Source of the DNA: Pseudodesulfovibrio hydrargyri
GTDB lineage: Bacteria > Desulfobacterota > Desulfovibrionia > Desulfovibrionales > Desulfovibrionaceae
DNA: 64,000 nucleotides
Direction: 5' to 3'
NCBI RefSeq assembly: GCF_001874525.1
Contig: NZ_LKAQ01000004.1
Span: 62,001-126,000, forward strand
Part shown: positions 1 to 64,000 of the stretch, in pieces
How the letters are laid out: each line of letters begins with the position of its first letter
How positions within the stretch are numbered: position 1 is the stretch's first letter
Made by a program: the position numbers and the translations under genes
Notes under the pieces: model-generated
What the model was told of the DNA's origin: nothing
Databases searched by the model: none
What the model saw: the letters and a program-made list of their open reading frames with translations, nothing else

Positions 1-2
1 CG

Positions 3-776
3 ATCGCCTCTGCACCATGTGAACTTGATTGGGAACTTGGCCCTTGGCTATCGTCTTGGGAGTCCTCTGTTCCACCCGACATGCCTCGCTATTTCTACCA
101 CGGTGGGTTTAATCTAAGACCCTGCCTCCTAATCGGAAAAAACGTACTGGAGGAAACTGCTGAAGATATTTTTTGGGATGATCAATACTACGGCGTAGCT
201 GAAATAGCCAAAAACCTCATAGCGTGCTGGCCTAATCCCCCACTTGAGATCGCAAAGAGTATAGGGACCACATTAAAAAAATTACAATGGTTCATTTCAA
301 AAGAGGCTTCCCTTGACCCTCAAATTCGGGGTGCCTTAGAAGATTTGCTCGGTATTGTTTACGACGAACACACCGGCAACTATTCTGAAGAAGGACCATA
401 TGTTTTGATGGCCCAAAAGCCACTAGCACTTAAAAATGCTTATGAATCCATATCCGAAGGAGGGTGTGCATCCCCTTGTGAGATTATTCCTTGCCATGGA
501 GTCGCAGACCCAAGCTGGCGGTATATTTTACTCAACACGTATGGGAAACCACCTAGCATTGTGATGTCCCCCCGTGGCGCAACAATTACAGATCGACTTC
601 CCGATCTGCTTATGAATTATGAAGGAATAATCCCTGTTTCTCGTGAGTTTTATAACGATGTTGTTTTTACCTGCGCTCAAGCCTGTCGCAGCCCAGAGAC
701 CAACGTCCGTGAAATGAGAGACTTTGCGAAACGTTACGAAACTAGTTGGAAAGACAGCTTCTGGCACCCCCAATAA
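3..776 (+). CDS. Hypothetical protein, 5' end cut by window edge
   Basis: The frame is open from the first bases of the window, with no stop before an internal ATG at 81, so the gene probably begins outside the window and only its last 257 codons are seen. I do not recognise the family. The visible part is soluble, without membrane segments, rich in aromatic residues, with several cysteines in its second half (positions matching CASPCEIIPC and CAQAC). It is AT-rich like the genes to its right and faces them tail to tail, which suggests it belongs to the same acquired island. Its role is unknown. Confidence 0.6.
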   Translation: MASAPCELDWELGPWLSSWESSVPPDMPRYFYHGGFNLRPCLLIGKNVLEETAEDIFWDDQYYGVAEIAKNLIACWPNPPLEIAKSIGTTLKKLQWFISKEASLDPQIRGALEDLLGIVYDEHTGNYSEEGPYVLMAQKPLALKNAYESISEGGCASPCEIIPCHGVADPSWRYILLNTYGKPPSIVMSPRGATITDRLPDLLMNYEGIIPVSREFYNDVVFTCAQACRSPETNVREMRDFAKRYETSWKDSFWHPQ

Positions 777-903
777 TGGCAGCAGACACACAATCAAACG
801 ACTTCATAAGTCAACTTAATCATTTTGTGGGGTAAAGAAGTGCAGAAATCTTAAAAATTGTACATAGCATAGCAAAATTTGATCTTTAAGCCCAACTCAC
901 ATA

Positions 904-1761
904 TCAGCCACGCACATCTCTATTCACCAGCATGAACTCTGCGATACGTTTTGTCTGAAACCTTGTCCTATTAGGTAGCACTGCGGCAAAAGCCCGAATA
1001 ATGACTTCTTCTATCGTCTTTCTATTGTCAGCAAGTTCAGCAGGGAGCTTTTCATATCGGTAGTAATCCCAATTAGGGATTACTTCGTAACGCTGCCTAA
1101 GACGTTGAACAAGTTTACCGGCCTCACCAACGTACAATTCTCGTTTGTTCGTATCAATGAGGTAATAAATCACATTTGTAGCACCAAGTTCGTAGTCAAG
1201 CTCTTCCCTTGGCCGCCAGTTTTGCTGATAGGCTCGGCTACGCTTCTTGCCAAAGGCAGCATCATCGATTTCTTTAATCACTGGCGAACTAGCGAGTCTT
1301 TTGAACAACTCCGGGAAGGTGGGAAGCTGAGTATAATGTGCCGTAAAAAAGAATTCCTTGCGGGCCTGATCGAACTCTATGTCTAAGAATTCCCAGAAGG
1401 GAATCTCCTCTTCAAGCCCCTTACGTACTTTTCTCAAACGTCGCTCGATATCACGCATGAAGGACATTAAAAAAACGTCCTTCAATTGAGCCAGCAAATC
1501 ATCTTCATACCAAAGTCGAAAGTGAGGTGTCTTTCTTCCTTTTGCTTTCTCTGTGACAAAGCCTGCGTACCCATTCCCCTTATAACGGATAACGACCTCT
1601 GAACATTGGTTTTTCTTAGACCTGCAACCAGAGAATAGCGTTGGAATCCCCCACATTTGACTTGCCCATTTGGGAATAGCAGTCCCCCTACTTTCAAATA
1701 GTGAGGAATCAACTTTTTTTCTCCACAAAGGATGATCAACAAGGTAGCGCTCATTCTTCAT
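904..1761 (-). CDS. GIY-YIG domain nuclease-like protein
   Basis: A 285-residue protein with a C-terminal GIY-YIG-like segment at about residues 195-222: a strand containing VIYYLID, then LYVGEAG (the YIG half), then an arginine-containing helix. GIY-YIG folds are small endonuclease domains of homing, repair and restriction enzymes. The N-terminal 190 residues are not recognised. There is an AAGGAAG ribosome-binding site just upstream of the ATG. It is the last gene of a five-gene leftward operon (NurA-like, HerA, GHKL ATPase, radical SAM, this gene), with a 52-bp gap from the radical SAM gene. An effector nuclease role is inferred from context. The downstream catalytic glutamate may be in the FAAVLPN/IEEVII region, but I could not fix it. 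Confidence 0.7.
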   Translation of the reverse strand: MKNERYLVDHPLWRKKVDSSLFESRGTAIPKWASQMWGIPTLFSGCRSKKNQCSEVVIRYKGNGYAGFVTEKAKGRKTPHFRLWYEDDLLAQLKDVFLMSFMRDIERRLRKVRKGLEEEIPFWEFLDIEFDQARKEFFFTAHYTQLPTFPELFKRLASSPVIKEIDDAAFGKKRSRAYQQNWRPREELDYELGATNVIYYLIDTNKRELYVGEAGKLVQRLRQRYEVIPNWDYYRYEKLPAELADNRKTIEEVIIRAFAAVLPNRTRFQTKRIAEFMLVNRDVRG

Positions 1762-1813
1762 GCTGGCTTCCTTACCATGTTTTGTTCACGACTAAAGAGA
1801 AGGGCCAGATCAC

Positions 1814-3667
1814 TCAGTTCCTTAATGGTCGGTCGCGAGGTGTATCGCGGGTAATCTTATAGTAGCTAAGCACCTGTTGGATCATTGGGTCATCCGACAT
1901 TTCTTCAACAGCACCAAAAGTATTCGTCTCAATAATTTGATTTACTGTTCCACGTTGCTGAGTGGATAACAATTGGTAATCATTCCACCAATCTTCAGTC
2001 TGTCCGGTATCTTTGTAGTAAAATCGGTAAACAATAAATGCCTCGGGCATATACATAAGCTTGAAGAACTCATCTTCAGTCTTCCCAAATGCCTCATAAA
2101 AAAACGACAGCCCTTTTCCTATCTTACCTTTTGTTGCATTCAGGATAGCCTGAACAGCCCGTATAAATTTTTTATTCCAATGGATGCCAATATAATTTCT
2201 GTTTTTAAAAAAAGCGGTGTCTTTGATGGGATGATACTTCATTGGAAATGAGTAAATACCAACCCCAAGCTCATCGCACAGCTCCACATTCAGTTTAAGT
2301 CTTTTGTAAAGCTCTATAGGTTCATCTTCAAAGTTATACAGCAGATAGTTCGACATAGATCTAATGCCATGTTTAGCTGCTGTGCGAACAGCCTTCTCGT
2401 AGACATCTTTTGATCGATACGAATCAAAAGCTATCCTCAGTGGCTTAATTGCTATCTCCGCTAACTTTTTTACCTTATCTTCTGTTAGTCTCCGCGCATC
2501 AACACCTTGGTTAAAATCGACGTATCGTGCCAAAAACCGTTTTTTGTAAACACGAGAAAAAAGTTCTTTTACATCGTCATGAACAGCAAGAACGCTTGCT
2601 TTAGTGGCGGTATCTGGATGTAACAGTTTATTACTTGCCAGCAACTGAACCAGAATACGAGAGTCTTCGCCTGATATTTTTTCTTGAAGAATATCGTACT
2701 GCTTGACAATAGCCTTTACGTAACCTCGATCGTTATCCCCTGACAACAGACCTCGATAGAATGTCTCATACTCATTGGGAGGGGTGTATTTCGCTCCTCT
2801 TCCGAAACCACAGGCCTTAATTTCATCAATAATATCGTCGAATCGTTCAGAGGCTAGTACGTTGTTGTCTAGCAATAACAAGTTACGCTTCTGCCCGAAC
2901 TTTCGGTCTACATATTCTATCTGAGACTTAAGATTTATATAGTCCTGGTACGCAGGCTCAAGAGTAGGAACGGCACAGAATCGACAGCGGTTTGGACATC
3001 CTCTGGTCATATAAGCGTAATAGCCGTTATTTTCGGGATATACGTAATCAATTTCTGTGAGAATCGAATAATCTAACGGAAGGTGGTCAATAACAATCTC
3101 ATTATCATCGAGAACGCCCGGCACATCTAACAAGCCAATATGTGGAGAAATGCCAGTTGCAGATTTCACGTCCTCCGGCACAACGCTCGCGGCTATCCCG
3201 CCGACTAAAACCTCATCGGCAGACTTGCATAGCAGCTTAAAACTATTGATTGTTTCCACCAATACTTGCCAGTGAAATGTAAATAGGGATGTGATACAAA
3301 TCCTGTCCCACTTGGGGTTCTTGAGGTAGTCCTTATGCAAATATTGAGAGCGGTACTTGCCGAGGACCTCAACAATGCCTCCCCAATCATCAAGGCGTTC
3401 GATATGCTCCAAGTTCTTTGAAAACCCACGTTTGATGTAACCCAAGATTAGCCCTTTATGCTCAGACCAATCTACACCACTCTCCATGGCTTTAGATTCA
3501 TCTAAAAAATCTAAATAAAGGCTCTCAAGGACAAAAGTTGAAAAATCACCTTTGTAGAAACGAACAGAGTCACCTAATATTTTGTGATAAGTAGATAGCT
3601 TCATCAATCCCATCGGGGGATACTTATTCTTATAATTAGGTTCAATTAAAAGTATTTTTCTTGCCAT
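1814..3667 (-). CDS. B12-binding-like/radical SAM protein of defence-type operon
   Basis: A 617-residue protein. The N-terminus (KILLIEPNY, then PPMGLMKLSTY) resembles the cobalamin-binding-like fold found ahead of many radical SAM domains. At about residues 223-230 it has the radical SAM iron-sulfur motif RGCPNRCRFC (C-x3-C-x2-C), which binds the [4Fe-4S] cluster that cleaves S-adenosylmethionine. A C-terminal region of some 300 residues has no domain I can name. The start overlaps the 3' end of the GHKL ATPase gene by 26 bp, so the two are probably translated together. The substrate is unknown; modification of DNA, a nucleotide or a partner protein are all possible. Radical SAM enzymes do occur in defence (viperins), but this one lacks viperin-like context and length. 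Confidence 0.75.
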   Translation of the reverse strand: MARKILLIEPNYKNKYPPMGLMKLSTYHKILGDSVRFYKGDFSTFVLESLYLDFLDESKAMESGVDWSEHKGLILGYIKRGFSKNLEHIERLDDWGGIVEVLGKYRSQYLHKDYLKNPKWDRICITSLFTFHWQVLVETINSFKLLCKSADEVLVGGIAASVVPEDVKSATGISPHIGLLDVPGVLDDNEIVIDHLPLDYSILTEIDYVYPENNGYYAYMTRGCPNRCRFCAVPTLEPAYQDYINLKSQIEYVDRKFGQKRNLLLLDNNVLASERFDDIIDEIKACGFGRGAKYTPPNEYETFYRGLLSGDNDRGYVKAIVKQYDILQEKISGEDSRILVQLLASNKLLHPDTATKASVLAVHDDVKELFSRVYKKRFLARYVDFNQGVDARRLTEDKVKKLAEIAIKPLRIAFDSYRSKDVYEKAVRTAAKHGIRSMSNYLLYNFEDEPIELYKRLKLNVELCDELGVGIYSFPMKYHPIKDTAFFKNRNYIGIHWNKKFIRAVQAILNATKGKIGKGLSFFYEAFGKTEDEFFKLMYMPEAFIVYRFYYKDTGQTEDWWNDYQLLSTQQRGTVNQIIETNTFGAVEEMSDDPMIQQVLSYYKITRDTPRDRPLRN

Positions 3668-5240
3668 TACATTTCAGCTCTTCTTGTATAGCGCCAATAA
3701 CACGAGAGCTTTGATCTTCTTTCAAAACATCTCTAATTACAGAATAGATTCTTGAGACCAATTTACGCTCTTTTTTGGCAAGAGCAGTTAGCTCGTCGGT
3801 CATAAATTGCGACTTCTTTTTGCTGCTCGTTTTCTGTGTGTTTCTAGTCGTCTTTGCTGAACTGTCAAGTCCAACACCATGTTTACCCTCCACGATACTA
3901 AGCACCTGTTGAATGCTGGCGTCCTCTGTGGCCTTTTCTCTCCAATTATCAAGTCGCTTTTTAGCTGTATTGGCTTTTTTCTCATATTGGCCAAGCTGCA
4001 CTTCTAATTCATTCTTCTCATCAGTGTTAACCCAAAGCCCTTTTTTTTCCTTTTCAACGAATTGCTCCTGCTTCTCTAAAAAAGTGCCCTGAGCCCTTAA
4101 AGCACTTTTGATATTCGATGCTGCGTAATAGAGCTTGTGAAGGGTCTCGCCAAAGAACCATCTGAGTTCTTCTTCAAACTCCACTCTAATCTCATTCTCG
4201 TTAAAATAATCGCGTCTACCATTTGGAATCAGATCAGGATGCAGTGCGTGTACTTCCCCCAAAAAATAATGTGTTCCACGCGACTCCTTAAAGAGTTTTG
4301 CGAGACAATCGCTGCCACCAATCTGAATATTCCCTTTCCGCAAGCGTATTCCTCGCATGCGATTGAACGCTTGAGGTATTTGTCGTTCAAATGAGCTCAC
4401 CCCGTACCACATCCAGGCTAGCGGTTCTCCTCCTGAAGTCTTGAATTCTCGATACTTAATATCTACAATCTCATCATACTTGCGCTTCTTGCTGTCTGAT
4501 TTTTCATATAAATCATTGACATAGGGCTTTAGCATATCCTCGCCATTTACAAATATATTATACTCGTCAAAAGTATACCCCTTCTCTCTGGCATATTCGT
4601 ATATTCTTTTATCAAATATGAAATTGTTATTAATTGGGATCGGGGTGTTCTCAGATATATATTCTTTGACTCGATCAACATTCAGTAAATCTTCATTCTC
4701 TTTCTTTATGCCAACAAGCTCTACTTTAAAAAAATGTTCATCTTCCGAGCAAGGCTCTTCTCTGTAATCGATAATATCCAGTAAAATAGTCTCAGCATCA
4801 TCCCGAACACTGCTGTCATTGATCAACTGCATACATTTTTGCGCATTCCACTCCATTACAGTCTTAACGTCTTCCCCTGCTGCGGATGTTACAAAACGAA
4901 GGGTGTCACAGTATGCTAAACCACCAAGACGTCCGATCCCTCTGAATCCCTTATTTTGTTCACGCTTCTTTTTCGAATCCGCAACATCAGCCAACTCCGT
5001 GTGAACCAAGGCCTTTTCAATACCAGTAGCATTGTCTTCAATTCTAATAAGCCTCTTTTTCTTATCAATTGAGATATCTATCTTTGGGGAATCGCCATCT
5101 CCATAGAGTCCATTATCTACTGCTATATCAATCTGATCAGCACTATTTTGAATATACTCCCTGTATACGATACGGGAGTCCTGGTACATACCCGATGTCA
5201 GGTTCTCAATGACATTTTTTCCAAACTTAATTTTACCCAC
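3642..5240 (-). CDS. GHKL (Hsp90/MORC-type) ATPase
   Basis: A 532-residue protein with the Bergerat ATP-binding fold at its N-terminus. The N box is YREYIQNSAD (about residues 27-36), the G1 motif is IEDNATGI, and the glycine-rich lid is GFRGIGRLGG. A central region (SFERQIPQAFNRMRGIRLRKG) resembles the second domain of MORC/MutL-like ATPases, and the C-terminal 150 residues are charged and predicted coiled coil. Such ATPases act as nucleotide-gated clamps and occur in several restriction-linked cassettes. The start is a GTG with a GGAGAG ribosome-binding site, 13 bp after the HerA gene. The neighbours suggest a DNA clamp or sensor subunit working with HerA and NurA; that is inference. Confidence 0.75.
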   Translation of the reverse strand: MGKIKFGKNVIENLTSGMYQDSRIVYREYIQNSADQIDIAVDNGLYGDGDSPKIDISIDKKKRLIRIEDNATGIEKALVHTELADVADSKKKREQNKGFRGIGRLGGLAYCDTLRFVTSAAGEDVKTVMEWNAQKCMQLINDSSVRDDAETILLDIIDYREEPCSEDEHFFKVELVGIKKENEDLLNVDRVKEYISENTPIPINNNFIFDKRIYEYAREKGYTFDEYNIFVNGEDMLKPYVNDLYEKSDSKKRKYDEIVDIKYREFKTSGGEPLAWMWYGVSSFERQIPQAFNRMRGIRLRKGNIQIGGSDCLAKLFKESRGTHYFLGEVHALHPDLIPNGRRDYFNENEIRVEFEEELRWFFGETLHKLYYAASNIKSALRAQGTFLEKQEQFVEKEKKGLWVNTDEKNELEVQLGQYEKKANTAKKRLDNWREKATEDASIQQVLSIVEGKHGVGLDSSAKTTRNTQKTSSKKKSQFMTDELTALAKKERKLVSRIYSVIRDVLKEDQSSRVIGAIQEELKCNGKKNTFN

Positions 5241-5253
5241 GCCAAACTCTCCG

Positions 5254-6924
5254 CTACTTGAATTGCTTGTAAATCGGTTTGGGAAACTTCACATTTAACA
5301 CCGATCTAAATATCGGATTCTGTATCAAATACTCTCCAGGCTTCAGTCTTGTCATCATACTTTTATATACCGCTGGTATATATCTATAATCACTTCTTGC
5401 CACTTCTATAGAGTTAGTTCTCCCATACGCAAAGGTGGAGCAGTTTCCCGTAACCCTTTGGTGAATCGCACTTTTAAATTGTTCTGCCCCAAAAAGGATG
5501 ACACCTAATGATCGCCCACGCTCTGCGATATCTAATATTTGCCTTAATATTGGAGAATTTTTTGGCACCTCACTAGAGGCAAACTTATTCAACTCATCAA
5601 TGAAAATTATTATCTTTGATGGTGCATCCCCATTCTCTGTAAAGTCCTTAACTCCAAGACATAAATCATATAATTCTTTGATGGTATTGCCGAAAACAAA
5701 TGCTTGCATATCAGTATTTAATTTAGCGACATCTACTACAAAGACATCGTTGCGTTTAATCCCTGCAATCTTATCGGCTATACGGGTTTCCCCTTCCTCT
5801 TCGTTCGGAGATGAGAAGATCACATTGCCCTGAATTGTCTTCTTAATTAAACGGGTAAACTTACGCCAACTACCAACAGTAATATCTCTCGAACCTCGTG
5901 TTTGCCCAGCGGTGCCTAATTCCTCCAATCGTTGGATAAACTCATTCCAAGTCGTAATTCGACTAAAATCAGAATCCTCTCTCAGAATCTCACTCAAGAT
6001 TGAGTCCATCGTTTGATGGCTGTCATCAATATTTGCGAAAAGTAAATCTAGCCCTTCTTTGTCCATTTGGTAGTCATATTTGTACTGAAAAGCTCTCCCA
6101 AACTTCTTCTGCTTTTCAAACAACTCTTGCTGCACATAGGAATTCAAACTCCTCTTGTCAGAATATGGATATAAGTAATGTACCTGGCGAAATGGCTTTG
6201 GCTCAATCCCAAGCATTTCATAACAGGCTTCTACTTGCTCTCTTTCGTCGTCACTCTCAAACTCATTATCGAGATCCAACGCCAACAAATCCTGTCCTTT
6301 CACGTTAAACACCACGAATGCAACATTTTCATCGGTCTCATTGTTCACTAGCTTACTCTGGAGAGCTTTCAGCAGAAACATGCCGTATGACGTTTTGGCA
6401 GCAAGGCCGGAAATGCCTGAGATATTCAGATGGGCTCCTTCTGGACCAATCAGGAAATTTGAATCTATTGGCACAGGGAGAGTGACCTTCTCATGATCCT
6501 TAACCCCCCCATACATCTCCAAGTACCCACAAATTAGGGGATTATTGATCTTATCGAGACCGAGAGCATATGAAATCTCGTCTTTTGAAGCCAAATAGAC
6601 CTTTGCATTATTTTGAGCTGGGATAAAAATATCCTTGGTATTCCCTACAACATTTGCCTTTACATAGTTCATCCCGACTCGATGTGTTCTTTCAGTAACG
6701 TTCACATCCCCAAAATCAGACGAGATGTAACTCGTTAAAAAACTAGCAGCATCAGTTATATGAGATATTTCTTCTATGACAGCAAATGTCTCGCTCCCAT
6801 CCACATGTTCAACTTTTACGACATCAAAAGGATTTAGAATAAAATCTCTTTTTGTCCAAAAGTAAAAGGTATCGATTGTCGTGGGATTCTTCTCTGTCGC
6901 GATGACTCTTCCTATCAACTTCAT
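5254..6924 (-). CDS. HerA-like DNA translocase ATPase
   Basis: A 556-residue protein of the FtsK-HerA ATPase type. The N-terminus (KLIGRVIATEKNPT, then a small beta-rich domain) matches the HerA barrel that docks NurA. A Walker A-like loop, GISGLAAKTS, lies at about residue 170, and Walker B, IIIFIDELNKF, at about residue 440, followed by a sensor region (GVILFGAEQ). The Walker A loop is GxxGxxxKT(S), slightly off the usual GxxGxGKS. An AGGAG ribosome-binding site precedes the ATG. The gene is 9 bp after the NurA-like gene and 13 bp before the GHKL ATPase. HerA hexamers pump DNA for a partner nuclease; here the partner is presumably the NurA-like protein. Confidence 0.85.
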   Translation of the reverse strand: MKLIGRVIATEKNPTTIDTFYFWTKRDFILNPFDVVKVEHVDGSETFAVIEEISHITDAASFLTSYISSDFGDVNVTERTHRVGMNYVKANVVGNTKDIFIPAQNNAKVYLASKDEISYALGLDKINNPLICGYLEMYGGVKDHEKVTLPVPIDSNFLIGPEGAHLNISGISGLAAKTSYGMFLLKALQSKLVNNETDENVAFVVFNVKGQDLLALDLDNEFESDDEREQVEACYEMLGIEPKPFRQVHYLYPYSDKRSLNSYVQQELFEKQKKFGRAFQYKYDYQMDKEGLDLLFANIDDSHQTMDSILSEILREDSDFSRITTWNEFIQRLEELGTAGQTRGSRDITVGSWRKFTRLIKKTIQGNVIFSSPNEEEGETRIADKIAGIKRNDVFVVDVAKLNTDMQAFVFGNTIKELYDLCLGVKDFTENGDAPSKIIIFIDELNKFASSEVPKNSPILRQILDIAERGRSLGVILFGAEQFKSAIHQRVTGNCSTFAYGRTNSIEVARSDYRYIPAVYKSMMTRLKPGEYLIQNPIFRSVLNVKFPKPIYKQFK

Positions 6925-6933
6925 GGCGTGCTC

Positions 6934-8079
6934 CTAGAACAACTGGAGAAAAAAGTTACTGCTCAAATAATGGCTTTTCACATATGATTCGGTCAAATAT
7001 ACAGGATAAATATGGTTTGCCCATCTTGCATCGGCACCATAGCAGACTGGATTTCTCTCGTTCAAAAGGTGAGCTGAAATTTTATCTATCTCAGCCGAAT
7101 CAAGACCTTCTCTTTGAGCTTTTTCATCAGTGATCACCTTCTCGACCTTAAGAATCCCATCAAAAATATTTTGTGTGTATTTTGCATCCTGTATGCGCAA
7201 ATACCAGATTGCAAAGCTTACATCGCCAACGTTTCCAGATTGGTACATATATGCAGGAGTACGTTCATATAGTTTTAATTTGGCGACGATATCCGAATTC
7301 GATCCCCCACCCTTCACTTTGCATTTAGTGGGGTTAAATGATTTCGAAACGCCCACAACATATTTGTAGTTATTTGCAATATGCTTCTCGCTCAAATTCA
7401 AAGCTTGCTTATTATGGATATCTCTTCGATATTCCAATGATCCGTCTTTAATGAGGTAATTACTCTGATCTAACTTCTTTTGAGATACAAGTTCAGCAAC
7501 AGCTATCTTCTCTAGCTCTGTCATATAATCTTGAATTGCAGCTATGCCTTTATTCTCTAATTTCTCATCTTCTTTTGTTGAGTAGGTAAGAATGTCGTCA
7601 AATGTAAACTGACCACTAGTTGAGTGAGATATCGAATTCACTTTTGCCAACCAATGCGCACACCGCTTAGATGTGTTCCAGCCATCTTTGTTGGCTTTGT
7701 CTGGCAACACAATCAGATTCCGCTTGCGCAGCTGTTCTTCGGCCATCTCTCTGTCAACTCGCCTACAGCAGCCCACCCCTACCTGCCCTGCCAACACCGG
7801 ATAAACATTTTTTGTATAGGAAAAATCATCCACTTTATAAGTACGCCTCGAACCATCCAAAAAATACGTAAAAATAGACTCCTGCTCCCCCACAAGCTGA
7901 GCTTTACTTTTAAGATTAATGGGGGTCTTGTGATTTTCGGTTTCACCATGGCTCTTCCAGACAACCTCGCGTTCATCGTATTTAATCCCAGGCATCTTGA
8001 CTGTCTCATACGAGTAACGATGCGAGTTATACCGCTTAGCGTGGGTTTCCTTCTCAAGGACGTCTAGTATTTTTCCCAT
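6934..8079 (-). CDS. NurA-like nuclease paired with HerA
   Basis: A 381-residue protein with NurA-type features: a FLDGSRRTY strand at about residues 72-80 (the DGS aspartate is a metal ligand in NurA), a following YPVLAGQVGVGCCRR segment like the second core strand, and a late LDSAEI/WANHIYPVYLTE region resembling the NurA C-terminal helix that meets HerA. NurA is a 5'-3' nuclease that works inside or beside the HerA ring. The gene is first in the tight operon, with HerA starting 9 bp after its stop. The ribosome-binding site is weak. The assignment rests on motifs and on the HerA neighbour; the metal ligands were not confirmed by alignment. Confidence 0.7.
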   Translation of the reverse strand: MGKILDVLEKETHAKRYNSHRYSYETVKMPGIKYDEREVVWKSHGETENHKTPINLKSKAQLVGEQESIFTYFLDGSRRTYKVDDFSYTKNVYPVLAGQVGVGCCRRVDREMAEEQLRKRNLIVLPDKANKDGWNTSKRCAHWLAKVNSISHSTSGQFTFDDILTYSTKEDEKLENKGIAAIQDYMTELEKIAVAELVSQKKLDQSNYLIKDGSLEYRRDIHNKQALNLSEKHIANNYKYVVGVSKSFNPTKCKVKGGGSNSDIVAKLKLYERTPAYMYQSGNVGDVSFAIWYLRIQDAKYTQNIFDGILKVEKVITDEKAQREGLDSAEIDKISAHLLNERNPVCYGADARWANHIYPVYLTESYVKSHYLSSNFFLQLF

Positions 8080-8296
8080 AAGACTTATCTCTATGTGTTA
8101 TCTAATGAAAGCACCCGAACTCAGCACTGGTAACTGTCAAATATTCTTTAACTTTGTCTTACCAATTATTTTAGTGAGCTACCAGAACTTATCGATTTGA
8201 GAGGGAGTAAATTTTGCCAACTTCCCCGGTAATCCCCCCAATTAATGGCAGGGGTTAAGCCACCCTGAACATTGCAGTTACAAACGAAAAATGACA

Positions 8297-9217
8297 CTAC
8301 TCTCCCATAAAAACGCCTGTATTAGGCGTCTTCATCGCTTCAATCCACTTTTTGACAGTATCCCTGTCAGCTTCTTCGATCGGATACCCTCTGGCACCCA
8401 GATCCTGCTTAGCGCCAGGAGAAATTGCCGAAGTCGTCACGATAAGACCTGACTCAGCATCTTCATGAACAACATCAGCCCATAAAGCTTTAACAACAGT
8501 TCGCCCAACTTTTGATTTTGTTCTCTTGCATTGAACCAATATGACTTCAGGGTCAGACGCCTCCTTGCTCTCTTTGTACACCCGGATATCGACGCCGCCA
8601 TCATCTCGTCCAGGCCCTATCTCCACCCTGAAGCCTTCTCTTTCAAAAAACTCTGCCGTCAGCCCTTCGAATTTTCTCCAGTGCAAATCATCAATGGCAA
8701 AAAAATTCTGATGCAAATAATCGATAAACCGCTGGTCAATATAGCTCCCATGCTCTGCCTCAAGAGATGAGCTTTCAAACAGATCCTTCAACTTAACGGG
8801 ATCCTTATATTCAAGCCGCCTCACTTTCCCCCATGGGCTAATATGCATTTGATGATTTGCAGAGCTCAGAAGATTTTCAGCCATTTCTACTCCCTGTTTT
8901 CCAAGCTTCGCAGCTTCAATCAAGAACGCAGTCGGATCAATCTTATTGTCTTTGACACTATCTGAATTTGCTAAGGTAGCCTTCATAAACGCCACAAAAG
9001 ACTTCATAACTTTTTCGTAAATGGCAACCTTATTTGGATCATCTTTAATAGCATGGAACATCAGAATATGTTGAGGGATCGTGGTTGGGTTATCAATATT
9101 CCCAACCTTGAACAAAAGATCAGCCACCAACTGCTCAATATCTGTTGAATAAAGCCTTTTAAAACCATCCCCATCCAACATGCTGACTGTTTCGTGCTCA
9201 GCTAACAAATTCTTCAT
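8297..9217 (-). CDS. Mrr-type restriction endonuclease (probably N-terminally frameshifted)
   Basis: The open frame gives 306 residues. The C-terminal 130 residues form an Mrr_cat restriction endonuclease fold: KFEGLTAEFFEREGF, then GRDDGGVDI (metal-binding aspartate at about residue 205), then VILVQCKR (the Q-x-K catalytic pair near residue 226) and a conserved VTTSAISPGA strand. This fold cleaves foreign or modified DNA. The N-terminal 170 residues are not recognised. The ATG at 9217 has no ribosome-binding site; a strong one lies further upstream, before an ATG at 9306 in another frame (see the adjacent fragment). The gene is AT-rich, lies 217 bp upstream of the NurA-like gene and is probably part of the same island, though perhaps a separate transcription unit. 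Confidence 0.8.
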   Translation of the reverse strand: MKNLLAEHETVSMLDGDGFKRLYSTDIEQLVADLLFKVGNIDNPTTIPQHILMFHAIKDDPNKVAIYEKVMKSFVAFMKATLANSDSVKDNKIDPTAFLIEAAKLGKQGVEMAENLLSSANHQMHISPWGKVRRLEYKDPVKLKDLFESSSLEAEHGSYIDQRFIDYLHQNFFAIDDLHWRKFEGLTAEFFEREGFRVEIGPGRDDGGVDIRVYKESKEASDPEVILVQCKRTKSKVGRTVVKALWADVVHEDAESGLIVTTSAISPGAKQDLGARGYPIEEADRDTVKKWIEAMKTPNTGVFMGE

Positions 9218-9306
9218 TTCATCGGTCGAAAGAATAACCCCTGATTTATACCCCCAATCTCACTTACTGAAGCTCTAAGCTCTTTACCAGACAATAAAAT
9301 AGCCAT
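9214..9306 (-). pseudogene. Detached N-terminus of the Mrr-type endonuclease gene
   Basis: An ATG at 9306 is preceded by a near-perfect ribosome-binding site (AAGGAGT at about 9312-9318) and opens a 30-codon frame starting MAILLSGKELRAS. It ends where the Mrr-type frame begins. If one extra G is placed in the run of five Gs (minus strand) at 9251-9255, the reading continues as a glycine and then YKSGVILSTDEMKN into the endonuclease. The simplest view is that the intact gene starts at 9306 and that one base was lost in the G run, through a real mutation, phase variation or a sequencing error. Confidence 0.55.
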
Positions 9307-9380
9307 AGCAGACTCCTTATCATGTGAATGCCATTACCATTGATATGGGGCATGAATCGACCAGCTCTTTTTGTTCATCC

Positions 9381-9399
9381 AATACTCCTTGGGAGTATT
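9381..9399. promoter_or_regulatory. Perfect inverted repeat upstream of endonuclease gene
   Basis: AATACTCC and GGAGTATT flank a 3-base centre, a perfect 8-bp inverted repeat about 75 bp upstream of the likely endonuclease start at 9306. Its size and place fit a dimeric repressor or a restriction-controller operator. No controller gene is visible nearby, so the bound protein is unknown. Confidence 0.4.
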
Positions 9400-9491
9400 A
9401 AACGGTACAAAGAACTCATTAAAACATCTACTACTCATTCATAACCCATTGAAAAATTGACTTTTCCCGGCGCTTTTTGAATCACAATTAG

Positions 9492-9565
9492 CATTTGTAT
9501 ATTCTTTTGTATATCCCACGAAAAAAGGGTTAGAAGGAAAACCTTCTAACCCTTTATAATCATTG
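9492..9565. repeat. Direct repeat copy A of the tRNA-Ala 3' flank
   Basis: This 74-bp stretch matches 13745-13818 without gaps at an offset of 4,253 bp, with only a few differences. It includes a terminator-like hairpin (9524-9555). One base in each hairpin arm differs from copy B, and the two changes compensate, keeping the pairing. The right limit of similarity falls at the point matching the last base of the tRNA-Ala gene beside copy B, but no tRNA sequence is present here. This looks like a footprint of insertion or duplication next to the tRNA. Confidence 0.75.
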
Positions 9566-9604
9566 CTTGAGACAACGTCCCCTCTAGTCTGGCAGATAAC
9601 CATC

Positions 9605-10135
9605 TCACGACTTCTCGTCATCATCTATTAGCCGAAGCATGTCCCTCTCAGCAAACACACAGCCATCAATGTCTTTGCCGCTATAGGGTGTTTCGTTGAG
9701 TAACCCCGTAATCCATTGAATCTCACCACTCGTCCTCGGCAAATGACCAAGCCGATTCTTCAACATGTACTCCATGTTGAACTTCATATCGTTCATCGTT
9801 CCAAGCACACTGCGGCTATAGGTCTTGCCATAAGAGAACGGGCCAAGCAGCAACTTGGCTTGAGCTATTTGCGCTGATGTTGCCCCAATGTCCTGAAGAG
9901 CTATCTCGAAGTGCTCTATGAACACCTTGTCGAAGTTCATGAAGTCCTTCTTGACCAAGCCGGGCATGAATACGGCAAACCGAGTTTCATCGTTGACCAG
10001 TAGAACTGATTTTCTACGAAAGAATCTAAAGATGTTGCCATGCCAGCCTTGTAGCCCACGTTGATTGGTAGGCTCTAGGATTTGTGTTGGCTTGATCTCA
10101 GCCAAAAGCTTCTGAGTGCATCCGATGTAAGGCAT
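9605..10135 (-). CDS. DUF6933-like protein
   Basis: A 176-residue soluble protein. The N-terminus (IGCTQKLL, then WHGNIF, then RRKSVLLVNDETRFAVFMPGL) matches my recollection of the DUF6933 family, small proteins of unknown function that often lie in mobile or toxin-rich regions. The rest is helical. The gene stands alone on the minus strand between the copy A repeat and the broken transposase. Ribosome binding is weak (GAGATCAT). The family call is from pattern memory only. Confidence 0.55.
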   Translation of the reverse strand: MPYIGCTQKLLAEIKPTQILEPTNQRGLQGWHGNIFRFFRRKSVLLVNDETRFAVFMPGLVKKDFMNFDKVFIEHFEIALQDIGATSAQIAQAKLLLGPFSYGKTYSRSVLGTMNDMKFNMEYMLKNRLGHLPRTSGEIQWITGLLNETPYSGKDIDGCVFAERDMLRLIDDDEKS

Positions 10136-10255
10136 CTATGATCTCATCTGGTTGGGTGGCGAAGAATTCCTCACTCAGATAGTCACAATCGGACTCAGGA
10201 TCAACTCAAAGGGATTATCTAGGATGACATGGTGGGTTATTCATTAAATTGGTAT

Positions 10256-10291
10256 GGTGTCCCCCTAATTCCCTGGTGTCCCCCTAATTCC
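10256..10291. repeat. Two short tandem GTGTCCCCC-type repeats
   Basis: A 17-base unit, GGTGTCCCCCTAATTCC, occurs at 10256-10272 and again at 10275-10291. It runs into the truncated 3' end of the transposase fragment, and GTGTCCCC motifs of this kind commonly mark the ends of REP-type transposase elements (knowledge from memory). Related GTGTCCCC sequences occur at 10516-10533 and, inverted, at 13682-13699. Confidence 0.6.
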
Positions 10292-10492
10292 TGGAACTGA
10301 AATCAGGTGCACATGGTTGGGCATCAAACAGTACGCCCAGATATCCACTCCCCATTTGACGCACCACTCGTTCATAACAGTCATATATACTTGACAATCC
10401 TCATCACAGAAGAATACTTGCTGCCTGCGATTGCCGCGCTGTGTTATGTGGTGTGGCTGTTCCGCTGCAACCACTCGTGCTAATCTTGCCAT
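10265..10492 (-). pseudogene. Truncated REP-associated (Y1) transposase
   Basis: The 75 codons begin with the typical start of REP-type/IS200-like transposases (MARLARVV, HHITQRGNR, then VFFCDEDCQVY) and reach the metal-binding HxH motif in YCLMPNHVHLI. The frame then runs into the GTGTCCCCC repeats and stops, so the helix carrying the catalytic tyrosine and the rest of the usual 200-300 residues are missing. It cannot be active by itself. It shows that a single-strand transposon once occupied this part of the island. Confidence 0.8.
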
Positions 10493-10976
10493 GACGAATT
10501 CCTAGCAGAAAATAGTATTGTGTCCCCAGATTTACAGAATGCCATTCAAAGCAGACCAACTCAACATACTGTTTTAAAACATCTTTATATCAAATAATCG
10601 CCTTTCCAACCTAGCAATTGCTGGTTTTGTAGTGTCAAATTGTAGTGCGAACATTAAGGTATGATTGTGGGCTAAACAACATATGGGCCAGTTATCTGGG
10701 ACAGCCCCTAGGGTTGTGCTCCTTTCCCAAGATTGGATTCTGAGCACAATGTCTGAGGATTTTCGATAGAGGTCTCTCCGCCTTTGCTCCATTGCGTTTC
10801 CCGGAAACCGAGCAAAGCAAAGAACTCAGGGCGCATTTTTCTGCCATAACCGCTCCCTGTATATCTTTGCGCCCCTGTATAAACAAATCGCAACCATTGA
10901 CAGATAATTCCTATTCATAGCACTCTCCGGCGTAATCGTTTTTTTCTAATTCATGTTTCCGTTGGAGGCTTTCCCC
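10493..10976. other. No gene seen; contains one arm of a long inverted repeat
   Basis: I see no convincing coding sequence in these 484 bases; the short frames lack ribosome-binding sites and recognisable products. The stretch holds TATTGTGTCCCCAGATTT at 10516-10533, whose exact inverse is at 13682-13699. The last bases carry the GGAGG ribosome-binding site (10964-10968) of the first pentapeptide gene. Confidence 0.5.
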
Positions 10977-12446
10977 GTGGCGAATCCTGAGCATGTCGAA
11001 ATTCTGAAGCAAGGCGTTGAGACCTGGAACAAGTGGCGGGCGAAAAATCCTGGTGTGAAGCCGGAGCTTAGAGAGGCATTCCTCCAACGGGCGAACCTCA
11101 AAGGAGCCAATCTCCAAGAGGCGAATCTCGGAAGAGCAGACCTCAGCGAAGTTGTCTCCTATAATACGAAACGCCAAAAGATGTACTTCCATGGAGCGGA
11201 CCTCCGAGAGGCGGATATCCAAGGGGCGAACCTTAAGGGCGCGAATCTCCAAGGGGCGAACCTCCAAGGGGCAAACCTCCAAGCGACGGTACTTGAGGAG
11301 GCGGATCTCAGGAAGGCGAACCTCATGGAAGCGAATTTCGAAAAGGCGAACCTCGTAAGGGCAGACCTCCAGGTGGCGAAATTCATAGTAGCGAACCTCA
11401 AGGACGCGAACCTCCAAGGGGCGAGCCTCCAAAGGACGAATCTCGTAGGGGCGAACCTCGGGGGGGCAAACCTTGAGAAGGCGAACCTCAGGGGGACGAA
11501 CCTCATGGGGGTGAACCTCAGGGAGGCGAACCTCAAGGGGACGAACTTTGAGAAGGCGAACTTCAAGAAGGCAAATCTTGATGAGGCTAACCTCCAAGGG
11601 GCGAGCCTCGAGGGGGCGGACCTGACCGACTGCAAGTTCTCCTCCCGTGCCCAACTCAATGGACTGACTTCTCGCCTCACCAGCCAGCAGGAAGCCCAGG
11701 CGATTTTCCTTGACGAAAAGGATTTTTATAGCGGCTGGAAATGCCACGTGGAAGGCACTGTTTGGCCGGCAGCGCCCCCCATGCTGCGCCTGCATGTGGA
11801 CGGGCCTCCCCTGTCCCTTGAAGAGTGGGGCGTGCTTCTGATCGCGTTAGGGATAACCTGCAACCGCATCCGGTATCTGCTTGAGACAAGCGATTCGCAG
11901 AAAATCGTGGACGAAGCCATCAAAGGCCCGTGCTTCCCCAATGATCTGCGTCGCGCCATGCGTGTCCTAGCAGTGGAGTCCGGGTCCTGGGAATATCTTA
12001 TCGGGGTGGCCCTGGACACCTTCTCGAAAAAAGAACGGCGTTTTATAGCCCGTGTGGCGCTGTTGCTGGCAGGATGCTGGGTAGCGGCCTGCACCTTCAA
12101 CGAAGCTACCGACGGAATCAGCAAGCTGCGACAAACTCCCCAAGTCGAGACCGAAGCCCTCACCCCGCCGCCTGCGGAAGAAAAAGAATCTCCCGAATCG
12201 GCCCCTCCGGCATCGGACGAACAACTCCCCGCCCTCCAAGAAGGAACCCTGATGGTCGATATATCCGAGGAGGACCGGGCGGCATGCGCTGAACACTTTG
12301 TGGTTCCCGACGAGGTCCGCGCTGAGTTGGGAGACAAGACGGATCTGCTTCCCCAGGCCATGGCCGAATTCATCGCCTTGCAGGCCAAACTCCAATCCTA
12401 CGGATTGACCATGAAATTCTCCGCTGAAAACGTGGAGGATGCGTGA
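10977..12446 (+). CDS. Pentapeptide-repeat protein with C-terminal membrane segment
   Basis: About 490 residues. I place the start at GTG 10977, eight bases after GGAGG, because the product then begins with the same ANPEHV..IL..GVE.WNKWR leader as the next gene; an upstream ATG at 10953 has no ribosome-binding site. From about residue 35 to 215 there are more than 30 A(N/D)LxX pentapeptides, forming a right-handed beta-helix. A helical region follows, then one likely membrane helix (ARVALLLAGCWVAACTF), then an acidic proline-rich stretch and a short C-terminal domain. The function is unknown; some pentapeptide proteins mimic DNA or act as scaffolds. The repetitive codons give long meaningless frames on the opposite strand. 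Confidence 0.85.
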   Translation: MANPEHVEILKQGVETWNKWRAKNPGVKPELREAFLQRANLKGANLQEANLGRADLSEVVSYNTKRQKMYFHGADLREADIQGANLKGANLQGANLQGANLQATVLEEADLRKANLMEANFEKANLVRADLQVAKFIVANLKDANLQGASLQRTNLVGANLGGANLEKANLRGTNLMGVNLREANLKGTNFEKANFKKANLDEANLQGASLEGADLTDCKFSSRAQLNGLTSRLTSQQEAQAIFLDEKDFYSGWKCHVEGTVWPAAPPMLRLHVDGPPLSLEEWGVLLIALGITCNRIRYLLETSDSQKIVDEAIKGPCFPNDLRRAMRVLAVESGSWEYLIGVALDTFSKKERRFIARVALLLAGCWVAACTFNEATDGISKLRQTPQVETEALTPPPAEEKESPESAPPASDEQLPALQEGTLMVDISEEDRAACAEHFVVPDEVRAELGDKTDLLPQAMAEFIALQAKLQSYGLTMKFSAENVEDA

Positions 12447-12508
12447 CCTTCCGCCCGTGGCCATTGACGTAATGATTACCACTCCCCGCGATATCAGGAG
12501 GTCTTTCC

Positions 12509-13426
12509 ATGGCGAATCCCGAACATGTCAGAATCTTGTTGGAAGAGGGCGTTGAGGCCTGGAACAAATGGCGGAAGGAGAATCCTGAAGAAAAACCGGA
12601 CCTTTCCGGGGCGCTCCTCCAAGAGGCGAACCTTAGAGGTGTAAATCTTGCTTTCGCGAACCTCCAAAAGGCTAACCTCTATAAAGCGAACCTCAACGAC
12701 GCAGACATTAGAGGAGCGGACCTCAGCAAGGCAATGCTTGTTAAAACACACCTTATGGCTGCAATTCTTGCTTTTGCAGACCTCCAAGGGGCTAATCTCC
12801 TTGGAGGCAACCTCCAAAGGGCTAATCTCATCGGGACACACCTCTATAAAACGAACCTCAACGGTGCGGACATTAGAGGAGTGAACCTTTATGGGGCGGA
12901 CCTGTCCGAAGCGCACATCATGGGCATACAATACAACAACATAATATGCCGTAGCACCAACGTCCAAGGCTGTCGTGGTAACCAACGGTTTATTCGCCAT
13001 GTCATGGACTTGGACTTCATTGCGGAGGCCAGGGAACGATATCCGCTCAAATATTGGCTGTGGAAATGCACCTCCAACTGTGGACGGTCCATATCGTTGT
13101 GGGCCACCATATCGTTTGGCCTTGCCCTGCTGTTTGGTGTTGCCTTCGCCCGCTACCCGGCCTGGTCCTGGTTGCCTGACTGGCTGCAAAGTTTTCTTGT
13201 CTCCATTGCCCCGTCCTTTAAGTACGGCAACCCCGAAATCCAAGAGGGCTGGTTCACTCCTTATTATTTCAGTATCGTGACCTTCACCACCCTTGGTTTC
13301 GGGGATGTGACGCCAACAGACACGGCAGGACAACTCTGGCTGGCGGCAGAAGTCATTCTCGGCTACATCATGCTCGGTGGCCTGATAACCTTGTTCGCCA
13401 CCAGGATGGTGCGGCAGAGCGGGTAG
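12509..13426 (+). CDS. Pentapeptide-repeat protein fused to a K+-channel-type pore
   Basis: A 305-residue protein starting MANPEHV after an AGGAGG site. It shares its leader with the preceding gene, so the two look like paralogues. Residues 30-140 are A(N/D)Lxx pentapeptides. The C-terminus has a membrane helix (LWATISFGLALLFGVAF), a re-entrant pore with selectivity filter TLGFGDVTP, and a second helix (LWLAAEVILGYIMLGGLITLF), the two-helix layout of Ion_trans_2 potassium channels. It is likely an inner-membrane tetrameric channel with a cytoplasmic beta-helix. The gap to the upstream gene is 62 bp. What the beta-helix senses or scaffolds is unknown. Confidence 0.85.
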   Translation: MANPEHVRILLEEGVEAWNKWRKENPEEKPDLSGALLQEANLRGVNLAFANLQKANLYKANLNDADIRGADLSKAMLVKTHLMAAILAFADLQGANLLGGNLQRANLIGTHLYKTNLNGADIRGVNLYGADLSEAHIMGIQYNNIICRSTNVQGCRGNQRFIRHVMDLDFIAEARERYPLKYWLWKCTSNCGRSISLWATISFGLALLFGVAFARYPAWSWLPDWLQSFLVSIAPSFKYGNPEIQEGWFTPYYFSIVTFTTLGFGDVTPTDTAGQLWLAAEVILGYIMLGGLITLFATRMVRQSG

Positions 13427-13744
13427 AACGGCATGCATCACGTTTTCTCCCATGCTTAGCCCACTAGGTTCTGGTTCTCGACCTTGTTGAGGAAAGAAGT
13501 AATGAGTCCAATTTTTTGAACCGCTTAGTAACAGCCGCTGGTTAAACATGAAGAAGCCCTGACTGCCTCTTGAGCCAAAGCAAAAAAGTTCGCGCCTCCG
13601 TCGCCGTCGCTGACACCACACCGCCAGGAGCAAGCGGGGTTCCGCAAGGGGAAATTGACGACCTCCCGCACGGAAATCTGGAAATCTGGGGACACAATAC
13701 ATAATTCCCATCCTTGCCCAATTCACTTTCTATCCACCAGATTT
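13427..13744. other. No gene seen; mosaic spacer
   Basis: I see no supported gene in these 318 bases. The stretch holds the second arm of the 18-bp inverted repeat (13682-13699) and the doubled GGAAATCT next to it. Otherwise it looks like fragments of unrelated origin. Confidence 0.45.
13682..13699. repeat. Inverted copy of TATTGTGTCCCCAGATTT
   Basis: An exact reverse complement of 10516-10533, 3.15 kb apart. The pair brackets the two pentapeptide genes. GTGTCCCC is also seen at the broken transposase, so the arms may be remnants of REP-type elements rather than ends of one composite transposon. Confidence 0.65.
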
Positions 13745-13816
13745 CATTTGTATATTTTTTTGTATATCCCACGAAAAAAGGCTTAGAAGGAAAACCTTCT
13801 AAGCCTTTAAATTCAT

Positions 13817-13818
<2 letters not shown>
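13745..13818. repeat. Direct repeat copy B, immediately 3' of tRNA-Ala
   Basis: The partner of copy A at 9492-9565. It abuts the 3' end of tRNA-Ala (13817, minus strand) and contains that gene's terminator. It marks the junction between the acquired region and the GC-rich core. Confidence 0.75.
13773..13808 (-). terminator. Terminator of tRNA-Ala
   Basis: The arms AAAGGCTTAGAAGG (13777-13790) and its exact complement (13795-13808) pair around AAAA, followed in the direction of tRNA transcription by a run of Us. It lies 9 bp past the tRNA 3' end. Confidence 0.85.
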
Positions 13819-13892
<74 letters not shown>

Positions 13893-14028
13893 ACGTCGTT
13901 GGGTGGAGGGTAATTAGCCAAGGGGCGCGCGGATGTCAATGGAAAAAATCGGCGGGCGGCCTTGTTGATTGATTCGGGGGCGGTCTTGCAGTAAGAGATG
14001 AGGGCAGTTGGAATCATTAGGAGAATCA

Positions 14029-15027
14029 ATGGGCCAGGTCCTCAAGAAAATTCTGATAAAGCTGTTGTGGGTGGGCGTGGTCTTTCTGGGGATCACGGTC
14101 ATCAGCTTCTGGGTCATCCACCTGGCCCCAGGGTCGCCCACGGACCTGCAGACCACGCTCAATCCCGAGGCGGGCGTGGAGGCGCGCCTCCAGCTCGAAA
14201 AGCTCTACGGCCTGGACCAGCCCCTGCACGTGCAGTACGTGGGCTGGCTGAAGAGGCTGGTGCGCCTCGACTTCGGCCAGTCCATGTCCGGCGACCACAG
14301 GCCGGTCTGGGACAAGATCAGGGAGCGGCTGCCCCTGACCTTCGGCATGAACGTGGCCTCCCTACTCCTGACCCTGCTCATCGCCGTGCCCATCGGCGTG
14401 GCCGCGGCGTGGTGGCGCGGCGGGGCCTTCGACAAAATCTCCACGGTCATCGTGTTCATCGGGTTCGCCATGCCCGGCTTCTGGCTGGCCCTGCTGCTCA
14501 TGCTCTGGCTGGGCATAGCCTGGCCCATCCTGCCCATCTCCGGCCTGACCTCCATGGGCTTCGAGTCCATGTCCGGCCCCGGGCAGTGGTGGGACGTGAC
14601 CAAGCACCTGATCCTGCCCATCTTCATATACACATCGGGCTCCTGGGCGGGCATGTCCCGGTTCATGCGCTCAAGCATGCTCGAAGTCCTGCGCCAGGAC
14701 TACATCATGACCGCACGGGCCAAGGGGCTGTCCAGCCGGGTGGTCCTGTTCAAGCACGCGCTCAGGAACGCGCTCATGCCGGTCATCACCATCCTCGGCC
14801 TGTCGGTCCCGGCGCTCATCGGCGGGTCGGTGATCATCGAGTCCATATTCGCCCTGCCCGGCCTGGGCCAACTCTTCTACCAGGCGGTCATGGCCCGCGA
14901 CTATCCGCTGATCATGGGCTCGCTGGTCCTGGGCGCGGTCCTGACCCTGGCCGGCAACCTGCTGGCCGACGTGGGCTACGGCCTGGCCGACCCGCGCATC
15001 CGCGTGGGCCGGGGGAGGAGCCGATGA
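14029..15027 (+). CDS. ABC transporter permease, DppB/OppB type
   Basis: A 332-residue inner-membrane permease of the peptide/nickel class. It starts MGQVLKKILIKLLW after an AGGAG site. It has the family's N-terminal helix (VGVVFLGITVISFWVIHLAPG), a large periplasmic loop with YGLDQPLHVQY, and the cytoplasmic coupling motif with YIMTARAKGLS (EAA loop) and LRNALMPVIT. It overlaps the next permease by four bases (ATGA). No binding protein or ATPase lies beside it, so the substrate (peptides, nickel or other) cannot be told from this window. Confidence 0.93.
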   Translation: MGQVLKKILIKLLWVGVVFLGITVISFWVIHLAPGSPTDLQTTLNPEAGVEARLQLEKLYGLDQPLHVQYVGWLKRLVRLDFGQSMSGDHRPVWDKIRERLPLTFGMNVASLLLTLLIAVPIGVAAAWWRGGAFDKISTVIVFIGFAMPGFWLALLLMLWLGIAWPILPISGLTSMGFESMSGPGQWWDVTKHLILPIFIYTSGSWAGMSRFMRSSMLEVLRQDYIMTARAKGLSSRVVLFKHALRNALMPVITILGLSVPALIGGSVIIESIFALPGLGQLFYQAVMARDYPLIMGSLVLGAVLTLAGNLLADVGYGLADPRIRVGRGRSR

Positions 15028-15866
15028 AGCGCCGTCCGCTCAAACGCGTCTCCCCATGGGCGCGGCACGCCCTGCTGGTGCTGGGCGCGCTCATAGTCGG
15101 GATCATGTCCTTCGGGGCCGTGTTCGCCCCGCTCATCGCGCCCTACAACCCGAACTTCATCAACGTGGACGCCCTGCTCCTGCCGCCGAGCGCGGCCCAC
15201 ATCATGGGCACGGACGCGCTCGGCCGCGACGTGTTCTCGCGCATCCTCTACGGCGGGCGCGTGTCCCTGTGGGTCGGATTCGTGGCCGTGGGCATCGCCA
15301 CCTCCATCGGCGTGGTCCTGGGGCTCGTCTCCGGCTATTTCGGGCGCATCGTGGACGAGATCATCATGCGCGGGGTGGACGTCATGCTCTGCTTCCCGTC
15401 GTTCTTCCTGATCCTGGCGGTCATCGCCTTCCTGGAGCCGAGCCTGACCAACATCATGATCGTCATCGGCCTGACCGGCTGGATGGGCGTGGCCCGGCTG
15501 GTGCGCGCCGAGACCCTGTCCATCCGCGAACGGGACTATGTTTTGGCCGCCCGCGCCGCCGGGGCCGGGCCAGGGCGGATCATCTTCCGGCACATCATGC
15601 CCAACGCCATGGGCCCGGTGCTGGTGTCCGCCACGCTGGGCGTGGCAGGGGCCATCCTGACCGAGTCCTCGCTCTCCTTCCTCGGCCTGGGCGTGCAGCC
15701 GCCCGACGCCTCCTGGGGCAACATCCTGATGGAGGGCAAGGAAGTCCTGGGCATCGCCTGGTGGCTGTCCGTATTTCCGGGGTTGGCCATCCTGCTGACC
15801 GTGCTCGGCTACAACCTGCTCGGCGAATCCCTGCGCGACCTGCTCGACCCTAGACTCAAGCAATGA
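15024..15866 (+). CDS. ABC transporter permease, DppC/OppC type
   Basis: A 280-residue partner of the DppB-type permease. The N-terminus has a membrane helix (ALLVLGALIVGIMSFGAVF), then the DppC hallmark HIMGTDALGRDVFSRILYG, further helices, and the EAA loop YVLAARAAGAGPGRIIFRHI(MPN). The C-terminus is [12 protein letters not shown], typical of the family. The start overlaps the previous stop and its own stop overlaps the next start, so three genes are translationally coupled. Confidence 0.95.
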   Translation: MKRRPLKRVSPWARHALLVLGALIVGIMSFGAVFAPLIAPYNPNFINVDALLLPPSAAHIMGTDALGRDVFSRILYGGRVSLWVGFVAVGIATSIGVVLGLVSGYFGRIVDEIIMRGVDVMLCFPSFFLILAVIAFLEPSLTNIMIVIGLTGWMGVARLVRAETLSIRERDYVLAARAAGAGPGRIIFRHIMPNAMGPVLVSATLGVAGAILTESSLSFLGLGVQPPDASWGNILMEGKEVLGIAWWLSVFPGLAILLTVLGYNLLGESLRDLLDPRLKQ

Positions 15867-16327
15867 TCCGCATCCGCCAGGCCACGGCCGGGGACGAAGC
15901 ATGCGTCGCGGAGATCATCCGCGCCTCCATGCTCGCCAGCTACGCGCATTTCCTGCCCGAGCACCAGTTCAGGAAGATTCTCGACATGGACCGCCCCGCC
16001 CGGGTGGCCCGCGAAAACGCCTCGAGCTTCAGCCTGGCCGAGGTCGGCGGCGCGCCGGCGGGCGCCCTGCTTCTCAAGGAAAACTATGTGGACCATCTGT
16101 GGGTCCGCCCTGAGTTCATGGGCCTGGGGGTGGGCTCGGCCCTGCTCGACCATGCCGAGGACCGCGCCCGCCGGGCCGGATTCGGCGCGCTGACCCTGGA
16201 CTGCCTGGAGCGCAACAAGAAGGCGCTGAGTTTCTACCAAACCAAGGGGTTCGCCGTGGAGCGGACCTACGTCGCCACCAACTATCTGGCGGGCGAGAAC
16301 GTCCGCCGCATGCTCAAGCCCCTCTAG
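15863..16327 (+). CDS. GNAT-family N-acetyltransferase
   Basis: A 154-residue protein with the GNAT fold: N-terminal [17 protein letters not shown], strand [19 protein letters not shown] (motif A, Q/RxxGxG/A acetyl-CoA loop as MGLGVG), and the late [20 protein letters not shown] that holds the usual NxxAxxFYxxxGF motif. It starts within the stop of the DppC-type gene (ATGA). The substrate is unknown, and coupling to the transporter may be accidental. It ends 4 bp inside the convergent histidine kinase gene. Confidence 0.9.
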
Positions 16328-18687
16328 GCGGACCGGCCGACCGCCGCTTCCCCGGCCAACAGCCGGTTCATGACCACGGCCAGCCGGTCCAGGTCCACGG
16401 GCTTGGGCAGGTAGTCGTCGGCCCCGGCCTCGAGAAAGACCTCGCGGTCCCCGGACAGGGCAAAGGCGGTCAGGACCACGATGGGGACCTCCGCGTTCCG
16501 CTCCCCGGCCTCGCCGGACCGGATGGCCCGGATGGCCGCGAGCCCGTCCATGACCGGCATCTGGATGTCCATGAGCACCAGTCCGAAATCCCCCTGATCG
16601 AGCGAGCGCAGGGCCTCGGCCCCGTTCTCCACGGCCGCGGCCGCATACCCGATCTTTTGCAGATACGCCTTGATGGCCATGCGGTTGACCGGTTCGTCCT
16701 CGGCCAGGAGCACGGTGCACCCGGTCTCGGGGAGGCAGAACGGAACCGGCCTGGCCAGGGCTTCCTCCGCGTCGCGGCCCATCAGCCCGAAGGGCAGGCA
16801 AAAGTGGAAGGCCGTGCCCAGGCCGGGACGGCTGGCCGCGTCCACGCTGCCGCCCATGAGGTCCACCAGGCGGCGGACGATGGACAGGCCGAGCCCCGCA
16901 CCCTGGAACCGCCTGCCGTAGCCGCTGTCCGCCTGCATGAACGGTTCGAAGAGTTCGTCCATCTCCGCCTCGTCCATGCCGATGCCGGTGTCGGACACGG
17001 CGAAAAGCACCCGGCAGACGTCGGGGGTTCCGCCCGGCAGGGCGTACGCCTCGACCTCCACGCCCCCCTCGTCCGTGAATTTGATCGCGTTGCCCACCAG
17101 GTTGTTGACCACCTGCTGGAAGCGCACCGCGTCGCCCACCAGCACGTCGGGCACGGCCGGATCCACGTGGATGTCCAGGGTGATGCCCTTGTCCTGGCAG
17201 GACGGGGCGAAGAGCTGGCCCACGAAGCCAAGTATCTCCCGCAGGTGGAACGGCCCCTCGTTCAGGGTCAGCTTGCCGGACTCGACGCGGGTCAGGTCCA
17301 GGATGTCCCCGACCAGGTCGGTCAGCCGGGACACGGACTGCACGGCCAGGTCCACGTATTCGGCCTGCTCCCTGTCCAGGTCGGTCCCCTGGAGCAGGCG
17401 GTGCATGCCCACGATGCCGTTGAGCGGTGTGCGCAGCTCATGGCTCATGTTGGCCAGGAAGAACGTCTTGGCCGCGTTGGCGGCCTCGGCCCGCTCCTTT
17501 TGCCGGGCCAGCTCGGCCTTCTGGCGCTGGAGGTCGCCCCGGGCCAGGTTGAGCTTCTCGACCATATGGTTGTAGGCCTCGCCCAGCTCCAGGAACTCCG
17601 GGGGCAGCCCGTCCACGCCCACCGAGGAATCGGGACGGCCCAGCCCCAGGTTGTCGAAGGCGTGGCGGAACTGCTCCTTGGCCGTGTCCAGGAGGTCGTC
17701 CCGGCACAGGACCGTGACGCACAGCCAGTCCATGCAGTGCAGATCCGTCCAGCAGACGTGAAAATCGTCGTCCTCGGCCCCCACGGACAGGCACCCCTGG
17801 CGCTGATCGAGCATCTCCCGGAGATCGAGTTCGGCAAAGGCGGGATGCAGTTCATTGAAGGAGATCACGGCCTGCTTGCCCTTGGCCATGCCGTCCGCCA
17901 CCACGCCCCGGTCGGCGGCGATGACCATGCCGTCCGCGCCGACCACGCAGGTCAGCTGCGAGGGGTAGGCCGGGGCCAGAACCGAGGCCCGGACCAGGCT
18001 GTCCACGCGCAGGTCGATGGACCACAGGCCGATGAACTCGTCGTTCTCGTAGATGGGGATGGAGGCGGCGGTGATCAACCCCTGCCCGGCGTAGTCGACG
18101 TGCGGCGGCGACCAGCGGGCCAGCCGCTCGGGGTTGGCCTCGGGGCAGACCGAGGCGCAGGTGTGGTAATCGGACCACTGGAAATCCGGGGTGATGGCCG
18201 TGATCTGGTCGATGTAGGGATACTGGATGGCCGTGTTGGTCGCGTCCTGGTAGTAGACCCACACCGTGCCGGGCAGCCGTTCCTGCAGGGTGCGCAGCAG
18301 ATCGCCCATGTTCCGGTGGCAGAAGAGCCGGTATCGGGCGTCCGGGTCGTCGACTCTGTCCGGCGGCCAGGAATAGCTCATCACGCCGCCGGGCAGCCGG
18401 CCCGCGCGAAAGGCGTTGAGGTCGGGCAGACTCAGATAGAACCCGTCCTCGCCCAGGGCGAATCCCTCGCGCTCAAGCCAGGCGTTTATCAGGGCCGGGT
18501 CGCGCGGCGTGATCTTGAACAGTTCCAGGGTGTGGCAGGCGAGGTAGTGCAGAGTGTCCTTGACCCTGTCCAGCTCGCAGGCGATGACCCTGGCCACGAT
18601 CCCCAGTCGCGTGCGTATGCGTTGCAGTTCGAACATGCGCCGTCCCCCCGCACGGCGCGCGCCCGCCCAAAAGAGGCACGCCTCCAT
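16324..18687 (-). CDS. Hybrid histidine kinase with cache-like sensor and no visible membrane helix
   Basis: The order is: sensor region (about 1-330) with a cache-like second half ([20 protein letters not shown]), a coiled coil ([20 protein letters not shown]), HisKA with [15 protein letters not shown] (phospho-His near 412), HATPase with [22 protein letters not shown] and [12 protein letters not shown], then a receiver with the acidic pair AEDE, phosphoacceptor VLMDIQMP (near 705) and KPVD. Cache sensors normally sit outside the membrane between two helices; I see no clear hydrophobic helix, so this one may sense a cytoplasmic ligand. An alternative start at 18636 ([12 protein letters not shown]) has a G-rich ribosome-binding site and is equally likely. 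No separate response regulator lies nearby. Confidence 0.9.
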
Positions 18688-18835
18688 GCTGGCTCCAAAC
18701 TACTCCCGGCGCGGGGCCGGGGACATTATTTTCGAACCGCTCCCGAAGCCCCCCTTTCCCCCGGGGGCGCGGTGGGGTATACGGGAACGACTCCCGCCGC
18801 CCGTTCTCCCGGGCCGGGCCATACGAGGCTATGCC

Positions 18836-19006
18836 ATGATCCGACATCCCTTACCCGGAACCCGGGCGGGCCGCTTCGCCCCCCATGCCTACGTTCCCCT
18901 TTTCCGCCGCGCGGCTCTGGTGTATAACGACACTCGCTATCTCGATTATCTGGACGCGCTGGACGAAAGGAAACTCGCCCGCGAAACGTCCTTCATCGCG
19001 TACTGA
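18836..19006 (+). CDS. Possible small protein
   Basis: A 56-codon frame (start MIRHPLPG, end ARETSFIAY) just upstream of recN. The C-terminal part, YNDTRYLDYLDALDERKLARE, looks like a real charged helix rather than random GC-rich translation. The ribosome-binding site is weak. I do not recognise it, and it could be chance. Confidence 0.3.
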   Translation: MIRHPLPGTRAGRFAPHAYVPLFRRAALVYNDTRYLDYLDALDERKLARETSFIAY

Positions 19007-19044
19007 CCGTAACGATCGATCCCCGGCCCCGGAGGCACCACCAC

Positions 19045-20667
19045 ATGCTCGAACTGCTGCGCATCCGTAACCTGGCCCTCATCGAGGACGCCGAACTGGA
19101 GTTCTCCCCCGGCCTGAACGCCCTGACCGGCGAAACCGGCGCGGGCAAGTCCTTCATCATGCGGGCCGTGGACTTCCTCATGGGCGAGCGCATGGACAAG
19201 AAACTCGTCCGGCCCGGCACGGAAAAGGCCACGGTGGAGGCGCTCTTCGTCCTGCCCGAGGGCGAGACCGTGATCCGCCGCGAGCTGTCCGCCGAGACCG
19301 GACGCAGCCGGGTGTTCGTCAACGACACCCTGTCCTCCCAGCCGACCATCCGCGACATGGCCGCCCGGCTGGTCATCCACACCTCCCAGCACGGGCAGCA
19401 GAAGCTCCTCTCCCCGGCCTTCCAGTCCGAAATCCTCGACTCCTTCCTGCCGGACCAGTCCCTGCTGGCCGCGCGCAGCGACCAGCTCGCCGCGCTTAAC
19501 GACGTGCTCGAACGCAAGCGCCGCCTGTCCGAAAAATTCGACGACCTGCAAAAGCAGCGGGAGTTCCTGGAGTTCCAGAAAAAGGAAATCGAGACCGTGG
19601 ACCCGCAGCCGGACGAGGAGAACGACCTGGAGGAACGCAAGAAAATCCTCAAGGACCGCGAACGCGCGGGCGAGTGCCTGCAGAACGCCCTGGACATCCT
19701 GCACGGCGAGGTCGGCCTGCTCGACGCCATGACGCTCCTGAACCGCGAGGTGGAGATCATCGCCCGGCTCTTCCCCGGGTTCGAGGAGGACCGCGAGGCC
19801 ATCGGGGAACTGCGCATGCGCCTGCACGACATGGATTCCCGGCTGCGACGCGGCCCGTCGGATTTCGACGACGACGATCCCATGTCCCTGGACGACATCG
19901 AGGCGCGCCTGTTCGAACTGGCCAAGCTCAAACGCAAATTGCGCCGGGGCCTGGATGAAATCGTTGACATGAAGGCCGAAATCGACGAAAGCCTCTCCTT
20001 CCTCGACGCCTGCGCCCTGGACATGAAGAATCTCTCCCGCGAGGAGGACCTGGCGGCAGCCGCCCTCAAGGAGACCCTTGCGAGCCTGAACAAGGCCCGC
20101 AAGAAGGCCGCCGGGGAGCTGGCCATCCGCATTGTGGACGAGCTGACCGACCTCGGCTTTTCCGAGCACGTCAAGGTCCACTTCGAGTTCGACGCGCGCG
20201 AGCTCTACCCGGGCTGCGACGACATGCGCGGACGGCTCATGTGGGTGCCCAACCCGGGCCAGCCCGCCCAGCCGCTCGACAAGATCGCCTCGGGCGGCGA
20301 GCTCTCCCGGTTCCTGCTCGCCCTGGTGACCATGCGCGGCCACGGCAACGCGGACGGCGAGGAAAACGACGCCCGGCCCTCGCTCATCTTCGACGAGGTG
20401 GACGCGGGCATCGGCGGGCTGACGCTCAACTCCGTGGGCAAGAAGCTGCGCGCCCTGGCCGACCGCCAGCAGATGCTGCTCATCACCCACTGGCCGCAGC
20501 TCGCCCGCATGGCCGACCGCCACTTCCTGATCAAGAAGGAGGTCGTGGACAACGCCACCTACACCCGGTGCGAACGGCTGGACAACGACGAGATCAAATG
20601 CGAACTGGCCCGCATGGCCGGAGGCGGCGAACAGGGCGCGGCCCTGGCCGAAAAACTATGTAAGTAG
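19045..20667 (+). CDS. recN: DNA repair protein RecN
   Basis: A 540-residue SMC-like repair ATPase. The N-terminus is LRIRNLALIEDAELEFSPGLN with Walker A GETGAGKS at about 31-38, a QHGQQ motif typical of RecN, long coiled coils in the middle, signature SGGELSRF and Walker B SLIFDEVDAGIGG near the end. RecN helps hold broken chromosomes for recombination. It is slightly shorter in the coiled coil than E. coli RecN (553). The start is MLELLRIRN after a CGGAGG site. Confidence 0.95.
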   Translation: MLELLRIRNLALIEDAELEFSPGLNALTGETGAGKSFIMRAVDFLMGERMDKKLVRPGTEKATVEALFVLPEGETVIRRELSAETGRSRVFVNDTLSSQPTIRDMAARLVIHTSQHGQQKLLSPAFQSEILDSFLPDQSLLAARSDQLAALNDVLERKRRLSEKFDDLQKQREFLEFQKKEIETVDPQPDEENDLEERKKILKDRERAGECLQNALDILHGEVGLLDAMTLLNREVEIIARLFPGFEEDREAIGELRMRLHDMDSRLRRGPSDFDDDDPMSLDDIEARLFELAKLKRKLRRGLDEIVDMKAEIDESLSFLDACALDMKNLSREEDLAAAALKETLASLNKARKKAAGELAIRIVDELTDLGFSEHVKVHFEFDARELYPGCDDMRGRLMWVPNPGQPAQPLDKIASGGELSRFLLALVTMRGHGNADGEENDARPSLIFDEVDAGIGGLTLNSVGKKLRALADRQQMLLITHWPQLARMADRHFLIKKEVVDNATYTRCERLDNDEIKCELARMAGGGEQGAALAEKLCK

Positions 20668-20741
20668 GGGATGGAAAGCGCCTCCGGGCCTCAGCCGTTG
20701 GCGAGTCTTCGAGCCTTACGGATGAGGACAGCAGCGATCGG

Positions 20742-20800
20742 CCGGGGGAAGGGGAGAGGGGAACCCTTTGAAAAGGGCTTCCCCTCTCCCCTTCCCCCGG
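20742..20800. repeat. Large hairpin within a Desulfovibrio-type intergenic repeat
   Basis: CCGGGGGAAGGGGAGAGGGG at 20742 pairs with its exact complement ending at 20800, a stem of 22 bp plus an inner 6 bp around a short A/T loop. It is followed by CTAAACTTTTTGGGTGCGCTTCGCGCG (20824-20850, cited as two parts: CTAAACTTTTTGGG and TGCGCTTCGCGCG). I recall this layout from many intergenic regions in Desulfovibrio genomes. It may end recN transcripts as RNA. Confidence 0.7.
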
Positions 20801-20858
20801 ACCCCCCATCCCCTCTCCTCTCCTAAACTTTTTGGGTGCGCTTCGCGCGGGGTGGGCT

Positions 20859-21452
20859 GTGATCAACCTGTTTATTTCGCTCTACATAAAGTGGTTCTTT
20901 CTTTTGACGCCGTTCTTCGTGCTGTCCGTGTTCCTGTCCATGACCGAGGAAATGGACAAGCCGGAGCAGCATCGGCTGGCCATTCGCACGACCATGGCGG
21001 TGCTGGTCATTTCCCTGGTGCTCTACTTCGCGGGCAATCCGATCTTTTCCACGCTGGGGATCACCCTGGACGGGTTCCGGGTGGGGTCCGGGGCGCTGCT
21101 GTTCCTGTCCGCCGTGTCCCTGGTATCGGGCAAGAAACAGCGGCCCGAGCCGGACGACGATTCCGACGTGGCCGTGGTCCCGCTGGCCATGCCCATCACC
21201 GTGGGCCCGGCGACCATCGGCACCCTGCTCATCCTCGGCGCGGAGCTGCCCGGGGCCGAGGAGAAGCTGACCGGCGCGGGCGCCCTGGTCTGCGCCTGCC
21301 TGTCCGTGGGCGTCATCCTCTTTTCCGCGTCCAGCCTGAAGCGGGTCATCGGCCGCATGGGCCTCAACGTACTGACCAAGATCACCGGCCTGGTCCTGTC
21401 CGCCATGGCCGCCCAGATCGCCTTCACCGGCGTGCGCAATTTCCTGTCCTGA
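20859..21452 (+). CDS. MarC-family integral membrane protein
   Basis: A 197-residue protein with six hydrophobic segments. The start is GTG 20859 (INLFISLYIKWFFLLTPFFVLSV); the longer frame from 20832 begins inside an intergenic repeat. Family features seen are FLSMT near residue 25, the central VPLAMPITVGPATIGTLLIL motif (P-x-x-x-GP), and a final LSAMAAQIAFTGVRNFL helix. The MarC role is unknown in spite of its old link to multiple antibiotic resistance. It stands alone between recN and the binding-protein gene. Confidence 0.85.
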   Translation: MINLFISLYIKWFFLLTPFFVLSVFLSMTEEMDKPEQHRLAIRTTMAVLVISLVLYFAGNPIFSTLGITLDGFRVGSGALLFLSAVSLVSGKKQRPEPDDDSDVAVVPLAMPITVGPATIGTLLILGAELPGAEEKLTGAGALVCACLSVGVILFSASSLKRVIGRMGLNVLTKITGLVLSAMAAQIAFTGVRNFLS

Positions 21453-21565
21453 TACCGGCCCGGTCCCGGGTGCACAGGCCCGGTCCTCCCCGCGCGGCGG
21501 GGAGCTTCACCCGCCCCGCGCGCCCCATGGACCTCGGCGCAAAATCAGTATATACTTACAACCTC

Positions 21566-22258
21566 ATGCGTATCCTCCTGCTATGCATAGCCGCCCTGCT
21601 CCTGGGCTCCCCGGCCCTGGGCGGTGAACCCCTGGTCCTGGGCTACGGCGGGGGCTCCCTGTCCATCGCCTCGCTCAAGGTGCTCAAGGAGGCCTACCGG
21701 CGCATCGGCGTGGAGATCACTGGCAAGCGGCTGCCCGCGGCCCGTTCCCTGGAGATGGCCGAAAACGGCCAGGTGGACGGCGAGGTCAACCGCATCGAGG
21801 CCATCGAGGAGCAATACCCCCGCCTGATGCGCATCGACGTGCCGGTCAACCGGCTGGAGGGGGTCGTCATGACCTGCGATACCAGCCTGGAGCACGTCAC
21901 CCTGGAGGCCATCCGCAACCTCCACCTGGGCATCAAGATCGGCAACCGCTACGCCGAGATGCTCACCAAAGGCATGCCCTCCGTGACCCGGCTGCCCCAC
22001 GAGAAAAAGCTGATGACCCTGCTTCTGGAGGGCCGCCTCGACGCCCTGCTGGTGGACCGCGCCTGGGCCGAGGCCGAGATGGCCAAGCCGGGCATGGGTT
22101 GCCTGCGCGTCAACGAGCCGCCCCTGGTGATCGTACCCCTCTATCACTACCTGAACCGCAGCCACGCCGCCCTCGTCCCCCTGATCACCGGCGAGATGAG
22201 GGCCATGCGCGAGTCCGGCGAGATCGACCGCATCCTGGGCATCAATGAACGCCGCTGA
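21566..22258 (+). CDS. Periplasmic solute-binding-like protein (SBP_bac_3 type)
   Basis: A 230-residue secreted protein: signal peptide MRILLLCIAALLLGSPALGG with cleavage near residue 20, then an extracellular solute-binding fold (LVLGYGGGSLSIASLKVLKEAYRR, AENGQVDGEVNRI, GRLDALLVDRAWAEAEM). Stand-alone proteins of this type are common in Desulfovibrio and may sense ligands rather than feed a transporter, as no permease is nearby. The ribosome-binding site is poor; an AT-rich promoter-like stretch (21548-21560) precedes it. Confidence 0.75.
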   Translation: MRILLLCIAALLLGSPALGGEPLVLGYGGGSLSIASLKVLKEAYRRIGVEITGKRLPAARSLEMAENGQVDGEVNRIEAIEEQYPRLMRIDVPVNRLEGVVMTCDTSLEHVTLEAIRNLHLGIKIGNRYAEMLTKGMPSVTRLPHEKKLMTLLLEGRLDALLVDRAWAEAEMAKPGMGCLRVNEPPLVIVPLYHYLNRSHAALVPLITGEMRAMRESGEIDRILGINERR

Positions 22259-22304
22259 CCCGTCCCTTTACACCGGGCCCGAACTGCCCTTAAACTCGGT
22301 CGCC

Positions 22305-23066
22305 ATGACAACCGAATCCCCCCTGACCTTCGAACACGGCTACGACATCCGCTCCTACGAACCGCGCCCGGACGGCCGCGTGTCCGTGACCGCCATCTGC
22401 AACCAGTTGCAGGACATCGCCTCGCGCCACGCGGACCGGCTCGGCTTCGGCCACCGCGACCTGGAGCAGAGCGGCCACTTCTGGATTCTGGCCCGGTTGC
22501 ACCTCATGGTCGACCGGCTGCCCGGCTTCGGCGGGCGAACCGACATCGTCACCTGGCCCTCGGGCAACGAGCGACTGGTGGCCTTGCGCGACTTCCTGGT
22601 CCTGGACGATGACGGTCCCCTGGGCCGGGCGACCACCTCCTGGGTGACCATGAACGCCAAAACCCACCGCCCGGACCCGCCCCAGACCGTGCTCCATGAG
22701 CGGTTCATCCCGGACCGTGAGCACGCCCTGACCTTCCCCACCAAGGCCGTGACCCGGCTCAAGTGGGGCGAACACCAAACGCGGCTCACGGCCCGGCGTG
22801 CGGACATGGACATCAACGGCCACGTGAACAACGTGAAATACCTGGAATACTGCTTCGAGGCCGTGCCCGCCGAGTGGATCGCGGACAACCGCTGCCACGG
22901 GGTGGACATCCAGTTCCGCAGCGAGTCCTTCCCCGGCGACGAGCTGGTCTCGGAATGCGCCAAGGGCGAACCGGACCAGTCCATGGACACCTTCCTGCAC
23001 GGCCTGACCCGTGTTTCGGACAACAAGGAGATCGTGCGCATGCGCTCCTGGTGGAGGCGGCCGTGA
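22305..23066 (+). CDS. Acyl-ACP thioesterase
   Basis: About 253 residues of the FatA/FatB-like family with two hot-dog domains. The first has SVTAICNQLQDIASRHADRLGFG and GHFWILARLHL. The second has the catalytic-region motif RRADMDINGHVNNVKYLEYCFEAVP, where D-x-N-x-H-x-N-N holds the catalytic residues. It releases fatty acids from acyl carrier protein in the cytoplasm. I prefer ATG 22305; an ATG at 22245 inside the upstream gene gives 20 more residues without similarity. It is followed by an overlapping acetyltransferase. Confidence 0.9.
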   Translation: MTTESPLTFEHGYDIRSYEPRPDGRVSVTAICNQLQDIASRHADRLGFGHRDLEQSGHFWILARLHLMVDRLPGFGGRTDIVTWPSGNERLVALRDFLVLDDDGPLGRATTSWVTMNAKTHRPDPPQTVLHERFIPDREHALTFPTKAVTRLKWGEHQTRLTARRADMDINGHVNNVKYLEYCFEAVPAEWIADNRCHGVDIQFRSESFPGDELVSECAKGEPDQSMDTFLHGLTRVSDNKEIVRMRSWWRRP

Positions 23067-23494
23067 GCAAGGACATCACCCTGACCTTCGAAACCGACGG
23101 CATCGACTGGGTGGAGGCGGCGTCCATTTTCGAGCGCGCCCCGCTGGGCACCCGCGAGCCGGACGTGCTGCGCCGGACCTTCGAGAACAGCGACCTGACC
23201 TGCTTCGCCTGGGAAGGCCCCACCATGGTGGGCATCGCCCGCGCCCTGAGCGACCGCACGGTGCATTCGGTCATATACGACCTGTGCATGCTCCCCGAAT
23301 GCCAGGGCAAGGGGCTGGGCACGCGGATGATGGAGGCCATGCTGGAGCGCCTCGGCACCCCGGGCGTGGTCCTGTGGTCCGTGCCGGGCAAGGAGCCGTT
23401 CTACGCGCGCTTCGGGTTCAAGCCCATGCTCACGGCCATGGCCCGGTTCGAGGACCCCGAGCGGTCCGCGGCCGGCGGCTACATCATTCTGTGA
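23063..23494 (+). CDS. GNAT-family N-acetyltransferase
   Basis: A 143-residue protein starting at GTG 23063, whose bases overlap the stop of the thioesterase gene, so it is translationally coupled. Acetyl-CoA motif A is seen in LCMLPECQGKGLGTRMMEAML (Q-x-K-G-x-G), with the late strand VVLWSVPGKEPFYARFGF. The substrate is unknown. It ends 11 bp inside the convergent HD-GYP gene. Confidence 0.88.
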   Translation: MSKDITLTFETDGIDWVEAASIFERAPLGTREPDVLRRTFENSDLTCFAWEGPTMVGIARALSDRTVHSVIYDLCMLPECQGKGLGTRMMEAMLERLGTPGVVLWSVPGKEPFYARFGFKPMLTAMARFEDPERSAAGGYIIL

Positions 23495-24479
23495 CGCGCT
23501 CGTCCATGACCCGGGCCAGCAGCGCGGTCAGGGCCGGATCGTAGCGCCTGCCGTCGCCGATGAGCAGGCGCACGGCGTCGGCCGTGTCCCGGGCCGAATG
23601 GTAGGGTCGGTCGCCGACGATGGCCGAGAAGGAATCGGCCACGGCGCAGAGCCTGCCCATGGTCGAGATATCCTTGTCGAAGCGGCGCTCCGGATAGCCC
23701 GAGCCGTCCAGCCGCTCGTGGTGCTGTTCCATGCATTCCAGGATGATCGGGTCCTGTATCCCGAGCCGCCGGACCATGTTCCGTCCGGCCTCGATGTGCC
23801 GCTCGATGGACTCCCGGTCCCTCCGGACCAGGAACTGCTCCTTGTCGCGGATGAACCTGGGGACCATGACCATGCCCAGGTCGTGGAGCAACAGCCCGAG
23901 GCTCAGGCTGATGAGCACTGTTTTCTCCACCTTGCCCCCGGTCAAGCGAAGGTACAGGGCCAGGCCGATGAGCATGGTGTTCACCGCATGCACGGCCAGG
24001 TCGTAGTCCCGCTCCAGGGTATGGGTCAGGAAGGCCACCCGGCTCGGGTCGATCCAGACGTATTCGGCCAGGATGGAGACGTCCCTGCGCAGCGCCTCGA
24101 AAGTGTCCTCGCGCGGCTGGTCCAGGAAATCCGCCATGCGGTCGCGCAGGGCGAGGAAGAATATCTCGGCCACCTCCTGGGGCAGAAAACCCTCCTCCAC
24201 CAGCATCAGGCCGAGCCTTTTGCTCAGATGCTCGGCATAGACGCGGTAGTCCTCGCGCAGGAGAAAAAGCCGCCCCTCCTCGGCGAACCGGGCCACCTCG
24301 GTCTGGCCCTCGCGCGACAGCCGCTCGCCGCCGCGCAGGTAGCGGCCGGTGCGGCCCACGGCCGGGTCGAAGACGTACAGGTCCACCGGGGGCCTGAACT
24401 TGGGGAAACTGGCCAGGATGTTGGGACTGATCTGCAGGTAGGTCTCGGAAAGGGAGCCGGGATCGGTGTTTTCAGCCAT
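23484..24479 (-). CDS. HD-GYP domain protein, probable c-di-GMP phosphodiesterase
   Basis: A 331-residue protein. The N-terminal 150 residues resemble the helical domain that precedes HD-GYP in many proteins (VDLYVFDPAVGRTGRYLRGGERLS). The C-terminal half has the metal-binding LLHDLGMVMVP, a spaced histidine in ERHIEAG, and the full HHERLDGSGYP signature, plus ADSFSAIVGDRPYH. It probably degrades cyclic di-GMP in the cytoplasm. No membrane or receiver domain is present, so the input is through the N-terminal domain. Confidence 0.88.
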   Translation of the reverse strand: MAENTDPGSLSETYLQISPNILASFPKFRPPVDLYVFDPAVGRTGRYLRGGERLSREGQTEVARFAEEGRLFLLREDYRVYAEHLSKRLGLMLVEEGFLPQEVAEIFFLALRDRMADFLDQPREDTFEALRRDVSILAEYVWIDPSRVAFLTHTLERDYDLAVHAVNTMLIGLALYLRLTGGKVEKTVLISLSLGLLLHDLGMVMVPRFIRDKEQFLVRRDRESIERHIEAGRNMVRRLGIQDPIILECMEQHHERLDGSGYPERRFDKDISTMGRLCAVADSFSAIVGDRPYHSARDTADAVRLLIGDGRRYDPALTALLARVMDERVTE

Positions 24480-24565
24480 GCATTCACCTTGTTGCGGTTC
24501 GCGTCATGCCTTCCATACCCTGATTTCCGCCTGTTTTGAAGGGGCCGGGCGGCTTGCGCGGCCCC

Positions 24566-24597
24566 AAAAAGGCGGGCCCCGGTACCGGGACCCGCCG
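24566..24597 (-). terminator. Rho-independent terminator after the repeat-rich secreted protein gene
   Basis: GGCGGG(C)CCCGG, TA, CCGGGACCCGCC forms a 12-13-bp GC-rich hairpin (24571-24596), followed on the minus strand by five Us (24566-24570). Confidence 0.85.
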
Positions 24598-24621
24598 TCA
24601 TGGCTTGGTGTGTGCGGGAGG

Positions 24622-25512
24622 CTACTTGCTGTGGCCGTTGCCCTTGCCGCCCCCGTTGGAACTGCCGGAATTGCCCTTGCCCTTGCCGTTGCCGCCCGCG
24701 TTGGAACCGCCGGAATTGCCCCGGCCGGACGAATCCTTGCCCTTGGAGGAATCGGAATTCTTGGCCCCGCTCTTGGCCTTGTCCGAGGCCCGGCTCAAGC
24801 CCACGGCCTTGGAGCCCTTGCCGCCGCTCACGCCCGGGGTTTTGGACACACCGGATTTGACGTTGCGGCTGGTGGCCTTGCCCGCCTGGGCGGACACCGA
24901 GGCCATGGCCTTGCCCACGCCCCGGCTCTTGGTCTCGGCGCGGGTCTGGTGTTGGTGCTGGTTCCTGTGCCCGAGACCCAGGGTGCTCGGATGCACGCCC
25001 AGTTCCTGGGCGATAACGCCCCAGCCCATATGCTCGGCGCGCATGGAGGCGATGGTGTCCACGGACACGGAGGCGGCGTCGGCCACGGCCTGCTCGGCGG
25101 TCGCCTGGGCCGTCTCGAGGTCGGCCATGGCCGCGTCGAGCTGGGCCTGGGCGGCGGCCTCGGCTTCCACGTCCTGGGCGGCCCGGGCGTCGGCCACGGC
25201 CTGTTCGGCGTCGGCCACGGCCTGCTCGGCGTCGCTCACGGCCTGCTCGGCGTCGGCCACGTTCTGGGCCGAAGCCGCGGCCGCCGCTTCGGCCAGGGAC
25301 TCCGCCTTGGCGGCCTGAGCCGGATTGGAGAAGGACGGCGCGTCCGTTTCCGTATCCCCGGTGTCGCCGGTATCGCCGGTATCGTCGGTGGTGTCGCCTG
25401 CGGTGTCGCCGGTCCCCGTATCGGTCTGGGCCACGGCGCGCGGGGCCGCGACCATCACGGCCAGGATCAGGACGGCGAGCAAAAGAGCCAATTTATTCTG
25501 CACGATAGACAT
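24622..25512 (-). CDS. Secreted low-complexity protein with Ala-rich coiled coil and Gly/Asn tail
   Basis: A 296-residue protein. A signal peptide (about 1-28, ending APRAVAQ) is followed by TGDT/DTGDTGDT repeats, an alanine-rich coiled coil with heptad-like (V/A)ADAEQAV units (about 75-140), a short conserved-looking domain (IASMRAEHMGWGVIAQELGVHP, cited as two parts: IASMRAEHMGW and GVIAQELGVHP) and a Lys/Gly/Ser/Asn-rich basic tail. The middle domain is one I associate with exported proteins of sulfate reducers; the rest is repetitive and likely to vary in length. It lies in the cell envelope or outside. The function is unknown. Confidence 0.75.
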   Translation of the reverse strand: MSIVQNKLALLLAVLILAVMVAAPRAVAQTDTGTGDTAGDTTDDTGDTGDTGDTETDAPSFSNPAQAAKAESLAEAAAAASAQNVADAEQAVSDAEQAVADAEQAVADARAAQDVEAEAAAQAQLDAAMADLETAQATAEQAVADAASVSVDTIASMRAEHMGWGVIAQELGVHPSTLGLGHRNQHQHQTRAETKSRGVGKAMASVSAQAGKATSRNVKSGVSKTPGVSGGKGSKAVGLSRASDKAKSGAKNSDSSKGKDSSGRGNSGGSNAGGNGKGKGNSGSSNGGGKGNGHSK

Positions 25513-25529
25513 AGCATTTCTCCATGTGA

Positions 25530-26486
25530 TTACCGGACTTCGGTAATAAAGTTCACCGATTGGTCCAGGGCGAACGCCTTGTCGCCCACCTGGACGTTTT
25601 CGGCCGTTCCAAACCAGCTCAGGGGCAGCCTGCTCCGATTCACGTCCGGATTGCCGTTGAGCATGTAGTCGCGGACGGCGTTGGCCCGGGCCTTGGCCAG
25701 GGGAGCGTTCCCCTTGACGTAGGCGACGATGTTCACCGTCAACTCCCTGTTGACCCGCATCATCGCGCTAAGCACGTCCAATGAGGCCCTGCCGTCGGCA
25801 TCCGGGACGCTGGTTCCGGGTTTGAACGCCAGGCTTCTCAGCGTGACGTTGCGCTTGCCGATTATGTGATTGCGGTAGGTGAAGTCCCCGTGCAGATTGA
25901 GTTGCTCCGTGGCCGTCATGGCCATGCTCCCGTCGGGATAGTACTCAAGGAACCGCTTCCATGCCGCGATCTCATCGCTCGTTCTGTCAATTCCCCTCAA
26001 GGCCCGCGCCCTGTTGTACAGCGCTTCCGGGTTGTACGGGTCCAGCTTGAGGACCACCTCGTACTGCCTGAGGGCCTGCGCCCACTGTCCCCGGTCCGCG
26101 TAGCCGTGGCCCAGGTAGAGATGGGCGGAAATATGGTTCGGGTCCAGGCCGATGGCCTTTTCGTAGGCCGCCCTTTCCCGGTCGAAATCCATCATGGCCC
26201 AGTAGGCCACCCCGGTCCAAAAGACATAGTCCGCGCTCGCGGGATCCAGCCGCACGGCCTTCTGCAGATAGGGAAGGGCCTGCTCCGGCTTGTTCAGGGC
26301 CAGATAGTACCGGCCCACGTAATACGCCGATGGGGCGTCGTCGGGATTCTCCCTGAGCTGCCCGCTCATGACCTTGATCCCTTCCTCGTACTCTTCCTGC
26401 TCCAGGTAGTACGGTCCCATCACCGTGGCGCATCCGGCGGCGGACAGGACGGACGCGAGCAACAACACTGCAATGAACTTCTTCAC
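25530..26486 (-). CDS. TPR lipoprotein with OmpA-like C-terminus
   Basis: A 318-residue lipoprotein. A signal with lipobox SAAGC places it in the membrane, probably the outer one. Residues 30-190 hold about five tetratricopeptide repeats (for example PEQALPYLQKAVRLDPASADY and WAQALRQYEVVLKLDPYNPEA). The C-terminal 100 residues (VTLRSLAFKPGTSV, then ELTVNIVAYVKG...KARANAVRDYML) resemble an OmpA-like peptidoglycan-binding domain. It is just upstream of the repeat-rich secreted protein (17-bp gap), so the two may share a transcript and act in the envelope. Confidence 0.8.
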   Translation of the reverse strand: MKKFIAVLLLASVLSAAGCATVMGPYYLEQEEYEEGIKVMSGQLRENPDDAPSAYYVGRYYLALNKPEQALPYLQKAVRLDPASADYVFWTGVAYWAMMDFDRERAAYEKAIGLDPNHISAHLYLGHGYADRGQWAQALRQYEVVLKLDPYNPEALYNRARALRGIDRTSDEIAAWKRFLEYYPDGSMAMTATEQLNLHGDFTYRNHIIGKRNVTLRSLAFKPGTSVPDADGRASLDVLSAMMRVNRELTVNIVAYVKGNAPLAKARANAVRDYMLNGNPDVNRSRLPLSWFGTAENVQVGDKAFALDQSVNFITEVR

Positions 26487-26577
26487 TCAAAGGCTCCCAT
26501 GGGTTTCCGGGCCTCTCGACCCCTCTGTCGGATATACCGGGAATAAGGACCCAAGGTCACATATATCTCAAGAAATG

Positions 26578-27357
26578 TTAATTAGAGACGGAACGGCCGG
26601 TGAGACTGCGGTTGGTGAAGCCCAGGCGGATGGAGAGGTCGCCCAGGGAACCGCGATCGTCCAGCACGGCGGCCGCGCCGGCCGCGACGTCCCGGTCCTT
26701 GAGCCCCCGCTGCCGGGCGATGAGCACCAGGCGGATGAAGTAGCGCCACTCCGGGGTCAGGGAGCCCGCGTCGAACCCTGCCTTGAGCACGGCCCGGGTC
26801 AGTGCGTAGTCGAACCTGGCCTGGCCCAGGAGGGAAACCATCTCCGCGCCCGTCAGGAAGGAATCGGCAGACTGGCCGGAAAATTCGCCGACATAGGCCT
26901 GGACCTCCTCGCGCGGGGTCCCCTTGGCCACGCCCTCGCCCAGGGCCGTCAGCACGCGCGGGTCGACCTTGTCGCGCGGGCCGGGCAACAACTCGGCCAC
27001 GAAGAGGTAGTCGTCGATGCGGGTCCGCAGGGCGCGGACGATGAGCGCGGGCCGGACGCGCTTGGACAGCCCTTCCTCGAGCTTGTCCTCCAGCGGGCCC
27101 AGGGGGAGCCCGAGGCCGCAGGCCTCGATGAGCGGTTCGAACAGGGACGCCCCGTCCGCTTCGGACAGGTCGCCCGAGGCCACGGCGGTGCGGACGCGGT
27201 CAACGGTTTCGGAAGAAAGGCCGCACTCACCGGCGCGCTCGGCCATGGAGGCGAGGCCCGCATCCCCGGCTCCCGCCGGGCGCGCCGGGAAGGCCAGGCA
27301 CAGCGCCAGCAGGAGGGCCAGGGTACGGAGGGTATGGAGGCTATAATGTCTGTTCAT
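26578..27357 (-). CDS. Exported hypothetical protein, third gene of ECF sigma operon
   Basis: A 259-residue protein with an N-terminal signal peptide (LALLLALCLAFPARPAGA) and a helical, otherwise unrecognised body. Its start overlaps the end of the glycogen-binding-domain gene by 17 bp, making it the third gene of an operon begun by the sigma factor. It is presumably a periplasmic part of the same signalling or envelope-stress response. I know of no family for it. Confidence 0.75.
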   Translation of the reverse strand: MNRHYSLHTLRTLALLLALCLAFPARPAGAGDAGLASMAERAGECGLSSETVDRVRTAVASGDLSEADGASLFEPLIEACGLGLPLGPLEDKLEEGLSKRVRPALIVRALRTRIDDYLFVAELLPGPRDKVDPRVLTALGEGVAKGTPREEVQAYVGEFSGQSADSFLTGAEMVSLLGQARFDYALTRAVLKAGFDAGSLTPEWRYFIRLVLIARQRGLKDRDVAAGAAAVLDDRGSLGDLSIRLGFTNRSLTGRSVSN

Positions 27358-27913
27358 GTTCCCCGTTCACGAAGACTATGGAATTCCGGTTGCCGAACCC
27401 GTCGTCGCTGGTCATGGGCGCATTGGGGTCGGGCACGAGCTGCTTTCCGTTCACCAGGAACAGGTACTCATGGTCGCCCGGGGGAAGCTGGGCCTCGAGT
27501 ATCCAGGCCTGCGCGTCCGGACTGTACCACATGACCGAACGGTCCGCCCGCCAATTGTTGAAGGACCCGATGACCGAGACCCGGCGGGCGCTCATGTCCG
27601 TGTCGTGCAGGACGAAGCGCACCGTGGCAAGGCTCGGGCCGCCGCCGTCCATGGGGTTGTTGCTGGTCACGAGGACCAGGGCCAGCAGGGCCGCGGCCAG
27701 GGTCATGGCCGGGATGGCGGTGATCGGCCGGACGGTCAGGACCCTGGGGCGCAGCAGCCACAGGCGCAGCCTCGTGAGCAGCGGCGGGCGCTTGGGTTCG
27801 AGCCGCGACATGATCCGGGCGACCAGGTCCGCGGGCGGCTCGGCCTCGGGGCCGGTCTGCACGGCATGGATGATGATATCTTCCATATGTGTCTTGTTTC
27901 GATCTTCGGTCAT
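27341..27913 (-). CDS. Membrane protein with glycogen-binding (CBM48/AMPK-type) domain, putative anti-sigma partner
   Basis: A 190-residue protein: a cytoplasmic N-terminus of about 75 residues (EPPADLVARIMSRLEPKR), one membrane helix (ITAIPAMTLAAALLALVLV) and a periplasmic carbohydrate-binding-like domain with SVIGSFNNWRAD, WILEAQLPPGDHEYLFLVNG and DPNAPMTSDDGFGNRNS, all typical of CBM48/AMPK-beta. The ATG overlaps the stop of the sigma-factor gene (ATGA). Such layout suggests it holds the sigma factor at the membrane, although no ZAS-type anti-sigma motif (HxxxCxxC) is present. The signal it binds is unknown. Confidence 0.8.
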   Translation of the reverse strand: MTEDRNKTHMEDIIIHAVQTGPEAEPPADLVARIMSRLEPKRPPLLTRLRLWLLRPRVLTVRPITAIPAMTLAAALLALVLVTSNNPMDGGGPSLATVRFVLHDTDMSARRVSVIGSFNNWRADRSVMWYSPDAQAWILEAQLPPGDHEYLFLVNGKQLVPDPNAPMTSDDGFGNRNSIVFVNGEHEQTL

Positions 27914-28467
27914 GGGTTGCTCCCCCCGTCGAATCGGTGCCGGACCATGTCCAGTCCTCTGCTCAGGCGCATCTTGACGGCGCTCACGCCGATCCCCAGG
28001 GTGCTCGCGATTTCCTGCATGGTGAAATCGTGGCGGTACCGGAGAATGAGCGCCTCGCGGTATTTCGGGTCCAGGGCCATCACGGTCTCGAAGGCCTTGG
28101 CCCCGTCGAGGCGGTCGTTCATGGCCCTGGACTCGTCCCGCCTGTCCTGTTCGCGGACCATGACCGACGCGTCCTCGACGAACACGTGCCGGTCCCGGCC
28201 CTCCTTGCGGAGCCAATCCCGAGCCACGTTCAGGGCCAGCGTGTACAGCCATGGGAAGAACCGCCTGCGCTGGTTGAAGGTCTCGAGTTTCTCGTAGGCG
28301 CGGACAAAGGCGTCCTGGGCGAGGTCGGCCGAGACGTCCGCGTCGCCCGTCATGCGCAGCATGAGATTGTACACGGGCCCCTGGTACTCGCGCACCAGAT
28401 CGCCGTACAGCCGGACTTCGCCCAGCAGGATGTTCCGTACAATTTCCGCTTCGCGTTTCTCTTTCAT
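27910..28467 (-). CDS. ECF-type RNA polymerase sigma factor
   Basis: A 185-residue sigma-70 group 4 protein. Region 2 is MLRMTGDADVSADLAQDAFVRAYEKLETF with FPWLYTLALNVARDWLRKE; region 4 is KYREALILRYRHDFTMQEIASTLGIGVSAVKMRLSRG, each cited in parts no longer than the motif. It is similar in layout to RpoE/SigW. It is transcribed with a membrane protein and an exported protein that probably control it. The targets are unknown; autoregulation is likely but its promoter was not resolved. Confidence 0.92.
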   Translation of the reverse strand: MKEKREAEIVRNILLGEVRLYGDLVREYQGPVYNLMLRMTGDADVSADLAQDAFVRAYEKLETFNQRRRFFPWLYTLALNVARDWLRKEGRDRHVFVEDASVMVREQDRRDESRAMNDRLDGAKAFETVMALDPKYREALILRYRHDFTMQEIASTLGIGVSAVKMRLSRGLDMVRHRFDGGSNP

Positions 28468-28607
28468 TGTCCTTCCGGCGGGCCCTTGCGGGACCGCAAC
28501 TCATCTGCACCCTACTATACGCGCCCGCGCCGGTCCGGGTCACAACCCTTGCCCGCGGTTTCGGACTAGGCTATCAACGTACACGAATAGACAAGGAGAC
28601 AACAACC

Positions 28608-29129
28608 ATGGATCCCCGCGATAATCCGGTGCTCCGAGCCCTCCGCGAGCGCCGCTCCATCCGCAAGTTCACCCCGGAGCCGGTCGACAAGCGGACCCTG
28701 ACGGCCATCCTGGAGGCCGGACAGTGGGCCCCCAGCGGCAAGAACAACCAGCCCTGGCGCTTCCTGGTCGTCACCCGTGACGATCCGCGCATGGACAAGC
28801 TGGCCGCCTGCACCCAATACACGCCCATCGTCCGCGCCTCGGCGGCATGCATCTGCGTATTTCTGGACAAGCGGTCCATGTACAGCGAGATGAAGGACCA
28901 CCAGGGGGCCGGGGCATGCATCCAGAACATGCTCCTGGCCATCCACACGCTGGGCCTGGGCGCGGTCTGGCTGGGCCAGATCGTCAACGACCAACAGGCC
29001 GCCCTGTCCGCCCTGGGGTTGTCCGGGGCCGAACTGGAACTCCAGGCCGTCCTCGCTCTGGGCCACCCGGACCAGAAAGGCGGCTCCAAACGCAAACCCC
29101 TGTCCGAACTCATGCTGGAGGATTTTTGA
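28608..29129 (+). CDS. Nitroreductase-family protein
   Basis: A 173-residue FMN-dependent oxidoreductase. The N-terminal RERRSIRKFTPEPVDK binds FMN phosphate through the RRSxRxF arginines; the middle AGQWAPSGKNNQPWRF and the late LGLGAVWLGQI are family motifs. It reduces quinones, nitroaromatics or flavin-linked substrates. It starts after AAGGAGA and its stop overlaps the next start, opening a redox operon (metallo-beta-lactamase, selenoprotein, flavoprotein, ComF). Confidence 0.93.
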   Translation: MDPRDNPVLRALRERRSIRKFTPEPVDKRTLTAILEAGQWAPSGKNNQPWRFLVVTRDDPRMDKLAACTQYTPIVRASAACICVFLDKRSMYSEMKDHQGAGACIQNMLLAIHTLGLGAVWLGQIVNDQQAALSALGLSGAELELQAVLALGHPDQKGGSKRKPLSELMLEDF

Positions 29130-29749
29130 TGGATATCGTCACGTTCCCGCTGGGGCACATGCAGACCAACTGTTATGTGGTGAGCAACGGCCGCGAGGCC
29201 GTGGCCGTGGACCCCGGCGGCGACCCCGCCCCCCTGATCGACCACCTCGAGGCCAAGGGACTGACCCTGACCGCCATCCTGAACACGCACCTGCACTTCG
29301 ACCACACCGGGGGCAACAAGGCCCTTTCCGAGGCCACGGGCGCGCCGATCATGGCCAACGACGCTGACGCCTACCTCCTGGAGACCTGGCTGGGCAGAGG
29401 CGGCGACATGGGGTTGCCGCCCATCGATCCCTACGAGTGGAAGAACCTCGGGCCGGGCGATACCATCCTTGCCGGGGTCCCGTGTTCCGTCTTTCATACC
29501 CCTGGCCATTCGCCGGGCAGTCTGACCTTCTATTTCCCGGACGCCGGGGCCGCCCTGGTGGGCGATCTGATCTTCTACCGCTCCATCGGGCGCACGGACT
29601 TTCCCGGCGGCGACCTCGACACGCTCAAGCGCTCGGTCCGGGAGCGCATCTTCACCCTGCCGCCCGAGACCAGGCTGTTGTCCGGCCACGGCCCGGAGAC
29701 CTCGGTCGCGGACGAGCAAAACCACAACCCGTTCGTCGGGGGATTCTGA
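29129..29749 (+). CDS. Metallo-beta-lactamase-fold hydrolase (glyoxalase II-like)
   Basis: A 206-residue protein with the metal-binding THLHFDHTGG motif (HxHxDH), a third histidine in TPGHSPGS, an aspartate in ALVGDLIF and a final histidine in LLSGHGPET. The length and GHSPGS region fit YcbL/glyoxalase II-type hydrolases. It begins on the stop of the nitroreductase (TGATG) and ends 2 bp before the selenoprotein start. It is a cytoplasmic hydrolase for a thioester or similar substrate (inference). Confidence 0.92.
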   Translation: MDIVTFPLGHMQTNCYVVSNGREAVAVDPGGDPAPLIDHLEAKGLTLTAILNTHLHFDHTGGNKALSEATGAPIMANDADAYLLETWLGRGGDMGLPPIDPYEWKNLGPGDTILAGVPCSVFHTPGHSPGSLTFYFPDAGAALVGDLIFYRSIGRTDFPGGDLDTLKRSVRERIFTLPPETRLLSGHGPETSVADEQNHNPFVGGF

Positions 29750-29751
29750 CC

Positions 29752-29994
29752 ATGAGCGAGCCCGTTCGCATCGACATCCGCGACAAGTGTTGAGGAGTGG
29801 GACTGGAGGTAGGTTGGTACCTCCGTTTCGCCCTGACGGACCGCGTCGAGGCCCAGGTCGCCCTCAAGGCGGCCCCGCAGGTGCGCCACCAGGCGCACGT
29901 CTTCCCGGACTGGGCCTTCGAGATCGAGGAGTTTGAGGACCACGCCCTTGCGGTCATGACCCGCAGGCAACCCGTGTACGACAAGGAGCCCTGA
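29752..29994 (+). CDS. Small selenoprotein with Cys-Sec motif (in-frame TGA read as selenocysteine)
   Basis: The frame begins at ATG 29752, nine bases after a GGGGG site, and reads MSEPVRIDIRDKC, then TGA at 29791-29793, then GVGLEVGWYLRF and on to a stop at 29994, 80 residues in all with Sec at 14. Support for readthrough: a SECIS-like hairpin starts a few bases later with its GGU loop 18 bases after the TGA, the distance of E. coli fdhF; the reading after TGA is protein-like (VFPDWAFEIEEFEDHALAVMTRRQPVY); and its stop overlaps the next gene's ATG (TGATG) exactly as throughout this operon. The product would hold a vicinal Cys-Sec pair, probably a redox or metal site. I do not recognise the family. 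Ordinary gene callers would end it after 13 codons or start it at GTG 29797. Confidence 0.75.
29805..29824 (+). promoter_or_regulatory. Putative bacterial SECIS element
   Basis: GGAGGTA (29805-29811) and TACCTCC (29818-29824) form a perfect 7-bp stem around the loop GGTTGG. A GGU at the start of the loop is the SelB-recognised feature of bacterial SECIS elements. It lies 18 bases after the TGA at 29791-29793. The bulged U of the E. coli fdhF element is not obvious. Confidence 0.7.
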
Positions 29995-30656
29995 TGGACC
30001 ACGCCGCCGTTTTCGCCTGTTCCCACCGCCGGGGGGGCAACTCGGACCACGCCGCCGTTTTCGCCTGTTCCCACCGCCGGGGGGGCAACTCGGACCACGC
30101 CGCCGAACTGCTGGCCAGGGGGGTGCGCGAGGCGGGCGGCCGGGCCGAGGTGCTTTACGTGCGCGATTTCAAGGTCATGCCCTGCCTGGCCTGCGGCTAC
30201 TGCGACTCGCCGGAGCGGACCGGTCGGGAGCGCTGCGTGCTCGGGACCACGGACCAGGCCTGGGACCTCTTCGCCCACTGCCTGTCCGCCCGGACCATCC
30301 TGTTCGCCTCGCCCATCTACTTCTACCACCTGCCCTCGCGGCTGAAGACCTGGATCGACCGGGGCCAGCAGTTCTGGCGGGCCCGGCTGGACGACGAGCC
30401 GTGGATCAGGGACCTGCCGGAGCGCACGGCCCACGCGGCGCTGCTGGCGGGCCAGCCCTCGGGCGAAAAGCTCTTTGACGGGGCGCGGCTGACGCTCAAA
30501 TATTTCGTCAAGAATTTCAACATGGCCCTGGCCGCCCCCCTGGTCTTCCGGGGGGTGGACACGCGCAGCGACCTGCGGGCCAGGTCCGACTTCGAGACGC
30601 GCATCGTCGAGCTGGGAGCCAAAGCCTGGGAAACCGGCCCGGACCGGACGGGCTGA
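29994..30656 (+). CDS. Flavodoxin-fold NAD(P)H/FMN reductase, iron-sulfur-flavoprotein-like, with duplicated N-terminus
   Basis: A 220-residue protein of the NADPH-dependent FMN reductase/iron-sulfur flavoprotein type. The first strand and phosphate-binding loop (FACSHRRGGNS) are followed by AAELLARGVREAGG, then VMPCLACGYCDSPERTGRERC, a C-x2-C-x2-C-x9-C motif near the iron-sulfur-flavoprotein pattern, and ILFASPIYFYHLPSRLKTWIDR, the usual flavin loop. Sixteen residues at the start (DHAAVFACSHRRGGNS) are repeated exactly by a 48-bp tandem duplication, so two phosphate loops stand in a row; the second alone would suffice. It overlaps the selenoprotein stop and precedes comF by 5 bp. Confidence 0.85.
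   Translation: MDHAAVFACSHRRGGNSDHAAVFACSHRRGGNSDHAAELLARGVREAGGRAEVLYVRDFKVMPCLACGYCDSPERTGRERCVLGTTDQAWDLFAHCLSARTILFASPIYFYHLPSRLKTWIDRGQQFWRARLDDEPWIRDLPERTAHAALLAGQPSGEKLFDGARLTLKYFVKNFNMALAAPLVFRGVDTRSDLRARSDFETRIVELGAKAWETGPDRTG
29997..30092. repeat. Exact 48-bp in-frame tandem duplication
   Basis: Bases 29997-30044 are repeated exactly at 30045-30092, and the first 12 bases (GACCACGCCGCC) occur a third time at 30093, where the native sequence continues. Slippage between the two native copies of that 12-mer would make this duplication. It may be a recent change or an assembly artefact. Confidence 0.9.
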
Positions 30657-30661
30657 CCCGC

Positions 30662-31402
30662 GTGTTCCGGCCGGTCCGAAACCTCGCCCGGCGGCTCGGC
30701 CTGCGGGCCGGACGCTGCGCGGTCTGCTCCGCGATCCTGGCGGACGGCGGCCGTTCCCTGTGCGCGGCCTGCGCGCAGAGTCTGCCCCTGCGCACCGGGG
30801 GGCTGTGCCCGGCCTGCGGGGAGATGTCCGGCCGGGAGGCGGACCCGCCCAGCCTGTGCCCGGAATGCCGGCACGATCCGCCGCCCTGGGACGAACTCTA
30901 TTTCCACGGGCAATACGCCGGGGTCCTGCGCGGCCTGATCCTCGGCTACAAGTTCCACAACCGGTTTGAGCGCAACCGGCTCCTGGCCGCTCTGGCCGTG
31001 GCCGCCTTCTCCGCCCGGCCGGCGCGCGCGCCCGACGCGGTGGTCCCGGTCCCCCTGCACGACCGGCGGCTGGTCTGGCGCGGCTTCAACCAGAGCCTGG
31101 AGATCGCGCGCGGCCTGGCCCGGCACGTGGACAGGCCCCTGCTGGTCCACGGGCTTACGCGCACGCGCAACACCCCGCCCCAGACCCGGTTCGGACTCAA
31201 GGAGCGGCAGGCCAACATCAAGGGGGCCTTTGCGGCGGACCCGGCCTTGGTCAAGGGCAGGCGGCTGCTCCTGGTGGACGACGTGTACACCACGGGCTCG
31301 ACCCTGCGGGAATGCGCCCGGACCCTGAAGCGGGCGGGCAGCAAAGGGGTGGACGTCCTGGTCCTGGCCCGGGCCCAGCGGGAGCCCACCGGACCTCTGT
31401 GA
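30662..31402 (+). CDS. ComF-family phosphoribosyltransferase-like protein
   Basis: A 246-residue ComF-type protein. Zinc-finger cysteines stand at CAVC, CAAC, CPACG and CPEC in the first 65 residues, then a phosphoribosyltransferase domain with VVPVPLHDRRLVWRGFNQS and the PRPP loop RRLLLVDDVYTTGSTLRE. ComF works in DNA uptake in competent bacteria, but distant species keep it for repair or fork-restart roles. It starts at a GTG, 5 bp after the flavoprotein gene, and closes the redox operon. Confidence 0.92.
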   Translation: MFRPVRNLARRLGLRAGRCAVCSAILADGGRSLCAACAQSLPLRTGGLCPACGEMSGREADPPSLCPECRHDPPPWDELYFHGQYAGVLRGLILGYKFHNRFERNRLLAALAVAAFSARPARAPDAVVPVPLHDRRLVWRGFNQSLEIARGLARHVDRPLLVHGLTRTRNTPPQTRFGLKERQANIKGAFAADPALVKGRRLLLVDDVYTTGSTLRECARTLKRAGSKGVDVLVLARAQREPTGPL

Positions 31403-31465
31403 TATATGTATTGTCCGGAGTCTTGGGAAAAGGGCAAAAAAAAGCGAAAAAAGCGGGATCGGGGC

Positions 31466-31494
31466 TTGACTTCCACCGACTGTTGCGGCTAGGT
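31466..31494 (+). promoter_or_regulatory. Sigma-70 promoter of rplU-rpmA
   Basis: TTGACT (31466-31471), a 17-base spacer, then CTAGGT (31489-31494), about 30 bp upstream of the rplU ribosome-binding site. It is preceded by an A-rich tract (31433-31452). Confidence 0.6.
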
Positions 31495-31525
31495 TGCCTC
31501 CTCTTACGAATTGGAGGTTTTAACT

Positions 31526-31837
31526 ATGTTCGCTATCATCGAGACCGGCGGGAAACAGTACCGCGTTGAAGAAGGTCTTGAACTCAATGTAGATTTGCTG
31601 AAGGCCGATGCCGGCGATTCGCTGAGCATCGATTCCGTTCTCCTGGTCGACAACGACGGCGACACCAAGATCGGTGCCCCGTACGTCGACGGCGCAAAGG
31701 TCGAGTGCGAAGTCCTGGGCCATCTCCGCGGCGACAAGGTCGTGGTCTTCCACAAGCTGTCCAAGAAGGACGCCCGCAAGACCCAGGGTCACCGTCAGGA
31801 TTACACCAAACTTAAAGTCAATTCCATCACGGCCTAG
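31526..31837 (+). CDS. rplU: Ribosomal protein L21
   Basis: A 103-residue protein with [17 protein letters not shown] at the N-terminus and the conserved C-terminal [15 protein letters not shown] region, which contacts 23S rRNA. The start is ATG 31526, with TTGGAGG ahead. It is followed after 20 bp by rpmA and, past a terminator, obg: the standard bacterial order. Confidence 0.98.
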
Positions 31838-31857
31838 CGCCAGGAAGGGAGGATAAC

Positions 31858-32127
31858 ATGGCTCATAAGAAAGCTGGTGGTAGCTCCAGAAACGGTCGCG
31901 ACAGTGCCGGTCAGCGGCGCGGCGTGAAGCGCTTCGGCGGTCAGGAAGTGGTTGCCGGAAACATCCTCGTGCGGCAGCTCGGTACAAGATTTCACCCCGG
32001 CGACGGCGTCGGCATGGGCAAGGACTACACCCTGTTCGCCCTGGTCGACGGCGTGGTCAAATTCGAGAAGTTCACCCGCAAGAAGGTCGTCAAGACCCGT
32101 GTGAGCGTGACGCCCGCCGAGGCCTAG
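31858..32127 (+). CDS. rpmA: Ribosomal protein L27
   Basis: An 89-residue protein with [20 protein letters not shown], the standard L27 start without the Firmicutes N-terminal extension, and [20 protein letters not shown]. Its basic N-terminus reaches the peptidyl-transferase centre. It is co-transcribed with rplU and followed by a clear terminator. Confidence 0.98.
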
Positions 32128-32152
32128 TTCTCGATTACGCAAGCATAGTTGC

Positions 32153-32188
32153 CGGGCAGGGAGACGTCATGCTCCCTGCCCGTTTTTT
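32153..32188 (+). terminator. Terminator after rpmA
   Basis: CGGGCAGGGAG (32153-32163) pairs with CTCCCTGCCCG (32172-32182) around 8 bases, followed by six Ts. It separates L21-L27 from obg, so obg is probably transcribed by readthrough or its own promoter. Confidence 0.95.
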
Positions 32189-32235
32189 GCGTTGAGGGAA
32201 CGGCGGCCAACCGGGCAAAAGAGTAAGGAAACGAC

Positions 32236-33264
32236 ATGAAATTCGTGGATGAAGCGACCATCAAGGTGGCGTCCGGCAAGGGCGGCAACGGCTGCGCCAG
32301 CCTGCGGCGCGAGGCCAACCTGCCCAAGGGCGGCCCGGACGGCGGCGACGGCGGCAAGGGCGGCGACGTGATCCTGCGCGGCTCCGGCCGACTGATGTCG
32401 CTCTACGATTTCCGTCTCAAGCGCCACTACACGGCCAGAAACGGCCAGGGAGGCATGGGCCGCGACCGCTACGGCAAGGCCGCCGACGACCTGATCGTCG
32501 ACCTGCCCGTGGGCACGCTCATCTTCGAGATCATCGAGGAAGAGGACGGGACCGTCCGCGAAGAATTCATCGCCGACCTGGTGGAGGACGGCACCGAGAT
32601 CGTCATCTGCAAAGGCGGCGACGGCGGACGCGGCAACCTGCACTTCAAGTCCTCGGTCAACCGCACCCCGCGCTACGCCGAACCCGGCTTTCCGGGCGAG
32701 GAGAAGCAGCTGCGGCTGGAACTCAAGATCCTGGCCGACGTGGGGCTGCTCGGCCTGCCGTCGGCGGGCAAGTCCACATTCATCTCCAAGGTCTCGGCCG
32801 CCCGGCCCAAGATCGCTGCCTACCCGTTCACCACCCTGGTGCCCAACCTCGGGGTCATCGAAAACGACGACTTCACGCGCATGGTCATCGCCGACATCCC
32901 CGGCCTGATCGAAGGGGCCAGCGAGGGGCGCGGCCTGGGCATCACCTTCCTCAAGCACGTGGAGCGGACCCGCTTTCTGGTCCACATCCTGGCCGCCGAG
33001 GACGTCAACCGCGACGATCCGACCGACGGCTACGCCATGCTCAACCAGGAGCTGCGCGAATACAACGCCGAAATGGCCCGAAAGCCGCAAATCCAGGTCA
33101 TCAACAAGATCGACACCCTGTCCGAAGAGGAACTGGCCGACATGAAGGCCAAGGTCGCGGCTTCCGGGGAAACGGTCCACTTCATCTCCGCCCTGACCGG
33201 CGAGGGCGTGGACGAGCTGCTGGACGCCATGTGGTCGCAGCTCGCCCGACTCGACGGGGAATAA
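32236..33264 (+). CDS. obg: Obg/CgtA GTPase
   Basis: A 342-residue ribosome-assembly GTPase. The glycine-rich Obg fold fills the first 158 residues (KFVDEATIKVASGKGGNG, GGPDGGDGGKGGDV). The G domain follows, with G1 GLPSAGKST (about 167-175), switch FTTLVPNLG, G3 DIPGLIEGA, G4 NKID and G5 SALTGEG. It lacks the extra C-terminal OCT domain. It ends 3 bp before the convergent decarboxylase-like gene. Confidence 0.98.
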   Translation: MKFVDEATIKVASGKGGNGCASLRREANLPKGGPDGGDGGKGGDVILRGSGRLMSLYDFRLKRHYTARNGQGGMGRDRYGKAADDLIVDLPVGTLIFEIIEEEDGTVREEFIADLVEDGTEIVICKGGDGGRGNLHFKSSVNRTPRYAEPGFPGEEKQLRLELKILADVGLLGLPSAGKSTFISKVSAARPKIAAYPFTTLVPNLGVIENDDFTRMVIADIPGLIEGASEGRGLGITFLKHVERTRFLVHILAAEDVNRDDPTDGYAMLNQELREYNAEMARKPQIQVINKIDTLSEEELADMKAKVAASGETVHFISALTGEGVDELLDAMWSQLARLDGE

Positions 33265-33267
33265 ACC

Positions 33268-33642
33268 CTACTCCCGCTCGGCAAAGACCGCCTTGGCCGC
33301 GAAGATCGCGTTCAGGGCCGCCGGGAATCCCGCGTAGACCGCGACCTGCATGAAGGTCTCGACGATCTCCTCACGCGTCCAGCCCACGTTCAGCGCGCCG
33401 TGGATGTGCACCTTGAGCTGCGGCTCGCACGCCCCCTTGGCGGCCAGGGCCGAGATGGTGATCAGCTCCCGGTCCTTGAGGGACAGGCCCGGCCGGGCAT
33501 AGATGTCCCCGAAGCCGAATTCGAGCATGAGCCGTCCGAAATCCGGGGCGATGTCCGCCAACGCCTCCACCACCCTGTCTCCCTGTTCCCCGTCCACGCG
33601 GGCGAGCATATCCAGGCCTCGTTCGTATCGTTCGTTGTCCAT
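33268..33642 (-). CDS. Carboxymuconolactone decarboxylase-family protein
   Basis: A 124-residue protein starting MDNERYERGLDMLARVDG after AAGGAGG (start at 33642; a longer frame has no site). It has the CMD core KDRELITISALAAKGACEPQLKVHIHGALNVGWTREEIVETFMQ (cited by motif: ISALAAKGACEPQLKVHIH and GWTREEI), where a single conserved Cys and the His form the active region. The gamma-carboxymuconolactone decarboxylase type lacks the CxxC of AhpD; the role here may be small-molecule decarboxylation or redox. It is divergent from a LysR gene that probably controls it. Confidence 0.88.
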   Translation of the reverse strand: MDNERYERGLDMLARVDGEQGDRVVEALADIAPDFGRLMLEFGFGDIYARPGLSLKDRELITISALAAKGACEPQLKVHIHGALNVGWTREEIVETFMQVAVYAGFPAALNAIFAAKAVFAERE

Positions 33643-33689
33643 GAGAACCTCCTTTTTTCCACCATGGCCCCGAGGCTGTGACACGTCCA

Positions 33690-33715
33690 ATATCACTTTT
33701 CACGACCTGTGATAT
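33690..33715. promoter_or_regulatory. LysR-type operator between the CMD and LysR genes
   Basis: ATATCAC (33690-33696) and GTGATAT (33709-33715) form an inverted repeat with a 12-base centre, in the 89-bp divergent promoter region. The form (T-N11-A-like) fits a LysR dimer site. A second ATCAC follows at 33725. Confidence 0.6.
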
Positions 33716-33731
33716 GGTATAAGTATCACTC

Positions 33732-34694
33732 ATGACCGACCGTCAGATGCGCTATTTCCTGGCCGTGGCCGAAACCCTGCACTTCCGCAGGGCGGCGGAG
33801 CGGCTGCACATGACCCAGCCGCCGCTGTCCCAGCAGATCGCGTCCTTCGAGGAGGAGCTGGGCGTGCCCCTGTTTACGCGCGACCGCCGGTCCGTGGCCC
33901 TGACCGAGGCGGGCGAAAGCCTGCTGTCGGACGTGCGCCGTATTCTCGCCGACATGGAGGCCGCCGAGCGGCGGGCCGTGGACACGGGACTGGGGCGCGT
34001 GGGCCGATTGCGCGTGGGGTTCATCGGCCCGGCCATCGATGGTCCGCTGGGACCGGACCTGAAGGCGTTTTGCGAAAACCACCCGGGCATCACCCTGGAG
34101 TTGATGGAGAAATCCACCCCGGAGCTGGTGGAGAGGGTCCGGGGCAAGGGGCTGGACGCGGCCGTGGTCAGGGTGTCCGAGCCGGGCCCGGACGGGCTGG
34201 AGCGGCACGTCTACCATCGGGAGAGTTACGTTCTGGCCGTACCCGTCGGTCACCGCCTGGCAAAGGAGCAGGCCGTTGAGACGGAAATGCTCGACGACGA
34301 GCCGCTGATCATGTTCCCGCGCAAGCTGAACCCGGTGCTGTACGACCAGTGGACCGCCATGCTCTCCGGGGCCGGGGCGAGGCTGCGCGTGGCCCAGGAG
34401 GTCCTGACCAAGCACGCCACCGTGGCCCTGGTGGCGGCGGGCCTGGGCGTCTCGCCCGTGCCCCGCTCCACGGCGGACAGCGGGCGCAGGGACGTCACCT
34501 TTATCCCCTTTGCCGTCCCGACACCCGAACTGACCTTTCACCTCATCGCCCGGCCCGAACCTCACGGCCCGGCCCTGGCTACCTTCCTCGCTCAACTCCT
34601 GAAGAAGCCCGGCGCCGAAGGTGCCTTACCGGGGTGCAGAGAGCGAGCCCCAGGACGGGACGAATCAAGGCGATGTCATCCGGGAACGCCGTGA
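33732..34694 (+). CDS. LysR-family transcriptional regulator
   Basis: A 320-residue regulator. The N-terminal winged helix is typical (MRYFLAVAETLHFRRAAERLHMTQPPLSQQI), followed by a co-factor-binding domain (GRLRVGFIGPAIDG, then LVERVRGKGLDAAVV). The last 30 residues (EGALPGCRERAPGRDESRRC) look like translated intergenic sequence, possibly a lost stop. It is divergent from the CMD gene with a palindrome between, so it probably controls that gene and itself. Confidence 0.93.
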   Translation: MTDRQMRYFLAVAETLHFRRAAERLHMTQPPLSQQIASFEEELGVPLFTRDRRSVALTEAGESLLSDVRRILADMEAAERRAVDTGLGRVGRLRVGFIGPAIDGPLGPDLKAFCENHPGITLELMEKSTPELVERVRGKGLDAAVVRVSEPGPDGLERHVYHRESYVLAVPVGHRLAKEQAVETEMLDDEPLIMFPRKLNPVLYDQWTAMLSGAGARLRVAQEVLTKHATVALVAAGLGVSPVPRSTADSGRRDVTFIPFAVPTPELTFHLIARPEPHGPALATFLAQLLKKPGAEGALPGCRERAPGRDESRRCHPGTP

Positions 34695-34729
34695 AGCGGC
34701 ATCCCTAGCCGTCTTTTCCTGGATGAAAC

Positions 34730-36478
34730 TCAGGCCTGGTCAAACCCGTTGAAACGGAACCCGCTGGCCTTGTCGCCAAAGTTCCCGCGCCCGCGCGCAT
34801 CGCGGTACGCTTCATAGACCACGTCCATGGTCAAATCGAGTTCCTCGCCCAATGAGCGCAGGGCGGCGCTCGAGTCCGGGTCGGCCGCATCAATGCCGCC
34901 CTTGTAGACCACGTTGACGCCGTCGTCGCCGTTGTCGTTCAGGCGGTTGTAGCCGGCCAGGGTCATGAGCGTGTCCGGCCCGTGCTCGTCGGGCTGGAGG
35001 AACTCGCGGGTCTCCTGGGACTCCCGGGCCACGGTCTTGCCGTTCTCGAGAATCTCGGTGGTGTGCGAGGTGTGTTGCAGGACCGCCGGTCGGTCGCCGT
35101 CGCTCAGCCCGGCCACGGTGCGGAAGGGCAGCCGGTCGTCCACGCCGCGCTCCGGCGCGTTCCGGGCCTGGTGGCTGTCCTGCTTGCGCATGACCATCTC
35201 GCCGTCCTCGTAGAGTTCGGTGGTCCAGTCCGCGTCAAAGGGTTGCCCGAAGCGGCCGTATTCGGCCATGTCGGCGGCCGAGCCATACTGCCCCTTGGCC
35301 ACGGCCCTGCCCAGCCCTTCCAGGAAGAATTCGGGCGCTGATGAACTTTCCTCCAGCTTGGTCCCCAGCAGCTCCGAGGAATCCTGTGCCTCGGGGGTGA
35401 GGTATTCCTCGGGCTTGAGGCCCAGGAGGTCCAGGACTCCGGGCCGCTTCATGAGCTTGTGCCCGGCGAACTCCTCCAGGCGGAAGGAGCCGCGGCCGTG
35501 CTTGACCAGTTCGCCGTCCTTGTACCAGCTGACGTCCGCGGTCTGGTATTGTTCGCCGTTCTTGTCGCCGACCCCGTCCTCCGAGGCGTCGGTGACCGTG
35601 GCCTCGCGCAGAAGTTCGCCGTCCCGGTCATACTCCTCGCTGACCACGGACAGCCGGGTGTCGTGGTGGAGTTCACGAGTCGCAAGGGGCCCCATGCCGC
35701 CCACCTCCACGCCGTGGCGGTTGGACTCCTGGGTGAACTCGCCCGTCTGGTCGATGACGATGTTCCTGGCGAGCTGCTTGTTGTCGTAAAACTCCTGGAT
35801 GTCGGCGTGGTAGCTCAGGCTGTGATCCTCGTTGGTCAGCTTGAGGACCAGGGTGTCCGCGTCGCCGTCCACATCCTCGGTCATACGCGAAAATTCGTTG
35901 CCGGACAGGCTGATGGTGGCCTGGCCGGTGTTGCGGGTGCGCATATACATCTCGTCGCCCAGGGTGCGCTCGACCTGCCCGTCCTTGTACCAGGTGACCG
36001 AGCGATTCATGACCGCGCCGGTCCAGCCGCCCTTCTCCTCGATCCGGGCCATTTCCGCGTGGATGGTCTGGGAGACCTTGCCGGTCTCGTCATAGTAGGT
36101 GGTGTCGAGCACGGCCCGTTCGTCACCCATGGTCCCGTCCACGGACTTGACCAGCTTGTCCCCGTCGTACTCGCGCACGGTCAGGGTCCCGCCGTCGATG
36201 TCGATGATCTCGGTGTGCCCGTTCTTGAGGGTGCGCTCGGAGTGGGCCAGGCCGCCGGGCAGCTTCCAGGGCGAGCCCTCGGCCCGGGCGGCGTCCTGTT
36301 CGCTCTCGTCCGTGGAGGCCGTTCCGGCCCGCCCGGCCGCGTACTTGCGCAGGGCCTCGTCGCTGATGGAGACCACGTCCCTGTTGGCGGACGAGCCCGC
36401 CTGTCCAACGGAGTCGGCCCGGCTTCCATTGACGGAATAGGCCAGTGAGGTCGAGGCGCTGCTGACGGGATCGATCAT
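34730..36478 (-). CDS. Hypothetical repeat protein with flagellar-type N-terminal motif
   Basis: A 582-residue acidic protein without signal peptide. The N-terminus ends in DVVSISDEALRKYAA, a motif seen in FlgM and other flagellum-linked proteins of these bacteria (memory). The body has repeated units with a (T/S/A)xxWYKDG(Q/E)xxxxxxG pattern (VTWYKDGQVERTLGD; VSWYKDGELVKHGRG), along with ELYEDGEMVMRK and YDRDGELLREA, as in MORN-like or YwqK-like beta repeats. The role is unknown. It stands alone, with a 190-bp upstream region that is AT-rich next to its neighbours. Confidence 0.75.
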   Translation of the reverse strand: MIDPVSSASTSLAYSVNGSRADSVGQAGSSANRDVVSISDEALRKYAAGRAGTASTDESEQDAARAEGSPWKLPGGLAHSERTLKNGHTEIIDIDGGTLTVREYDGDKLVKSVDGTMGDERAVLDTTYYDETGKVSQTIHAEMARIEEKGGWTGAVMNRSVTWYKDGQVERTLGDEMYMRTRNTGQATISLSGNEFSRMTEDVDGDADTLVLKLTNEDHSLSYHADIQEFYDNKQLARNIVIDQTGEFTQESNRHGVEVGGMGPLATRELHHDTRLSVVSEEYDRDGELLREATVTDASEDGVGDKNGEQYQTADVSWYKDGELVKHGRGSFRLEEFAGHKLMKRPGVLDLLGLKPEEYLTPEAQDSSELLGTKLEESSSAPEFFLEGLGRAVAKGQYGSAADMAEYGRFGQPFDADWTTELYEDGEMVMRKQDSHQARNAPERGVDDRLPFRTVAGLSDGDRPAVLQHTSHTTEILENGKTVARESQETREFLQPDEHGPDTLMTLAGYNRLNDNGDDGVNVVYKGGIDAADPDSSAALRSLGEELDLTMDVVYEAYRDARGRGNFGDKASGFRFNGFDQA

Positions 36479-36674
36479 GTTCGCTCCTTGTTCCGTGCCG
36501 GGCGGGATAGGGCCTGGTCACCAACTCATATCGACACGTCTTCACATATCTTTATATTGGCTCCATATGTGGATTGTATTTTTACTATGAATAATGCCGG
36601 GCCGGTTTGCCCGGGCCGCACTCCGGACAAGTCCCTCCTTGCAGGCCGGAACCAGTTGGAGTACCGTGCGCCCC

Positions 36675-37835
36675 ATGACGAAATCGCGCATCACCAGAGA
36701 CACCCTGCTCGACAATGTCCGGCGGGTGGTGGTCAAGGTCGGCTCGGCCGTGCTGGCCACCCGCGACGGCCTGAACGGCGCGGCCATCAACCGGCTGGCC
36801 GACCAGCTGGCCGAGCTGTCGGATCGCGGCCTGGACGTGATCCTGGTCTCCTCGGGCGCGGTGGCCGCGGGCAGGCAGCGCATCTTCGAGCGGACCCGGA
36901 AGAAGCACCGCAACGGCAAGGACATGGTCTCCCGGCAGGCGGCCTCGGCCGTGGGCCAGGGGCGGCTGATGCACGACTACGACGAGGCCTTCGCCAGGCA
37001 CGGCAAGGTCACGGCCCAGGTCCTGCTGACCCGCAGCGGCCTCAAGCTCCGCGACCGTTTCCTGAATGCCCGCAACACCCTGGAGAGGCTCCTGGAATGG
37101 GGCGTCATCCCGATCATCAACGAAAACGACACCGTGTCCACCCGGGAGCTGGAATTCGGGGACAACGACACCCTGGCAGCCATGTGCCTGGGGTTGATCG
37201 GCGCTGACCTGTTCGTCAACCTGACCTCGGCCGACGGGGTCTTCGACAGGAACCCGGACGCCAACCCGGACGCCCGGCCCATCCCGCTCATCGAGGACAT
37301 CGCTGCCCTGGACCTGGAGAGCATGTGCGACGGCAAGACCAACGTGGGCACCGGCGGCATGTACTCCAAGCTGCGCGCGGCCCGGCGGGCGGCCCAGCTC
37401 GGCGTGCCCACCCTGATCGCCTCGGGCAAGGGCGCGTTCGACATCCCCGCGGCCCTTCGGGGCGGCGACACGGGAACGCTCATCCTGCCCGACGACCGGG
37501 TGGTCTCGAGCAAGAAATTCTGGCTGGCCTACCGAGACGACCCGTCCGGGTCCATCCTGGTGGACGGCGGCGCGGCCAACGCCCTGCTGACCAAGGGCAC
37601 GTCGCTGCTGCCCATCGGCATCACCGGGGTGGAAGGCTGTTTCGAGCGCGGGGCGCTCATCTTCATCAAGACCGCTGACGGCGACGAACTCGGCGTGGGC
37701 CAGACCAACTACTCCGCCGACGAGTTGTGCCGCATCAAGGGCAAGCGCACGGACGAACTGGCGGCCATTGTCGGCCCCATGGTCTCGGACGAGGCCGTCC
37801 ACCGCGACAACATGCTCCTGGACGCGGCCATCTGA
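36675..37835 (+). CDS. proB: Glutamate 5-kinase
   Basis: A 386-residue ProB with a PUA domain. The amino-acid-kinase part has VVVKVGSAVL, VILVSSGAVAAGRQ, PIINENDTVSTRELEFGDND and VGTGGMYSKLRAA; the PUA C-terminus has GSILVDGGAANALL and FIKTADGDELGVGQTNYSADEL. It makes glutamyl-5-phosphate, the first step of proline synthesis. The usual partner proA is not adjacent. It overlaps the next gene by one base. Confidence 0.97.
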   Translation: MTKSRITRDTLLDNVRRVVVKVGSAVLATRDGLNGAAINRLADQLAELSDRGLDVILVSSGAVAAGRQRIFERTRKKHRNGKDMVSRQAASAVGQGRLMHDYDEAFARHGKVTAQVLLTRSGLKLRDRFLNARNTLERLLEWGVIPIINENDTVSTRELEFGDNDTLAAMCLGLIGADLFVNLTSADGVFDRNPDANPDARPIPLIEDIAALDLESMCDGKTNVGTGGMYSKLRAARRAAQLGVPTLIASGKGAFDIPAALRGGDTGTLILPDDRVVSSKKFWLAYRDDPSGSILVDGGAANALLTKGTSLLPIGITGVEGCFERGALIFIKTADGDELGVGQTNYSADELCRIKGKRTDELAAIVGPMVSDEAVHRDNMLLDAAI

Positions 37836-39031
37836 TGCGCAGGCTCTACCTGGACCGCAATCTCCAGTACGTCTTCGGCGTCACGCTCATGGCCGTGCTC
37901 GGCGTGTCGTCGATCATCCCGGCACTGCCGGACATCATGAAGGGGCTGCACCTGAGCGCGGTGCAGATCGGCCTGGTCATCTCGGCCTTCACCCTGCCGG
38001 GCGTGCTCTTCTCGCCGCTGGTCGGGATCATGGCCGACCGCATGGGCCGCAAGGTGCTCCTGGTGCCCTCGCTGTTCGTGTTCAGCGGCTTCGGCTTCGC
38101 CTGCTTCTTCGCCCGAACCATGGACCAACTCCTGATCCTGCGCTTCTTCCAGGGCGTGGGCGCGGCCCCGCTGGGCGTGCTCTACTCGACCATGATCGGC
38201 GACCTGTACCACGGCATGGAGCGCGGCCAGGCCATGGGCTACAACGCCTCGGTCCTGGCCATGGGCACGGCGGGCTACCCGGCCGTGGGCGGGGTCCTGG
38301 CCCTGCTCGGCTGGAACTACCCATTCCTGCTGCCCCTGCTGGCCGTGCCCCTGGGACTGACCATCCTCTTCTTCATGCACAACCCGGAACCCAAGAAATC
38401 CGGGAGCCTCAAGGAATATTTCACGGAGGCCATGCGGCGGATGAAGACGCGCCAGGCCATGGCCCTGTTCGCCACCACCCTTTTGACCTTCGTCATCCTG
38501 TACGGCCCGCTGATCACCTACCTGCCCCTGCTGCTCAGCCACCGGTTCGCGGCCTCGCCCGCGACAATCGGGTTGGTCTTCCTGGCCGCCTCGGGCTTCA
38601 CCGGGCTGGCCTCGTTCCAGCTCGGCAGGCTGACCCTGCGTTTCGGGCAGCGGACCCTGCTCACGGCCGCGGCCGTGCTCTACGGGCTGTGCATGCTCCT
38701 GACCCCGCACGCGCCGACCCTGCTGCTGACCATTCCCCCGGTCATCTGCTTCGGCCTGGCCCAGGGGCTGAACATCCCCACGGTCATGACCATGCTGACG
38801 ACCATCGCGCCCATGGAGCAGCGCGGCGCGTTCATGGCCGCCAACGGGCTGCTCCTGCGCCTAGCCCAGACCGTGGCTCCCATGGTCATGGGAGGGCTCT
38901 ACGCCATGGGCGGCATGGACGCCGTTTTCTGGGGGGGCTTCGTCTGCGCGGTGGCCATCCTGATCCTGGCGCGCTTCCACATCGTCAACATCAACCCGGC
39001 CCCTAATCGGCCGGAAACCGCAAGCCGATAA
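37835..39031 (+). CDS. Major facilitator superfamily transporter
   Basis: A 398-residue, 12-helix protein, with the start on the proB stop (TGATG). It shows the MFS loop 2-3 motif GIMADRMGRKVLL, and FARTMDQLLILRFFQGVGAAPLG, typical of DHA1-type drug or metabolite exporters. The substrate is unknown. Coupling with proB suggests co-transcription only. Confidence 0.9.
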   Translation: MRRLYLDRNLQYVFGVTLMAVLGVSSIIPALPDIMKGLHLSAVQIGLVISAFTLPGVLFSPLVGIMADRMGRKVLLVPSLFVFSGFGFACFFARTMDQLLILRFFQGVGAAPLGVLYSTMIGDLYHGMERGQAMGYNASVLAMGTAGYPAVGGVLALLGWNYPFLLPLLAVPLGLTILFFMHNPEPKKSGSLKEYFTEAMRRMKTRQAMALFATTLLTFVILYGPLITYLPLLLSHRFAASPATIGLVFLAASGFTGLASFQLGRLTLRFGQRTLLTAAAVLYGLCMLLTPHAPTLLLTIPPVICFGLAQGLNIPTVMTMLTTIAPMEQRGAFMAANGLLLRLAQTVAPMVMGGLYAMGGMDAVFWGGFVCAVAILILARFHIVNINPAPNRPETASR

Positions 39032-39037
39032 GACAGT

Positions 39038-39184
39038 ATGACCTCCATCCGCTCCCGCCTGCAACACAGGCTCAATCCCCTGCATGTCTATTGCAGGCTC
39101 CGCTCCCTGGGCATGGCCCATCGGCCCGCCGTCATGGTCTCCAGCTGCTGGGAACGCGCCCTGTACCGGCACATCCTGTCCTGA
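39038..39184 (+). CDS. Small basic protein downstream of MFS gene
   Basis: A 48-codon frame starting MTSIRSRLQHRLNPLHVYC, ending WERALYRHILS, 6 bp after the MFS stop. It is arginine- and histidine-rich with two cysteines, and helical. I believe similar short proteins (SRLQHRLNPLHVYCRL) occur in other Desulfovibrio genomes, which argues for a real gene. The function is unknown. Confidence 0.5.
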   Translation: MTSIRSRLQHRLNPLHVYCRLRSLGMAHRPAVMVSSCWERALYRHILS

Positions 39185-39208
39185 TCCGCCGCCCCGCCCG
39201 GGGCCGCC

Positions 39209-39553
39209 CTACGACTCCCGGTACCGCCGGATGAAGGCGTCCAGCCGGTCGCGCTGCCTTTCCATGTGCAGAATCCACGCCTCCAGGACCTCGAGCCCCT
39301 CGTTGGTGACCGAATAGACCCGCTTTGCCGGGCCGTCGCCCTCGCTGTCCCAGGAGGACACGACCAGCCCCTCCTCGTCCATCTGGCGCAGGTGGCGGTA
39401 GATCATGCCCGGAGGCGCGTCGCCGCTCAAAAAACCGTAGTCCGCGATGGTCTGGATGAGTTGGTATCCGTAGGAAGGCCCGGCCTTGAGGGCCATGAGC
39501 AGGGAGGGTTGCACGTACCGTTGCGGCTTGGCGCCGCCCACTTTTTTCGACAT
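39209..39553 (-). CDS. PadR-family transcriptional regulator
   Basis: A 114-residue winged-helix protein. It shows the PadR pattern LLMALKAGPSYGYQLIQTI, PGMIYRHLRQMDEEGLVVSSWD and GPAKRVYSVTNEGLEVL, with a short C-terminal helix. It is divergent from a small conserved gene, sharing an AT-rich promoter region that probably holds its operator. The ligand is unknown. Confidence 0.9.
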   Translation of the reverse strand: MSKKVGGAKPQRYVQPSLLMALKAGPSYGYQLIQTIADYGFLSGDAPPGMIYRHLRQMDEEGLVVSSWDSEGDGPAKRVYSVTNEGLEVLEAWILHMERQRDRLDAFIRRYRES

Positions 39554-39568
39554 TCGTAAAAGTCCTTC

Positions 39569-39598
39569 TTGACTATATGTGCTTTAAGGATATATATA
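39569..39598 (+). promoter_or_regulatory. Promoter in the PadR divergent region
   Basis: TTGACT (39569-39574), a spacer of 16-18 bases and TATATA within 39591-39598, about 50 bp upstream of the small gene at 39644. This AT-rich block is the only one in the region and probably also holds a PadR site. Confidence 0.55.
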
Positions 39599-39643
39599 CA
39601 GTATAGACAATTATCCATCGAGGCACAACCCAAGGAGGCAACC

Positions 39644-39847
39644 ATGAAGATTATCGTGCGGGAACGCATGCGTTCCGAGGAAGGGACCAAGAAACCGAGG
39701 TTCCGCGTTGTCGGCGTCCAGGGCGGCGATCTGAAACTCCACGTCAAACGCATCCGCAAGTGCGAACTCATCGAGTTGGCCGAAATCACCGGGGCCGAAA
39801 TCGTCTACCTCAGCCGGGACGGCGAGGGCGTCAACAAAGAGGCCTAG
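39644..39847 (+). CDS. Small conserved-type hypothetical protein
   Basis: A 67-residue protein after AAGGAGG. It begins MKIIVRERMRSEEGTKKPRF, with VVGVQGGDLKLHVKRIRKCELIELA and a final EIVYLSRDGEG. It is soluble and basic and rich in beta strands. I do not recognise the family. It is divergent from a PadR regulator, which may control it, and is followed by a strong terminator. Confidence 0.65.
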   Translation: MKIIVRERMRSEEGTKKPRFRVVGVQGGDLKLHVKRIRKCELIELAEITGAEIVYLSRDGEGVNKEA

Positions 39848-39907
39848 TCTCCGGAAGAAGAGGACGCCCGTGCTCTAAGGAAAAGAAATCCCCGTTTCGG
39901 GGAGACC

Positions 39908-39941
39908 AAAAGGCCTTGCCGATGGATTGGCAAGGCCTTTT
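39908..39941. terminator. Bidirectional terminator
   Basis: AAAAGGCCTTGCC (39908-39920) pairs with GGCAAGGCCTTTT (39929-39941) around 8 bases, with A/T runs on both sides. It serves the small plus-strand gene and the convergent MosA/B-like gene. A smaller CCCCGTTTCGGGG hairpin lies just before it. Confidence 0.9.
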
Positions 39942-40046
39942 GTCGTTGTCGCGATGCGGAAAGATAAAAATGGGACCAGGGGGCGGGGATCGACGGCCTT
40001 CTTTGGCTTAGGCCTGCCTCTCCCCGCCCCCCGGGCGCCGGATGCG

Positions 40047-40898
40047 TCAATCCTTGTACACGATGGTGCCCACGTGCTCGCCGTCCAGGGCGGCGTGAAG
40101 GTGCTCGGGATGCCGGAGGACGTCGATGATCTGGAAGGACTTCATGGTCTTGGCGTTCTTGAGGAAGGTCAGGACCGGACGTTCGACAATGAGGTCCTCG
40201 AGATCGAGCGCAAGGAGCTCGTCCACGTGGATCCTGTCGTAAAATTTGAGCGCGTCGCGGCTCTTGGCCTTTTTGGGATCGCTCTCGAACATGCCCTTCT
40301 CGTCCTTGAGGTAGATGAGCGAGCGCGCGCCGATGTTCTCGGCCAGTAGAAAGGCCCCGGAATCGGTCCGGTGGGGCGGGATGGAGCCCTGCTCGGCCGG
40401 GTGCTCGAAGAACCCGTAGGGCGGGATGCCGGTGGTGATGGGCAGGTAGCCGAGCTGGCAGTACATGTGCAGCTGCTCCAGGTGGTCGCCGTGGCCGATC
40501 AGGGCCCCGCCGTGTTTGGCCAGCAGGACCGAGAGCATCTCGGCGTTCTGGGCCGAGACCTTGTCGCCGAGCTTGGACAGGACGCCGGTGGGCATGCCCA
40601 GGTCCACGCCGATGGAGTAGACGTGGCGAGCCCGGGTGCCGCCGCCGCACATGAGCAGGATCTTGTGCTTTTCCTTGGCCTTGACCAGTTCATCGAGGAT
40701 GGGGAACAGCGCCTTGGCCCCGCGGTCCATGATGGACTGGCCGCCGATCTTGAGCACGTTGACGTCCGGCTGCATGCGGAAGTACTCGCCCGCCTCGGTG
40801 CTCGCGAGCAGGGCGCGGTCGACCAGGGACTCGCCCATGAGCGGGGTGTCGATGTGCAGCCGCCCCTTGGCGTCCTTCTCCTTGATGAGCTTGGCCAT
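40047..40898 (-). CDS. Molybdenum-storage-protein-like amino-acid-kinase-fold protein
   Basis: A 283-residue protein of the UMP-kinase fold. It matches the Azotobacter MosA/MosB pattern: VLKIGGQSIMDRGAKALFPILDEL, CGGGTRARHVYSIGVDLGMPTG, IPPHRTDSGAFLLAENIGA and a late GEHVGTIV. MoSto stores molybdate as ATP-dependent polyoxometalate clusters; not all homologues are proved to do so. The gene lies 98 bp downstream of a MOT1 molybdate-type transporter on the same strand and near moeA, which supports a role in molybdenum supply for enzymes such as the FdhA in this window. Only one subunit gene is present. Confidence 0.75.
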   Translation of the reverse strand: MAKLIKEKDAKGRLHIDTPLMGESLVDRALLASTEAGEYFRMQPDVNVLKIGGQSIMDRGAKALFPILDELVKAKEKHKILLMCGGGTRARHVYSIGVDLGMPTGVLSKLGDKVSAQNAEMLSVLLAKHGGALIGHGDHLEQLHMYCQLGYLPITTGIPPYGFFEHPAEQGSIPPHRTDSGAFLLAENIGARSLIYLKDEKGMFESDPKKAKSRDALKFYDRIHVDELLALDLEDLIVERPVLTFLKNAKTMKSFQIIDVLRHPEHLHAALDGEHVGTIVYKD

Positions 40899-40987
40899 GC
40901 CTTTCCTCCTGCTCGGTTCTTGAGATTCCGAACCATTGTACCTGATGGGGAAAAAATGGCAAGCCGTTTGGAATTACGCTCGACTGA

Positions 40988-43333
<2,346 letters not shown>

Positions 43334-43342
43334 GCCGGGCCC

Positions 43343-44596
43343 ATGGAACACGGATTTTTCACGATCATCTCCCGGTCCGAATTCGAGGCCCTGCTGCGCG
43401 GGTTCGCGCCGCTTTCCCCCGAGACCGTGGACCTGGCCAAGGCGGCCGGGCGCGTCCTGGCCGAAGGCCTGGTCGCACCGCACGACTGGCCCCTGCTCGA
43501 CCGCTCCTGCATGGACGGGTTCGCGGTCAGCGCCCGCGACGTGTTCGGGTCCGGAGAGTCCAACCCCGGCTACCTGGAATGCGTGGCCGCCCTGCCCATC
43601 GACAAGTTGCCGGACACCGTCCTCTCCCCGGGAGAATGCGCGCGCATCGCCACGGGCGGCGTGCTGCCCGAAGGCGCGGACGCCGTGGTCATGGTCGAGC
43701 ACACCCAGGCCATGCAGGACGAGACCGTGGGCGGGACCATCGAGATACGCAAGTCCGTGGCCCCGGGCGAGAACGTCATGCAGCGCGGCGAGGACGCCCG
43801 CAAGGACGCCGAGGCCCTGCCCCCGGGCACGGTCCTGCGGCCCCAGGAAATCGGCCTGGCCGCGGCCCTGGGCTTCGAAAAACTGTCCCTGCGCAAGCGC
43901 CCCAGGGTGGGCATCCTGTCCACGGGCGACGAGTTGATAGAAGTCGGCCAGACACCGAAGCCGGGCCAGGTGCGCGACGTGAACACCCACACCGTCGCCG
44001 CCCTGGTGGAACAGGCGGGCGGCGCGCCCGTGCCCTACGGCATCGTCAAGGACGACCTCGACAGCCTGAGCCGGGCGCTTGAGCGGGCCATAGCCGAAAA
44101 CGACGCGGTCCTGCTGTCCGGAGGCAGCTCCATCGGCGTGCGCGACCTCACGGTCCAGGCCATCGAGGCCATGGACGAGGCGGAAATCCTGGCCCACGGG
44201 GTGGCCATCAGCCCGGGCAAGCCGACCATCCTCGGCCGCGTGGGCCACAAGCCGGTCATCGGCCTGCCCGGCCAGGTGACCTCGGCCCTGGTCGTGATGC
44301 ACGTCCTGATCCTGCCGCTTATCCGCCATCTCATGGGCGACGGGAACGCCTTTTCCCCGGCCCGGCGCTGCCTGCGCAAGGCCGAGCTGGCCCGCAACGT
44401 GGCCTCCAAGCCGGGCCGCGAGGACTACGTTCGCATCCGCCTGGAGGAACGCGACGGGCAGCCGCCCCTGGCCCATCCGGTGCTCGGCAAATCCGGCCTG
44501 CTTCGGACCATTGTCCAGGCCCACGGACTGGCCGTGATCCCGGCCGACTCCGAAGGGCTCTACGCCTCGGAGTTGATTGATATTTGGATTGTCTAA
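43343..44596 (+). CDS. moeA: Molybdopterin molybdenumtransferase MoeA
   Basis: A 417-residue protein with PLLDRSCMDGFAV (MoeA-like start), ATGGVLPEGADAVVMVEHT, RVGILSTGDELIEVG, VLLSGGSSIGVRDL and the C-terminal domain ending LIDIWIV. It inserts molybdenum (or tungsten) into molybdopterin for enzymes such as formate dehydrogenase. It is coupled with argB, with no apparent link, but is near the transporter/storage genes. Confidence 0.95.
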   Translation: MEHGFFTIISRSEFEALLRGFAPLSPETVDLAKAAGRVLAEGLVAPHDWPLLDRSCMDGFAVSARDVFGSGESNPGYLECVAALPIDKLPDTVLSPGECARIATGGVLPEGADAVVMVEHTQAMQDETVGGTIEIRKSVAPGENVMQRGEDARKDAEALPPGTVLRPQEIGLAAALGFEKLSLRKRPRVGILSTGDELIEVGQTPKPGQVRDVNTHTVAALVEQAGGAPVPYGIVKDDLDSLSRALERAIAENDAVLLSGGSSIGVRDLTVQAIEAMDEAEILAHGVAISPGKPTILGRVGHKPVIGLPGQVTSALVVMHVLILPLIRHLMGDGNAFSPARRCLRKAELARNVASKPGREDYVRIRLEERDGQPPLAHPVLGKSGLLRTIVQAHGLAVIPADSEGLYASELIDIWIV

Positions 44597-44620
44597 CAGC
44601 CTGATTTAGCTGTCATTCGA

Positions 44621-45592
44621 TTAGAAATCCTCTTCCTGGCCATCGAGTTCGAGAATCCTCCAGCCCTCCTGCCCCTTCATCAGCACGAAGACGGAATCGT
44701 CCTCCAGGTTTCTGTCCAGCTTGCCCACCTGGACGCGGTAGCTCCCGAACACGCGGACCTCGGCCACGTCCTTATCCAGATAGACCAGCTCGAAGCCGAG
44801 CCCGGACGGGTCCACCTTGGCCGTACGCAGCAGCTTGTAGGTCCCGCGCTGGCGCTGAATCTCCTTGAATACCTCGAACTGGAAGTCGAAGCGGTCGCGC
44901 ACGTGGGGCGCGAAAAGCATATGGAAGTCGTCGTCCAGCGAGGTCTGCCTGACGTAGAACTCCCTGAGCAGAACCTGTATCTCCTCGGGCACGGGATTGA
45001 CCGTGTCCGCGGGCGGCACCTGGGGCTCGAACGTATCCGCCGGGTCCTTGCCGCCTTCCACCCCGCTCTGCGGCGCGGGCATCAGCGTCAGGTACAGCTT
45101 GACCTCGGACACGGCCAGTTTCATCCGCGCCAGGGCCACGCCCTCGGGAAAGACCGAGTCGACCACGATGCGCAGGGACTTGAACGGCTTGCCCGGACAC
45201 TTGATGACCTGCTCGCCCTTTTCGTCGCGCAGCCAGAAGGGGAACTCCGAGCCGTCGGGATAGACCACCCGGCCCGACCGGATGCGCCGGAATTTCTCGA
45301 ACTGCCCCTCGCCCTGGTGCCCGTTGTAGATGCCCAACCCCGTGATCCGCACCGGCATGTCGAAGGAGAACTCCATCCACTGCCCTTCCCCCGAGGAGAT
45401 GCTCCCCCCGGCCCAGGCCGTGGACGGATCGCCGTCCATCAGGTTCCCCGGCGCGTATTCGAGACCGAGGTCCACCTTGAAGCTGGACACCCGGACGTTC
45501 ACGTTCAGGGCTCGGGCCGGACCGGCCCAAAGCATGCACGCGAACAGGAAAAGCAGAGGCAACGGGACCCTATGAAGACGGAGATGAATCAT
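44621..45592 (-). CDS. Exported protein with discoidin-like (NADase-type glycan-binding) domain
   Basis: A 323-residue protein: signal peptide (to about residue 28, GPARA), then an F5/8-type-C-like domain with APGNLMDGDPSTAWAGG, WMEFSFDMPVRITGLGIYNGHQ and KSLRIVVDSVFPEGVALARMKLAVSEVKLY, each seen as a pattern. The C-terminal half (IQVLLREFYVRQTSLDDDF...VRVFGSYRVQVGKL...GWRILEL) looks like an NTF2/SnoaL-like domain. It is in the periplasm or outer surface. The role is unknown. Confidence 0.75.
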   Translation of the reverse strand: MIHLRLHRVPLPLLFLFACMLWAGPARALNVNVRVSSFKVDLGLEYAPGNLMDGDPSTAWAGGSISSGEGQWMEFSFDMPVRITGLGIYNGHQGEGQFEKFRRIRSGRVVYPDGSEFPFWLRDEKGEQVIKCPGKPFKSLRIVVDSVFPEGVALARMKLAVSEVKLYLTLMPAPQSGVEGGKDPADTFEPQVPPADTVNPVPEEIQVLLREFYVRQTSLDDDFHMLFAPHVRDRFDFQFEVFKEIQRQRGTYKLLRTAKVDPSGLGFELVYLDKDVAEVRVFGSYRVQVGKLDRNLEDDSVFVLMKGQEGWRILELDGQEEDF

Positions 45593-45728
45593 GTCGGCTT
45601 ACCTATCACAACAGCCCGCGTCCGTCCGCATAAAAACTTGGGCAAGAAAAGGCACGACATTCGCGTGTGTTGTCGAGGTGTTAACCGGCGAGTGCGCACC
45701 CTGCCCGGAACAGGCGGGCGTCTCCCCC

Positions 45729-47246
45729 CTACCCGTCCGTTATCCGGAAGACGCCCAGCCTGCCGAACTGCGCGACCTTTTCGTAGCTTCGGCGCATGGC
45801 CGCGTTGATCAGGTCCCCTTCGGGCGTCCCCTCCCGGATGTACCGGTTGTTGGTTCCGCGAACGATGAAGTACGGCTTTTTGGCAAAGGTATCCTCGATC
45901 TCGGAGAGCGCCGTCGCCGTGCGGCCGGAGTCGATCGAGACCTCGACCGGCAATGTGATCTTGCTCGGGTGCATCACATATCTGGAGGGCGGCTCCATGG
46001 AGAGCAGCCAGTATATGATGTGATCGTTCATGGCCCATATTGCCCGCCCCTCCGGAAGGTGCGCGCGTATGTACCGGGCCGTTTCGGATTCGTCGCTGGC
46101 GACGACATGGTACTCGCCGTCCATATGCCAGACGATCCCGGACAGCCGCTGGAGCGTGAAGGACAGGGGCAGCAACGGCAGCAGGAGGATGTAGAGAGCC
46201 AGACCAAGGCCCAGCAGCCGCGGCCCGACGCCATATTTGAGAAGACGGGACAGGACAAGCCCGCCGAACAATGCCAGGGCCGGGATCAGTTGAATGACAT
46301 AATGCGCATAGAGCGTCTTCCCGCCCAGAAAGGACACCGTCGTGGCCGCCAGGATCAACCCCAGAAACACCAGATGCCTGGCATGCCCGGAGGGGCGTCC
46401 GGCGCGTTGCGCGATGTCGAGAAACAGTCCGCAAAGCGCCACTACCATGAAGGGGTTCCAGCCGTCGTTCCACGTCCACAGGAGCATCTTCAGCCCGCCG
46501 ATGCTCATGGCCCCGTCCAGCCCCTCCAGGGGAGTCAGGACCACGGCCCGGTACAGGTCGCCGAGGGCATGGCGGGCGTAAAACGGATACAGGGTCAGGA
46601 GCAGAACGCAGACGCCGCCCAGGGCGTAGAGCGAGGCCCGGCGCGGAAATCCGCGTCTGTCCTCGAGCAGGATGAACAGGACGCCCGGTGCCGAGAAAAG
46701 ACAGGTGTACGCCAGATTGCTCCGGATCAGCACGGCCGCGCCCATGCACGCCCCGGCCAGAAACATGGCCCAGCCGCGTTTGTTTTCGGCGATGACCAGA
46801 TACACGCAGACCATCAGCGGAGCCATGGCCACCGCTTCCGACAGCACGGCCGCCCCGCTTCCCACGGACATGCCGGAGATACACAGGATCCCGGCGAGCA
46901 AACCGGCCCGCCCGTCCCACATGCGCCGGGCCAGAAAATAGCAGGCACCGGCCGTGACAAAGACGCACAGGGCGCCCGCCGCGCGCACGGCCGGGACCGA
47001 GGCCCCGAACAGCTTGATCGCACCGGCGAAGAAGTAGAACAGGAGCGGGGGCTTTATGTCGAAATAATCGGCATACGGCAGGCCGCCGTTGAGGATGTGC
47101 TGCCCGAACAGGATGAAGGTGGACTCGTCCCAGTCGATCGTCGGCGTATAAAAGGCGGGAAACCGGACGGCGAACGCCAGGACAAGGAGCAGCGGCACCG
47201 CCGCTTGGGGATTCCCCAAAAAGCGCAAATGGTTTTCTGTCATCAT
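45729..47246 (-). CDS. Glycosyltransferase family 39-type membrane protein
   Basis: A 505-residue protein with 10-12 helices and the first-loop acidic motif DWDESTFI (the DE catalytic site of PMT/ArnT-like enzymes), then DYFDIKPPLLFYFF. The periplasmic C-terminal part has YLLSMEPPSRYVMHPS. It transfers sugars from polyprenyl phosphate donors. It is adjacent to a polyprenyl-phosphate glycosyltransferase, which would make the donor. The ATG at 47246 is followed by a second one; the exact start is not settled. Confidence 0.88.
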   Translation of the reverse strand: MMTENHLRFLGNPQAAVPLLLVLAFAVRFPAFYTPTIDWDESTFILFGQHILNGGLPYADYFDIKPPLLFYFFAGAIKLFGASVPAVRAAGALCVFVTAGACYFLARRMWDGRAGLLAGILCISGMSVGSGAAVLSEAVAMAPLMVCVYLVIAENKRGWAMFLAGACMGAAVLIRSNLAYTCLFSAPGVLFILLEDRRGFPRRASLYALGGVCVLLLTLYPFYARHALGDLYRAVVLTPLEGLDGAMSIGGLKMLLWTWNDGWNPFMVVALCGLFLDIAQRAGRPSGHARHLVFLGLILAATTVSFLGGKTLYAHYVIQLIPALALFGGLVLSRLLKYGVGPRLLGLGLALYILLLPLLPLSFTLQRLSGIVWHMDGEYHVVASDESETARYIRAHLPEGRAIWAMNDHIIYWLLSMEPPSRYVMHPSKITLPVEVSIDSGRTATALSEIEDTFAKKPYFIVRGTNNRYIREGTPEGDLINAAMRRSYEKVAQFGRLGVFRITDG

Positions 47247-47279
47247 CCTGTTGTCATGGCGGCCCGGGCGGCGGCCACC

Positions 47280-48422
47280 CTACCGCATCGACCGGTTGTC
47301 CGAGTGAAACGGCCCGCCCTTTTTCCCGGCGCCCCATGTGATGCGCGAGTTCATCAGATAGTTCACCACCGTTCCGCCGACGATGCCGACGCAGTTGGCG
47401 AGTATGTCGTACATGCCGACCCCGCGCACGAGCAAAATAAAAATGGAGTAGTTGACCACCCCGGCAAGACCTGCCGCGACGTGAAAATACAGGAAACGCC
47501 GAGCCAGGCTGTTCCCGGAACCTCGCTCCCTGAAGGTGTAGACGTTGTTCAATATGAAATTGGATACAATGGAAACCTCGATGGCGACAGGGGCGGCGAT
47601 CTCCAGCCCGATGGGAAGCAGACGCGTCAGGACCCAGTACAGCCCCAGGTTGACCACGACTCCGGAGGCCCCGACGAACAGAAAACGAATGAATTCGCTG
47701 GAGTTGCGGAACCGAATCCTGACCAGGTTGAGCAGGAACTCGATCTGGTCGGCAAGGCCGAGCTTGGATTCTCCCCGGACCCGATCCGGAAAAGTGATGG
47801 GGATTTCGATGATCCTGGCCCCGTTCCGTGCCAGTTCGAAGAGCAGCGACGACTGGAAGGAATACCCCTTGGTGGACAGCCCGGCCAGGTCGCAGCGCTT
47901 CAACAGCTCCGCCTTGATGCAGCGGAATCCCGACGTGCAGTCCTTTATGGCAGGCAGCCCGCCCATGTTCCGCAGCAGCCAGTTCCCGACCAGGCTCATC
48001 ATCCGCCGCTTGAAGGAGAAGTTCGGCGTGCTGCCGCCGAGGACGAACCGGGAACCGATGACAAAGTTGAAACCGTACTGCTGCAGGCCGATCATCAACG
48101 GCAGCAACTCCGGCGAGTGCTGCAGGTCCGCGTCCATCTGCAGGATGAGATCCGGGTCGAGTTCCTTGATCGCATGCGCGAAACCGCGCTTGTACGCCTC
48201 GCCCAGCCCCCGCTTTTGCCCTGAAATGACGTGCAGATGCGGATACCGAGCCTGAAGCCCCCTGACGACGCCGGCCGTTCCGTCCGGCGAATTGTCGTCC
48301 ACAACCAGCACATGGAGTTCATGACTGGGAATCCTGTCCGCCTGCTCGAATATCCGCGGCAGCAGAATCCCGACGTTTTCCGATTCGTTGTAGGTGGGCA
48401 GGACGATACAGGCGATTTTCAT
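47280..48422 (-). CDS. Polyprenyl-phosphate glycosyltransferase fused to GtrA domain
   Basis: A 380-residue protein starting MKIACIVLPTYNESENVG after GGAGG (start 48422). The family 2 domain has VLVVDDNSPDGTAG, QMDADLQHSPELLP and KDCTSGFRCI, as in dolichol-phosphate mannose synthases. The C-terminal 130 residues are a four-helix GtrA domain (FLFVGASGVVVNLGLYWVL...), often flippase-like. It makes and may flip a lipid-linked sugar for the next glycosyltransferase (inference). Confidence 0.92.
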   Translation of the reverse strand: MKIACIVLPTYNESENVGILLPRIFEQADRIPSHELHVLVVDDNSPDGTAGVVRGLQARYPHLHVISGQKRGLGEAYKRGFAHAIKELDPDLILQMDADLQHSPELLPLMIGLQQYGFNFVIGSRFVLGGSTPNFSFKRRMMSLVGNWLLRNMGGLPAIKDCTSGFRCIKAELLKRCDLAGLSTKGYSFQSSLLFELARNGARIIEIPITFPDRVRGESKLGLADQIEFLLNLVRIRFRNSSEFIRFLFVGASGVVVNLGLYWVLTRLLPIGLEIAAPVAIEVSIVSNFILNNVYTFRERGSGNSLARRFLYFHVAAGLAGVVNYSIFILLVRGVGMYDILANCVGIVGGTVVNYLMNSRITWGAGKKGGPFHSDNRSMR

Positions 48423-48630
48423 GGGGGCTCCCTCCAAAATCGGTCCCGGGACACGATATGGAGCAGTATATTTTACGCTTTTTGATACTGAACCAGCAAG
48501 CCCCACAAATCAACCCCTATCTGCCCGCCGGAACGGGCGGATCCTATACGCCGTTCGCTCCGCCTCCCGCCACATGTCCGGCATTGCGTCCCAGAACGGG
48601 CATGGTCCCCGCACCCGTTCGCCGCGAGGC

Positions 48631-48662
48631 AAAAAAGAGGAGAGCCCAAACGGGCTCCCCTC
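48631..48662 (-). terminator. Terminator of ahcY
   Basis: On the minus strand GAGGGGAGCCC, GTTT, GGGCTCTCCTC is followed by six Us (48631-48636). It lies 25 bp past the ahcY stop. Confidence 0.88.
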
Positions 48663-48687
48663 ATCCATTGCACGCTCGATTCTTGGA

Positions 48688-50118
48688 CTAATAGCGGTAG
48701 TGATCGGGCTTGAACGGGCCTTCCACGTCCACGCCGATGTAGTCGGCCTGCTTCTTGGTCAGCTTCTCGAGCTTGACGCCGAGGCGGGCCAGGTGGAGCC
48801 GGGCCACTTCCTCGTCCAGCTTCTTGGGCAGGATCATGACCTTGGGCTCATAGTCGTTCTTGGCCAGGTCGATCTGGGCCAGGGCCTGGTTGGTGAAGGA
48901 GTTGGACATGACGAAGCTCGGATGGCCGGTGGCGCAGCCGAGGTTGACCAGACGGCCTTCGGCCAGGACAATGATGGACTTGCCGGACGGCATGGTCCAC
49001 TTGTCCACCTGGGGCTTGACCTCCTTGCGCACGCAGCCCGGGGTCTTCTCCAGGTAGACCATCTCTATCTCGGAGTCGAAGTGGCCGATGTTGCACAGGA
49101 TGGCCTCGTCCTTCATGGCCTCCATGTGCCGGCCGGTGACCACGTGGTAGTTGCCGGTGCAGGTGACGAAGATGTCGCCGCGGGAGGCGGCGTCGTCCAT
49201 GGTGGTCACCTCGTAGCCCTCCATGGCGGCCTGCAGGGCGCAGATGGGGTCGATCTCGGTGACCAGCACGCGCGCGCCGAAGCCGCGCATGGACTGGGCG
49301 CAGCCCTTGCCCACGTCGCCGTAGCCGACCACGACCACGACCTTGCCCGCGACCATCACGTCGGTGGCGCGCTTGATGCCGTCGGCCAGGGACTCGCGGC
49401 AGCCGTACAGGTTGTCGAACTTGGACTTGGTCACCGAGTCGTTGACGTTGACGGCCGGGAAAAGCAGTTCGCCCGCGCGCTGCATCTCGTACAGGCGGTG
49501 CACGCCGGTGGTGGTTTCCTCGGATACGCCGCGCACCTTCTTGGAAATCTCGGTCCACTTGGTCGGGTTGGCCTTCACCGAGGCGGCCAGACGGTCCATG
49601 ATGATCTGGAACTCATGGACGTCGTATCCCTTGTCCGCGATGGACGGGTCGGCCTCGACCTTGACGCCCTGGTGGATAAGCAGGGTGGCGTCGCCGCCGT
49701 CATCGACAATCAGGTCCGGGCCGGAGCCGTCGGGCCAGGTCAGGGCCTGCTCGGTGCACCACCAGTAGTCCTCCAGGGTCTCGCCCTTCCAGGCGAAGAC
49801 CTTGGCCATGCCGGAGTCCGCGATGGCCGCGGCGGCATGGTCCTGGGTGGAAAAGATGTTGCAGGACGCCCAGCGGATGTCCGCGCCCAGGGCGTGCAGG
49901 CACTTGATCAGCATGGCGGTCTGGATGGTCATGTGCAGTGAGCCCGTGACCTTCAGCCCCTTGAGGGGCTTTTCCTGGCCGTATTTTTCGATGATGGCCA
50001 TCAGGCCGGGCATCTCGCGCTCGGACAGCTGCATCTCGGTGTGGCCCCACTCGGCCAGGGACATGTCGGCCACCTTGCTCTCGCACTTGGGATCGACGGG
50101 CATGACGTTCTTGGACAT
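48688..50118 (-). CDS. ahcY: Adenosylhomocysteinase
   Basis: A 476-residue enzyme starting [19 protein letters not shown] after GGAGGTA. It has [13 protein letters not shown], the SAH-site [14 protein letters not shown], the NAD-binding [16 protein letters not shown] and the C-terminal KPDHYRY. It hydrolyses S-adenosylhomocysteine to adenosine and homocysteine, relieving inhibition of methyltransferases. It follows the SahR-like regulator gene by 23 bp in one operon, as in Desulfovibrio vulgaris. Confidence 0.98.
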
Positions 50119-50141
50119 AAATACCTCCGAATAAGAGATTG

Positions 50142-51053
50142 TTATCGTTTTTCGGCCTCGTACAGGACCACGACGAGGCCCATGTTGACCTTGAATTCCG
50201 TAACCGAACGGATATCGAAACGGGCTTCCTCGAGCCAGCCGCACATGCTCTCGCGGGGGATGCCCAGTCGGCGATCGCCGTACTCCGAGCGCATGAGCTC
50301 ATTGTCGTGCTGGTCGAACTCGGCGATGAGCAGCCGTCCGCCGATCTTGAGCACGCGCCCGGCCTCGCGGATGGCGTCCAGCGGCATGGCCAGGTGGTGC
50401 AGGACCAGGGACATGACCGTGCAGTCCGCCTCCCAGTCGCGCAGGGGCAGGTGGGTCATCTCGCCGATGCGCAGGCTCATGTGGCCGTCGCCGGAGAACC
50501 GCTCCTCGGCCAGTTCGAGCATCTTGGGCGAGTTGTCCACGCCGATGACCGAGCGCGACGACCGGGCCAGGATCTCGAGCATGTCGCCCGTGCCGCAACC
50601 GATGTCCGCGGCGCAGTCGCACTCGGGCAGCCGGGCCTGGATCTCGCGGCCCAGGTCCAGATCGCCCAGGACCTCGGCGGTCATGCGGTCCCACTCGGGC
50701 GCGATGTCGTCGAAGAACTGGCGGGTGGCCGCCGTACGTTCCAGGATGACCTTCTCGGCCCGGTTCCGGTCCCGCTTGAGCTCGGGCTCGCCGGACATGA
50801 GCTCGCGCACGCCGTTCAGAAACGCCCGGCCCGGCCCGTCCTCACTGACCCGGTAAAAGGCCCACAGCCCCTCGCGGCGCACGCCCACCAGCCCGGACTC
50901 TGACAAAATCTTGAGGTGCCGCGAAATCCGCGACTGCCCCATCTCCATGACCTGGACGATTTCACCCACGTTGAGCTCGTATTCCAGCAGGACATTGACC
51001 AGGCGCACCCGGGTCTCATCCGACAACGCTTTGCAATACTTTATTATTTCCAT
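50142..51053 (-). CDS. sahR: SahR-like ArsR-family regulator fused to SAM-methyltransferase fold
   Basis: A 303-residue protein. The N-terminal 90 residues are an ArsR winged helix ([44 protein letters not shown], seen as motif), without metal cysteines. The C-terminal 200 residues form a class I methyltransferase fold with [28 protein letters not shown] and [14 protein letters not shown]. In Desulfovibrio this architecture is SahR, a repressor of ahcY and methionine-cycle genes that senses S-adenosylhomocysteine (established for that lineage). It lies directly upstream of ahcY with a perfect palindrome in its promoter. Confidence 0.88.
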
Positions 51054-51065
51054 TCGCTTCGCTCT

Positions 51066-51085
51066 ATATCAGGATATCTTGATAT
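51066..51085. promoter_or_regulatory. SahR-like operator
   Basis: ATATCAGGATATCTTGATAT is an almost perfect palindrome (ATATCA and TGATAT outer arms, GATATC centre), 13 bp upstream of the regulator's ATG. It is where an autorepressor of the sahR-ahcY operon would bind. Confidence 0.75.
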
Positions 51086-51235
51086 ACGGAACAGCCCATA
51101 TCTACCCAAGAAGGACTCACCGGTCAAGGCGCTTTTCAGTTCGACATGTTGACATTTGTTCGTATATGATGAATAGATTTATTGATACGCATAAATAAAA
51201 GCATCTTTTGCAACCGGCATCGAGGGGGGTACGTC

Positions 51236-52936
51236 ATGCAGGATAAGATGCACGAGCCCGATGAGACCGACACGGTTTCCTCGGGAGCGAACGATCATGC
51301 TCCGGAAACAGCCACGGGGGACGGACGTACGGCCGTCGTAACGTCCGAAAATTGCGCCTGCGGCGACAACCTCTCCTCGCCAGGGCAGGGAGAGGACTTG
51401 AATTCCGGCTGCTCATTCGTGGTCACAACCTTTCCCGAGCATATCAGCATATTCTTCGGCTTCCGAAAAGCGCCGTATCTTTTCTGGCTCATAGTGAGCG
51501 TGCTCCTGCTCATCGCGAGGATTCTGTCCATGGTTCTCTGCGACGAGGAGAACGGACGCTTTGCGGTCAACATCGTCAAATCCATCTTGCCGGGCGTATT
51601 GGCTATCTTGATCATCCATTACTCCAGACAGGCGAAAAATGTCGCCAACGCCTTCTGCGAACTCTTTACCCATGCGCACAAAGAGAGAATGATCAAAGAT
51701 GTCAACCGGCGTATCCGCTTAGTCTTTAACAATCGCTACATGCTCATTACCGGTGCCGTTCTCACCGTCCCCTTTTGCCTGTTCCTGCAATCCACGCAAA
51801 TCTACCCGACCCCCACCCACAACATCATACACAAGGCTGGCGTCCGAGACCGACTGAGCGTCAACGTCGGCCTGACCAAATACCGCACGCTTCCGCAGGA
51901 CGTGGTTGCGAACGCAGCGGTGAGCGAAGCGGAGAACGGCAAAACGGGCGGACAGGCCATCTTGGCCAAGGACCCGGCCATCTGGGGTTGGGTGCAACTG
52001 CCGCTGGGCAAGGTCATCCATTTGGCCGCAGAATTTGATGCTGAAAAGGACAAGGGAGAAAAGTGGTACAAGTTCCTCACCGACCCACCTCAGGAAACTT
52101 ACGCCCCCCATCTTCCGACCCCGACCCATGACGAAGACCTGGGATTGGTGGTGGACGAAAATAGGCGAGCCGAAATCGACCCCGAATGGGATCAATATTT
52201 CGGAAAGAAGAACAAGGCATACCAGCCCCTGACCGCGAAAGAAAACACTGCCGCCAAGAAAAACCGTGCTCAACACCTGATGCTACTTGGCGACTTCTAC
52301 TTCAACACTCCTGTAGACGACCTCTGGGCATACTCGCAATGGACATACCAGTCCGTCATGCTGCTGCTCCTGTTCCTGGGGGGAGCCATGATATGGTGTG
52401 TCGGATCCATCATCGTCGTCACCTGGAACATCGGCAGGTGTCCTCCTGACGAGGACGTAAACCCGTTTTCCCGGATGGATCTTACGTTTTATCCTCATCC
52501 AGGGGAAAGTATCGGGGCCGCCGGAGACCTTTTGTGGCAAATCGCCTTTATTACCGGTTCCATCTATTCTTTGGTCATGGTCTGCCAATTCTTCGCTCAA
52601 CCGGATACACGGTCCATGATCCTTGCAGGCATGTTCAGCCCTTTGGTCGTCATCCTGTTCATCGTCCCGCAGTACAACCTGCACAAGCTCATGGTCGATG
52701 CAAAATATCGCAAGATAAGTGAGTTGGACGAGACGTTGTCCAAGTCGCTGGAAGCGATAAATCCGAAATCGTCTCCCGATGATATCAACAGAGCCAGAAA
52801 CATCCTGCTGCTACAAAAAATCATGTCCGAGGCGAACGACTGGCCGTGCGATCTAAAATCCATCGCCATGGTGGTTAGTAGCGTCATCATACCAGTATTC
52901 ATGGCTATTTTTACATTGTACGACCACTTCAAGTAG
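51236..52936 (+). CDS. Multi-helix membrane protein of unknown family
   Basis: A 566-residue protein starting MQDKMHEPDETDT after CGAGGGGGG (start 51236). It has an acidic cytoplasmic N-terminus of about 75 residues, then at least seven hydrophobic segments: FWLIVSVLLLIARILSMVL, VKSILPGVLAILIIHY, MLITGAVLTVPFCLFL, SVMLLLLFLGGAMIWCV, IAFITGSIYSLVMVCQFF, MILAGMFSPLVVILFIV and IAMVVSSVIIPVFMAIF. A loop of about 150 residues between the third and fourth probably faces the periplasm. I do not recognise it. Its base composition is lower in GC than its neighbours, hinting at transfer. Confidence 0.75.
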   Translation: MQDKMHEPDETDTVSSGANDHAPETATGDGRTAVVTSENCACGDNLSSPGQGEDLNSGCSFVVTTFPEHISIFFGFRKAPYLFWLIVSVLLLIARILSMVLCDEENGRFAVNIVKSILPGVLAILIIHYSRQAKNVANAFCELFTHAHKERMIKDVNRRIRLVFNNRYMLITGAVLTVPFCLFLQSTQIYPTPTHNIIHKAGVRDRLSVNVGLTKYRTLPQDVVANAAVSEAENGKTGGQAILAKDPAIWGWVQLPLGKVIHLAAEFDAEKDKGEKWYKFLTDPPQETYAPHLPTPTHDEDLGLVVDENRRAEIDPEWDQYFGKKNKAYQPLTAKENTAAKKNRAQHLMLLGDFYFNTPVDDLWAYSQWTYQSVMLLLLFLGGAMIWCVGSIIVVTWNIGRCPPDEDVNPFSRMDLTFYPHPGESIGAAGDLLWQIAFITGSIYSLVMVCQFFAQPDTRSMILAGMFSPLVVILFIVPQYNLHKLMVDAKYRKISELDETLSKSLEAINPKSSPDDINRARNILLLQKIMSEANDWPCDLKSIAMVVSSVIIPVFMAIFTLYDHFK

Positions 52937-52937
52937 C

Positions 52938-52996
52938 GCCCTCATTCCTCCGGCAACGGCCCGCCCGAGGAAACCGTTGCCGGAGGAATGAGAGGG
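52938..52996. terminator. Long hairpin downstream of the membrane protein gene
   Basis: GCCCTCATTCCTCCGGCAACGG (shown here in parts: GCCCTCATTCC and TCCGGCAACGG, 52938-52959) pairs with the 52974-52996 arm with a two-base bulge and a 14-base loop. It follows the stop by one base or two. No clean U run follows, so it may be an RNA-stabilising element rather than a strict terminator. Confidence 0.6.
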
Positions 52997-53305
52997 CATT
53001 GCTCTTCTTTTGTGGATTGCCTCCGACGCCCTCCTTCTGAAAAGGGTTATCGGAAACATCCAAAATGGTTGGTGCCGCTTCGCGAGGAACGTGCGCAATA
53101 CAATGCTCCTCCTTTGTCGCATTGCCTCGCCCTCGCCCGCAGGCCTCCTCGCCATGCAGCGCACCTCGTCTCATTTTGCAAACTTTGTACGGCCGGGTTT
53201 ATGCTTGCGAAAGCCGGAGGATTTTTGCGATAGTATGCTAGGACATTCGCCAAGCCGGCTGGCGAAACGCGGCATGGACTCCATCGGCCGGACAAGGAGC
53301 TGGGC
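52997..53305. other. No gene seen; degenerate intergenic repeat
   Basis: No supported gene lies in these 309 bases. Two loosely matching stretches, at 52997-53034 and 53102-53139 (CATTGCTC..TTTGT...ATTGCCTC), share about three quarters of their bases. GGTGCCGCTTCGCGAGG at about 53072-53088 resembles the GGTGCGCTTCGCGCGG end of the recN-marC repeat, so this may be a decayed copy of the same family. Confidence 0.4.
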
Positions 53306-54193
53306 ATGTTCAAAAAGATTTTGTTGGCGGTGACCCCGCAGATCGATACGCAGACCGCGCCCAGGGCGGCCTTTGAGTTGGCCCGTTCACGCAATGCGGA
53401 AGTGGTCCTGTTCCACTCCCTGCCCCTGGAGCGGGACGCGTGGTGCTGTTTTGACGACCAGACGGACCGGGACCGGCTGCTGGCCGCGACCGAGGCCAAG
53501 ATAGCGGAATTCTACAAGGACGATCTCAAGGACATCCGCCACTCCATCCGGGTGTCCACGGGCAACGCGCACGAGCGGATGCTCAAGATCATCCACGCCG
53601 AGGACATCGACCTCATCGTCATGGGCCACCACACCCAGCCGCCTCACCGTGCGGACCGCATGTGGGGCGTGGTGGACACGACCATCCGCAAGGTCTGCGC
53701 CAACGTGTTCTGCCCGGTCATGGTGGTCACCAACCCCGTGCCCGCCGGGGCTCGGATCAAGCGCATCGTCATGGCCACGGACTTTTCCACCCCGTCGGAT
53801 TCGGCCCTGTGCTACGCGGTGCAGATGGCTTCGTCCTTCGGCGCGCACCTGGACATCTTCCACGTCCTGGACGTGGGCCAGGTCACGCCCAACCCGGCCT
53901 ACTACATGCAGTCCATGCAGGTTTTCATCGACAAGGCCGTCGGCCGCATGCAAAGCCGGTACGCCCGGGCGCTGGAAGGCGTCAGCCACGAATTCCACTG
54001 CTGGGAGGGCGTGCCGTACGTGGAGATCCTCAAGCAGGCCCGCTGGCAGGAGGCGGACATGGTCATCATGGCCCAATACTCGTCCAGCGAGGACCACGCC
54101 AAGCCCTCGGTGGGATCCACCACCATCCAGGTGGCGCTCTCGCCGGGCTGCCCGTCCGTACTGGTCAATTACCGCGCCCGCACATGCATCTAG
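53306..54193 (+). CDS. Tandem universal stress protein (two Usp domains)
   Basis: A 295-residue protein with two UspA folds: residues 1-142 (MFKKILLAVTPQIDTQTAP, DLIVMGHHTQPP) and 148-290 (IKRIVMATDFSTPSDSALCYAVQMASSFGAHLDI, DMVIMAQYSSS...GSTTIQVALSPGCPSVLV). The ATP-binding motif G-x2-G-x9-G(S/T) is partial in both. It is cytoplasmic; it is a stress-linked adaptor in other bacteria. It is followed after 8 bp by a PEGA lipoprotein. Confidence 0.92.
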   Translation: MFKKILLAVTPQIDTQTAPRAAFELARSRNAEVVLFHSLPLERDAWCCFDDQTDRDRLLAATEAKIAEFYKDDLKDIRHSIRVSTGNAHERMLKIIHAEDIDLIVMGHHTQPPHRADRMWGVVDTTIRKVCANVFCPVMVVTNPVPAGARIKRIVMATDFSTPSDSALCYAVQMASSFGAHLDIFHVLDVGQVTPNPAYYMQSMQVFIDKAVGRMQSRYARALEGVSHEFHCWEGVPYVEILKQARWQEADMVIMAQYSSSEDHAKPSVGSTTIQVALSPGCPSVLVNYRARTCI

Positions 54194-54201
54194 GAGGGAG
54201 T

Positions 54202-54624
54202 ATGGCCCGCATCGCCCACGTTCTCGCCTGCCTGGCCTGCCTGCTGCCGGTCTGCGCCTGCGGCGTGCCCATGCAGCGGGTCCCGGTGTCCACCGATCCG
54301 CTGGGCGCGACCGTGTACGCGGACGGTGAAAAGAAGTGCTCGGCCACACCCTGCTCGGTCAACCTGGACCGGCAATCCGACCACCTGCTGACTATCGTCA
54401 AGGACGGATACGAGCAGGAGGAGATTGTGCTGCGCCGCCGGTTCAAACCGGAAAGGGCCATCCGCGACGGGGTCGTTTCCGGGATGATCCTGGGCGACGG
54501 CCCGGGGGGCGTGGCCTCCCGAACGGCCAAGAAGGTGGACGAGCAGGAGCGCACCGGCGAGGCCTACGAGCTCGAACCGTCCATCGTGACCATCAAACTG
54601 ACGCCCAAGGGCGCGGGAATCTGA
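54202..54624 (+). CDS. PEGA-domain lipoprotein
   Basis: A 140-residue protein starting after GGAGGGAG. A signal peptide ends in lipobox LPVCAC, so it is lipid-anchored. A PEGA domain follows (VPVSTDPLGATVYADGEKKC, HLLTIVKDGYEQEEI), a small beta-rich surface-binding fold. The rest is a short basic helix and a last strand. It is probably in the outer membrane or periplasm. The function is unknown. Confidence 0.85.
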   Translation: MARIAHVLACLACLLPVCACGVPMQRVPVSTDPLGATVYADGEKKCSATPCSVNLDRQSDHLLTIVKDGYEQEEIVLRRRFKPERAIRDGVVSGMILGDGPGGVASRTAKKVDEQERTGEAYELEPSIVTIKLTPKGAGI

Positions 54625-54627
54625 TCC

Positions 54628-55113
54628 ATGGCTTATCGACGCACGACCGACCGCCCCGGGCGGCGGCGGAAGACCCAGCGCGTGGGCGAGGCCCTGCCCA
54701 CCCTGCTCAGGGGGCTGGACAGGGCGGGCGGCCGCGACCTGGTCCGGCTCTGGCGGGCCTGGGACGAACTGCTCGGCGACGTGGCCGGCATGGCCCGGCC
54801 CCTGGGACATCGCGGCGGGCGGCTGGTCCTGGCCGCTGACGACCCCATCGTCATGCAGGAGGCCCAATTTCTCGGCCCGATGATCCTTGAGCGGGTCAAC
54901 GGTTTTTTGGGCAAGGAAGTCTTTGACAAGGTGGTATTCGAACTGCTAAACGGCAGAGTTCCTTTGGACGGAGAGATCCGGCCGGAGGCCCCTGAGCCTC
55001 CGAGGAAACTTAAAAAACCTGAGAAGTTAGGCAGCCTAAATGGGAAGCTGGACCCGGATTCGCCAGTCGGCAGATGTTACCGGGCATACCAGCGCATGTT
55101 TGACGACTCGTAA
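54628..55113 (+). CDS. DUF721 (DciA-like) protein
   Basis: A 161-residue protein with the DUF721 core: LVRLWRAWDELLGDVAGMARPLGHRGGRLVLAADDPIVMQEAQF (recognised by LVRLWRAWDELLG and RPLGHRGGRLVLAADD), and a lysine/proline-rich tail (PEPPRKLKKPEKL). In many bacteria DUF721 proteins (DciA) load the replicative helicase. It lies 3 bp after the PEGA gene. Confidence 0.85.
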   Translation: MAYRRTTDRPGRRRKTQRVGEALPTLLRGLDRAGGRDLVRLWRAWDELLGDVAGMARPLGHRGGRLVLAADDPIVMQEAQFLGPMILERVNGFLGKEVFDKVVFELLNGRVPLDGEIRPEAPEPPRKLKKPEKLGSLNGKLDPDSPVGRCYRAYQRMFDDS

Positions 55114-55151
55114 ACGAATTCCGCCGCAGGGCATTTTTTAAGGAGTACACC

Positions 55152-55502
55152 ATGAGTGAAGAAGTAAAAGAGATTTCCTTTGACGAGCTTGGCCTGACCA
55201 AGCCGCTGGAAAAGATGACCGCCAAGGAGCTGCGTGCCCTGTGCATGGAGAAGCTCCCCATGATCACCGGTGCTTCCGGCAAGGAAAAGGATGAGCTGGT
55301 CGCCGAGATCAAGGAAGTCTTCGGCATCGTCGACGAGGAGCAGATCTCCCCGTACAAGAAGCAGATCCACGAGATCAAGCGGCAGATCCGCGCCCTGCGC
55401 GTGCAAAAGAGCGAGACCGAGGGCCGCGCCCAGCGCGACCGCCTGCGCCGTCAGATCACCAAGCTGAAGAAACGCACCCGTCGGCTCGCCCGCGCCGTGT
55501 AA
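55152..55502 (+). CDS. Conserved-type basic coiled-coil protein
   Basis: A 116-residue protein after AAGGAG. It starts MSEEVKEISFDELGLTKPLEKM, has a middle helical part (MTAKELRALCMEKLPMI) and a very basic C-terminal coiled coil (IHEIKRQIRALRVQK, RRQITKLKKRTRRLARAV), so it may bind nucleic acids or ribosomes. The N-terminal part looks like a LEM/SAP-like or Rho N-like helix pair. I associate it with Desulfovibrio genomes. It is followed by two tRNA genes. Confidence 0.7.
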   Translation: MSEEVKEISFDELGLTKPLEKMTAKELRALCMEKLPMITGASGKEKDELVAEIKEVFGIVDEEQISPYKKQIHEIKRQIRALRVQKSETEGRAQRDRLRRQITKLKKRTRRLARAV

Positions 55503-55561
55503 ATTCCGCAAAAAAGAAGTTGACATAAAGAGGCCCAACCCTTAAATCAACTTCTCGCTGC

Positions 55562-55636
55562 TGGGCTGTCGTTCAATTGGCAGGACGACGGGTTCTGGCT
55601 CCGTTAATCAAGGTTCGAGTCCTTGCAGCCCAGCCA
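55562..55636 (+). tRNA. tRNA-Gln (CTG anticodon)
   Basis: A 75-base cloverleaf: acceptor TGGGCTG with CAGCCCA, anticodon stem ACGGG/TCCGT and loop TTCTGGC (anticodon CTG), T arm GGTTCGAGTCC, G discriminator and encoded CCA. Confidence 0.95.
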
Positions 55637-55643
55637 AATTTGC

Positions 55644-55721
55644 GTCCCCATCGTCTAGCCTGGTCCAGGACGGCGGCCTTTCACGCCGTTAACAGGGGTT
55701 CAAATCCCCTTGGGGACGCCA
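55644..55721 (+). tRNA. tRNA-Glu (TTC anticodon)
   Basis: A 78-base cloverleaf: acceptor GTCCCCA with TGGGGAC, anticodon loop CTTTCAC (anticodon TTC) on GCGGC/GCCGT stem, T arm GGTTCAAATCC, encoded CCA. It follows tRNA-Gln by 7 bp, so they are probably co-transcribed. Confidence 0.95.
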
Positions 55722-55733
55722 TTAAGCCAGTTG

Positions 55734-55765
55734 AAGGCCTTGCGCATACCGCGCAAGGCCTTTTT
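55734..55765 (+). terminator. Terminator after the tRNA pair
   Basis: AAGGCCTTGCGC (55734-55745) pairs with GCGCAAGGCCTT (55751-55762) around 5 bases, followed by more Ts. Confidence 0.95.
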
Positions 55766-56337
55766 CTTTGTCCGGCTGACACAGCCAACCGGCGCCCGCC
55801 CCGAACACTGCCCTTCCCGCCCCGTGCTTCCAACCGACCTCTTCCCCCGCCTCCATTATGCCTGTTCCGACATAATTGTGCGGAATCATTGTATTGTTTT
55901 GTTCATTTGCTTCGGTTTCAACCTGTCCATAGGTTGAAAATGGCGCGGAAGCCCGGCGATCGCGGAAGGGTCGACAGCCCCCTTTGAAACGTGGAGGCGT
56001 GAAGGCCGCCGAGCCGGTTCCCCTCGGGAACATCTTCCGAGGGACGCGACCAGAGGGAAGGCATGCACGCTATTGGAACCACATATCACCCCGGGCCGGT
56101 GCCGCCGGTCCGGCGATACTGAGGGGGGCCGCATGGGCGCCGGGTCCGGTTTCCTTCTCCGCACGCTCGCGGGAGCGTCCTCTAACCGCACACGCCGCAC
56201 TCCGCCGGTTCTCCGGGCCGGTGTCCTTCCTCTTCCCCTTTCCCGGCATCCCTTCCGCCGTCCCATCCCTGGTTTCGCGCCCGTTTCGAGAGCAACCCGC
56301 ACGTGCGGGATTCGCCATACAGTCGATGGAGGATTCA
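55766..56337. other. Long upstream region of the formate dehydrogenase operon; no gene seen
   Basis: In these 572 bases I see no gene with a supportable start. Long open frames here are a by-product of GC-rich DNA. The right-hand end has a TGGAGG site for the small gene at 56338. It presumably holds the fdh promoter and regulatory sites, but I could not pick out a sigma-54 or sigma-70 promoter with confidence. An AT-rich stretch at about 55869-55935 is the likeliest place. Confidence 0.4.
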
Positions 56338-56562
56338 ATGTCCGAATCAATGCGTAACGCGACGCCATCCGACCCTGCGGCCGCCCGCGCCCCGTTCTCG
56401 GGACTCGGGCAGGCCATGCGGGCGGTGGAGGCCGTGGCCCTGTCCTATAGCCCCCGCTGGGAGGAGGAGCCCGCCGCCGTGCGGCCGGTCCGCCCGCGGC
56501 CGGCCGAGGCATACGGCTACGACCTGCAATGCCGTCTGTGCAGGGAAACGCGGGCCGGATGA
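56338..56562 (+). CDS. Small protein upstream of fdhA
   Basis: A 74-residue frame after TGGAGG. It starts MSESMRNATPSDP, has a helical FSGLGQAMRAVEAVALSYSP, and ends YGYDLQCRLCRETRAG with a C-x2-C pair. It lies 22 bp before fdhA on the same strand. It is not a known Fdh subunit. The position and the ribosome-binding site make it probably real; a role in formate dehydrogenase maturation or assembly is a guess. Confidence 0.55.
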   Translation: MSESMRNATPSDPAAARAPFSGLGQAMRAVEAVALSYSPRWEEEPAAVRPVRPRPAEAYGYDLQCRLCRETRAG

Positions 56563-56584
56563 CCATCTAACCAAAGGAGTGGAT

Positions 56585-59500
56585 ATGAGCGTCAACAGAA
56601 GAAGCTTTCTCAAACTGGCCGCAGTGGCCGCCGCGTCGTCGGCGTTCGGCGGGTTGGGATTCGCGGCCGATGCCAAGGCCGTGGACCGGATCGCCATGCT
56701 GCAGCCCAAATGGAGCAAGCAGACCACCTCGGTATGCTGCTATTGCGCCGTGGGCTGCGGCCTGATCGTCAACACCGACCTCAAGACCAAGCGGGCCGTC
56801 AACGTCGAGGGCGACCCGGACCATCCCATCAACGAGGGCGCGACCTGCGCCAAGGGCGCGTCCATCTGGCAGTTGGCCGAGAATCGGGAGCGCCCGCCCC
56901 GCCCGCTGTACCGCGCTCCCTACTCGTCCGAGTGGAAGGAGGTCTCCTGGGACTGGGCGCTGGGTGAGATCGCGAAAAGGGTCAAGAAGACGCGCGACGA
57001 GAGCTTCACCGAAAAGAACGCCAAGGGACAGGTGGTCAACCGCTGCAACGGGCTGGCCTCGGTCGGCTCGGCGGCCATCGACAACGAGGAGTGCTGGACC
57101 TTCCAGGCCATGCTCCGCGCCCTGGGCCTGGTCTGGATCGAACACCAGGCGCGCATCTGCCACAGCTCCACCGTGGCGGCGCTGGCCGAGACCTTCGGCC
57201 GCGGAGCCATGACCAACCACTGGAACGACATCGCCAACAGCGACTGCGTCCTGGTCATGGGCAGCAACGCCGCAGAAAACCACCCCATCTCCTTCAAGTG
57301 GGTGACCAAGGCCATGACCCGGGGAGCCAAGCTCATCCACGTGGACCCGCGCTTCACCCGCACCTCGGCCAAGGCCGACCTGTACTGCCAGCTGCGCGCC
57401 GGTTCGGACATCGCCGTGCTCGGCGGGTTGATCAAGTACATCCTGGACAACGACCTGATCCAGCGCGACTACGTGGTCAGCCACACCAACGCGACCTTCA
57501 TCGTGGGCGACAAGTTCACCTTCGACGACGGCCTGTTCTCCGGCTACACCAAGAACGGCGACGACAAGGACTACGCCGGGTCCTACGATAAATCCCAGTG
57601 GGCCTTTGAAAAGGATGCCGACGGGCTGCCCAAGAAGGACCCGACCCTCAAGCATCCCCGCTGCGTCTACAACCTGCTCAAGAAGCACTACGCCCGCTAC
57701 GATGTGGACAAGGTGGTCGGCACATCGGGCATCGACAAGGAAAACCTGCTCGAATTCTACAAGCTCTTCGCGGCCACGGGCAAGCCGGACAAGGCCGGGA
57801 CCATCATGTACGCCATGGGCTGGACCCAGCACACCGTGGGCGTGCAGTACATCCGGACCATGGCCATGGTCCAGCTGCTGCTCGGCAACATCGGCGTGGC
57901 CGGGGGCGGGGTCAACGCCCTGCGCGGCGAGTCCAACGTCCAGGGGTCCACGGACCACTGTCTGCTGTGGCACATCCTGCCCGGCTACCTGGCCACCCCC
58001 AACGCGGCCCTCGACTCGTATGAAAAATACGTGACCGCCAAGGCCAAGCCGCACCTGGAAGGAGCCAAGGACCCCAAGAGCGCGGCCTGGTGGCAGTACT
58101 ATCCCAAGTACATGGCCAGCTTCCTCAAGGCCATGTATCCCGAGGCCTCGCTGGACGACGGCTACCACTGGCTGCCCAAGGCCGAGGACGGCGAGACCTA
58201 CACCTGGCTCCAGTTGTTCGAGCACATGGACAAGAAGGCGTTCACCGGACTCTTCGCCTGGGGCATGAACCCGGCCTGCGGCGGAGCCAACGCGGGCAAG
58301 AACCGCAGGGCCATGGCCAACCTGGACTGGATGGTCAACGTCAACATCTTCGACAACGAGACCGGCTCCTTCTGGCGCGGCCCGGGCGTCGATCCCAAGC
58401 AGATCAAGACCGAGGTCTTCTTCCTGCCGTGCTGCGTGTCCATCGAGAAGGAGGGGTCCGTGACCAACTCCGGCCGGTGGATGCAGTGGCGCTACCAGGG
58501 GCCGACCCCCAGGGGCGAATCCAAGTCCGACGGCCACATCATGACCGAGCTGTTCGAGGCCATCCGGAAACTGTACGCAAAGGAAGGCGGGGCCTTCCCC
58601 GAGCCCATCAAGTCTCTGTCCGTGGAGATGTGGAAGAAGGACGGGGAGTACAATGCCCACAACGTGGCCAAGCTGATCAACGGCTACTTCCTCAAGGACG
58701 TGACCATCAAGGGCAAGACCTACAGGAAGGGCACCCTGGTGCCGAGCTTCGCCCTGCTCCAGGATGACGGCTCCACCGCCTCGGGCAACTGGCTGTACTG
58801 CAACTCCTACACCGAGGACGGCAACCGGGCCGCCCGCCGCAGCACGGAGCAGACCCCGGAGCAGGCAAAGATCGGGCTGTTCCCCAACTGGTCGTGGTGC
58901 TGGCCGGTCAACCGTCGGATCATCTACAACCGGGCCTCCTGCGACAACACGGGCAAGCCCTACGCCCCGCAGAAGCCGGTGGTGATCTGGAACGGGGAGA
59001 AGTGGATCGGCGACGTGCCGGACGGCGGCTGGGCCCCGGGCACCAAATACGCCTTCATCATGAAGCCCCACGGCCACGGCCACGTCTTCGGACCGGGCCG
59101 GGCCGACGGTCCCTTCCCCGAGCACTACGAGCCCATGGAGACCCCGTTCAAGGCGCACGAGTTCTCGAGCCAGCTGAACAACCCCACGGCCCTGCGCTTC
59201 GCCCGCGAACCCATGGCCGTGGCCGATCCCAAGTACCCGTACGTGGCCACGACCTACCGCGTGACCGAGCACTGGCAGACCGGTCTGATGACCCGCCACA
59301 CCCCGTGGCTGCTCGAGACCATGCCGCAGATGTTCGTGGAGATGAGCGAGGAGCTCGCCAAGGAAAAGGGCATCGAGAACGGCGAAAAGGTCATGGTCGA
59401 GTCCATCCGGGGCAACATCTGGGCCATCGCCATGGTCACCAAGCGGATGCACCCGCTGAAGATCATGGGCAAGACCGTGTACCAGCTCGGCATGCCGTGG

Positions 59501-59632
59501 TGCTTCGGCTGGCAGATGCCCCACGACGGCGGGGGCGGCGATTCGTCCAACCTGCTGACCCCGTCCGTGGGCGACCCCAACACCGGCATCCCCGAAACCA
59601 AGGTCTTCGTGGCCAACGTCCGCAAGATGTAA
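56585..59632 (+). CDS. fdhA: Formate dehydrogenase catalytic subunit (cysteine form)
   Basis: A 1015-residue periplasmic molybdo- or tungsto-enzyme. It starts at ATG 56585 with a twin-arginine signal (NRRSFLKLAAVAAAS). The first domain binds a [4Fe-4S] cluster (CCYCAVGCGLIVN...GATCAKG). The active-site loop HQARICHSSTV has Cys (TGC, codon 192) where D. vulgaris FdhA has Sec192; the next His is kept. MGSNAAENHPISFKW, GMNPACGGANAGKNRRAMANLDW and AHEFSSQLNN are pterin-binding regions. It oxidises formate or reduces CO2 and passes electrons to cytochrome c3 through FdhB. It forms an operon with fdhB, 10 bp downstream. Confidence 0.96.
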   Translation: MSVNRRSFLKLAAVAAASSAFGGLGFAADAKAVDRIAMLQPKWSKQTTSVCCYCAVGCGLIVNTDLKTKRAVNVEGDPDHPINEGATCAKGASIWQLAENRERPPRPLYRAPYSSEWKEVSWDWALGEIAKRVKKTRDESFTEKNAKGQVVNRCNGLASVGSAAIDNEECWTFQAMLRALGLVWIEHQARICHSSTVAALAETFGRGAMTNHWNDIANSDCVLVMGSNAAENHPISFKWVTKAMTRGAKLIHVDPRFTRTSAKADLYCQLRAGSDIAVLGGLIKYILDNDLIQRDYVVSHTNATFIVGDKFTFDDGLFSGYTKNGDDKDYAGSYDKSQWAFEKDADGLPKKDPTLKHPRCVYNLLKKHYARYDVDKVVGTSGIDKENLLEFYKLFAATGKPDKAGTIMYAMGWTQHTVGVQYIRTMAMVQLLLGNIGVAGGGVNALRGESNVQGSTDHCLLWHILPGYLATPNAALDSYEKYVTAKAKPHLEGAKDPKSAAWWQYYPKYMASFLKAMYPEASLDDGYHWLPKAEDGETYTWLQLFEHMDKKAFTGLFAWGMNPACGGANAGKNRRAMANLDWMVNVNIFDNETGSFWRGPGVDPKQIKTEVFFLPCCVSIEKEGSVTNSGRWMQWRYQGPTPRGESKSDGHIMTELFEAIRKLYAKEGGAFPEPIKSLSVEMWKKDGEYNAHNVAKLINGYFLKDVTIKGKTYRKGTLVPSFALLQDDGSTASGNWLYCNSYTEDGNRAARRSTEQTPEQAKIGLFPNWSWCWPVNRRIIYNRASCDNTGKPYAPQKPVVIWNGEKWIGDVPDGGWAPGTKYAFIMKPHGHGHVFGPGRADGPFPEHYEPMETPFKAHEFSSQLNNPTALRFAREPMAVADPKYPYVATTYRVTEHWQTGLMTRHTPWLLETMPQMFVEMSEELAKEKGIENGEKVMVESIRGNIWAIAMVTKRMHPLKIMGKTVYQLGMPWCFGWQMPHDGGGGDSSNLLTPSVGDPNTGIPETKVFVANVRKM

Positions 59633-59642
59633 GGAGAACGCT

Positions 59643-60368
59643 ATGAACGGTAAATCATTCCTGGTCGATCTGACCCGCTGCACGGCGTGCCGGGGCTGCC
59701 AGATCGCCTGCAAGCAATGGAAGAAGCTCCCGGCCGAGAAGACCATCAACTGGGGTTCGTACCAGAACCCCAAGGACCTGTCGTCCAAGACCATCCGGCT
59801 CGTCCGCTTCTCCGAGGTCGTGGACAACGGCACCCTGCGCTGGCTGTTCTTCCCGGAACAGTGCCGCCACTGTCTGGAGGCCCCCTGCTCCACCGTGCCC
59901 GACAACCCCGAGGCGATCCTCCACGACAAGGAGACCGGGGCCGTGGTCTACACCGAACTGACGGCCAAGGAGGACGGCGAATCCATCCGCATGGCCTGCC
60001 CCTACGACATCCCCAGGGTGGATCCCGAGACCAAGGTGGTGAACAAGTGCGACATGTGCATCGACCGGGTCCGGGCGGGCAAACTCCCGGCCTGCGTCCA
60101 GGCCTGCCCCACCGGGACCATGAACTTCGGCGACCGCGAGGACATGCTCAAGCTGGCCGAGGAACGGCTGGCCGCCGCCCAGGAGAAATACCCCGACGCC
60201 ATGCTGGTGGACCCGGAGGAGACCCGGGTCATCTATCTGGCCGCGGTCGATCCGGCGAGCTACTACGACTACCTGGAGGCCGACGCCTCGGACGTCATGC
60301 CCGATTCCCTGACCAGAAAGCAGTTCCTGGCCAAGCTGGGCAGGCCGATCCGGACCATGCGCTCCTAG
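59643..60368 (+). CDS. fdhB: Formate dehydrogenase iron-sulfur subunit
   Basis: A 241-residue ferredoxin-like subunit after AAGGAGA. It has cysteine clusters in CTACRGCQIACKQW, CRHCLEAPC, MACPYDIPRV, KCDMCIDRV and CVQACPTGTM, for three or more [4Fe-4S] clusters as in Desulfovibrio FdhB. No signal peptide or C-terminal helix is seen, so it is carried to the periplasm with FdhA by the Tat route and is soluble. A terminator follows at 60413. Confidence 0.96.
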   Translation: MNGKSFLVDLTRCTACRGCQIACKQWKKLPAEKTINWGSYQNPKDLSSKTIRLVRFSEVVDNGTLRWLFFPEQCRHCLEAPCSTVPDNPEAILHDKETGAVVYTELTAKEDGESIRMACPYDIPRVDPETKVVNKCDMCIDRVRAGKLPACVQACPTGTMNFGDREDMLKLAEERLAAAQEKYPDAMLVDPEETRVIYLAAVDPASYYDYLEADASDVMPDSLTRKQFLAKLGRPIRTMRS

Positions 60369-60412
60369 ACAACCCCCGTGCCCCCGATAAGGGGGCGTGG
60401 ACCCTCAGTACC

Positions 60413-60446
60413 GTCGGCCCGGCCCCACCGCCGGGCCGACACTTTT
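60413..60446 (+). terminator. Terminator of fdhAB
   Basis: GTCGGCCCGGC (60413-60423) pairs with GCCGGGCCGAC (60430-60440) around 6 bases, then ACTTTTA. A smaller GCCCCCGATAAGGGGGC hairpin lies just ahead (60380-60396). Confidence 0.88.
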
Positions 60447-60590
60447 ATGGGGAAGCCGGACTATTTCCAAAGTCCCTGTCGCATTTGCCACAACGGCTCC
60501 GGGACGGTACCGTGGCGGCGTTGTCGAAACGGCCGTTCAACACAAACGGGCAGGCGGCTTTCAGGCTGCATGCTCCCGTCGGGAGGTCAG

Positions 60591-61565
60591 GTGAATCGAA
60601 TCGAGCGACTGCAGGGGCTGATCCTCTATCTGCAATCCAGGCGCTATGCCACGGCGGCGGACATGGCCGACCACTTCGGCCTGAGCGTGCGGACCATCTA
60701 CCGCGACCTCAAGGCCCTGGGCGAGGTGGGGGTGCCCATCCTGGCCGAGTCGGGCGTGGGCTACTCCCTGATGAAGGGGTACAGTCTGCCGCCCGTGAAC
60801 TTCACCAAGGCCGAGGCCTTCGCCCTGGTCACCGGCGGCCTGCTTCTGCAGCGCCATGCGGCCCCGGACTTCCGCAGGCACATGGAAACGGCCCTGCGGA
60901 AGATCAAGGCCGCCCTGCCCGCCGCCGAACGGGCCGAGACGGACCGGATCGAGAACAGCATGGCCAGCATCGCCCAGGCCGCCGTCCCGGAGCAGGCCGA
61001 CCTCTCGCTCATCCAGCGGGCCCTGGGCACGCACCGGGTCCTGCGCTTCCAATACCAGGGATACGGCAAGACCGAGGCCGAGACGCGCGAGGTCGAGCCG
61101 CGCGGCCTGCTCTACTATCTCGGCCGCTGGCACCTCATCGCCTGGTGCCGGTCGCGCGGGGGATTCCGGGATTTCCGCACCGACCGGATGCGCGGCCTGG
61201 AGATTCTGCCCCAGGGGTTCACCCCGGGCGAGGAGTTCGACCCGGCCGCCTACGTGCGCGAGCACATGCCCGCCCCGGACCTGCTGGTGCGGGCGCGGTT
61301 CGAGGCGGACGTCCTGGACAGGGCCCGGCGGGAATGGTGGATGGGGCTGGTGGAGGAGCGAATCGAGGCCGACAGCGGCGAGTTGGTCCTGCGCACCCCG
61401 GATCTCGAGACCGTCGCCTCCTGGCTGCTCTCCTTCGGCGCTTCGGCCACCGTGCTCGACCCGCCCCGGCTCCGCCAGATGCTGGCCGAGCGGGCGGAGG
61501 CCGCCGCCGCGCACCATCGCCGCACGCCTGACCGGGCCGGCGGCCGAAAAGCCTCTAGCGCGTGA
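60591..61565 (+). CDS. HTH-WYL domain transcriptional regulator
   Basis: A 324-residue regulator. I place the start at GTG 60591, with GGGAGG ahead. The N-terminus is a DeoR/HTH_11-type winged helix (RIERLQGLILYLQSRRYATAADMADHFGLSVRTIYRDLKAL), the middle a WYL domain with RFQYQGYGKTEAETREVEPRGLLYYLGRWHLIAWC (variant of the W-Y-L triad), and a C-terminal WCX extension. WYL regulators bind nucleic-acid or nucleotide ligands. It overlaps the convergent oxidoreductase gene by 11 bp and may control it or fdhAB. Confidence 0.9.
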   Translation: MNRIERLQGLILYLQSRRYATAADMADHFGLSVRTIYRDLKALGEVGVPILAESGVGYSLMKGYSLPPVNFTKAEAFALVTGGLLLQRHAAPDFRRHMETALRKIKAALPAAERAETDRIENSMASIAQAAVPEQADLSLIQRALGTHRVLRFQYQGYGKTEAETREVEPRGLLYYLGRWHLIAWCRSRGGFRDFRTDRMRGLEILPQGFTPGEEFDPAAYVREHMPAPDLLVRARFEADVLDRARREWWMGLVEERIEADSGELVLRTPDLETVASWLLSFGASATVLDPPRLRQMLAERAEAAAAHHRRTPDRAGGRKASSA

Positions 61566-62526
61566 ACACGATCTTGCCGCGCGTGCGCCCCTCGACCATG
61601 GTCCTGACGCCCTCTCCGGCCCGCTCCATGGGGAGCACGTCGCCGATCTGCGGGACGATGGACGCCCCCACCACCAGCCCGAGCAGGTCGCGCATCTCCT
61701 CCAGGGTGCCCATGATGGTCCCGGCGACGGTCAGCTGGTTGACGATCACCGGAAGCAGGTCCATTTCCACGCGCCGCCCGGTGGTCATGCCCATGGCGAC
61801 CACGGTGCCGCCGCGTTTGACCGACGCGAGCGAATGCGCCCAGGTGGCCTTGCCCACGCTGTCGAAGACCGCATCCGCCTTGCGGGGCAGGGGCTCGCCG
61901 GACAGAAAGCCCCGGTGCGCCCCCAGCCCGGTCGCCAGGTCCAGGCCGCGGGCGTCGCGGCTGGTCGCCCATACCTCCATGCCCGAGGCGCGGCCGAGTT
62001 GGATCAAGGCCGTGGACACGCCGCCCGTGGCCCCCTGGACCAGCATGGTCTGGCCCAGGCGCAGGCCGGACTTGGTCGCCAGCATGCGGTAGGCCGTGAG
62101 CCAGGCCGTGCCCATGACCGAGGCGTGGAGCGGCGACAACCCATCGGGCAGCGGCAACGCGTTGCGCCTGGGCACGACCACGTGGTCGGCAAAAGTCCCC
62201 TGCGCCTTCTCGCTGAGCACGTGCCAGCCGAGGTCCAGGGTCTCGTCGCCCGCGCGGTCCGGGCCGGTGATCAGCGGGTAGAGCACCACCGGGGTGCCGT
62301 CGTCCAGCACGCCCGAGGCGTCGTTGCCCAGGATCATGGGAAAGGGGATGGGGGTGTCCTGGCCGGTGATGCCGCGCAGGGTGAAGATGTCGTGCCGGTT
62401 CAGGCTGGCGTGGGTCACGCGCACCCGGACCCAGCCGTCGGGGACCACGGGCTCGGGGCGCTCCCCGACCACCAGGGCGGCCAGCGGGTTCTCGTTGTCG
62501 GGCTTCTCACAATAGACTGCGAACAT
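61555..62526 (-). CDS. Quinone-oxidoreductase-like alcohol dehydrogenase family enzyme
   Basis: A 323-residue medium-chain dehydrogenase/reductase, starting MFAVYCEKPDNENPL after AGGAGGATA (start 62526). It has SLNRHDIFTLRGI, LGNDASGVL, VQGATGGVSTALIQLGRASG (NADP-binding) and GTMIGTLEEMRDL-like C-terminus. It has no zinc-binding cysteines, so it is of the zinc-less quinone-reductase type. Its promoter region, shared with a SnoaL-like gene, has long inverted repeats. Confidence 0.88.
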   Translation of the reverse strand: MFAVYCEKPDNENPLAALVVGERPEPVVPDGWVRVRVTHASLNRHDIFTLRGITGQDTPIPFPMILGNDASGVLDDGTPVVLYPLITGPDRAGDETLDLGWHVLSEKAQGTFADHVVVPRRNALPLPDGLSPLHASVMGTAWLTAYRMLATKSGLRLGQTMLVQGATGGVSTALIQLGRASGMEVWATSRDARGLDLATGLGAHRGFLSGEPLPRKADAVFDSVGKATWAHSLASVKRGGTVVAMGMTTGRRVEMDLLPVIVNQLTVAGTIMGTLEEMRDLLGLVVGASIVPQIGDVLPMERAGEGVRTMVEGRTRGKIVFTR

Positions 62527-62571
62527 GTCGTTATCCTCCTGTTGAATCGACTCCACCCTGCGCCCCGCGAC

Positions 62572-62625
62572 TGACAAGGGTATGTCAGCAGGCAGCCTGG
62601 ACGGCAGGCTGACATACACCTGTCA
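62572..62625. promoter_or_regulatory. Nested inverted repeats in divergent promoter region
   Basis: TGACAAGGGTATGTCAGC (62572-62589) has near-complementary GCTGACATACACCTGTCA at 62608-62625. An inner AGCCTG/CAGGCT pair lies between. These are two TGTCAGC-type half-sites facing each other, in the 166-bp region between the oxidoreductase and SnoaL-like genes. They look like a regulator site; the WYL protein next door is a candidate. Confidence 0.65.
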
Positions 62626-62692
62626 GCCGCCCGGCCTATCCATGGAGTCGCGGAGGCAATGACGCCGCCGCTGCAAACCAAGGAGAACCGCC

Positions 62693-63022
62693 ATGATGAA
62701 TCTGCCCCCCACCGTGAAAGCCTATTTCGACGCCGCCAACAATCAGGACGCCGAGGCTTTGCTGGCCTGCTTCGCGCCCGGCGCGGAGGTCGAGGACGAG
62801 AACAACCTGTATGCCGGTCGCGCGGCCATCCGCGCCTGGAAGGAGGAGAGCTTCGCCAAGTACCGCCCGGTCCAGGAGCCCCGCTCGGCGGAGAGGAACG
62901 GCGCCGTGGTGTCCGTGGTCACCACCGTGTCCGGGAACTTTCCCGGCAGCCCGGTGGACCTGCTGCACGAATTCACCCTTGAGGGGGATGCCGTCACCCG
63001 GCTGAACATCACCCTGGCCTAG
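62693..63022 (+). CDS. SnoaL-like (NTF2-fold) protein
   Basis: A 109-residue protein after AAGGAGA. It shows the NTF2 pattern PPTVKAYFDAANNQDAEALLACFAPGAEVEDEN, AGRAAIRAW and a last strand LEGDAVTRLNI. This fold makes small cone-shaped enzymes or binding proteins (polyketide cyclase, isomerase types). It is divergent from the oxidoreductase gene; common control from the palindrome is likely. The substrate is unknown. Confidence 0.88.
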   Translation: MMNLPPTVKAYFDAANNQDAEALLACFAPGAEVEDENNLYAGRAAIRAWKEESFAKYRPVQEPRSAERNGAVVSVVTTVSGNFPGSPVDLLHEFTLEGDAVTRLNITLA

Positions 63023-63055
63023 CGGCCCCGGCGGCGTCCCCGCCAGGCTATCCGG

Positions 63056-64000
63056 CTAGTGCGTCTTGAGGAACATCAGGCCGATGAGCGCGGCAAGGAG
63101 CACGGTCCAGACGAGGGCCGCATGCAGGGTGGCCTTTTTGGCGCGTTCCTTTTCGTACCAGGACAAGGGGCGGATGCCCTGGACCAGGAAGGTGCCGACC
63201 CCGGCGAGGTTGAGGCAGATGATGTTGGCCGCGAAGAGCAGGCCCGCGCCGCCCGCCTCGGGCATAAGCCCCGCGCCCAGGAACAGGCCGCAGGCGATGA
63301 GCGGGGGGAGCAGTGACAGGGCGACCATGACCCCGACCAGGGAAGTGGGCACGCCCAGGGTGACGGTGACGATCCCGGCCGCGCCCGAGACCATGGCCAG
63401 GATGATGTCCGAATAGGAGGTCATGCTGCGCACGGACAGTTCGTGGGTCATCTCGGGCACGCCCAGGGCCAGTCCGACACCGGCGGACAGGGCGAAGCAC
63501 AGGAGCACGCCCACGGCCAGGGTCTTCAGCGCCGCCCGGCTGAGCTTGGCGTCGCCCAGCGTGGTGGCCAGCGACAACCCCACGTTGGGCCCGAGGAGCG
63601 GAGCCAGGACCATGGCCCCGATGATGATGGCCACATTGTCGCGCATAAGCCCGATGATGCCCACCAGGGAGGAGAACAGGACGAGCATGACGTAGTGCTT
63701 GGAGAGCAGGCTCGTGTCCAGGACGTCTGCATAGAGCTCCTCGCGGCTGACGGCGGCCTGGCCGCCATTGTCCTCCCCGGAGGAATCGCTCCCCTCCTCC
63801 TCTTCCTCTTCCAGGGCCAGCTTGTCCAACCGGGGCAGGGTGGCCTCGGCGGAATAGACCACGATGCGGTATTTGTCGGTCCAGGCGAACAGTTCCTCCA
63901 ACTCGTCCATGACGTTGGCGGTCTCGGCCACGTCCAGGACCACGCGGAAGGACAGGGACTCGCCGTCGTCGAGCGGCGAGGCCCAGAACACGTAGCCCGC
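63056..64000 (-). CDS. DUF389 (TIGR00341-type) membrane protein, 5' end cut by window edge
   Basis: Reading leftward, the frame is open to the right edge (AGYVFWASPLDD), so the real start is beyond 64000. The visible part has a cytoplasmic domain (SFRVVLDVAETANVMDELEELF), an acidic stretch of glutamates, and then the DUF389 helices: VGIIGLMRDNVAIIIGAMVLAPLLGPNVGLSL (family signature), and further five helices to the C-terminus. The family is poorly known and often annotated as a putative transporter. Confidence 0.88.
   Translation of the reverse strand, partial: AGYVFWASPLDDGESLSFRVVLDVAETANVMDELEELFAWTDKYRIVVYSAEATLPRLDKLALEEEEEEGSDSSGEDNGGQAAVSREELYADVLDTSLLSKHYVMLVLFSSLVGIIGLMRDNVAIIIGAMVLAPLLGPNVGLSLATTLGDAKLSRAALKTLAVGVLLCFALSAGVGLALGVPEMTHELSVRSMTSYSDIILAMVSGAAGIVTVTLGVPTSLVGVMVALSLLPPLIACGLFLGAGLMPEAGGAGLLFAANIICLNLAGVGTFLVQGIRPLSWYEKERAKKATLHAALVWTVLLAALIGLMFLKTH

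Follow-up and report, generated by a model that had tools for sequence, protein, structure and literature searches.

A predicted TusA-like selenoprotein with a vicinal Cys-Sec motif in Pseudodesulfovibrio hydrargyri and its relatives

YeeD and YhhP belong to the PF01206 (TusA) family, and in the cst operon of Staphylococcus aureus, a TusA domain is found next to an MBL-fold protein that acts on sulfane sulfur. YedF, which combines a SirA-like and a DsrE-like domain, has been tied to selenium metabolism by its gene context in the available portions of two reports (PMC5322559, PMC2432076). The catalogue in Table 1 of PMC13188914 comprises 119 selenoprotein families, and its CU-motif selenoproteins include SaoC, SaoL, KCU-star, HgcA, MbdU, and CopZ form 2. 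No TusA/SirA entry was found in this table, and the protein studied here was recognized in none of its families, the entries having been compared by name and motif and, where a model exists, by sequence; the words TusA and SirA are absent from the main text of that paper. In the accessible passages of the open-licence literature, supplements apart, a search for TusA/SirA-like or UPF0033 proteins as selenoproteins showed YedF, linked to selenium and not described as a selenoprotein (PMC2432076, PMC5322559, PMC4607533), and the part of PMC8318568 that was available lists an unspecified Sec-containing sulfurtransferase. According to the portion of the deep-Sep report at hand (PMC12013277), that method may discard selenoproteins that lack Cys homologues, and 0 is entered in what appears to be the column of new candidates for genomes of 2,783,374 and 3,886,744 bp, which we infer to be the genomes G052 and G197 of this study, holding an intact (L111) and a decayed (L065) member, respectively, of the apparently uncatalogued family described below.

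This study analyzed a window of 64,000 nucleotides of the P. hydrargyri genome (GCF_001874525.1, contig NZ_LKAQ01000004.1, positions 62,001 to 126,000, forward strand). Reading and translating the sequence confirmed that the frame at 29752-29994 comprises 80 codons, counting as one the in-frame TGA by which the initial annotation had described it as split. The translation is MSEPVRIDIRDKCUGVGLEVGWYLRFALTDRVEAQVALKAAPQVRHQAHVFPDWAFEIEEFEDHALAVMTRRQPVYDKEP. Judged from the sequence, the frame most likely constitutes a single gene, with a SECIS element of its own, for a small selenoprotein that carries a vicinal Cys-Sec motif, and the UGA at codon 14 is almost certainly decoded as Sec; the product is presumably cytoplasmic. 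The coordinates of the features are listed in Table 1. The stop/start overlaps ascribed to the operon hold in part: the terminal TGA overlaps the next ATG (29994-29996), and the nitroreductase and MBL genes overlap as TGATG, whereas the selenoprotein start follows the previous stop (29747-29749) after a 2-nt gap.

Table 1. Positions of the predicted selenoprotein gene, its elements, and the neighboring genes in the window
Feature	Position	Strand	Detail
Nitroreductase-family protein, conserved upstream	28608..29129	+	PF00881 5e-27
MBL-fold metallo-hydrolase, conserved upstream	29129..29749	+	PF00753 1.1e-31
Predicted TusA-like selenoprotein gene	29752..29994	+	ATG 29752, 80 aa with predicted Sec14, stop TGA 29992-29994
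Vicinal Cys13 codon TGT	29788..29790	+	kept in 110/110 Sec regions
Predicted Sec codon TGA (Sec14)	29791..29793	+	one column in 122 genomes read
Putative SECIS hairpin	29805..29824	+	7-bp stem; GGUUGG loop at 29812-29817, 18 nt downstream of the UGA
NADPH-dependent FMN reductase family flavoprotein, adjacent	29994..30656	+	PF03358 6.8e-12
Conserved downstream gene	30662..31402	+	match downstream in 99/131 loci

For the window protein, the Pfam scan produced one chance match (0.12) and the NCBIfam scan no model at E<=1; among ten diverse relatives, two had one chance-level NCBIfam match each (0.098 and 0.15), to other families. No Pfam or NCBIfam match exceeded a shown cut-off for the window protein or the relatives scanned. 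Scans of whole alignments, for which E-values only were obtained, gave best values of 0.0058 (an unrelated viral family) and 1.2e-4 (TusA), and an Rfam search of 351 bases gave one chance match on the other strand. In the protein databases searched, only the portion downstream of the TGA is represented, in 91 matches called 'hypothetical' or 'uncharacterized' where named. Ordinary annotation misses the gene, as the initial annotation had expected.

That the database matches (15 at first, then 91) begin downstream of the TGA, together with a GTG at 29797, would also fit two reading frames, namely a short stop-terminated peptide followed by a stand-alone protein of approximately 65 residues. We consider this arrangement very improbable: in 34 of 110 regions, the 12 codons that follow the TGA contain no in-frame ATG, GTG, or TTG, conservation extends to the CU motif and to the codons preceding the TGA, and relatives with Cys read through without a stop.

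The perfect 7-bp hairpin with GGU opening its loop was found as described, the loop reading GGTTGG in the DNA. The described spacing of 18 bases is true of the apical loop, whereas the hairpin itself begins 11 nt downstream of the TGA. The 53 nt at 29788-29840 fold at -25.6 kcal/mol (z -3.8), a value equaled by 1 of 200 shuffles. The bSECIS criteria (PMC13188914, section 5) specify a loop of 3-9 nt, a stem of 4-16 bp, a G within loop positions 1-2, a distance of 16-37 nt from the UGA, and an MFE <= -7.5; the hairpin falls within all of them, with a 6-nt loop that opens with two Gs, a stem of 7 bp, a spacing of 18 nt, and the folding energy given above.

When 297 genomes of the same order were searched in six frames with the protein, 154 of them, from 33 of 55 genera, gave a match, and every place among the matches listed holds TGA except a second, Cys-containing copy in G201. 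TGA copies were read in 122 distinct genomes, and the codon fell in one column, after Cys. These genomes comprise 102 of the 154 same-order genomes (90 + 12, mostly those with longer contigs); the other 20 (2 + 13 + 5) lie outside the order and came from profile searches that covered 297 and 345 genomes across the phylum. For the remaining same-order genomes, the TGA was taken from the stop column of the matches listed. Matches outside this reading were those in G012, G027, G084, G126 and others and, in one search, those in G459 (0.0076) and G558 (0.0088) and all above E 0.0134. Because the search queries carried Cys at the Sec column, Cys forms would have scored no lower than the TGA copies. 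The codon before the TGA was TGC in 70 and TGT in 40 of the 110 distinct regions tallied. Copies outside the order mostly read DYRGDCU or DSRKDCU, and the profiles of the two branches match each other at a probability of 97% (E 6e-11) without shared rows. The gene was not found in G110. On the sequences compared, the family appears to be kept in many related sulfate-reducing bacteria.

Two copies from one genus look decayed, namely L065 in G197, with an extra TAA, and L083 in G164, with an eroded motif; alignment A1 (58 rows) leaves out both, as well as sequences >105 aa and those with >=80% identity. Such copies would speak for a pseudogene, or a sequencing error creating the TGA, at this locus. 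The same TGA in the 122 genomes read, the lack of TAA or TAG at the site among the loci read, and a pattern of purifying selection both before and after the TGA speak against that explanation, which is already refuted by conservation and is vanishingly improbable. Conservation downstream of the TGA, set beforehand as a test of the selenoprotein reading, was found to continue.

In the main branch, the hairpin stem held a mean of 6.53 of 7 pairs and was complete in 75 of 98 distinct regions. A synonymous-codon null yielded a mean of 4.66 pairs (maximum 4.99, 1000 draws) and a mean of 4.4 complete stems (maximum 10, 200 draws); its codon usage was that of the window ORFs only, applied also to the other hosts. 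Sliding the stem partner by 1 to 3 bases left 2.7-4.7 pairs. Val at the stem was encoded by GTA in 49 main-branch regions, versus 2.1% of the Val codons in the window, and Leu by CTC in 88 of 98 regions, versus 27.5%. When a single locus per genus was used (the first fetched), the stem was complete in either of two registers in 19 of 28 (null mean 1.0, maximum 5); four of these loci (L080, L091, L104, and L133) paired poorly in the main register and formed 6 or 7 of 7 pairs in the register with a 4-nt loop. The distant branch, counted after one of the near-identical members L131 and L181 was dropped, had a complete stem with a 4-nt loop in 16 of 19, and its pair 16-29 was A-U in 12 and G-C in 7. 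When the window was compared with 15 relatives, third positions differed in 54 of 180 cases before the TGA and 270 of 735 after the hairpin, versus 8 of 120 in the hairpin codons. The pairing, null, and third-position tests correct only partly for relatedness. From the pairing excess and the third-position pattern, we conclude that coding selection acts on the protein both before and after the TGA and that an RNA constraint is superimposed on it.

The host genome contains selA (608.6 bits), selB (386.8), selD (329.2), and tRNA-Sec (selC, 79.6), each over its cut-off, as the selenoprotein reading had led us to look for. The host selD (G000:C4:1221975-1222901) is probably also a selenoprotein gene because it carries one in-frame TGA. 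In the order sample, a family match was present in 146 of the 251 genomes in which selB exceeded the cut-off versus 8 of the 46 in which it did not (Fisher 2.7e-7), the latter 46 being judged from E-values with a clear gap between 1e-60 and 1e-88. Five of these eight (G282, G104, G251, G264, and G064) are split over 230 to 510 contigs and score strongly for tRNA-Sec (77-86 bits), and two (G287 and G079; 81 and 77% complete) have tRNA-Sec at 47.3 and 42.0. In the eighth, G070, the gene lies in the same operon with CPC replacing CU and without a TGA; no selA match and no selB over the cut-off were found, and tRNA-Sec scored 46.8, below gathering. Because this assembly is 85% complete, absence of the machinery is not proven. 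Its congeners G009 and G073 have selA, selB, tRNA-Sec, and the TGA, and selA was present in all 27 genomes with a TGA gene among 30 checked.

Homologues with Cys at the TGA site, the existence of which had been proposed as a check, were read in six cases (L125, L126, L127, L128, L200, and L214). L125, the CPC copy, aligns its Cys to the Sec site with a one-residue gap. The other five are paralogues without a stop, carrying CC in G302 and G005, VC in G201, YC in G053, and TC in the host of the window (L200, G000:C4:2250720-2250917, DVQHVTCGLVP). The protein database search, which works by shared words, missed this host paralogue, and the rarity of Cys forms is therefore not shown by that search. 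Cys is retained at the Sec site in all five paralogues, three of which no longer have the preceding Cys; this suggests that the Sec position is the functional one. The conservation of the TGA, the hairpin, and the protein across the genomes read, the Sec machinery of the host, and the Cys replacement in one genome where this machinery was not found together support the proposal of a Cys-Sec selenoprotein with a SECIS element.

The initial annotation had recognized no family, and no family model matched over a shown cut-off; structure prediction makes this more precise by pointing to a TusA/SirA-like fold. The AlphaFold model of the window protein has a pLDDT of 94, and for the models of both branches, TusA/SirA structures rank first (3hz7, 8k1r, 8j4c, 3lvj, and 1dcj). 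These predicted structures show a beta-alpha-beta-alpha-beta-beta fold with the nucleophile at the start of helix 1, and Cys11 of 3hz7, placed by end offsets, lies at the register of Sec in both. Foldseek alone gave no match at E <= 0.001, with 3hz7 and TusA at 0.035, and the best E in a profile search of PDB sequences was 0.73. The window protein and the 58 rows of A1 gave no hit to TusA PF01206 (gathering score 28.6 bits), and 3 of 15 distant members matched it below the cut-off (best 22.2 bits). The window protein reads CUGVG where a CPxP motif would stand, with neither proline; the host genome also holds two ordinary PF01206 matches. We regard the fold assignment as highly probable, and in the models, Sec14 occupies the position of the persulfide-carrying Cys of TusA.

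The best reading is a TusA-like selenium/sulfur carrier or redox protein; none of the findings favors the metal binding that the initial annotation had also considered. SelB and tRNA-Sec would read the UGA under direction of the hairpin, placing Sec14 at the helix start with Cys13 beside it. The selenolate would most likely accept an atom of sulfane sulfur or selenium, or form a Sec-Cys selenylsulfide, and Cys13 would resolve the Sec-bound chalcogen as a selenylsulfide; the atom would then be handed on, or the Sec reset, by the flavoenzymes and the MBL hydrolase of the operon. Uptake and transfer of sulfur or selenium are suggested by the Sec selenolate at the carrier position in the model. 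We judge the account as a whole to be fairly likely, and the S/Se carrier role taken by itself to be evenly balanced. The same fold could also serve purely redox chemistry, with Cys13 and Sec14 cycling between selenolthiol and selenylsulfide, carrying no chalcogen, and reducing disulfide, peroxide, or nitro-type substrates with the neighboring flavoenzymes. The retention of Cys13 in every Sec region tallied, the conserved flavoenzyme neighbors, and a 2026 review that deems redox functions likely for most uncharacterised selenoproteins agree with this alternative; the loss of the first Cys in three of the five Cys paralogues, all of which keep the one at the Sec site, and the modeled position of Sec speak against it, and we hold it as a tentative possibility.

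The neighborhood was compared in 131 loci, which include paralogues, 13 GTDB loci partly repeating other genomes, and flanks down to approximately 0.65 kb; copies of the order with Sec (or CPC) account for 115 of them. In 101 of these 115 (105 of 131 overall), the MBL hydrolase is encoded upstream in the same orientation, and the FMN reductase adjoins the gene in 103 of 115; in 12 of 115, neither occurs within the flank examined. A nitroreductase match is present in 86 of 131 loci. We take the gene at 30662-31402 to be ComF-like. The FMN reductase gene begins with a perfect in-frame 48-nt tandem duplication (29996-30091; DHAAVFACSHRRGGNS twice), which could be real or an assembly artefact. Members of the DSRKDCU branch (L130, L182, L187, and L190; 4 of 15 distant loci) lie directly before one gene type, presumably encoding a tRNA-dihydrouridine synthase.

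Six of the 15 distant loci have a LysR match whose end is no more than 32 nt away from the start of the gene (or overlaps it by 1 nt), and the two LysR proteins scanned from this branch, directly upstream of the gene, match the selenium-metabolism model NCBIfam NF040786 (LysR_Sec_metab) at 274.3 and 259.2 bits (cut-off 250). This arrangement would suit a protein in selenium sensing or delivery, made at full length only with enough selenium, whose Sec carries Se to SelD or signals to the LysR regulator; the link of the TusA-type YedF to selenium metabolism, in the part of PMC5322559 available, points the same way. No such regulator adjoins the gene in the window, where the LysR at 33732-34694 scores 97 bits, and we consider this role unlikely. 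Returning to a carrier function, one may more speculatively envisage a TusA-type relay with an encoded Sec carrier, holding sulfur or selenium as protein-bound selenopersulfide or perselenide and controlled in one branch by the LysR selenium regulator, that links selenium supply to S/Se trafficking across the phylum; we rate this broader proposal as rather doubtful.

The selenoprotein family described here is widespread and appears to be uncatalogued; the copies read carry Sec as a rule and Cys only exceptionally. Predictors that filter by homology may overlook families of this kind, to judge from the accessible portion of the deep-Sep report (PMC12013277). Sec at a sulfur-carrier site would make the discrimination between selenium and sulfane sulfur, and their delivery, directly testable.

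Similar to the catalogued CU-motif selenoproteins named at the outset, the protein carries a vicinal Cys-Sec pair; it differs in that it matches no NCBIfam model. With YedF, it shares a TusA-like domain and a selenium link; as far as the available text describes it (PMC5322559, PMC2432076), YedF keeps CPxP and a DsrE domain and is not presented as a selenoprotein, whereas the protein here is single-domain with Sec. The operon also resembles, by analogy only, that of S. aureus cst in placing a TusA-type domain next to an MBL-fold protein, although the cst system has an aerobic persulfide dioxygenase and rhodanese domains and involves no selenium. Compared with TusA, SirA, and YeeD (TsuB) of PF01206, the window protein has Sec in place of Cys, an added vicinal Cys, no Pfam TusA match, and CUGxG instead of CPxP (in the distant branch, K, R, S, A, or W comes after CU), whereas the predicted fold, the size, the Asp-x-Arg before the active residue, and a nucleophile at the start of helix 1 are common to both.
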